Source of the DNA: a virus
DNA: 27,768 bases
Strand: one strand, 5' to 3'
IMG/VR virus record: IMGVR_UViG_3300043446_000892
Location: 1-27,768 of that record
Part shown: positions 1-27,768 of the stretch, in pieces
How positions within the stretch are numbered: the first letter of the stretch is position 1
Layout: each line of letters begins with the position of its first letter
Translations under genes and position numbers: made by a program
Notes under the pieces: model-generated
The model's database searches: none
Seen by the model: the letters and a program-made list of their open reading frames with translations, nothing else
What the model was told of the DNA's origin: nothing

Positions 1-153
1 TGGGCGCACGACAGCTTGTCATGGATTGAGTGCGAGTACGCGCAGACGGCCGATCCCGATGCAATTGCGCCGCCTACCATAGACCCGCCTCCGCAAGGTA
101 ATTCGGTTACTTTGTCATCCGGCTTCACGCCAACCAATAGCATCACGCCCTAA
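1..153 (+). CDS. 3' end of an unidentified phage gene (partial)
   Basis: The reading frame is open from the first base to a TAA at 151-153 and gives 50 residues, from WAHDSLSWIECEY to a Pro/Ser/Thr-rich tail ending TNSITP. The last base of the stop is the first base of the next ATG (TAATG), so it belongs to the same operon. From position it lies just upstream of the head genes and could be a portal-region or other head protein, but the tail is too short and low in complexity to identify. Confidence 0.6.
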   Translation, partial: WAHDSLSWIECEYAQTADPDAIAPPTIDPPPQGNSVTLSSGFTPTNSITP

Positions 154-533
154 TGTTCGGCCTAGTCCCATTTTGCGTATTACCGTTTGCCGATGATGCG
201 GTCGGAGGCCCAGTACCGCCGCCGCCAGTCATTCTTGTTGATACGCACGATGGCGACAAACGTAAACATCGCCGGTTTGACGAAGAAGCCCAGAAACGCG
301 CTAAACGCCGCCAAGAAGTCATTGCGGCTTACGAAGAACTGGTTGAGGGCAAACCGCGCATTGCGCAAGAGATCGTTTCGCCGTTTGTGGAGGTTGACCT
401 TACCCAACCCGACGGCATCCCGGTTGCCCAGATCAACTTTGACGCTTTGCTGGCAGACGTTACCCGTATGGAACGCCTGTACCGCGAATTGCAAGAAATG
501 GACGATGAGGAAGCATTGCTGCTACTGCTATGA
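153..533 (+). CDS. small head-region protein of unknown function
   Basis: This encodes 126 residues. It has a hydrophobic N-terminus (FGLVPFCVLPFADDAVGG), a proline run, a highly charged helical stretch (about residues 34-65) and an acidic C-terminus ending in leucines. Short proteins beginning with a similar G-x-x-PF-x-x-LPF motif are seen in other tailed phages between portal and scaffold genes (established knowledge, family unnamed here). Its start overlaps the previous stop and its stop overlaps the next start (ATGA at 530), so translation is probably coupled. No catalytic motif is seen. A role in head assembly is inferred from location only. Confidence 0.7.
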   Translation: MFGLVPFCVLPFADDAVGGPVPPPPVILVDTHDGDKRKHRRFDEEAQKRAKRRQEVIAAYEELVEGKPRIAQEIVSPFVEVDLTQPDGIPVAQINFDALLADVTRMERLYRELQEMDDEEALLLLL

Positions 534-880
534 AACGACGTTACATCCAAGACGAAAACGGCGACTTTGTAGAGGTCAAGAAGGACGAAAAGGGCGTGTA
601 TCACTATGTCATGCCCGACATCCAACCTTACAAGTCCATGATTGACGGTCGGATGATTACCAGCCGATCCGAGCATCGCCGTCATCTGAAGGCTAACGGG
701 TGCATTGAGGTGGGCAACGAAAACCCCCTTAAACACGCTCCCAAGCCCGCACAGGCGAAAACCTCACGGGTGGACGTACTACGCCACCAACTCGCCAGCA
801 TGACCCATAAGGACGCTAATCGCCTCCTATCGCGTCTACGCGATGAAATCCGCTTTACCCACGATCCCCACAGGAGATAA
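530..880 (+). CDS. conserved small phage protein before the scaffold gene
   Basis: This encodes 116 residues, basic at the C-terminus. The central motif MPDIQPYKSMIDGRMITSRS, followed by HRRHLKANGCIEVGNE, is a recognisable signature of a small phage family found next to scaffold and capsid genes; its biochemical role is unknown to me. No zinc-ligand cysteines (a single Cys only) and no membrane segment are seen. It begins within the stop of the previous gene (ATGA) and is followed after three bases by the scaffold gene, so co-expression with head proteins is likely. Confidence 0.75.
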   Translation: MKRRYIQDENGDFVEVKKDEKGVYHYVMPDIQPYKSMIDGRMITSRSEHRRHLKANGCIEVGNENPLKHAPKPAQAKTSRVDVLRHQLASMTHKDANRLLSRLRDEIRFTHDPHRR

Positions 881-883
881 GTA

Positions 884-1867
884 ATGGATACCCCGCAGGA
901 AACCGTTGAAATCGCCAAAGATGAGGCAGTAGACCGCAAGGCTCTGCTGGCCGAGCAGTTTGAGGCGGCAGAGGCGGAAGCCCCCACAGGGCGCGACGAG
1001 CAGGGCAGATTTGCCAAGACCGTAAAGGCCGAAGAACCCGCACCGGAACCCGTTGAGGAGCCGGTTTGGAAGCGTCCCCCGGCGTCTTGGAAAAAGGAAT
1101 ACCACGAAGCGTGGCAGAAAGCCGACCCGCGCATCCAAGAGTATGCGTGGCAGCGCGAAGAACAGATGCGAAAGGGCATTGAGCCGCTAATTTCCAAGAA
1201 ACAGTTTGCCGATGCTATGGAAGCGGCTATTGAGCCGTACCGACAGACCATTACCGGCCTCGGTTTGAAGCCCGAAGAAGCGGTTTCGGCGTTGATGAAG
1301 GCCGATTACACGCTCCGCACCTCCGATCCGCAGGCCCGTATGCAGTATTTCGCGCAGTTGGCGCAGGAATATGGCATTGACTTAAGTGCGCTGACGGGCG
1401 GGCAGGCTTACCAGCCGCAAACGTCGGCTGATCCCTTGTTGTTTGCCCTTAAAAACGAACTGGCAAGCGTCAAGGGCGAGGTTTTGACTTGGAAACAGCA
1501 ACAAGAGGCTGTTGAACAAGCAAAGATGGCTAACGAAATTGACTCGTTCTCCACAAAGGCCGAGTTTTTTGAAGAAGCCCGTCCAACAATGATCCAACTG
1601 CTCCAATCGGGCATGGCGGAGACATTGGAGGACGCTTATGATAAGGCGTTACGTTTAGACTCGGAATTATCTGAACGAATCCAGCAAAGCCGACAAGCAG
1701 AACTGGAGAAAAAGCAGAGTGCCGAGAAAAACCGAGCGGCGAAAGCGGCTCGGGCTGCTGCGGTCAGCGTCAGAAGTGCCACACCCGGCACAAACACGGC
1801 TCCCAAAGCGCATAGTCGCCGTGCCTTGCTTGAAGAAATGTTTAACGAGCAAGAATCACGGTTATAA
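884..1867 (+). CDS. capsid scaffolding protein
   Basis: This encodes 327 residues, strongly acidic and rich in Glu, Ala and Lys. Predicted helix dominates, with coiled-coil character around residues 200-300 (Q-rich and A/K-rich runs). The gene directly precedes the major capsid gene, which is the classic place for a podovirus scaffold, and the length is typical (T7 gp9 is about 307 residues). The N-terminal motif GRDEQGRFAKT and the segment WKRPPASWKKEY are typical of this scaffold type. A strong ribosome site (CACAGGAG) lies 7 bases before the ATG. The protein should shape the procapsid from inside and leave before packaging. The call rests on composition and synteny. Confidence 0.85.
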   Translation: MDTPQETVEIAKDEAVDRKALLAEQFEAAEAEAPTGRDEQGRFAKTVKAEEPAPEPVEEPVWKRPPASWKKEYHEAWQKADPRIQEYAWQREEQMRKGIEPLISKKQFADAMEAAIEPYRQTITGLGLKPEEAVSALMKADYTLRTSDPQARMQYFAQLAQEYGIDLSALTGGQAYQPQTSADPLLFALKNELASVKGEVLTWKQQQEAVEQAKMANEIDSFSTKAEFFEEARPTMIQLLQSGMAETLEDAYDKALRLDSELSERIQQSRQAELEKKQSAEKNRAAKAARAAAVSVRSATPGTNTAPKAHSRRALLEEMFNEQESRL

Positions 1868-1890
1868 CCAACTGATACAGGAGTATTAAC

Positions 1891-2910
1891 ATGGCATTTG
1901 CCAACTCAAGCATCAGCGACATCATTGCGACTAACATTCAGAGCCGCACGGGTGAACTCGCTGACAACGTGACGAACAACAACGCGTTGCTCCGTCGCCT
2001 CAAGGATCGCGGAAACATTAAAACGTTCTCCGGCGGTAACGTGATTTTGCAAGAAATCATGTACAACGACACCACCACCAACAACACCAACTCGTACTCT
2101 GGCTACGAAGTGCTGAACGTCGGTCAGAACTCGCCCATTTCGGCGGCGCAGTTCTCCATCGCGCAGTACGCCTCGGCGGTCAGCATCTCGGGTCTGGAAA
2201 TGATCCAGAACTCGGGCAAGGAAGCGATTATTGACCTCCTTGATGGCCGTATGGAAGTAGCCGAAGCGCAGTTGGCGAACCGCATCAGCGGTGACCTGTA
2301 CGGCGACGGCACCGGCAACTCGGGCAAAAACCTCACCGGCTTGGCCGCTGCGGTTCCCGATAGCCCGTCCACCGGCACGTATGGCGGCATCAACCGCGCA
2401 ACGTGGTCGTTCTGGCGTTCGGTGTCCTACTCGGGCGTGACGAACGGCGGCGCGGCTGTGTCGGCTTCCAACATCCAGCAGTACATGGATGCGGTGGCCG
2501 TGCAGTTGATCCGTGGCACCGACAAGCCGGACTTGATCGTGGCCGACAACAACTATTACCGCTTGTATCTGCAATCGTTGCAGAGCATCCAGCGCATCAC
2601 GGACTCCGGTTCGGGCATGGCGGGTGCGGGCTTTGCAGCCCTTAAGTACTACGGCGCGGGCATGGCCTCCGACGTGGTGCTGGACGGTGGTATCGGTTCG
2701 TCCACGTACAACTCGGGCAGCGGCAACGCGAACCATATGTGGTTCTTGAATACCAAGTACCTCATGTTCCGACCGCACAAAGACCGCAATTTCGTGCCGA
2801 TCGGCGGCGAGCGTCAAGCCGTCAACCAAGATGCGATCGTCAAGTTGATCGGTTTTGCCGGCAACATGACCTCATCCGGCCCGCAGTTCTGCGGCGTTCT
2901 CATCGCTTAA
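1891..2910 (+). CDS. major capsid protein
   Basis: This encodes 339 residues, the main shell protein. Regions recognisable as conserved in this capsid family are the N-terminal helix with NNNALLRRLKDRGNIKTFSGG, the segment SGYEVLNVGQNSPISAAQFS, the spine-helix-like stretch around residues 110-135 (GKEAIIDLLDGRMEVAEAQL) and GINRATWSFWRS. Family knowledge suggests the HK97 fold; this cannot be shown from the bases. Codon use is strongly biased to C-ending codons, as expected for a highly expressed gene. A clear AGGAG lies before the ATG. It follows the scaffold and precedes a small capsid-associated gene. Confidence 0.92.
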   Translation: MAFANSSISDIIATNIQSRTGELADNVTNNNALLRRLKDRGNIKTFSGGNVILQEIMYNDTTTNNTNSYSGYEVLNVGQNSPISAAQFSIAQYASAVSISGLEMIQNSGKEAIIDLLDGRMEVAEAQLANRISGDLYGDGTGNSGKNLTGLAAAVPDSPSTGTYGGINRATWSFWRSVSYSGVTNGGAAVSASNIQQYMDAVAVQLIRGTDKPDLIVADNNYYRLYLQSLQSIQRITDSGSGMAGAGFAALKYYGAGMASDVVLDGGIGSSTYNSGSGNANHMWFLNTKYLMFRPHKDRNFVPIGGERQAVNQDAIVKLIGFAGNMTSSGPQFCGVLIA

Positions 2911-2926
2911 TTAGGGGTAAGCAAAC

Positions 2927-3235
2927 ATGGCATATTCACTCGCAAACCTCGGTGGCATTGACTTGAACAACGCTGCTCCGGTTCAAGCCACTAGTTACTA
3001 CACCAGCACCCCGACCTACGTGCCGAATCAAGGCCCGTTGGGTGCGGAAGTGTTTGGTTCGGACGGCAAGCGTTACGTGTTCGCCAAGGCGAATGCGTCA
3101 ATTACTGCCTCCACCACGTCATGCACCGTCAACAGCAGCACCTTTCTGGTGACGGCTTCCGGCGGTTCGTACACCAGCCCGGGTGTAGACCTCGTTTCTG
3201 GGGACTACGCTTGGTTTGGCGCAACGTCGGTCTAA
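2927..3235 (+). CDS. small capsid-associated protein (decoration-type candidate)
   Basis: This encodes 102 residues, rich in Ser, Thr, Ala and Gly with beta-strand character, without Cys pairs or membrane segments. Its size, its composition and its place directly after the major capsid gene fit a head decoration or stabilising protein; this is an inference, since no specific family motif is recognised. A ribosome site (AGGGG) precedes the ATG. A strong hairpin with a pyrimidine tract follows the stop, so transcripts covering scaffold, capsid and this gene may end there in part. Confidence 0.7.
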   Translation: MAYSLANLGGIDLNNAAPVQATSYYTSTPTYVPNQGPLGAEVFGSDGKRYVFAKANASITASTTSCTVNSSTFLVTASGGSYTSPGVDLVSGDYAWFGATSV

Positions 3236-3242
3236 TAGGGTC

Positions 3243-3268
3243 GGGGGCGGCAACGCCCCCTTCTCTCT
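3243..3268 (+). terminator. rho-independent terminator or attenuator after the capsid genes
   Basis: A perfect 7-bp GC stem (GGGGGCG / CGCCCCC) closes on a GCAA tetraloop and is followed by TTCTCTCT. It lies between the stop at 3235 and the ribosome site for the gene at 3281. The broken U-tract suggests partial termination, which would raise head protein mRNA over the downstream tail genes. Confidence 0.75.
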
Positions 3269-3280
3269 AGGAGAACAAGC

Positions 3281-3637
3281 ATGGCAATTCCTTCACGCGT
3301 TCAAGGCTCGGGTCAGTCGGGTGGTTCAGCGACCGCTATTTGCGGTGACGTTGGCAACTCGCTGACTGCTGCCGGTTCGTCTGCAACGGACGCTCTCGCG
3401 CTCTCCGCTGTCCATAACCGCGTTTCAACGACCGCTGCTAGCACGGGTGTCAAACTCCCGACCGCTGAAGCCGGTGCCGTTGTGACGGTGGCAAACGACG
3501 GTGCGAGTTCGCTGACTGTTTATCCGCAGACGGGTGCGACGATTGACGGCGGTGCGTCGGTGGCGATTGCTACCACGAAGCGTCGGCTTTTTGTCGGCAT
3601 CAGCCCGACCGTTTGGGTTTCGCTCCTCGGGGCGTAA
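3281..3637 (+). CDS. small virion-type protein, copy 1 of a tandem pair
   Basis: This encodes 118 residues with a Gly/Ser/Ala-rich N-terminus (PSRVQGSG) and a beta-rich body that includes STGVKLPTAEAGAVVTVAND. The next gene is a clear paralogue sharing PSRV-GSG, CGD, NxVSTTA, TGVKLP and a GAV-x-V-N-x-GA-x-x-L-x-VYP core. A strong AGGAG lies before the ATG, just past the hairpin. Position among head and tail genes suggests a capsid spike, decoration or head-fibre role; function is not known. Confidence 0.75.
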   Translation: MAIPSRVQGSGQSGGSATAICGDVGNSLTAAGSSATDALALSAVHNRVSTTAASTGVKLPTAEAGAVVTVANDGASSLTVYPQTGATIDGGASVAIATTKRRLFVGISPTVWVSLLGA

Positions 3638-3640
3638 TCC

Positions 3641-4006
3641 ATGCCGATCCCGTCACGGGTTCTTGGTTCGGGGTTATCGCAACTGTCTACCGTTTCCGTT
3701 TGCGGGGACGGGGCTGATGCGATCACCGCGACAGGAACCGTGGCGGGTGACGCATATTTGCTCAAAAACGTCTTTAACAACGTCAGCACGACGGCAAGCG
3801 GAACAGGCGTAAAATTACCGCCGACCGAAATGGGCGCAGTTATTTATGTGACCAACTCGGGCGCGAATACGCTCAAAGTTTATCCGTACAACACGAGTTC
3901 AACCATCAACGGGACTACCTCCGCGTCGGTGGCCGCGAACTACACCAGTATTTATTACGCTGTATCCAACACAAAGTGGTACAGCATGACCGGCGCAAGA
4001 ACGTAA
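3641..4006 (+). CDS. small virion-type protein, copy 2 of a tandem pair
   Basis: This encodes 121 residues and is paralogous to the preceding gene along its whole length (PSRVLGSG, VCGDGAD, NNVSTTASGTGVKLP, GAVIYVTNSGANTLKVYP). It diverges most at the C-terminus, where it has more Tyr and Asn (YTSIYYAVSNTKWYSMTG). Only three bases separate it from copy 1. Local duplication followed by divergence is the simplest reading. A virion surface or joining role is inferred from context. Confidence 0.75.
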   Translation: MPIPSRVLGSGLSQLSTVSVCGDGADAITATGTVAGDAYLLKNVFNNVSTTASGTGVKLPPTEMGAVIYVTNSGANTLKVYPYNTSSTINGTTSASVAANYTSIYYAVSNTKWYSMTGART

Positions 4007-4027
4007 TTTCCCCACAGGAGAAAAACG

Positions 4028-4570
4028 ATGGCCCTTGACTCTGATATTTCCGCTGCTGATGCCCAACTGCACGTAGAGTTTTACCTTGCCAAGGATGTTG
4101 AAGGATGGGACGGCAAACCGTTCATCCGCATCATGGCTCCCGGCGACAAGACCAACATCATTGAACAGCCGGTGCGTGAAGATCACAAAGAGCGATTCCC
4201 GCGCCAATGGTTGTATTTCCAAATGAAGCAGGGCGATGGCGTGCCGGTCGTTGGTACCTCGCTGGATGATTGGCAGCGCGATAGCAAAGGCGAAGTGAGC
4301 CGCGCACAGGTTGAAGAACTCCGTATTTTGAAGTTTCAGAGCGTGGAGCAGGTTGCTGCGGCCTCTGACTCACAGTTGCAGCGCATTGGCATGGGTGGCC
4401 CCGGCCTCCGTGAACGTGCTAAAGCCTATTTAAGCAGCCGTTTCCGCAACGAAAGCGCGGAAGAACTGGAAAAGACGCGCAGCGAGTTGGAAACGCTCAA
4501 AGCGCAAATGGCAGAATTGATGGCCGCTCGTAAACCGGGACGGCCTCCTAAAGTAGCCGAAGGAGGCTAG
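4028..4570 (+). CDS. virion-region protein with HhH-like segment, coiled coil and AT-hook-like tail
   Basis: This encodes 180 residues. The N-terminal half (about 15-80) contains conserved-looking aromatic motifs (KPFIRIMAPGD, FPRQWLYFQMKQGD). Residues 101-135 (SVEQVAAASDSQLQRIGMGG then LRERAKAY) resemble a helix-hairpin-helix. Residues 141-167 are Glu/Lys/Leu-rich coiled coil, and 168-175 (RKPGRPPK) contain a GRP core like an AT-hook. Similar proteins occur in many phages between capsid and tail tubular genes, without known function. The DNA-binding look could mean contact with packaged DNA at the portal; that is speculation. A good AGGAG lies before the ATG. Confidence 0.75.
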   Translation: MALDSDISAADAQLHVEFYLAKDVEGWDGKPFIRIMAPGDKTNIIEQPVREDHKERFPRQWLYFQMKQGDGVPVVGTSLDDWQRDSKGEVSRAQVEELRILKFQSVEQVAAASDSQLQRIGMGGPGLRERAKAYLSSRFRNESAEELEKTRSELETLKAQMAELMAARKPGRPPKVAEGG

Positions 4571-4572
4571 TC

Positions 4573-5481
4573 ATGGGCAGCACGATGCTTCAACTCGTCC
4601 AGCAAGTCACGAACGAACTGGGCGTACCGACCCCCGCAGTAGTGGCCGGTAATAGCAACCAAGACGTTGTTCAGATTTTGGCTCTGATGAACGCCACAGG
4701 TTACGAGTTGTTGCGTCGGGCTGATTGGCGCGAACTAACCAAGCAATACACGTTCTACACCGATGCCACCACGACCACAGGAACATGGGTCAACGGTGGT
4801 TATCAGATTGTTGGCATCCCGAGTACCGCTGGCCTCTCCACTAGTTACCAAGTGCAAGGTATTGGCATCGGGAACGCCACGTACATTACGAGCGTGGATA
4901 GCGCGACCGCCGTGACGGTCAACCAAGCCTTTACGCAAGGACAGGTGGGCGGGACATTGACGTTCCAAAAGGTCAAGTACGACCTGCCCTCCGACTACAA
5001 CAGCACCGTACCGCGCACGCATTGGGACAAGAGCAAGCGTTGGGAAATGCTCGGCCCCGAATCCGCGCAACAATGGGAATGGTTGCTGTCGGGTTACATC
5101 AGCACCGGCCCCCGTATCCGCTGGCGACTGCTCGGCAAATACTTCCAGATTTGGCCGGGTGTCAACGCGGGCGAATACTTGGGCTTTGAGTACCGCAGCA
5201 ACGCATGGGCTGAAAGCGCATCGGGGACTGCCAAAACGTCATTTACGGCTGATGATGACCGTTGTATCTATCCCGACCGCCTTATGGTGTTAAGCACCAA
5301 ACTCAAATACTTTGAGGCCAAGGGATTTGACACCACCGCGTTGTACCGCGACTACATCATGGAATTGGAAACCAGCATCGCGCAGGATACGTCGGCAGCA
5401 AACCTCTCGTTTGCGCCGCGCCCGGGTACGGTGCTGATCGGCTACGACAACATTCCCGATAGCGGTTACGGACAGTCGTAA
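4573..5481 (+). CDS. tail tubular protein A-like head-tail adaptor
   Basis: This encodes 302 residues. The N-terminus, with LVQQVTNELGVPTPAVVAG and LMNATGYELLRRADWREL, is typical of the podovirus adaptor family equivalent to T7 gp11. The expected role is to join the portal to the tail nozzle. Residues about 55-135 form a Thr/Gly/Val-rich beta stretch that may be an inserted domain. The later part (LPSDYNSTVPRTHWDKSKRW, WRLLGKYFQIWPG, GFEYRSNAW) also matches the family pattern. GGAGG stands before the ATG. The stop overlaps the next start (TAATG), and that neighbour is the tail tubular B partner. Confidence 0.85.
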   Translation: MGSTMLQLVQQVTNELGVPTPAVVAGNSNQDVVQILALMNATGYELLRRADWRELTKQYTFYTDATTTTGTWVNGGYQIVGIPSTAGLSTSYQVQGIGIGNATYITSVDSATAVTVNQAFTQGQVGGTLTFQKVKYDLPSDYNSTVPRTHWDKSKRWEMLGPESAQQWEWLLSGYISTGPRIRWRLLGKYFQIWPGVNAGEYLGFEYRSNAWAESASGTAKTSFTADDDRCIYPDRLMVLSTKLKYFEAKGFDTTALYRDYIMELETSIAQDTSAANLSFAPRPGTVLIGYDNIPDSGYGQS

Positions 5482-7040
5482 TGGCTCGCCGCGCTCTTAT
5501 CCAACGCGCAGCGGCCAACGTCGCCTCGCTGCCCGCCCCCGTAGGCGGTTGGAACGCCCGCGACTCATTGGCAAACATGGCACCCACGGATGCCGTGACG
5601 TTAGAAAACTTTTTCCCCGGCGTTGCCAGCGTGAATCTGCGTGGTGGCTACAGCAAACACGCCACAGGGTTACCGGGGCAAGTTGAATCGCTGATGATTT
5701 ACAACGGCGCGGCAACGACCAAGATGTTTGCCGCCTCTAGCACCGGCTTCTATGACGCAACATCGGCGGGCGCAGTTGGCGCAGCGGTGGTGTCGGGACT
5801 GACAAATGCCCGTTGGGAATCCATCAACATCACCACCTCGGGCGGCAACTTTCTGTATGCCGTGAACGGCGTAGACAAGCCGCGTTTGTACGACGGCAGC
5901 ACGTGGACGGCGATAGATGGGGCATCTACTCCCGCCATCACGGGCGTAACCACAACCAACCTTTCCAACATCAACCTTTTCAAAAACCGCGTATGGTTCA
6001 TTGAGAAGAACACGCTGAAGGCATGGTATTTACCCGCCTCCTCGGTCGGCGGTGCCGCCGAATCGCTTGATCTTTCGTCTATTGCGAAGTTTGGCGGCTA
6101 CCTCGTCGCAATGGGTACATGGACGATTGACGCGGGCTACGGCGTGGATGACAACCTTGTATTTGTCACCAACAAGGGCGAAGTCATCGTTTATCGCGGT
6201 ACCGATCCCTCCAGTTCGTCTACGTGGGCGTTGATCGGTGTGTGGCTGGTTGGTGCGCCGGTTTCCAAACGCTGCTTTATGAAATACGGCGGCGATCTAT
6301 TGCTGCTTACGTTAGATGGCTTGTTGCCGTTAGCCTCTGCGCTGCAATCCTCGCGCCTTGATCCCAACGTTGCGCTGTCGGACAAAATCCAAGGCGCATT
6401 TGCGGTGGCAACATCAACCTACCAGAATAATTTTGGTTGGGGCATGGTGTACAACGCCAAAAACAACGCCCTAATCGTCAACGTCCCAGTATCGGTTGGC
6501 AGTCAACAGCAGTTTGTGATGAACAACATTACTAAATCGTGGTGCAAGTTCACCGGATGGGCGGCTAACTGCTTCAACATTTTCAACGACGATTTGTACT
6601 ACGGCGGCAACCAGTACGTTGCGAAAGCGTGGACGGTAGATAGCACCGGTTACATTGATGACACCAACAACATCAACGGCACGGTGCTGCAAGCGTTCAA
6701 TTACTTTGAAACGCGAGGCGTGAAGAAATACTTTACCCGCGCACGGCCTAGCCTGTACTCCAACGGTTCACCTGCCGTCAATATCGGCATCAACGTGGAC
6801 TTTAGCCAAGCGGAAAGCACCGCTGCGCTCTCCTATACGCCGTCCACGTATGGCGTATGGGATACGAGCCTCTGGGATACGGGAATCTGGGGTCAAGATG
6901 CCGTGGTCACGAATAACTGGCAGGGCGTAACCGGTATCGGTTATTGCGGCGCGGTGCAGTTAAATAGCACCAGCCGATATCTTTCCCTGCAATGGGCTTC
7001 AACGGACGTGGTGTATCAACTCGGATGGGCTGGCATATAG
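5481..7040 (+). CDS. tail tubular protein B-like nozzle protein
   Basis: This encodes 519 residues. The opening (LPAPVGGWNARDSLANMAPT then AVTLENFFP) is highly characteristic of the podovirus tail nozzle / tail tubular B family (T7 gp12 position). The body is beta-rich, in line with a propeller fold (inferred), with Trp/Asp repeats near the C-terminus (WDTSLWDTGIWGQD). It is shorter than T7 gp12 (about 794 residues). It should form the distal tail tube through which DNA leaves. The start overlaps the previous stop, and the last 16 bases overlap the GNAT gene. Confidence 0.85.
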   Translation: MARRALIQRAAANVASLPAPVGGWNARDSLANMAPTDAVTLENFFPGVASVNLRGGYSKHATGLPGQVESLMIYNGAATTKMFAASSTGFYDATSAGAVGAAVVSGLTNARWESINITTSGGNFLYAVNGVDKPRLYDGSTWTAIDGASTPAITGVTTTNLSNINLFKNRVWFIEKNTLKAWYLPASSVGGAAESLDLSSIAKFGGYLVAMGTWTIDAGYGVDDNLVFVTNKGEVIVYRGTDPSSSSTWALIGVWLVGAPVSKRCFMKYGGDLLLLTLDGLLPLASALQSSRLDPNVALSDKIQGAFAVATSTYQNNFGWGMVYNAKNNALIVNVPVSVGSQQQFVMNNITKSWCKFTGWAANCFNIFNDDLYYGGNQYVAKAWTVDSTGYIDDTNNINGTVLQAFNYFETRGVKKYFTRARPSLYSNGSPAVNIGINVDFSQAESTAALSYTPSTYGVWDTSLWDTGIWGQDAVVTNNWQGVTGIGYCGAVQLNSTSRYLSLQWASTDVVYQLGWAGI

Positions 7041-7468
7041 CGTCAAGCCCCGAGGTGGGGCATTGGGTCATGGGCAACATGGACGGGGCGTACAACCCCG
7101 ACCGATCTAATGCCATTGGGTTATTTCGGGATGGCAAGGCTGTCGCCGGAACGGTTTACGAGAATTACAACGGTCAGTCGGTGGTGTGCCATATCTGCGT
7201 CAAAGGGCGCATGACACCTGCTTACGTGGCCGCGATCTTTGATTATGCGTTTAACGTTTGCGATGTTCATAAGGTTATTTGCCCGGTGAGCAGCGGAAAC
7301 GTGCGAGCGCAACAAGTTGTGAGTAAAATGGGGTTCACCGAGGAAGCGCGTCTTAAAGATGCCGACACCGACGGCGACATTGTGTTGTTAACCATGACAC
7401 GCGATGCGTGTCGTTTCTTGGAGCCTCGGTATGGGCAAAAAATCACCGGCACCGCCGCCAGCACCTGA
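7025..7468 (+). CDS. GNAT-fold acetyltransferase-like protein at the T7 gp13 position
   Basis: This encodes 147 residues from the ATG at 7025; an upstream ATG at 6992 would enlarge the overlap with the nozzle gene from 16 to 49 bases. The pattern (AIGLFRDGKAVAGTVYENYN, VCHICVKGR, IFDYAFNVCDVHKVICPVSS, NVRAQQVVSKMGF, then a DGDIVLLTM strand and CRFLEPRYG) is that of the GNAT superfamily, with the usual strand-helix signature for acetyl-CoA binding only loosely present. In T7-like phages internal virion protein A lies exactly between the tail tubular and internal virion B genes, so it may be a structural descendant rather than an active enzyme. It overlaps the next gene by 38 bases. Confidence 0.8.
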   Translation: MGWHIASSPEVGHWVMGNMDGAYNPDRSNAIGLFRDGKAVAGTVYENYNGQSVVCHICVKGRMTPAYVAAIFDYAFNVCDVHKVICPVSSGNVRAQQVVSKMGFTEEARLKDADTDGDIVLLTMTRDACRFLEPRYGQKITGTAAST

Positions 7469-9257
7469 TTACGCCGCCGCTGCACAAGCGCAAGGCGCAG
7501 CCAATCTAGACGCTGCACGCCTTTCGGCACGAATCAGTAACCCCAACATCTCCACGCCGCTCGGCGGGCAACGGGTTACGTTTGGCAAGTCAGTCTTTGA
7601 CCAGACGGGCTACGAAAAAGCCATGTCTGACTACCAGAAGCAGTTAGATGCGTACAACCAAGCCAAGGCGGGCGGTCTGGAGAAAGGGCCGGGGGTCACG
7701 GGTGACTTTACCGGCGACTATAACCTTGGCGATCTGTATGGCGGTGGTGGTCTTTACGGTGGTGGGCTGTACGGTGGCTTACAAGGCGGTTATGGCGCGG
7801 CTCCGGTTGCGCCGACCAAAGAGCAATTCACCAAGATGACGGATTTGGATACTCCGTACATTGAACAATATTTGACCCCCGAGGCCCAAAAAACCCTTGA
7901 AGCGCAGCAGCGCGTGGAATTAGCCCTTGCTGGCCTTGGCGAGCAAGGCATTGGCATCGCGCAAAACGCGCTCCGACAACCGTTCCAGCCCAACCTTCCC
8001 GGCATTCAGTTGAATGTCGGGCAAACCCGCGATGTGAATTACAACCCCGACCTTTTTCAATACGGACGGGCGGGCGTAGACGTTACGCCGGGGCAGATCG
8101 CACAGGCTCCCGATTTGATGTCTATGGGCCGCGCCGGTACGGTTGCGGGCGACAAATTTGGTTTGGCGCAAGGCGGCGTAAACCTGCCGCAGTTGCAAAT
8201 GGGACTAGATTTGCGAGGCATTGGCGACATTGCTTACGCCCCGCAAGCCGAACAGTTGCAGCGTCGGTTAGACGTGAGCAACTTGGCTCAAATGCCGGTC
8301 AACGCTGGTATGTCAGCGCAAAGCGCGATCCTGTCGCGCCTCTCGCCGCAGTTGCAGCAAGAGCGTTCGCGCTTGCAAACGGAACTTATCAACCAAGGCA
8401 TCCCGCCGGGATCAGAAGCCTACCGTAACGCGATGACGCAGCAAAACCAGCGCGAAAACGACTTGCTCACGCAAGCGTCGGTGCAAGGCATTAACCTTGA
8501 CCTCGCGGCCCGTCAGCAAGGGTTGGGCGAACAACAAACGCTCGGCTCGTTTGCCAACCAAGCGGCTAACCAAGTGTTCCAGAACCGCCTTGCCCAACAG
8601 CAAGCGCAGAACCAAGCGCAGCAACAAGCGTTTGGTCAGCGCGTGCAGTCGGGTGAGTTTGGTAACGCCGCGCAGATGGCTTACTTTAACGCGGGCTTGC
8701 AGAACCAAGACGCTGCCAACCGCGCTATCGCGCAGAACTACAATCAAGCCCTGCAATCGCAAGCGATGGCAAATGCCGCGCTTGGTCAGAATCAACAGGC
8801 GGCGTTGCAACAGCAGCAAGCGGCGAATGCGGCGCAGCAGTTGGGCTTTGGTCAGCAGATGGATTTGAACGCTGCGCGTAATGCGGCAATCGCGGCTAAC
8901 CAGCAGACGGGCCTTACGCAACAGCAAGCGTTTAACGCGGCGCAAAACCAAGCGTACAACCAAGCCTTGCAAAACGCGCAATTTTTTAACACCGCGCAAG
9001 GGCAGTCGCTTGCACAGCAGTTGGCATTGCGTAATCAGCCAATCAACGAAATCGCCGCCCTTATGTCGGGATCGCAAGTGCAGATGCCGCAGTTCCAAGG
9101 CTACACGGGTGCAAACGTTGCAGCGTCCCCAATATTCCAAGCAACTCAAGCACAAGATGCTGCTGCAATGAATCGTTATGGTTTATTGGCAAACCAAAAC
9201 GCCGCAAATACGGGCGGGTTGTTTAGTCTTGGCTCGGCAGCAATAACGGCATTCTGA
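7431..9257 (+). CDS. Ala/Gln-rich internal virion (DNA ejection) protein
   Basis: This encodes 608 residues from the ATG at 7431, chosen because GGAG lies about 10 bases upstream and the product then begins MGKKSPAPPPAPDYAAAAQA, a typical start in this family. Residues about 85-130 are Gly/Tyr-rich (repeated LYGGG). The second half (about 300-560) is very rich in Gln, Ala and Asn with helical repeats such as QQQAFGQ and QNQAYNQALQ. Gene order matches T7 gp14, one of the internal proteins ejected to build a channel across the envelope. Function is inferred from synteny and composition. It ends one base into the next ATG (TGATG). Confidence 0.8.
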   Translation: MGKKSPAPPPAPDYAAAAQAQGAANLDAARLSARISNPNISTPLGGQRVTFGKSVFDQTGYEKAMSDYQKQLDAYNQAKAGGLEKGPGVTGDFTGDYNLGDLYGGGGLYGGGLYGGLQGGYGAAPVAPTKEQFTKMTDLDTPYIEQYLTPEAQKTLEAQQRVELALAGLGEQGIGIAQNALRQPFQPNLPGIQLNVGQTRDVNYNPDLFQYGRAGVDVTPGQIAQAPDLMSMGRAGTVAGDKFGLAQGGVNLPQLQMGLDLRGIGDIAYAPQAEQLQRRLDVSNLAQMPVNAGMSAQSAILSRLSPQLQQERSRLQTELINQGIPPGSEAYRNAMTQQNQRENDLLTQASVQGINLDLAARQQGLGEQQTLGSFANQAANQVFQNRLAQQQAQNQAQQQAFGQRVQSGEFGNAAQMAYFNAGLQNQDAANRAIAQNYNQALQSQAMANAALGQNQQAALQQQQAANAAQQLGFGQQMDLNAARNAAIAANQQTGLTQQQAFNAAQNQAYNQALQNAQFFNTAQGQSLAQQLALRNQPINEIAALMSGSQVQMPQFQGYTGANVAASPIFQATQAQDAAAMNRYGLLANQNAANTGGLFSLGSAAITAF

Positions 9258-9943
9258 TGCTTGGATTAGCCTTCAGCGGTGGTAAAGATTCGTTGGCTTG
9301 CTGGTACCTTTACAGCAGTCAGAATCCTATCGTGCTGTGGGTCAACACCGGCAAAACGTATCCAGAAACGTATGACATCGTGGATGAGGTGCGCCGTAAC
9401 TGCGCCAACTTTGTAGAAGTACGCACCGACCAGCAAGCGCAAAACGACCGTGAAGGTTTGCCGTCAGACATTGTGCCAATTAACCACACTCGGTTTGGCA
9501 TGGAATGCACCGGCACAAAGCCGGTTGCGGTGCAAAGTTACCTTGGATGCTGCGTAGAGAACATTGCCCGACCGTTGATAAATGCGGCCAAAGCGCACGG
9601 CATTACGCAGTTGATTCGCGGGCAACGCAATAGCGAATCACACAAATCACCGGCTAAAAACGGCGATGTGGTGGAAGGCATTACGTTTTTGCACCCGATT
9701 GAAACGTGGACGGATGACCAAGTGTTTGCGTTAATCCGCGCTCATCGGTCGGAATTGCCCGAACATTTCAGCATCAAACATTCAAGCCTTGATTGTTATG
9801 ACTGCACGGCTTACGTGGAACACTCGCAAGATCGGGTGGATTGGATGAAAGGCAAATATCCGCATTTGTATGCACAATATGCAGGACGAATGTCGGCGTT
9901 GCGTTCAACGGTTGCCCCGTTAAACCGTTATTTTGAGGGCTAA
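9257..9943 (+). CDS. PP-loop PAPS reductase family protein
   Basis: This encodes 228 residues. The PP-loop SGGKDSLACWYL at residues 8-19 is the ATP/adenylyl-binding motif of the PAPS reductase / adenine nucleotide alpha-hydrolase superfamily. It is followed by VLWVNTGKTYPETYDIVDEV, a common sequence in phage members. Cys clusters occur at GCC (about residue 98) and CYDC (about 177), and RGQRNSESHKSP resembles the substrate loop. The canonical C-terminal ECGLH of CysH is absent, so simple sulfite-forming activity is uncertain; thiolation or a DndC-like role is possible. It is coupled to the ejection protein upstream (TGATG) and is an unusual metabolic gene inside that operon. Confidence 0.88.
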   Translation: MLGLAFSGGKDSLACWYLYSSQNPIVLWVNTGKTYPETYDIVDEVRRNCANFVEVRTDQQAQNDREGLPSDIVPINHTRFGMECTGTKPVAVQSYLGCCVENIARPLINAAKAHGITQLIRGQRNSESHKSPAKNGDVVEGITFLHPIETWTDDQVFALIRAHRSELPEHFSIKHSSLDCYDCTAYVEHSQDRVDWMKGKYPHLYAQYAGRMSALRSTVAPLNRYFEG

Positions 9944-9944
9944 T

Positions 9945-10235
9945 ATGTTGCAACCATACCAATCGTTTGAAGGCGTGTCGCAGCAATCTGGTCGCGGCCA
10001 GCGGCTTGCACAGATGTTGCAAAACCGCCCGTCTAGCAACTTTGCCAACAACGATCCGACCACGCTGCCGCAGCAATACAACTTGCCGCAGGGCGCAGCC
10101 GATGGATTCCCGGCCAAACCGCAAAGTGCGCGGTTGTTCCCACCGAATCCGATAGCCAAACAACCAATGCCCAAGACACCGGGGATGTATACCCCGTCGG
10201 GCGGTGACTTTAAGGGTGATTACTATGGCGGTTAA
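9945..10235 (+). CDS. small Pro/Gln/Asn-rich protein in the ejection-protein run
   Basis: This encodes 96 residues from the ATG at 9945, one base after the previous TAA, with GAGGG about 6 bases upstream; a TTG at 9933 is a less likely start. The product is low in complexity and probably disordered, with RGQRLAQMLQNRPSSNFAN near the N-terminus and a C-terminus ending GGDFKGDYYGG. That tail recalls the GDFTGDYNLGDLYGG stretch in the 608-residue protein upstream, hinting at a shared interaction motif. Its last 11 bases overlap the next gene. No function is known; a virion component is inferred from context. Confidence 0.7.
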   Translation: MLQPYQSFEGVSQQSGRGQRLAQMLQNRPSSNFANNDPTTLPQQYNLPQGAADGFPAKPQSARLFPPNPIAKQPMPKTPGMYTPSGGDFKGDYYGG

Positions 10236-11577
10236 TTACTACAAAACGTATAGCGATGCGGCTGGTGAAGCGCAACGCCAGCAACGCCTTGCGGAATTGT
10301 TGCAACGGCAATCCGAAGAACCGATGCAGCAATATTCATATCAAGGCATACAAGCCATGCCGTCGTATGCGGCGGGCCTTGCCAAAATTTTAAGTGCGTA
10401 TGGCGCAGAACGGGCGCGGCGCAAATCAGAAGAAGCGCAGAAAGAAGCCAAAATGCTTGGCCGCGAAGAATTTAAGGATTACATGACCGCATTTGAGCCG
10501 ACCGAGCGCAAACTTGGTACGGCATTGGATGTGGCTGCGGCGCGTCCCGAAGATCGCGCTGCCGCAACGATGATTCCGCAAAACATCAATATGGATGAAG
10601 TTGCCAAGAGCATTGGTGCGCCGACGGCTGGTATTGCGCCGCAGGGTACTGGCCCGGCATTCCAAGCCCCGCAATTTGCCGTGGGTGGTGCGCCAATGAC
10701 CCCGGCTCAACGCCGTGCCAAGTTGCTTGAAGGATTGGGTAGCGACAATCCGATGATTTTAGAAATGGCAAAAACCGAATACGCCAAGAAACCAGAACTT
10801 GAAGAATTTTATCAGCCAACAGAAACCGCAACAGGTCAGTTGGTGCAATTTGGTAAACATGGCGGCAAACGAGAAACCGGATTGATGGCCGCTCCCAAAT
10901 CCGAAACCATGAGTACGATTGGCCGGTTGATAAAAGAACGCGATGCGCTTCCTCCCGGCGATCCGCGGCGTGCAAGTTACGACAGCGCGATAGCAGCAGA
11001 AACTGCTCCCAAAGGAACAACGGTAAATGTTGACACCAAGGGAACGCAGGTTGGGCAAGAATTGTTCTTAAAAAGAGTTGATGAACAATACACAAACGCT
11101 CTCAAATCCAAAAAAATGTTGGACAGATTAGGAAATTTGGATGCAGCAACCGCAGCCGGAACATATACCGGATCAACTGCGCCGGGAGCAATCGCCGCGT
11201 CACAATTCTTAAATGGTCTTGGAATCAACATAGCACCGAATACATTAGCAAACAGCCGAACGTTCCAAGCGGCTTCAAATCAACTTATATTGGATTTCAT
11301 GTCGGCAAACGGCGGGGCGCGAGGATTTACTCAAGAAGAATCACGGATTTTGTACGACGCATTTCCAAGAATTGTGGATAGCCCAGAAGCGCGTAAACAA
11401 ATTATTGATTTGTTGCGTCAACGAGCCAAAGAAGATATTGAATCGTACAATTCGTCGTTTAATTCATTCCAAAAAGCATTTCCAAATGTGCGTACCGCAT
11501 ATCAACCGATTGGATCGGAAACGGAAGAAGAACGGTATCAGCGATATTTGCGCTCTCGTTCGGAGAAACCACAATGA
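10225..11577 (+). CDS. internal virion-type protein (gp15 position)
   Basis: This encodes 450 residues from the ATG at 10225, with AAGGG at 10212-10216 upstream; a start at 10204 would lack a good site. It is mostly helical and charged. The N-terminus (YYKTYSDAAGEAQRQQRLAEL) is amphipathic, the middle has Ala/Pro-rich linkers, and a conserved-looking C-terminal half includes AAGTYTGSTAPGAIAASQFL and FMSANGGARGFTQEESRIL. That last pattern is common in phage structural or ejection proteins. Location between the gp14-like protein and the next long gene suggests an ejectosome component. No enzymatic motif is visible. It shares ATGA with the next gene. Confidence 0.75.
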   Translation: MAVNYYKTYSDAAGEAQRQQRLAELLQRQSEEPMQQYSYQGIQAMPSYAAGLAKILSAYGAERARRKSEEAQKEAKMLGREEFKDYMTAFEPTERKLGTALDVAAARPEDRAAATMIPQNINMDEVAKSIGAPTAGIAPQGTGPAFQAPQFAVGGAPMTPAQRRAKLLEGLGSDNPMILEMAKTEYAKKPELEEFYQPTETATGQLVQFGKHGGKRETGLMAAPKSETMSTIGRLIKERDALPPGDPRRASYDSAIAAETAPKGTTVNVDTKGTQVGQELFLKRVDEQYTNALKSKKMLDRLGNLDAATAAGTYTGSTAPGAIAASQFLNGLGINIAPNTLANSRTFQAASNQLILDFMSANGGARGFTQEESRILYDAFPRIVDSPEARKQIIDLLRQRAKEDIESYNSSFNSFQKAFPNVRTAYQPIGSETEEERYQRYLRSRSEKPQ

Positions 11578-13241
11578 ACGATTTTTCTCCCGAAGAAATT
11601 GCCAAATTTGAAGAACGATTAAAGCGTGAACAACAGCGAAATCAAACTGCGGCATTGACTCATGTGGCTGTTCCAGATGAAAAAGTATCTGGCACACCGC
11701 ACATGATTAAATACGTGCCGGGACAAGGGTTTCGGCAAGTTTCTGGGCCAGAAGAATTTATGGCCTCTATCGGTGCGGGTGCAAAACGAGCCGCAACCAA
11801 CCTTGGCGAAATGTTTGGTATTGTGCCAACTGAAAAAGCCAAGGAAGAATTGGAGCGATTGCGTCCGTTTACGCAAGGCCCGTATCGCGGCACAGGCGCG
11901 TTTATTGGCGAAACTGGCGTTCTTGCGCCGGTATCAGAAACAATAGGCGGGTTGTTTTCTCCAGCGGCACGGTTTTTTGGCTATGGCGGCAGAATTAGTC
12001 GCGGAGCCGTAGAAAGTGGAGTAAGTGGTGCAGCGGCAGCAGAACCGGGCGAACGTAAAACCGGCGCAGCCTTTGGCGCAGGATTAAGTTTGCCGTTGGG
12101 CGCAGCCGGTAAGTTTTATAGCACCGCAACTCGCGGCATAGAAGCAACGGACAAAGCCCGAGAATTAGCGCGGCGTGGTGTTACGCTTACGCCGGGGCAA
12201 ATGAATCCAGAAGGCACGATTGGGATGGTTGAAGAAGCAACCATGGGCGTTCCTTTCCTTGGCCCTCGCGTATCTAAAGCCCGTCAACAGGGCTGGCGCG
12301 AAACTCAAGCCATCATTGCACAAGAAGCCGCGCCGCCGGGGTTTAAGGTAACTCCGAAAGACAACGTAAACGAAATGTTTGATGACATTTACAAAGCGTA
12401 CACCCCGGCTTATGACGTAGCCAAAGGGTTCCCGGTGTCGCCTGTCATTATGACTGCGGGCGCAAATCGGTCTTTGTACACAGATTTGCCAATCGCAAAA
12501 AGTGCGGTTGCGGATTCTGCGTCACGGAACTACGCCAATAAGTTTATTGACAACCAGTTGTCGTATTTGCGCTCTAAAGGCGCAAAAATGACCAGCGACG
12601 ATTTGTTGCAAGTGCGATCTAATATTCGTGACGAAATTCGTAAACTTTCGTCAAGCCAAGGTGCGCCATTTAAGGCTGCGGATTTGTTAGAAGGCGCAGA
12701 AAAGAAAGTAACTAATGCGTTGGAATCGCAGTTGCCGCCCGATGCCATCACCGCGCTAAATGCGGTTGATGCAAAATACGGCAATCTCAAGATTTTTGAA
12801 AAAGCAATTAAATCTGCCAAAGATCGGCCAGAAGGGTTTACGCCAGCGCAATTTTCGCAAGCCGTGCAACAAGCCACGGAATCTAATGCCAAATATGCAG
12901 CCGGTGGCGGGCGTATGCGTGACATTTCTAGCGCAGCCGCTGATGTATTTACTAACCGCCAACCTATGACCGGGCGGCAAATGCCGGGGCAAATTGTTGG
13001 AACCGGCGCAGGAATTGCAACGTACCCGATATACGGCGAATCTAAAGGGTCTGCGTTGATTCGGCAGTTATTATCCGGCACAAGGCCGGAACAACAGTCC
13101 ATTCAAAAAATTGAAGATGCGTTTAAGCGAAAATTATCGCAGCGCGAGCGTGATGCGCTTGTAGCGATATTGCGGTCGGGTGCGGGTGTATACGGCGCAC
13201 AACAGCAACCGAATCCGTTTGCTACAACTGCCGAACAGTAA
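11574..13241 (+). CDS. large internal virion / DNA ejection-type protein (gp16 position)
   Basis: This encodes 555 residues. After a charged N-terminus comes a Gly/Ala-rich region (about 100-200: GAFIGETGVLAPVSETIGGL, SGVSGAAAAEPGERKTGAAF) that could insert in or glide along membranes. Next is a motif seen in other phage ejection proteins (ARRGVTLTPGQMNPEGTIG with MVEEATMGVPFLGPRVSKAR), and then long helices. It lacks the lysozyme-like transglycosylase domain of T7 gp16 and is much shorter than it (about 1318 residues). It is the last gene of the ejection run, before the tail fibre. Function is inferred from order and composition. Confidence 0.75.
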   Translation: MNDFSPEEIAKFEERLKREQQRNQTAALTHVAVPDEKVSGTPHMIKYVPGQGFRQVSGPEEFMASIGAGAKRAATNLGEMFGIVPTEKAKEELERLRPFTQGPYRGTGAFIGETGVLAPVSETIGGLFSPAARFFGYGGRISRGAVESGVSGAAAAEPGERKTGAAFGAGLSLPLGAAGKFYSTATRGIEATDKARELARRGVTLTPGQMNPEGTIGMVEEATMGVPFLGPRVSKARQQGWRETQAIIAQEAAPPGFKVTPKDNVNEMFDDIYKAYTPAYDVAKGFPVSPVIMTAGANRSLYTDLPIAKSAVADSASRNYANKFIDNQLSYLRSKGAKMTSDDLLQVRSNIRDEIRKLSSSQGAPFKAADLLEGAEKKVTNALESQLPPDAITALNAVDAKYGNLKIFEKAIKSAKDRPEGFTPAQFSQAVQQATESNAKYAAGGGRMRDISSAAADVFTNRQPMTGRQMPGQIVGTGAGIATYPIYGESKGSALIRQLLSGTRPEQQSIQKIEDAFKRKLSQRERDALVAILRSGAGVYGAQQQPNPFATTAEQ

Positions 13242-13253
13242 GAGGGCCATACC

Positions 13254-14168
13254 ATGAGTTTCAACGGTTCGGGTACATTCCAGATCAACACCGCCGGTCA
13301 GCCGGTCGTTACCGGCACGACCATCTCTAGCACGGCCTTTAACGCGCTTACGGCTGACATTGCAACGGGCCTATCCACTTGCATCACCAAGGACGGCCAA
13401 ACTACGCCCTCGGCTAACATCCCGATGGGTGGGTACAAGATTACCAACCTCGCCAACGGCACGAATGCCACCGATGCGGTCAATTTCAGCCAGTTACAGA
13501 GCAGCGCGGCCAAGTACCTTTCCGTCTCTGGCACCGACACCATCACCGCCTCGCTGACCCCTGCCTTGACCGTCTACACGGCGGGCGACACGTTCTCGTT
13601 TACGGTCGCCAATACCAACACCACCGCCGTCACGATCAACATTGACTCGCTCGGCGCAAAGGCCATTACCCGCGACGGCTCTACCGCCTTGACTGCGGGC
13701 GACTTGGTGGCTGGTGAAGTTGTGATGATCGTGTACGACGGTACGCGCTTCCAAGTTATCAACCCCAACGCCTTTACTAACCTCAAAGTCAGCGGAACGT
13801 TAGACGTTACGGGCGTAGTGTCCAGCGGCGCAACGTTCAATGACGTTTACGGCAAGGTGCGTGCGATCCCGCAATCGGGCAGCAACAAAACCACGACCTA
13901 CACGCTTGCCACGACGGATGTGGGCCGCTTTATCGGTATCGGCACTAGCGGCAGCATTTCTATCCCGAATAGCACGTTTTCCACCGGGGATGTGGTCAGC
14001 ATCTACAACAGCACGTCATCTGATGCGACAATTTCATGCGTGATTACCAACTGCTACATCTCGGGCAGCAGCACGAACAAATCTACGATTACGCTAGCCC
14101 AAAAAGGCGTGGCAACCATTTTGTTCATTGACGGCACTACCGCTGTGGTTACGGGGAGCGTGACCTAA
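13254..14168 (+). CDS. tail fibre protein
   Basis: This encodes 304 residues. The N-terminal segment with SFNGSGTFQINTAGQPVVTG and IPMGGYKITNLANGTNATDA (followed by VNFSQLQ) is a familiar virion-attachment sequence of phage tail fibres and spikes. The rest is Ser/Thr/Asn-rich beta repeat, as in trimeric fibres. An AGAGGG ribosome site precedes the ATG. It is coupled by TAATG to the glycine-rich protein downstream, which probably supplies or helps the receptor-binding tip. Length is modest, so the fibre may be short or act as an adaptor for the next protein. Confidence 0.82.
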   Translation: MSFNGSGTFQINTAGQPVVTGTTISSTAFNALTADIATGLSTCITKDGQTTPSANIPMGGYKITNLANGTNATDAVNFSQLQSSAAKYLSVSGTDTITASLTPALTVYTAGDTFSFTVANTNTTAVTINIDSLGAKAITRDGSTALTAGDLVAGEVVMIVYDGTRFQVINPNAFTNLKVSGTLDVTGVVSSGATFNDVYGKVRAIPQSGSNKTTTYTLATTDVGRFIGIGTSGSISIPNSTFSTGDVVSIYNSTSSDATISCVITNCYISGSSTNKSTITLAQKGVATILFIDGTTAVVTGSVT

Positions 14169-15022
14169 TGTCTGGAATCATGCAGTTGCTGCTAGCGTCC
14201 TCTCCGGCAGCAAACAACCCGCCAAGTGTTGAAATTTTGATGATTGCCGGTGGCGGTGGCGGCGGCAGTCAAGGCGGCGGCGGTGGCGGCGGCGGTGGTG
14301 TTATCAGCACAACCGTTTCAATCACGAAAGGAACAACGTATACCGCAACGGTTGGTGCGGGTGGTTCTGGCGGCGGCGGTGGGGCTGCACCGGGTAATAC
14401 AGGCAGTAACTCCACGTTTTCCACTAGCACCGCAAACGGTGGTGGCGGTGGTGGAACTGAAGGTCAACCAACTGGCAAAAATGGTGGTTGCGGCGGCGGC
14501 GGCGGCACGATTGGCAACTCCGGTGGTGCTGGCGGCACAGGAAGCCAAGGCGGTAACGGCGGTTCTGGCTCAACGGATTACAAATATTATCGTAGCGGTG
14601 GTGGCGGCGGTGGCCTTGCGGCAAACGGTTCAAATGCAGGTTCAGCGGTTGGCGGTAATGGCGGCAACGGTACGGCATATAGCAATACCGGCAGCAGCGT
14701 AACGTATGGCGGCGGCGGCGGCGGCGGCGCATTTTCGTTCTTTAGTGGAGGGTCTGGCGGTACTGGTGGAACCGGTGGCGGTGGAAATGGTGCTGGTGGC
14801 TCTGCTGCCGGATCAAGTGGCACCGTCAACACAGGCGGCGGCGGCGGTGGTACTGGCAATAGTTTTACTTACTCTGGCGGTAGCGGCGGCTCTGGAATTG
14901 TTACGTTGCGTTATGCGTCAACGTATGACTCTGCAACATCAACTACGGGTAGCCCCACGTTCAGCACGTCCGGTGGGTATAAAATTTATACCTTTACTGG
15001 CACCGGCACGATTAAGTGGTAA
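14168..15022 (+). CDS. glycine-rich tail adhesin-like protein
   Basis: This encodes 284 residues. After a short N-terminus (PSVEILMIAGGGGGG) the protein consists of alternating poly-Gly blocks and short Ser/Thr/Asn segments up to about residue 235. The C-terminus includes SGGSGGSGIVTLRYAS and YKIYTFTGTGTIKW, typical of the glycine-rich domain found at tail-fibre tips. Glycine-rich blocks can pack as polyglycine-II sandwiches, as known for the gp38 adhesin of phage S16; a similar architecture here is an inference. The GGCGGC-rich DNA is prone to slippage, which could vary loop length. The start overlaps the fibre gene's stop. Confidence 0.8.
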   Translation: MSGIMQLLLASSPAANNPPSVEILMIAGGGGGGSQGGGGGGGGGVISTTVSITKGTTYTATVGAGGSGGGGGAAPGNTGSNSTFSTSTANGGGGGGTEGQPTGKNGGCGGGGGTIGNSGGAGGTGSQGGNGGSGSTDYKYYRSGGGGGGLAANGSNAGSAVGGNGGNGTAYSNTGSSVTYGGGGGGGAFSFFSGGSGGTGGTGGGGNGAGGSAAGSSGTVNTGGGGGGTGNSFTYSGGSGGSGIVTLRYASTYDSATSTTGSPTFSTSGGYKIYTFTGTGTIKW

Positions 15023-15048
15023 CGCTAATTTATCAATAGAGAAACAAA

Positions 15049-15405
15049 ATGGCTCATTTTGCTGAAATTGATGAAAACAATGTTGTTTTGCGAGTTCTCG
15101 TTGTTAACAACGATGTGGTGCAAAATTTGCCGTTTCCAGAATCGGAACCGCTTGGCATAGAGTTTTGCCAAAACATTTTGGGCGGCCAATGGTTGCAAAC
15201 ATCGTACAACGCAAATTTCCGTAAAAATTACGCAAGTATTGGCTACACCTATCGGGCAGACCTTGATGCGTTTGTTGCGCCGCAGCCCAATCCGGCTTGT
15301 ATGTTTGATGATTCCAAGGCTGCGTGGGTTTGCCCGCCCGAAGATGGCGCAAATTATGTATGGAACCCCGAAACCAAATCGTTTGATTTTGCGGTGGTGC
15401 CGTAA
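15049..15405 (+). CDS. conserved small phage protein after the tail fibre genes
   Basis: This encodes 118 residues. The opening MAHFAEIDENNVVLRVLVVN and the segments GIEFCQNILGGQWLQTSYN and NPACMFDDSKAAWVCPPEDG are typical of a small family common in marine and freshwater phages, often near tail fibre genes, with no established function. It has three Cys and many aromatic residues and may be a virion accessory. AT content is higher than in the capsid genes. It is coupled to the sulfotransferase by TAATG at 15403-15407. Confidence 0.8.
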   Translation: MAHFAEIDENNVVLRVLVVNNDVVQNLPFPESEPLGIEFCQNILGGQWLQTSYNANFRKNYASIGYTYRADLDAFVAPQPNPACMFDDSKAAWVCPPEDGANYVWNPETKSFDFAVVP

Positions 15406-15998
15406 TGTTATTTCACAAAGAGAAAAAACTAGGAATTTTTCTTGTACCGAAAACAGGTACAACGACATCTAGGCATTTTCTAAAAGAGAATGGTTGGCAT
15501 TTGCTAACGCCATCGTATTTGTACCCAGAAGCGTACATTGAGAAATACCCCAACCTTGCCGAGTATCAACTGTATTTGTTTTTACGTGATCCGATGGAAC
15601 GGTTTGTTAGCGTGGTTAAACATCTGTTTCGGGATTCATCGTTTAAATCCGAAATATTAACAATCCTAGAAAAAAATCCTGCAAATACCGCTGATATATC
15701 GGTGTATCAAAAAATTGTTAATTCGTTTGACGAGGTAAGTTCGGTATTTGGCGTGTTTTTATACCCCCAAAGCAAATGGGCCGCGCCAAGTAACATTGAA
15801 ATATTGGACTTTGCAAATTACGAATCAGAGTTGCGGCGCATCACGGGCGCAGATGAATCGGTTGAAGTGCCGGTATTGAATAAAGCACCAGAGGCAGACT
15901 TTGGCCCTGTTCCCGATCAAGTGCGGGAATTTATCAAAACCACTTATGCCCAAGATTATGCGTTGATAAAAGAACGGCTTGGGAAGGAATACTTATGA
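15405..15998 (+). CDS. sulfotransferase family protein
   Basis: This encodes 197 residues. The 5'-phosphosulfate binding loop is seen as FLVPKTGTTTSRHFL (about residues 12-26) and the 3'-phosphate binding motif as LFLRDPMERFVSVVKHL (about 58-74). Both are hallmarks of the PAPS-dependent carbohydrate sulfotransferase group. It would move sulfate from PAPS to an acceptor that cannot be named. The protein is short and probably soluble, with no signal peptide. The gene is AT-rich compared with the capsid genes and sits between a tail-region gene and the lysis genes, overlapping both neighbours (TAATG and ATGA), as an acquired cassette would. Substrates could be host surface glycans or the phage adhesin. 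Confidence 0.88.
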   Translation: MLFHKEKKLGIFLVPKTGTTTSRHFLKENGWHLLTPSYLYPEAYIEKYPNLAEYQLYLFLRDPMERFVSVVKHLFRDSSFKSEILTILEKNPANTADISVYQKIVNSFDEVSSVFGVFLYPQSKWAAPSNIEILDFANYESELRRITGADESVEVPVLNKAPEADFGPVPDQVREFIKTTYAQDYALIKERLGKEYL

Positions 15999-16258
15999 TA
16001 GACCCTGCAAAACTGAAAGTTCCGGTTGGCGCGTTCATGTTGGACGTAACGCTAATCGTGATAGCGATTTGGTGGTCGGGGAAGTTGACCGAGCGTTTTG
16101 AAATGGTGTCGCGCCGCGTGGATGCTATGGAGCAAATCAAGATTCAGCCAGAAGCCGACCGACGCATTGCCGTAATAGAAGCACGTATGGCCGATACAAC
16201 AAACCGACTCGCTTCCATTGAAAGCAAATTAGATCGCATTTTGGAACGCGGAAAATGA
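15995..16258 (+). CDS. small single-TM coiled-coil protein (lysis-region)
   Basis: This encodes 87 residues. One membrane segment (about 12-28, AFMLDVTLIVIAIWWSG) is followed by a charged helix with heptad-like spacing (RFEMVSRRVDAMEQ through RLASIESKLDRIL). It overlaps the sulfotransferase stop and the next start (both ATGA). The next gene has the same layout (TM then coiled coil), so the two may act together, for example as antiholin or inner-membrane lysis partners; that role is an inference from neighbourhood. No lipobox or spanin pair is evident. Confidence 0.75.
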   Translation: MIDPAKLKVPVGAFMLDVTLIVIAIWWSGKLTERFEMVSRRVDAMEQIKIQPEADRRIAVIEARMADTTNRLASIESKLDRILERGK

Positions 16259-16515
16259 ATTGGGGCGAAATCCTCAAGATGGTTGTGCCGATCTTGGTCA
16301 TCAGCATCGGCTGGCTGCTTGGGCAAGTCTCATCGTTCAGCAACCGCCTCATCAGCATTGAATCCAAAATGCCCGCGTTGATTACCTCGGAAGGCGTACC
16401 GACCGATAGCCCGTTGTCGGCTGAAAAACGCCAGCGGCTCAAGGAAGAAATTCAGCGCGAGATCAACGACCTTAACGTGCGCGTGACGCTGCTAGAGGAG
16501 CGCGGTAAGCGATGA
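16255..16515 (+). CDS. second small single-TM coiled-coil protein (lysis-region)
   Basis: This encodes 86 residues. An N-terminal hydrophobic segment (ILKMVVPILVISIGWLLGQV, about 6-25) is followed by a short linker and a charged helical C-terminus (SAEKRQRLKEEIQREINDLN then VRVTLLEERGKR). It is coupled at both ends by ATGA. The shared architecture with the previous gene suggests an old duplication or a hetero-oligomer. It precedes a holin-like gene and is therefore likely part of lysis timing. Confidence 0.75.
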   Translation: MNWGEILKMVVPILVISIGWLLGQVSSFSNRLISIESKMPALITSEGVPTDSPLSAEKRQRLKEEIQREINDLNVRVTLLEERGKR

Positions 16516-17039
16516 TGCCGCTAATCCAAGGGCTATTGAGCAACGGCTTGAGCCTTGTTGCCAACGCTGTCATGGCAAAAGGCCAGCAGTTTGTAGAGGA
16601 CAAATTAGGCGTGAAACTCGCGCCCGATATGCCGCCCGAACAGGTAGCGCAACTCAAAATCAAGGAAATGGAGCATGAAGAAGAACTCATGCGCTTGCGC
16701 CTTGAGGACAACAAGTTAGGCCTTGAAGAACTTGCCATACGGGTCAAAGACGTAGGGGCTGCAAGGGAACGCGAGGTGCAAATTGCCACGAGCAAGGACG
16801 CTCCCCTTCTCAATAAAATTGTGACCCCGCTACTTGCGCTTGGGCTGTTGTTCATTACGTTTACGCTGTTTGGCATTGTGATGTTCCAAGATGCCCCGGT
16901 GGACTCTAGCCGCAAAGACATCTTGATTTACATATTAGGTGTGCTGTCGGCCATCAGCACCCAGATCGTCAGTTACTACTTTGGCTCGTCGCAGGGCAGC
17001 AAGGACAAATCCGAACAACTGCGTGAGGCTATCAAGTGA
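16512..17039 (+). CDS. holin-like protein (GTA_holin_3TM type)
   Basis: This encodes 175 residues. There is a weakly hydrophobic N-terminus (PLIQGLLSNGLSLVANAVMA), a charged amphipathic helix (about 45-85), then two strong membrane segments (about 104-126 and 137-158). The end, VSYYFGSSQGSKDKSEQLRE, is characteristic of the phage 3TM-type holin family. The product would form membrane lesions to release the endolysin encoded next. It is coupled upstream by ATGA and downstream by GTGA. Confidence 0.8.
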   Translation: MMPLIQGLLSNGLSLVANAVMAKGQQFVEDKLGVKLAPDMPPEQVAQLKIKEMEHEEELMRLRLEDNKLGLEELAIRVKDVGAAREREVQIATSKDAPLLNKIVTPLLALGLLFITFTLFGIVMFQDAPVDSSRKDILIYILGVLSAISTQIVSYYFGSSQGSKDKSEQLREAIK

Positions 17040-17401
17040 GCCTCGTCAACGAACAAGCGGCGTTCCTGCTGGACGTGTGCAAACTCGTAGAGGAAGCCAC
17101 GCGGCAGGGCTTTACGGTGACGGCAGGGGAGATGTACCGCACTCCCGAACAACAAAGCGTTTACGTCAAGACAGGCCGCTCCAAGACGATGAACTCGCTG
17201 CACCTCACGCGCCGTGCCGTTGACCTTAACTTTTTCCGCGACGGCAAACTGGTTTACTCCAAGGACGCTATCGCACCGCTTGGGGCATTTTGGGAATCGT
17301 TGCACCCGCTGAACAGTTGGGGCGGCAACGGGGTCAAGTTGTTTGATTTGCCGCATTTCAGCAGAGGCGACGGCAAACCGGAGTGGCGCAGGGTGTCGTG
17401 A
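17036..17401 (+). CDS. M15-type peptidase endolysin
   Basis: This encodes 121 residues from a GTG start that overlaps the holin stop. Zinc ligands are visible as H56 and D63 in SLHLTRRAVDLNF and H107 in FDLPHFSR, after the WGGNG motif. This is the layout of the VanY / L-alanyl-D-glutamate peptidase group used as phage endolysins such as T5 Lys. It should cut peptidoglycan cross-linking peptides. There is no signal peptide, in line with holin-dependent export. The length is close to a minimal single-domain enzyme. Confidence 0.87.
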   Translation: MSLVNEQAAFLLDVCKLVEEATRQGFTVTAGEMYRTPEQQSVYVKTGRSKTMNSLHLTRRAVDLNFFRDGKLVYSKDAIAPLGAFWESLHPLNSWGGNGVKLFDLPHFSRGDGKPEWRRVS

Positions 17402-17592
17402 AACGCGAGCAGGAAGATGAACTGGCGTGGTCGCAGCCCGATTTATGCCAAAAGTGCGTATGGTTTTGCCCGTGGAACTCACAGGGCTACGGGTGCAGTC
17501 ACCCGACCCAACAACGGTTGCTCAAGGGTGAAGTACTGTGTGGTGGCAACCACCACAAAGCCTCGGCCCCGTGGCATTTACGACAGGGCTAG
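17398..17592 (+). CDS. small Cys-rich protein after the endolysin
   Basis: This encodes 64 residues from a GTG at 17398 that overlaps the endolysin stop (GTGA); a longer form from 17383 is possible. Five cysteines occur in CQKCVWFCPWNSQGYGCSHP and VLCGGNHH, which looks like a small metal-binding or disulfide-bonded fold. No known lysis protein is recognised. Its 3' end overlaps the converging minus-strand gene by 15 bases, so the two operons meet tail to tail without a spacer. Confidence 0.65.
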   Translation: MKREQEDELAWSQPDLCQKCVWFCPWNSQGYGCSHPTQQRLLKGEVLCGGNHHKASAPWHLRQG

Positions 17593-17775
17593 GCGGGTCA
17601 TCTCGGCCAGCACCCAATCGGCCTCATCGTCCAACCCGCGCCCACGCATCCGTGCGAGGACTTCATGCAAATTGAGCGGTTTGATCTGCCCGTAAGCCCA
17701 CGGCGCGGCGGCTAATTCGGCCTCAAACGCCTCGCCCTCGGCGGTATATAGGGGGTCATCCTGCAAACGGCCCAT
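17578..17775 (-). CDS. small protein at the end of the leftward operon
   Basis: This encodes 65 residues from the ATG at 17775 (MGRLQDDPLYTAEGEAFEAE onward, ending EMTRLALS), with GAG about 9 bases upstream. A TTG at 17826 would add 17 residues, but it has no ribosome site and overlaps the 40-codon gene upstream. It is acidic and helical (EAFEAELAAAP, VLARMRGRGLDDEADWVLAE). No family is recognised. The case for coding is moderate: it continues the leftward gene series and has amino-acid composition like its neighbours. Confidence 0.55.
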   Translation of the reverse strand: MGRLQDDPLYTAEGEAFEAELAAAPWAYGQIKPLNLHEVLARMRGRGLDDEADWVLAEMTRLALS

Positions 17776-17791
17776 ATCGCGTCTCGTGCGG

Positions 17792-17914
17792 TTATAGGTA
17801 ATCCGTACCCCATCTGCGACAAGCAATGTTTGGCGTGGGTACGTGTCGCCAATCCTCGTCTAGTTTATGCGCCCGCGCATAAAACCAAGTGAAAATCGCT
17901 GCGATGACGTTCAT
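17792..17914 (-). CDS. 40-residue small protein coupled to the kinase-adenylyltransferase gene
   Basis: An ATG at 17914 overlaps the TGA of the upstream gene (ATGA) and opens a 40-codon frame to TAA at 17792. The product starts MNVIAAIFTWFYARAHKLDE and ends RRWGTDYL. The N-terminus is hydrophobic (about 3-13), followed by a polar tail; it could be a membrane-anchored peptide. The coupled start argues for translation. No homologue is recognised. Confidence 0.55.
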   Translation of the reverse strand: MNVIAAIFTWFYARAHKLDEDWRHVPTPNIACRRWGTDYL

Positions 17915-18702
17915 CGGTCTGCCTCCTTCCACGTTGCCCGTATCTTGGTGGCTGAAATTGCCTCTATTTCCTCGGGCAAGTCAATCTTACTCATCGTCCA
18001 GCCCACATCACGCCCGTACACCACATCCACAATGTTCGGCAACACTTCAATCGTGAACGTGCCAAGATAAGCGGCAAGTTCGCGTTTGATGCGATACGCC
18101 ACCTCCTCGGGGTTTAGCGGGTTTTTGTCATCGGGCGGCATACAACGGATCACGATGCACACTTGCCCGTGCTTGGCTAACGCCGCCTCAAACAAGGCCT
18201 TGTGACCCGCGTGGAACGGCTGGAATCGCCCGATCATCATGGCCGTTGGCTTACGGTCATCAATAGAGGCAAGGTTGTACGACAATTCACCGATGATGCC
18301 GTCTACGTCGGTGGTGTCCTCAATAATGTTTTCCACGTACTCGTTCTTAAAATCGGGGGCTTCAAACATCGCAGTCGTGTCGGGGAAATCACGCACCGGG
18401 GTACGGTTTGCCCAAACCAAAATGTCGGGATTGATGATGCGCCGCAATTCACGCAGCGGGCAAACAAAATCCAGTACCACGTGTTTGCCTTGTTTGAGCA
18501 AGCCGTTGGCGTATTCGCGCATCCGATGCGCTTGGCGCGTGCGTCCTTCTGGCGTGAAATCCCAGTCGTTGTGCAACTGGCGTATGTCATCGCCGTTGAC
18601 GTGCGCGATCCGGTCGCCCAACGCTTGTTTTAATTTAGTTGCAAAATACGTTTTACCGGAGCCGGGCAAACCATAAACAAGAATAATTTGAGGGATCATC
18701 AT
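17911..18702 (-). CDS. APS kinase-like / NMN adenylyltransferase-like fusion protein
   Basis: This encodes 263 residues. Residues 11-18 (GLPGSGKT) are a P-loop. VNGDDIRQLHNDWDFTPEGR (35-54), QAHRMREYA and VVLDFVCPLRELRR (76-89) then match the order of motifs in APS kinase (CysC), including the DGD-x-x-R-type acceptor loop. Residues 154-263 are a second domain with GRFQPFHAGH (158-167, HxGH type) and ISATKIR (249-255), the signatures of NMNAT-type adenylyltransferases rather than canonical ATP sulfurylase. Possible roles are PAPS synthesis or nucleotide cofactor salvage (a swapped-order NadR-like enzyme). It follows an AT-rich unknown gene after 10 bases and has a weak ribosome site. Confidence 0.82.
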   Translation of the reverse strand: MMIPQIILVYGLPGSGKTYFATKLKQALGDRIAHVNGDDIRQLHNDWDFTPEGRTRQAHRMREYANGLLKQGKHVVLDFVCPLRELRRIINPDILVWANRTPVRDFPDTTAMFEAPDFKNEYVENIIEDTTDVDGIIGELSYNLASIDDRKPTAMMIGRFQPFHAGHKALFEAALAKHGQVCIVIRCMPPDDKNPLNPEEVAYRIKRELAAYLGTFTIEVLPNIVDVVYGRDVGWTMSKIDLPEEIEAISATKIRATWKEADR

Positions 18703-18712
18703 TGATAATTAC

Positions 18713-19432
18713 TCAACTCGGAAAGTGCTTGGTTAATTTATGGAAATAAGACATGGTAAATTTGTTGTGCGAATTCGCGTTGTAAATGTTTTTAAATTCT
18801 TGTTCGCTGACAACATGGATTTTCGGAACAACCGTTTTTTCAGATAGCGGAAGGATATGCAATAACGGCGTGCCTATCTCAACAAACATGGTGTACGGGT
18901 CTTTTTTAAGGTTAGCGAACATATTGATGTTGACTGCCGGTTGGTGTTTGAAATTAACAATCCCCGGCAAAATCGTAATGTCTGGAAATAACCGTGCAGT
19001 TGTCCACGTACAAGCAGAAAGTAAAAAATTAACGCCTGTTTTTTCTTTTACAAACCAAGGCGCAACAAACTTCAAATGCACTTTGTCGGGGTAACTATTG
19101 CCATGTTCCGCAGAAGCATGACTGCTAATTAAATGTCCTTCACCAGCAAATTGATACCGATAATTTTGTTCACTAATTTCAAGTTGTAAATCAGACCACA
19201 TCGGCAACATAACGCCGTGTTTATAAAGTTCCATAAAACCCGCGCAGCCGCGCATGGTTGTGGTTTGATATTCCATGCCCGTCGCGTTGTTCGTAACAGG
19301 CCGAGATGATTCTAGATTTTTCCACCATGCAGGAACAAAATGCGATGCTTTTTTTATTGGCGTGTCTTGAGCAACGCTCCCTTTGTCGGTAAAACAATCC
19401 AAGTAAATTTTATTTCGTTTGAACCAAAACAT
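18713..19432 (-). CDS. AT-rich accessory gene of unknown function
   Basis: This encodes 239 residues. The ATG directly follows the previous stop (TAA then ATG), with AAGGA about 9 bases upstream. The N-terminal phrase ASHFVPAWWKNLE and the segment TMRGCAGFMELYKHGVMLPM resemble a family of unknown function that I recall from large aquatic phages. Base composition is clearly more AT-rich than the neighbouring recombination genes, suggesting recent transfer. No catalytic motif is certain; the repeated aromatic/His-rich beta stretches could suggest a jelly-roll-like fold, but that is a guess. Confidence 0.78.
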   Translation of the reverse strand: MFWFKRNKIYLDCFTDKGSVAQDTPIKKASHFVPAWWKNLESSRPVTNNATGMEYQTTTMRGCAGFMELYKHGVMLPMWSDLQLEISEQNYRYQFAGEGHLISSHASAEHGNSYPDKVHLKFVAPWFVKEKTGVNFLLSACTWTTARLFPDITILPGIVNFKHQPAVNINMFANLKKDPYTMFVEIGTPLLHILPLSEKTVVPKIHVVSEQEFKNIYNANSHNKFTMSYFHKLTKHFPS

Positions 19433-19747
19433 TTACAACAATCCTTCTTTGGACAATTCATTGATCGTTCGCGCCATGCCCTCAAGGTGCGCTAATTTGA
19501 CGTAATCGCGCTCCAAGTCGGTGTGGGTGCGCCGATCTATTGCATCGTGGCACGCGCTGCAAGCCCATGCTGCGATGAGGTCGGGTGACTTGATGCCCAT
19601 CCCGCTGATCCCCGGCAGTCGGACGTGCGCCAAAACGGTCGTATCGGTTCGGTGGTTGCAGATGTTCGGCAAGCGCACCATGCACGGGCGATCTTGGGCG
19701 CATTTACGCAAGAACGTCATTTGCGTAATGCCGCGTGATTTACTCAT
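19433..19747 (-). CDS. YbcO-like (DUF1364) HNH-type nuclease
   Basis: This encodes 104 residues from the ATG at 19747, chosen for AGAGG 8 bases upstream and an 8-base overlap with the NinB-like gene. The core CMVRLPNICNHRTDTTVLAH, GMGIKSPDLIAAWACSACHD and IDRRT matches the YbcO / DUF1364 family of lambdoid phages and prophages, with Cys and His zinc ligands (C-x-x-C-H) of an HNH-like fold. The role is a recombination-associated nuclease. It is placed after NinB, as in lambdoid nin regions. Confidence 0.87.
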   Translation of the reverse strand: MSKSRGITQMTFLRKCAQDRPCMVRLPNICNHRTDTTVLAHVRLPGISGMGIKSPDLIAAWACSACHDAIDRRTHTDLERDYVKLAHLEGMARTINELSKEGLL

Positions 19748-20150
19748 ATCGTGCCTCTGGGTCTGGTATGTCAATGCCTAATTCAGCGCACCGACGTTGG
19801 ATAAACTCTAGGAATTCGCTGAACTCGGCTGCGCTAAATTTACCCGTGCGGCGCAGCGGCTTGTGTTTGATGCGGCCCAATACTTCTACGGTTTCCGTGC
19901 CGCCGTATTCCATCAGCATCCATTCGTGTAAATCGTTTTTATCAAACCCTTGCAGAATGTCGCCGCCTTGCTCAAACACGGTGGGATAAACCACGCCAAA
20001 CAAATAGGCCAACTGCTGATTTGTGCGCGGTTTCTTAAATGGCTCAAGTATCAGTTGCCATGTCACCGACGTATCAAGGCTTTTTAGCATCATGCGTAAT
20101 GACCGTTCCATCGCCTCTGGCGGCGTGTTCGGTGGAAAAATGCGCTTCAC
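19740..20150 (-). CDS. ninB: NinB-like recombination protein
   Basis: This encodes 136 residues from a GTG at 20150 with GAGGAG 6 bases upstream; the start overlaps the previous stop (GTGA). Features are RTNQQLAYLFGVVYPTVFEQ (NinB-type 'few differences, many residues aligned' helix), the central KNDLHEWMLMEYGG, and KPLRRTGKFSAAEFSEFLEF followed by a Gly-Ile-Asp-Ile-Pro end. NinB (lambda Orf) is a DNA-binding recombination mediator that loads annealing protein. The presence of ERF and YbcO in the same operon supports the call. Confidence 0.75.
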   Translation of the reverse strand: MKRIFPPNTPPEAMERSLRMMLKSLDTSVTWQLILEPFKKPRTNQQLAYLFGVVYPTVFEQGGDILQGFDKNDLHEWMLMEYGGTETVEVLGRIKHKPLRRTGKFSAAEFSEFLEFIQRRCAELGIDIPDPEARYE

Positions 20151-20620
20151 AACCGCTCCTCAAAATCTATGTAACGCCAACCAAGGTACTCGGGCGTTAC
20201 CGCATAGGCATCGTAGTCGTAGCCCCGTGCGGGGTCTGCTTGGCGTTTAACAAACCAATCGGGAAACGTCACGCGCACGTCAATCAATCCGGCAACGGTC
20301 ATAGATTGGTTCACAAGGTAGTAGTAGTCTGGCCGTGGGTGCGCGGCATCAAATGAAGCCTTGGCACAGATCGTGACTTGCGGGAACGGCCATGCCTCAA
20401 ACTCAAAGTCGTGCCGCAGATGTTTAACCTCTATGCGTTTGCCGCTGGCGTATATGTCGCCCTTATCGGCGTACTCGGCACGGTCGGCAAAGTCTCTCGC
20501 CAACCGACGCTTTGGCAACGTCACGGTATGGCCTTGGTTTAGTAGGTGAGTCGCCACCACAATCTCTGCGGGGCGACTTGCCCTAAACCGTGCCTCAAAG
20601 TCAGAAGTTGATGTCATCAT
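20147..20620 (-). CDS. PD-(D/E)XK-type nuclease
   Basis: This encodes 157 residues from the ATG at 20620; a TTG at 20623 and an ATG at 20617 are alternatives. The catalytic core is D55 in KGDIYASGKRIEVKHL, with E64 and K66 forming E-V-K, and an upstream Glu in AEIVVATHLL (restriction-endonuclease-like fold). The rest is rich in Tyr and Asp. Placed between SSB-like and NinB-like genes, it probably processes DNA ends or junctions during recombination. It overlaps the SSB-like gene by 20 bases. Confidence 0.75.
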   Translation of the reverse strand: MMTSTSDFEARFRASRPAEIVVATHLLNQGHTVTLPKRRLARDFADRAEYADKGDIYASGKRIEVKHLRHDFEFEAWPFPQVTICAKASFDAAHPRPDYYYLVNQSMTVAGLIDVRVTFPDWFVKRQADPARGYDYDAYAVTPEYLGWRYIDFEERL

Positions 20621-20858
20621 CAACCCAGTTATCCTCGGTCAGCACCTTTTCCTGTTTAGGCTTTGGTGGCGCGGCTTTCTTGGCCTCAAACGACAGGCTC
20701 ATATATGACGAGCCATCTTTTTTACTTTTCTTAATCCAACCGCTAACGTTCAGATCAACGTTATCAATGACCGCTGTGCCACGGTAATCTGGGCGAGCCT
20801 CCACGCCCTTTTTGTCGTTGCGGAATAACACGCCGCGCATATTGTTGTCGTAAGCCAT
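20601..20858 (-). CDS. SSB-like small protein with acidic C-terminal tip
   Basis: This encodes 85 residues from the ATG at 20858 with AAGGAG 8 bases upstream. The sequence GVLFRNDKKGVEARPDYRGT, VDLNVSGWIKKSKKDG and SSYMSLSFEAK is typical of a DUF736-like small phage/prophage family. The end, NWVDDDINF, closely resembles the DDDIPF tip by which bacterial SSB recruits partners. It directly follows ERF, so a role in coating ssDNA or guiding annealing is reasonable, but no OB-fold signature is proven. Confidence 0.72.
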   Translation of the reverse strand: MAYDNNMRGVLFRNDKKGVEARPDYRGTAVIDNVDLNVSGWIKKSKKDGSSYMSLSFEAKKAAPPKPKQEKVLTEDNWVDDDINF

Positions 20859-21571
20859 CACTTGTTCTCCTTTCTTGCGATGTTGACGTAGGTTTTAACG
20901 GCATTTTTGTACTTGCTGCCGTATTTGGTTCCAAGCGCATCCCCGACTGCAATGTACAAATCGTGATTTGCGCTAATCTCTCTGTGAATTTCGTATACCG
21001 CCGATGCAATTTCTTTTTCCTCTACGTCCATTTCCATCGCGGCTTTAAATTGTTCTACGTACTTCTCCACCTCGGCGGGGTTGGCGTTCTTGCCCATGTC
21101 CCCGCGTGGGTCTAACTTCAGATCGGGCTTACGCGGTGCCGGAGCAGTCACCTCATGCGTTGTCGCATCGGCATCGTTATCGCCCTCGGTCGGGATGCAA
21201 AATGTCATAAATGCGGCATATTTGTACGCGGCACTCATGGCTTTGTTGCTGGACTTATCGCCCGAGTCCATTGCCTCGCCTACGGTGACAATCGTGTGCT
21301 TACTGCCATCCTCGGCAGCAACAAAATCAAACTCAACGGTCAAAGACGTATAAAACAAAATGCTGTTACGTCCTTGGCGTTCGGCTATTTGCCGATCCGT
21401 TACTCGGGGCAGGATGCACAGGCCGTGCTTTGCCAGCAGCGGCGAGAGCGTTTGGTAAACTTGGTCAATGCCTCGGAACGCATAACCCTGTGACGTGTTC
21501 TTGGAATCTTTGCTGATCCCAACCTTGCTTAACTCGGCGGTAACCGCCGCAATTTTTTCATAAACTTTCAT
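20858..21571 (-). CDS. erf: ERF-family ssDNA annealing protein
   Basis: This encodes 237 residues. The ERF core is clear: KVYEKIAAVTAELSKVGISK, YAFRGIDQVYQTLSPLLAKH, VGEAMDSGDKSSNKAMSAAY and KYAAFMTFCIPTEGDNDA. ERF proteins anneal complementary ssDNA for phage recombination and genome circularisation (P22 Erf as the model). A Pro/Lys linker (about 143-165) leads to a helical C-terminal domain. The ATG overlaps the stop of the 51-residue gene (ATGA), and the stop overlaps the SSB-like start (TGATG). Confidence 0.92.
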   Translation of the reverse strand: MKVYEKIAAVTAELSKVGISKDSKNTSQGYAFRGIDQVYQTLSPLLAKHGLCILPRVTDRQIAERQGRNSILFYTSLTVEFDFVAAEDGSKHTIVTVGEAMDSGDKSSNKAMSAAYKYAAFMTFCIPTEGDNDADATTHEVTAPAPRKPDLKLDPRGDMGKNANPAEVEKYVEQFKAAMEMDVEEKEIASAVYEIHREISANHDLYIAVGDALGTKYGSKYKNAVKTYVNIARKENK

Positions 21572-21723
21572 TGTAATTTTCCGTCCACGTTTTCTAGTTC
21601 CTTGTAAATTGCGATCAACGTTGCTAGCAACAGCGTTCGCACAAACTCGTAATGCTCCCGCTCGTTATCTTGCTGCTGCCACCAATCGTTCTCATCGCCC
21701 CAACTGAAATCATCGTCCCACAT
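21568..21723 (-). CDS. 51-residue small protein coupled to ERF
   Basis: An ATG at 21723 with GAGAGG about 9 bases upstream opens 51 codons ending in TGA that overlaps the ERF start (ATGA). The N-terminus is acidic and Trp-rich (MWDDDFSWGDENDWWQQQDN) and the C-terminal half is a helix (FVRTLLLATLIAIYKELENV). Good ribosome site plus coupling on both sides supports a real gene. Function is unknown; the acidic, aromatic start could mimic DNA or bind a host protein, which is a guess. Confidence 0.75.
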   Translation of the reverse strand: MWDDDFSWGDENDWWQQQDNEREHYEFVRTLLLATLIAIYKELENVDGKLQ

Positions 21724-21838
21724 ACGTTTTTACCTCTCGGTCGCAACCGTGGCCGTCACAGGGTTCTACCCAACAGCAGAACAGGTACAGCAGCACTAGG
21801 CCGATAATCTGCGGCAACACAGAACGTTTAGCGGTCAT
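21710..21838 (-). CDS. 42-residue membrane peptide
   Basis: An ATG at 21838 with AAGGA about 8 bases upstream opens 42 codons to TGA at 21710. The hydrophobic segment SVLPQIIGLVLLYLFCCWVE (6-25) is followed by a Cys-containing polar tail (CDGHGCDREVKTYVGR), so four Cys lie at or outside the membrane edge. It overlaps both neighbours (11 and 14 bases). It might be an exclusion or host-takeover peptide, as is common in early operons; that is an inference. Confidence 0.65.
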   Translation of the reverse strand: MTAKRSVLPQIIGLVLLYLFCCWVEPCDGHGCDREVKTYVGR

Positions 21839-22145
21839 TGGTTTGATCCTTGTAGTAATCGTCTGCGTCCCAATCGCGTTCCTGCAAACTGATTTCGCGG
21901 TAGACCTGCTCCTCAATTTGCTCAATCACAGAGTTTGGGAGCCAATCAGCGGTGAACGAGATTTCGGGTTTCATGTCCTGCCACGGCGTAGCGTTGGCCG
22001 TTTTCTTGAGATCGGCAAAGGGACGGTAGATGGTGTCTAGCGTGACGTGGAGAATGTCCACCGCTTGCGGGTCGGTATCGTCTACTTCAACCGTGGCTTG
22101 AAACTTGTTATCAAGATACTCAATTTCAACTTCGTAGTTCGTCAT
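21828..22145 (-). CDS. early operon protein of unknown function
   Basis: This encodes 105 residues. An AGGAG site (in ACACAGGAGTCAA) lies 10 bases before the ATG. The product is acidic with alternating beta pattern at the start (YEVEIEYLDNKFQATVEVDD) and a Glu/Asp-rich helical end (EQIEEQVYREISLQERDWDA). No family is recognised. Similar small proteins with mixed beta-sheet and acidic helix are frequent just ahead of ERF genes. Confidence 0.72.
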   Translation of the reverse strand: MTNYEVEIEYLDNKFQATVEVDDTDPQAVDILHVTLDTIYRPFADLKKTANATPWQDMKPEISFTADWLPNSVIEQIEEQVYREISLQERDWDADDYYKDQTNDR

Positions 22146-22171
22146 CTCTATTGACTCCTGTGTGATGCGTA

Positions 22172-22360
22172 TTAGGTAAAGTCGTAGCCGTGCGCTTCAG
22201 ACCACGCATGGAAGCGACGGTCGTATGCGGCCTCAAGGCGACCGGCAGACCAGCCGGTGATGTGCGCGACATGGGCAATAACCCATTTCCACGGACGGTT
22301 GCGGCGGTATCCGTCAATCATGTTGACGGCTTCGGTAAGTGAGCAGCGCGGGGTGGTCAT
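22172..22360 (-). CDS. first gene of the leftward early operon, unknown function
   Basis: This encodes 62 residues from the ATG at 22360, chosen because ACACAGGAGTCAA stands just upstream; a longer frame from 22408 would start inside the promoter. It is basic and Trp/His-rich, with helices ITGWSAGRLEAAYDRRFHAW. No motif is certain. As the first leftward early gene it could modify host functions or regulate the operon. Confidence 0.68.
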   Translation of the reverse strand: MTTPRCSLTEAVNMIDGYRRNRPWKWVIAHVAHITGWSAGRLEAAYDRRFHAWSEAHGYDFT

Positions 22361-22398
22361 ATCTGTTGACTCCTGTGTTGTGTCTATCAACGGGTGTA

Positions 22399-22426
22399 AC
22401 TTTAGCATCCTAAATATCTATGTCAA
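22399..22426 (-). promoter_or_regulatory. candidate leftward early promoter
   Basis: On the minus strand a perfect -35 TTGACA (22426-22421) is followed by 16 bases and TAAAGT (22404-22399) as -10. It lies 39 bases before the first leftward start codon and would drive the recombination operon. The fit is by eye; only 4 of 6 bases match in the -10. Confidence 0.6.
22401..22414. promoter_or_regulatory. candidate operator palindrome in the leftward promoter
   Basis: TTTAG-CATC-CTAAA is a perfect 5+5 inverted repeat overlapping the leftward -10. The half-site with one extra base, CTAAAT, recurs at 22455-22460 in the opposing promoter, so both could be targets of the Cro-like repressor encoded at 22467. 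Confidence 0.4.
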
Positions 22427-22431
22427 CCCCC

Positions 22432-22460
22432 TTGGCGAAAAAAAGTTTATATGGCTAAAT
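22432..22460 (+). promoter_or_regulatory. candidate rightward promoter of the repressor gene
   Basis: TTGGCG (22432-22437), a 17-base spacer and CTAAAT (22455-22460) with an upstream TG (22452-22453) fit an extended -10 promoter. The expected start of transcription falls on or next to the ATG at 22467, which lacks a ribosome site. Confidence 0.45.
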
Positions 22461-22466
22461 GCCGTT

Positions 22467-22634
22467 ATGGACATTCAGCAGATACTTAAACGGTTCCCAA
22501 GCCAACGGGCGATGGCGCAAGCGTTTGGCGTGACGGAAGGCGCGGTAAGCCAATGGATCGCAGCAGGGCGGCTACCGGACGCTAGGGTATGGCAATGGAA
22601 AGCAGGGCTGGCAAAGCCCGTGAAGCGTCGGTGA
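22467..22634 (+). CDS. Cro/YdaS-like helix-turn-helix repressor
   Basis: This encodes 55 residues from the ATG at 22467 (MDIQQILKRFPSQRAMAQAF onward). The helix-turn-helix is QRAMAQAFGVTEGAVSQWIA (residues 13-32), typical of small Cro-type proteins of lambdoid phages. It is transcribed divergently from the recombination operon, the usual place for Cro. The basic tail (KPVKRR) may contact DNA. There is no purine-rich site before the ATG; a leaderless mRNA is possible. No larger CI partner is visible in the window. Confidence 0.82.
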   Translation: MDIQQILKRFPSQRAMAQAFGVTEGAVSQWIAAGRLPDARVWQWKAGLAKPVKRR

Positions 22635-22649
22635 GGCCTAGAAACGACA

Positions 22650-22778
22650 AAGCCCGAGGGGGGCTCGGGCTTGACGGAACCGGTAGCCGGTTCTACGCTT
22701 GGGATTAGGTGGACAGCGTATAGCGAGGTTAAGGCAGGGGGCTGCCTCTCGTCAATACGCCAGACATGGAGTATTGAC
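22650..22778 (+). other. dense series of five inverted repeats between repressor and replication genes
   Basis: The 146-base gap has no good reading frame but holds five perfect inverted repeats in order. They are AAGCCCGAG/CTCGGGCTT (22650-22672, loop of five G), GAACCGG/CCGGTTC (22677-22693, loop TAG), TACGCT/AGCGTA (22694-22720), AGGCAG/CTGCCT (22732-22747, loop of four G) and GTCAATAC/GTATTGAC (22751-22778, 12-base loop). The first could end the repressor transcript, though no U-tract follows. The last carries a GGAG site at the edge of its loop, 9 bases before the next ATG. It could be a structured leader RNA, a terminator plus operators, or both. Confidence 0.65.
22671..22699 (+). promoter_or_regulatory. 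candidate promoter of the replication operon with palindromic spacer
   Basis: TTGACG (22671-22676) and TACGCT (22694-22699) are exactly 17 bases apart, and the spacer is itself the inverted repeat GAACCGG-TAG-CCGGTTC. An operator sitting between -35 and -10 would give tight repression. The -10 matches the consensus in only 3 of 6 bases, so this is tentative. Confidence 0.35.
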
Positions 22779-22780
22779 GT

Positions 22781-23302
22781 ATGCATTATTACCAACGTCA
22801 CATTGGTGACTACGCCCGAGATACGGGCCACTTAACCGTGTACGAGCATGGAGTTTATGTCCTCCTGCTAGACCGGCTTTACGGCACGGAAAAGCCCATT
22901 ACGGCCCGTGACGCTACCCAGATCATCCGTCCAGCAACGAAACGCGAACGTGAGAGCGTTCAGCGAGTGCTAGATGATTTTTTTACGTTGACAGCCTCGG
23001 GGTACATCAACAAACGGGCTGTGCAGGAGATTGAGAAATACCACGAAATAAGCCATAAACGTGCAGCAAGTGCGAATCGTCGGTGGCAAACTAGTCAAAG
23101 CAATAGCGATGCAAGTGCAATGCAAGTGCATAGCAAAAGCAATGCTATCCAAGAACCAATAACCAATAACCAAAACCGTATCCCAGAAATTAAAAAAAAT
23201 ACCCCATCCCCCCCTGCTCCCACGCTGGCTACTGGCGTCCAGCGTGGCGGGGGGTCTGTTTGGGTTGGAGAATTAGTCAAACCGTTTAGCGAGAGGAGAT
23301 AA
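22781..23302 (+). CDS. DUF1376 (YdaU-type) replication protein
   Basis: This encodes 173 residues. The N-terminal domain MHYYQRHIGDYARDTGHLTV then YEHGVYVLLLDRLYGTEKPI is the DUF1376 signature of phage replication initiators and helicase-loader-type proteins. A Lys/Arg-rich stretch follows (about 75-110), then a Ser/Asn/Gln-rich linker encoded by direct repeats and a Pro-rich tail. The next gene carries what looks like the C-terminal part of many replication proteins, so the two may be halves of one function. GGAG is 9 bases before the ATG and lies in a hairpin. Confidence 0.85.
   Translation: MHYYQRHIGDYARDTGHLTVYEHGVYVLLLDRLYGTEKPITARDATQIIRPATKRERESVQRVLDDFFTLTASGYINKRAVQEIEKYHEISHKRAASANRRWQTSQSNSDASAMQVHSKSNAIQEPITNNQNRIPEIKKNTPSPPAPTLATGVQRGGGSVWVGELVKPFSERR
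23109..23192 (+). repeat. direct repeats and A-rich tract inside the replication gene (candidate origin)
   Basis: Two perfect, abutting copies of ATGCAAGTGCA occupy 23109-23119 and 23120-23130. They are followed by AGCAAAAGCAATGC, then three 7-base units (AACCAAT, AACCAAT, AACCAAA at 23154-23174) and a run of eight A at 23183-23190. Iterons plus an A-rich unwinding tract inside an initiator gene is the layout of the lambda origin within O. The coding consequence is a low-complexity linker. Confidence 0.5.
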
Positions 23303-23304
23303 AC

Positions 23305-23847
23305 GTGGACGTACCGGGTTTAGACATAGAAGCATTTGACCGTTGGGTGGCTTATCGCAAGGCCATCAAAAAGGCATACAAGGACGTTTCGCTACACGCC
23401 GCAGCGGTGAAGTTAGCGAAATACGGCGATAAACAGGCTGAAGTGGTAGAGCAGAGCATTGCAAACCAATGGCAGGGCTTGTTTGATTTGCAGGTGAAAA
23501 AACTGCAACCCGGCGAAAAACCCGTCAAATCTGACAAACAAAAAGCCGCCGACGACGCATATTGGCAAGCGACCGTGCAACGTGCCGAGAAAAACTGGTC
23601 AGAGATGATCCCGACCCCGTTCGGTCGCCTTAAAATCTGCGATGCGCTTTGGGCGCGATACACCGTAGAAGTCGGCCCCGACACCTGCGAAAAATTGGAT
23701 TGGCTGAAAGGCGTGGTAGCGCGAAACCTCAAGGAAGTGGAAGCCAAGCACGTTGTCAACGACCCAAATCTGATGGTGATGGTGATGTGCCTCTTCGGCC
23801 CGTCTGGGGTCAAGCGTATCCGCGAGCGCGCGGCGGTGGGCGCGTGA
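23305..23847 (+). CDS. replication protein, C-terminal type
   Basis: This encodes 180 residues from a GTG at 23305 with GAGAGGAG upstream. The N-terminal part (AFDRWVAYRKAIKKAYKDVS, AAVKLAKYGDKQAEVVEQSI, ANQWQGLFDLQ) is the pattern found at the C-terminus of many phage replication initiators and DnaT-like proteins. The second half is a helical domain with Cys and Trp (RLKICDALWARYTVEVGPDT). Being a separate gene two bases after the DUF1376 protein suggests a split initiator/loader pair. It likely recruits host DnaB helicase, by inference. Confidence 0.75.
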   Translation: MDVPGLDIEAFDRWVAYRKAIKKAYKDVSLHAAAVKLAKYGDKQAEVVEQSIANQWQGLFDLQVKKLQPGEKPVKSDKQKAADDAYWQATVQRAEKNWSEMIPTPFGRLKICDALWARYTVEVGPDTCEKLDWLKGVVARNLKEVEAKHVVNDPNLMVMVMCLFGPSGVKRIRERAAVGA

Positions 23848-24002
23848 CTGCCATCGGATTTTTGCTGTTTGCGCTGTCGGTGTTTATTTTCATCATGGAC
23901 AGCAAAGGCAAAGCAGCCAACTTGATTGGCGCATTAGCCTTGGGCGGCACGATCTTTATGGTTGGCGGCATATTCCGCTTTCTGTGGCAGGTGATGCCAT
24001 GA
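23844..24002 (+). CDS. 52-residue two-TM membrane protein
   Basis: A GTG at 23844 overlaps the previous stop (GTGA) and opens 52 codons to TGA at 24002. Two hydrophobic segments (AIGFLLFALSVFIFIM at 3-18 and LIGALALGGTIFMVGGIFRF at 27-46) flank a short basic loop (DSKGKAAN). The stop overlaps the next start (ATGA). Function is unknown; small membrane proteins in replication operons can anchor replication or block superinfection. Confidence 0.72.
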   Translation: MTAIGFLLFALSVFIFIMDSKGKAANLIGALALGGTIFMVGGIFRFLWQVMP

Positions 24003-24199
24003 AGAACATCCACTACGGCAAATCCGCTGCGCCCGCCTCCAAAGTCAGCAAGACCCGCCGCTGTACCGAATGCAAGCGCGTATACGCCACGCCGGAGGCT
24101 TTTCGGATGCACAAGTTAGCCGGTGTCGGCTGTCGGCCCATAGAGGCTCTGCGTGCGATTGGCTACGTGGAAACCGACAAAGGCTGGCGGCACCGATAA
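23999..24199 (+). CDS. small zinc-finger-like protein
   Basis: This encodes 66 residues from the ATG at 23999. The motif CTECKRVYATPEAFRMHKLA with GVGCRP after it gives C-x2-C-x12-H-x6-C, a CCHC-type zinc finger. The N-terminus is basic (KNIHYGKSAAPASKVSKTRR). It probably binds nucleic acid. It is coupled upstream by ATGA and followed at once by the methylase gene. Confidence 0.75.
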   Translation: MKNIHYGKSAAPASKVSKTRRCTECKRVYATPEAFRMHKLAGVGCRPIEALRAIGYVETDKGWRHR

Positions 24200-24625
24200 A
24201 TGACCTTAATCAACAAAGGCATGATGACGAGCGCATCAGATAATTGGGCCACCCCGCAAAACTTTTTTGACGAACAAAATGCAAAATACGGCCCATTCAA
24301 TCTAGACGTTTGTGCAGACGCAGAAAATGCTAAATGCGCAATGTTTTTTACAAAAGAACAAAACGGCCTTGAACAACAATGGCGCGGCAAATGCTGGATG
24401 AACCCGCCGTATGGCTGAGCAATCAAACTGTGGATGAAAAAAGCGTACGAATCATCGTTGCAGGGCGCAACGGTGGTGTGCCTTGTGCCAGCCCGTACGG
24501 ATACGGGTTGGTGGCATGATTACGCCATGAAAGGCAAAATTACATTTGTGCGTGGCCGATTACAATTTGGAAATTCAAACGATAATGCACCGTTTCCATC
24601 GGCATTAGTGGTGTTTGAGCCGTGA
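24200..24625 (+). pseudogene. Dam-type DNA N6-adenine methyltransferase split by one in-frame TGA
   Basis: One continuous frame encodes a phage Dam-family (PF05869-type) methylase, except for TGA at 24416-24418. Before it: DNWATPQNFFDEQNAKYGPF, NLDVCAD (S-adenosylmethionine-site region), and the catalytic NPPY at residues 68-71. After it: AIKLWMKKAYESSLQGATVV, CLVPARTDTGWWHDY and the family's C-terminal RLQFGNSNDNAPFPSALVVF. In relatives Arg often stands at the stop position, so CGA to TGA by one C-to-T change explains it. The frame is otherwise intact, so the event is recent, or the stop is read through, or the base call is wrong. A start at 24434 could make the second half separately. Confidence 0.85.
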
Positions 24626-24945
24626 GGCGGGCAGCACGTAGGGACGAAAATGACGCGATCATATCGGAAGCCCTGCGGGTGGCGGGGTTTACGGTGCATG
24701 ACTATGCGGGCGCAGGGCATAGCATCCCCGACAAATTGGTGACCCGCACCTTGCCCGACGGCACCGAATGGATTTGTTGGGTGGAGATCAAAACACCCAC
24801 CGGCAAACTACGACCGGGGCAAGAAGCGTTCCGCTCCATGTTTGAGCCGCGTGGCGAGTGGTACAAAGCCTGTTACCCACAGGACACGGTTTGCGAGTTG
24901 TCCATGCGCTATCACGAAAGCATCAAACAAGAACACTTGCGCTGA
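24622..24945 (+). CDS. VRR-NUC-like PD-(D/E)XK nuclease
   Basis: This encodes 107 residues from a GTG that overlaps the methylase stop (GTGA). The motif IPDKLVTR-x(10)-WVEIKTPTGKLRPGQ has the D, E-I-K and downstream Gln of VRR-NUC-type nucleases, and the length fits the stand-alone phage type. The expected role is cutting DNA junctions in replication or recombination. An N-terminal basic helix (RRAARRDENDAIISEAL) precedes the core. Confidence 0.8.
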   Translation: MRRAARRDENDAIISEALRVAGFTVHDYAGAGHSIPDKLVTRTLPDGTEWICWVEIKTPTGKLRPGQEAFRSMFEPRGEWYKACYPQDTVCELSMRYHESIKQEHLR

Positions 24946-24991
24946 TTGACGTAGGCATTTACCATCTGTTTTGGCTAAAAATAGGTGCGAA

Positions 24992-25369
24992 ATGGCGGAA
25001 TCCGAGAACAAAACCGTAGCGTTGTTCGTTGCCACGTTGTTTCACTCGGCAACCGTCGCGCACTTTATGCACCTGTCCACCGACAGTTATGCAAAGCACA
25101 AGGCTTTGCAGAAATACTACGAGGACATCGTGGATTTGGCTGACGCGGTGGCCGAGTCGTACATGGGTTATGAGGAAGTGCGCTTGACCGCATGGCCCAA
25201 GGAATTTCACCTTGCCAGCGATCCGGTCACATATTTGGAAAAACTGCGTGATTTCGTGGAAGAAGCCCGCAAGGTTATCTGCCCCGAGTACACACCGATT
25301 CAGAACCAGATTGATGCCATCCAAGAATTGATGGATAGCACCATCTACAAACTGAAGTTCTTGTCATGA
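24992..25369 (+). CDS. DUF5856-like phage protein
   Basis: This encodes 125 residues from the ATG at 24992, with AGGTG upstream; a frame opening at 24971 has no better site. The sequence NKTVALFVATLFHSATVAHF, MHLSTDSYAKHKALQKYYED and IVDLADAVAESYMGYEEVRL is the family pattern of DUF5856, small helical proteins of large aquatic phages with a ferritin/Dps-like arrangement of His and Glu residues; function is unknown. The 46 bases before the gene show no convincing promoter. The stop overlaps the next ATG (ATGA). Confidence 0.82.
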   Translation: MAESENKTVALFVATLFHSATVAHFMHLSTDSYAKHKALQKYYEDIVDLADAVAESYMGYEEVRLTAWPKEFHLASDPVTYLEKLRDFVEEARKVICPEYTPIQNQIDAIQELMDSTIYKLKFLS

Positions 25370-25521
25370 GCCGCAAAGCGGGTTTGTACGCCAACATCCT
25401 CGCCAAGCGCGAGCGCATTGCTCACGGTAGCGGCGAGCGGATGCGTAAACCGGGAACGGAAGGCGCACCGACTGCCAAGGCGTTCAAGGAATCAGCCAAG
25501 ACTGCGAAAGACAAGAAATGA
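25366..25521 (+). CDS. 51-residue basic protein
   Basis: An ATG at 25366 overlaps the previous stop, and the TGA at 25519-25521 overlaps the next start. The product (MSRKAGLYANILAKRERIAH, then GSGERMRKPGTEGAPTAKAF and a Lys-rich end) is of a small basic type repeatedly seen in phages, with no known role. It is probably nucleic-acid binding by charge. Confidence 0.78.
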   Translation: MSRKAGLYANILAKRERIAHGSGERMRKPGTEGAPTAKAFKESAKTAKDKK

Positions 25522-25808
25522 CCGCAGCGTGGCAGCGCAAGGAAGGCAAGAACGAGAAAGGCGGGCTGAACGCCAAGGGCCGCGCCTCGTATCACCGCGA
25601 AACTGGCGGGACGCTGAAGCCGCCTGTTAAAAGCGGTGACAACCCACGCCGAGCCTCTTTCCTCGCACGGATGGGCAACATGGCTGGCCCGATGGAAAAA
25701 AACGGCAAGCCCACGCGCCTCGCCCTCGCGCTGCGTGCGTGGGGTGCCAGCAGTAAGGCCGATGCCAAGGCCAAAGCCCACGCGATCAGCAAGCGGAATA
25801 AGGGCTGA
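25518..25808 (+). CDS. DUF6321-like small basic phage protein
   Basis: This encodes 96 residues. The phrases AWQRKEGKNEKGGLNAKGRA and SYHRETGGTLKPPV, then FLARMGNMAGPMEKNGKPTR and LALALRAWGA, match a widely distributed small phage protein (DUF6321-like). It is very basic, with no hydrophobic core segment, and could bind packaged DNA or RNA. It is coupled to both neighbours (ATGA before, TGATG after). Confidence 0.82.
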   Translation: MTAAWQRKEGKNEKGGLNAKGRASYHRETGGTLKPPVKSGDNPRRASFLARMGNMAGPMEKNGKPTRLALALRAWGASSKADAKAKAHAISKRNKG

Positions 25809-27469
25809 TGGCTGCTGACCGTCAACGCCTTGCCCAAGCCCTTGCTGCGGAAGCGGCACGGCGCAGGATGTTTGAAAGCATCCCCGAGGCTGCGGGCCAA
25901 GGGTTGCCACAAGCCCCCGACAAACCGATGGGCTGGAATGACTACCTAGAAAACCTATCCATCGGCCTTGGCCGTGGCGCGGTCAACCAGATGGAAGGCA
26001 TTAAAGGCTTGGTGACTAGCCCTGTGGAGTCGCTAAAAGGCATGGCAACGGGAGCCGTGGAAGCCGTGCGTAACCCGCGCATGGTAGCCGAGATGCTCAA
26101 GCAGACCGCCCAACGCGCAACCTCTGGCCCCCTTGGGTTAGGCGAGGTGGTGGGCGAAAACGTCAACATGGTGCGTATGCCCAAAGGCGTGGATAAACGG
26201 GAAATATTTATCGGCAAAACTGCCCGCACATGGGATGCTGCTGCCGCTAAACGCGCAGAGGAGTTAGAAGCAACTGGCATGGCTCCGGAGGAAATATGGC
26301 GAGAGACAGGCACCTTCCGAGCGCCTGACGGCCAGTTGCGGCAAGAAATTAGTGATGTTGGTGCAAAACTACGCGAAGAACCGGATTACGAAACTGCAAT
26401 ACAAGGAAAAAAGGCTGAAATTGCGGCAATCAACCAGCGTGTACGTGAATTAAAAGAAGGTGCGAAAACGCAACCTGATTTGTTTCCGCGTGAATTTAAT
26501 CGTGGTATCCGAGAATTAGCAGCCCAGAAAAAACCTTTACGCGAGGATATTGAAGGTAACTATGGTTTAGAGTTTGGTAAATCAGGGCTGTTGGGCGCTC
26601 GTGCTCGCCTTGCGTTTGAGCATCCGGGCGGTCTATATGAGGCATATCCTGAAATTGGGCAACGGACAATCGTGCGGCGTGAACAACCGCTTGGCAGCGC
26701 AATGGGGACGTACAACCGTGAATCCAAATCAGTCAGTTTGTCGCCATACGTAAAAGGCAAACCACAAGACGCAAACGAAACAATGTTGCACGAATTGCAA
26801 CACGCAATTCAACATCAAGAAGGATTTTCAGGCGGCGGCAATCCCGACCTTGCCCGCCGTATCATGCAAGAGGATATGCAACAACGATACGCGCCCTATT
26901 CAAGCGATTCTTATAAACGCGCTTGGGCAAACGTATCAATTAAAGAGGCGGCTCGGGCAAATTACGCGCAATTTCTAGAAAAATTACAAAAAAAGGACAA
27001 CCCAAAGCCACGCGATCTTACAAGTTTGTCGGATTGGTACAAATACGGCACTCGCATTTCACAAGAAATGGATCAAGGTGGGTACGGATGGCAAATGCCT
27101 AAAAAAGCAGGAGCAAACCGTGATTATTGGATTCGGCAAGCAGCCCGCCGTATGCAGCGCATGATTGAAGAGGATCGTCCAGATATGCGCGATGCCGCAA
27201 CGTTAATGTCTCCAGAAGAGGCAAAAAAGGCTCTGCGTAAAGCAGATAAAGTATTTCGTGAAACGCAAGAAAGCGCTATCGCAACGAGCAAATTAGACGA
27301 CTTACGAAAAACATTAGAAGAAAAGTCTGATTACGAGTTGTACCAACGAATACTCGGTGAGGCCGAAGCCCGCGCTGTTGAAAAACGCATGAATATGACG
27401 CCGCAAGAGCGCCGAGCAACATTCCCAAGTTATGACGTTCCACTCAACGAAATTATTATCCGACGATGA
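25808..27469 (+). CDS. large polyvalent-type protein with HELQH zincin motif and LPD23-like end
   Basis: This encodes 553 residues. The N-terminal part (about 40-100) has amphipathic Gly/Ala-rich helices (GLGRGAVNQMEGIKGLVTSP). The middle contains KTARTWDAAAAKRAEELEAT and coiled coil. A metalloprotease-like site TMLHELQHAIQHQEGF has HELQH at 328-332. The C-terminus (EARAVEKRMNMTPQERRATF then PSYDVPLNEIIIRR) fits the large polyvalent protein-associated domain 23. Such proteins are thought to be delivered with phage or conjugative DNA; targets here are unknown. The second half is more AT-rich than the first, so it may be mosaic. Confidence 0.8.
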   Translation: MAADRQRLAQALAAEAARRRMFESIPEAAGQGLPQAPDKPMGWNDYLENLSIGLGRGAVNQMEGIKGLVTSPVESLKGMATGAVEAVRNPRMVAEMLKQTAQRATSGPLGLGEVVGENVNMVRMPKGVDKREIFIGKTARTWDAAAAKRAEELEATGMAPEEIWRETGTFRAPDGQLRQEISDVGAKLREEPDYETAIQGKKAEIAAINQRVRELKEGAKTQPDLFPREFNRGIRELAAQKKPLREDIEGNYGLEFGKSGLLGARARLAFEHPGGLYEAYPEIGQRTIVRREQPLGSAMGTYNRESKSVSLSPYVKGKPQDANETMLHELQHAIQHQEGFSGGGNPDLARRIMQEDMQQRYAPYSSDSYKRAWANVSIKEAARANYAQFLEKLQKKDNPKPRDLTSLSDWYKYGTRISQEMDQGGYGWQMPKKAGANRDYWIRQAARRMQRMIEEDRPDMRDAATLMSPEEAKKALRKADKVFRETQESAIATSKLDDLRKTLEEKSDYELYQRILGEAEARAVEKRMNMTPQERRATFPSYDVPLNEIIIRR

Positions 27470-27510
27470 GCGAACGCCGAAAGAAAGAACGTGAGGAGGC
27501 GAAACTGTAA
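27466..27510 (+). CDS. 14-codon coupled micro-ORF
   Basis: An ATG at 27466 overlaps the stop of the zincin gene (ATGA). The frame (MSERRKKEREEAKL) ends in a TAA whose last base is the first of the next ATG (TAATG). It also carries the GAGGAGG ribosome site of that next gene. It may be translated to pass ribosomes on, or be an accidental frame in a spacer. Confidence 0.35.
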   Translation: MSERRKKEREEAKL

Positions 27511-27674
27511 TGCCGAGCCACAGCGACAAACAACGCAGGATGATGGCCGCAGCCGCGCATAACCCCGAATTCGCCAAGAAAGTCGGTGTGCCGCAAAAGG
27601 TAGCCCGCGAATTCAACCAAGCCGACAAAGGCAAAAAACTCGCCGAAGCCATGAAGCGCATGAAGCGCGACTAA
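27510..27674 (+). CDS. 54-residue basic protein common in phages
   Basis: An ATG at 27510 with GAGGAGG about 11 bases upstream opens 54 codons. The product, starting MPSHSDKQRRMMAAAAHNPE and continuing FAKKVGVPQKVAREFNQADK then GKKLAEAM, is a recognisable small phage family often located near terminase or polyvalent genes; its role is unknown. High Lys/Arg content suggests DNA binding. Confidence 0.8.
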   Translation: MPSHSDKQRRMMAAAAHNPEFAKKVGVPQKVAREFNQADKGKKLAEAMKRMKRD

Positions 27675-27680
27675 CACGTA

Positions 27681-27768
27681 ATGTTGCAAACCCTTGCTAT
27701 TTGGTACGTGTACGAACTGATTGACCCGCGTGACGGGCAAGTGTTCTACGTTGGCAAAGGCAAAAACG
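27681..27768 (+). CDS. GIY-YIG nuclease, N-terminal fragment (partial)
   Basis: An ATG at 27681 opens a frame that runs off the window. The visible residues include [20 protein letters not shown], where V-Y-x(11)-Y-V-G matches the GIY-YIG core. Such genes in phages are stand-alone homing or repair nucleases. The catalytic Arg and Glu would lie beyond the edge, so activity cannot be judged. Confidence 0.75.

Follow-up and report, generated by a model that had tools for sequence, protein, structure and literature searches.

In an uncultivated phage, five perfect inverted repeats are packed into 129 bases directly ahead of the replication genes; what is their role? The window, by which we mean the whole 27,768-nt stretch analysed (positions 1-27,768 of IMG/VR record IMGVR_UViG_3300043446_000892), carries all five repeats at the positions given in the original prediction. 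They occupy a true intergenic gap between the stop codon of a Cro-like gene at 22634 and the ATG of a DUF1376 gene at 22781. The claims that no gene explains the repeats and that they precede replication genes are both borne out, since DUF1376 and then an O-like gene follow directly downstream. A tRNA/tmRNA scan returned none.

22467 to 22634, plus strand: Cro-like repressor gene, upstream (Pfam P22_Cro above cut-off)
22650 to 22672: repeat 1, stem 9 bp, loop GGGGG
22677 to 22693, no strand assigned: repeat 2, GAACCGG-TAG-CCGGTTC, stem 7 bp, loop TAG
22694 to 22720, no strand assigned: repeat 3, TACGCT/AGCGTA, stem 6 bp, loop 15 bases
22732 to 22747: repeat 4, stem 6 bp, loop GGGG
22751 to 22778, plus strand: repeat 5, GTCAATAC/GTATTGAC, stem 8 bp, loop 12 bases, window-specific, enclosing a likely ribosome-binding site (GGAG)
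22781 to 23302, plus strand: DUF1376 replication (primosomal) gene, downstream (PF07120, 1.5e-21; primosomal proteins in PHROGs)
23305 to 23847, plus strand: O-like replication gene (PHROG 678, 'replication initiation O-like', 2e-11)

The density of the repeats is as unusual as had been claimed. Counted as non-overlapping perfect hairpins (stem of at least 6 bp, loop of 3-15 bases), their 36 stem pairs rank top among all 129-base intervals (mean 3.2, s.d. 4.4), and the fold of both strands beats 200 of 200 dinucleotide shuffles (z = -4.9 for plus and -7.1 for minus). Upstream of the Cro-like gene, the dyads TTTAGCATCCTAAA (22401-22414) and TTTATATGGCTAAA (22446-22459) flank a divergent promoter region; both are seen again in L082, a relative described below, and judging by their sequence they are likely Cro operators. 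A leftward promoter-like site (TTGACA-16-TAAAGT, 22399-22426, minus strand, with TG preceding the -10) stands at the head of a leftward ERF operon.

Relatives were collected by protein and DNA searches. A first search with DUF1376 returned relatives of at most 44% identity with gaps unlike that of the window, and the leftward neighbour gene, searched as protein, retrieved none. The O-like protein led to L082 (89% identity), which keeps the layout of the gap (a hairpin, CTTGACG, a 17/18-nt palindrome and TACGCT) with different stem sequences. A DNA pattern drawn from the window and L082 matched 85 viral stretches, which carry TTGACG, TACGCT and AGCGT by construction. Module sets independent of the pattern came from two more protein searches. 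The total came to 98 distinct viral modules, 56 after removal of similar ones. In 257 Gb of contigs from bacteria and archaea, a version of the pattern ending in AGCGTG, one base more specific than the viral one, had only three matches, all random-looking; as far as the pattern tells, the module appears to be absent from cellular genomes.

Most relatives belong to class B, in which the module is followed by a region of ~290 nt instead of DUF1376 and then by an O-like gene. DUF1376 was present in all three class A contigs tested and in 0 of 15 class B contigs (up to 36.5 kb, and possibly incomplete). We built a covariance model on 19 class A relatives, leaving the window out. It has a single match in the window (22636-22767, E = 1.1e-13) and finds one plus-strand copy per contig in 18 of 18 related contigs, one of which shows an extra weak match on the other strand that overlaps its copy. 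Where a pattern-found module had 900 or more bases of downstream sequence, it preceded a DUF1376 or O-like gene in 47 of 47 cases, and a Cro-like gene lies upstream in 31 of the 56 non-redundant modules. No DNA similarity to named phages and plasmids was found (50,697 phage records). The O-like protein has a single named relative, MW202691, in which the covariance model finds no match. Rfam 15 gave no match at gathering score in the module region of the window or of the close relatives L082-L084. Over the window, 20 DUF1376 loci and L082-L084, its only hits were the int-alpA RNA and one tRNA, both in relatives; a sub-threshold IRES_Bip match elsewhere in L082 looks like chance.

Comparison of the modules suggests the following elements in the window, where hairpins 1, 2 and 4 correspond to repeats 1, 2 and 4:

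22640 to 22649, minus strand: U-rich tail of the putative leftward terminator, TTTGTCGTTT on the minus strand, kept as ACGACAAA or ACGAAAA on the plus strand
22650 to 22672, minus strand: hairpin 1, stem AAGCCCGAG/CTCGGGCTT, putative leftward intrinsic terminator (terminator scan, wobble bias)
22671 to 22699, plus strand: predicted promoter P+, -35 TTGACG (22671-22676), 17-bp spacer, -10 TACGCT (22694-22699)
22677 to 22693, no strand assigned: hairpin 2, occupying the P+ spacer exactly
22716 to 22760, plus strand: leader hairpin of the predicted rightward RNA (covariation, plus-strand wobble)
22716 to 22721 with 22755 to 22760, plus strand: closing stem of the leader, covarying in class A
22724 to 22727 with 22748 to 22751, plus strand: inner stem of the leader
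22732 to 22737 with 22742 to 22747, plus strand: tip of the leader (hairpin 4), lying in the P- spacer
22726 to 22755, minus strand: predicted promoter P-, -35 TTGACG (22755-22750), 18-bp spacer, -10 TAACCT (22731-22726)
22643 to 22719, minus strand: small leftward RNA of ~78 nt, hairpin 2 and then the hairpin 1 terminator (sequence prediction)

Hairpin 1 was flagged by a simple terminator scan on the minus strand only. Its stem varies among phages (AAGCCCGAG, CCCCC, AAGGGGCCACC or AAGACCCC, each with its complement), and over 38 distinct sequences 93 extra pairs are gained by wobble when it is read on the minus strand versus five on the plus strand, part of this count being one recurring A.C column. 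The 10-nt tail beside it holds a mean of 6.2 T on the minus side versus 2.2 on the plus side (56 non-redundant modules). With a T-rich tail and extra wobble pairs on the minus strand only, hairpin 1 reads as an intrinsic terminator for leftward transcription.

To the right of this terminator, the hexamers suggest a sigma70-type rightward promoter, P+, with a predicted transcription start at ~22706. The site TTG[AC]C[GC]-N17/18-TA[CG]GCT occurs in 31 of 31 distinct class A modules from the protein-search set, which was not selected by the DNA pattern. At class B (O-like) loci, the -10 reads TATTTT, TACCTT, TACTCT or TAACCT with the spacing unchanged, and this variation is confined to the form TAnnnT. 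Varying at constant spacing, the element behaves as a -10 would, unlike an RNA stem. The promoter calls rest on sequence match, and both -10 elements are GC-rich (TACGCT for P+, TAACCT for P-).

The leader hairpin reads as part of a plus-strand RNA. In class A, 6 of 8 pairs of the closing stem covary and 98% of cells are paired, many as G-U on the plus strand; the inner leader hairpin gains 106 pairs by plus-strand wobble versus 13 by minus-strand wobble. Hairpin 4 was scored by per-sequence stem counts instead of columns, because its register shifts between sequences. In the window, the leader sub-fold has a free energy of -22.6 kcal/mol. In class B, pairing of the outer stem, GCGTGATGG/CCACCACGC, is better when it is read on the minus strand, and the closing stems of three class B modules (L320, L322 and L343) diverge strongly (GAGGTG/CACCTC, AGAGTG/CACTCT). 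The first suggestion for the repeats had been a structured leader RNA of the replication operon; the hairpin at 22716-22760, covarying with plus-strand wobble, sustains it, and yet accounts for only half of the element.

Competition with repeats 3 and 5 kept the closing stem off the original list of repeats. This stem shows compensatory changes, as does hairpin 2, whereas repeats 3 and 5 are not kept. Repeat 3 shares bases with the P+ -10 and with the 5' arm of the leader stem; its partners change without compensation (0 pairs with changes on both sides, broken in at most 5 of 19 sequences), and we rejected it as an independent conserved stem. A cloverleaf closed by TTGAC/GTCAA was likewise rejected, having no compensatory changes. 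Repeat 5 is without a counterpart in relatives, where another hairpin occupies its place. When the window is folded, repeat 5 wins over the closing stem once fully transcribed, and shorter transcripts form the closing stem. It is tempting to conjecture that this competition might affect translation.

One possible explanation is that the module consists of a rightward promoter and a cis-acting leader only, with GTCAA serving as a single-stranded RNA motif, no P-, and hairpin 1 blocking stray antisense transcription. The clear plus-strand preference of the leader hairpin fits this explanation, as does the near-fixed place that GTCAA keeps in all modules between the inner and the outer stem (98 of 98 counted, with two loci that end before GTCAA set aside), and GTCAA could indeed be conserved for a reason at the RNA level. 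However, the minus strand of this motif reads TTGAC, extended by the next base to TTGACA or TTGACG in 55 of 56 modules, and a -10 match 17/18 nt further on beats 500 of 500 shuffles in both classes. The score is 4.05 in class A (shuffle mean 2.19, maximum 2.8) and 4.53 in class B (shuffle mean 2.60, maximum 3.22), so that the signal holds in both although their leader sequences differ. A conserved leftward terminator, moreover, needs a leftward transcript to stop. We consider an explanation by promoter and leader only rather unlikely.

The minus-strand site thus suggests a second sigma70-type promoter, the leftward P-, with a predicted start at ~22719. In class A, its -10 takes the forms TAACCT, TAGCCT and TACCCT, and the conserved minus-strand site TTGAC[AG]-17/18-TAnCCT, upstream of the O-type gene, would face the rightward early transcript. 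In class B, the -10 usually starts with C (CAGACT), with TAAATT and others also present. A transcript from P- to hairpin 1 would measure 72-87 nt (median 78 over the 56 non-redundant modules), and the copy predicted in the window folds at -33.6 kcal/mol (z = -5.4). These features are consistent with the existence of a small leftward RNA.

A convergent promoter pair with a structured rightward leader and a terminated leftward small RNA of ~78 nt, analogous to lambda pO/oop, would account most simply for every part, and we favour it with moderate confidence. Points against it are the GC-rich -10 elements, the hexamers forced by the pattern on some of the modules, the C that usually opens the P- -10 in class B, the minus-strand preference of the class B outer stem and a possible RNA-level reason for keeping GTCAA. 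Rightward transcription from P+ (22671-22699) would reach DUF1376 and then the O-like gene, and the resulting RNA would begin with the hairpin leader (22716-22760). P- (22755-22726) would transcribe ~78 nt leftward through hairpin 2 and stop at hairpin 1, a terminator that would also keep leftward transcripts out of cro. The opposing polymerases and the short complementary RNA may then tune transcription into the replication genes, as lambda pO/oop does.

In this scheme we also infer a role for hairpin 2. It is palindromic in nearly all 48 distinct spacers (mean stem 4.8 bp versus 2.8 bp shuffled) and shows compensatory changes, with covariation in 4 of 4 counted pairs. Its wobble pairs prefer neither strand, so its place in an RNA is presumptive. 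A palindrome without strand-biased wobble, set exactly between -35 and -10, would also suit an operator, and a cluster of operators was among the original suggestions: hairpin 2, and perhaps hairpin 4, would be dyads in the spacers bound by a repressor, like those of Arc/Mnt or MerR-type regulators. But the half-sites change freely between phages, differing widely even among close relatives, and hairpins 2 and 4 differ from each other within one phage. The dyad common to cro promoter regions (TTTAGN4CTAAA/TTTAN6TAAA) is located elsewhere, at 22401-22414 and 22446-22459, and is not shared by GAACCGG-TAG-CCGGTTC; on this ground we rejected hairpin 2 as a Cro operator. The hairpin 2 dyad occurs only once in the window. 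We regard an operator cluster as improbable.

The put sites of phage HK022 are hairpin RNAs from the beginning of an early operon, as the predicted leader of the module would be. An antitermination or pausing site of the nut/put kind, in which the rightward leader would modify RNA polymerase for readthrough of later terminators, nevertheless appears the least probable of the explanations, although an antitermination site was also among the original suggestions. A place downstream of cro, early in the rightward operon, and the covarying hairpin with its invariant motif would agree with it, but Rfam gives no match up to E 5, a casual reading of the sequence showed no nut boxA/boxB arrangement, hairpins 1 and 2 lie upstream of the predicted start, and nothing else points to such a site.

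The module is not the only structured-looking element found before these replication genes. The ~290-nt region of class B (L082 2700-3000; L139, L158, L186, L201 and ~40 other class B loci) looks like a covarying RNA, with 47 predicted pairs that have Watson-Crick changes on both sides in a set that also contains two stray class A loci. Its motifs are GGGGAAACNACGCGCA, GGATGGCTCCGTCAGTCAT and a CAGTCAT that is repeated; in L082-L084, Rfam gave no match to it. L094, L114, L126, L207, L213 and L221 carry a second type of this region, of different sequence. Another structured-looking element (GCCGTG..GGTCGGAAAGTCAGTC..) lies upstream of DUF1376 in L003-L005, L025 and L067, with no Rfam match at gathering score in L003, L025 and L067.

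It is possible, though we hold it only tentatively, that all of this forms a virus-only replication switch: face-to-face promoters with a folding palindrome in each spacer, hairpin 2 being transcribed by the leftward promoter and hairpin 4 by the rightward one, form a cassette before either DUF1376 or a structured RNA, and the latter may take over the role of DUF1376 at the origin. Such a switch, if so, would be undescribed before. The exchange of a protein gene for a ~290-nt RNA-like region in class B raises the question of whether an RNA can replace an origin-binding or primosomal protein.

Among known elements, the int-alpA RNA (RF02996) fills the gap between cro and DUF1376 in L007, L013, L038 and L048, in the same slot and on the same strand as the module. 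Its layout and sequence are unlike those of the window, in which RF02996 has no match even at E up to 5. In these loci, one of its loops likely pairs with a strand further downstream to form a pseudoknot (for example UUCUUCAC/GUGAAG).

The closer parallel is the lambda pR-pO region, where pO makes oop RNA, lowers transcription from pR and tunes replication, and where loss of pO impairs replication (PMC3985674). As in lambda, the module sits between cro-side genes and a replication gene, a leftward promoter, here predicted, opposes rightward transcription into O, and a short leftward RNA, also predicted here, has its own terminator. The two differ in that lambda pR lies far upstream, whereas both promoters of the module fall within ~85 bp with their -10 elements ~27 bp apart, and in that both spacers of the module are palindromic. 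Unlike oop, which is antisense to cII, the predicted RNA overlaps no neighbouring gene: it ends at ~22643, the Cro-like gene stops at 22634, and there is no cII-like gene between. The likeness is one of layout, with no sequence homology shown. If the convergent-promoter account is true, lambda-style tuning of replication recurs in a much more compact form in a large lineage of uncultivated phages, by way of an element that Rfam does not list.
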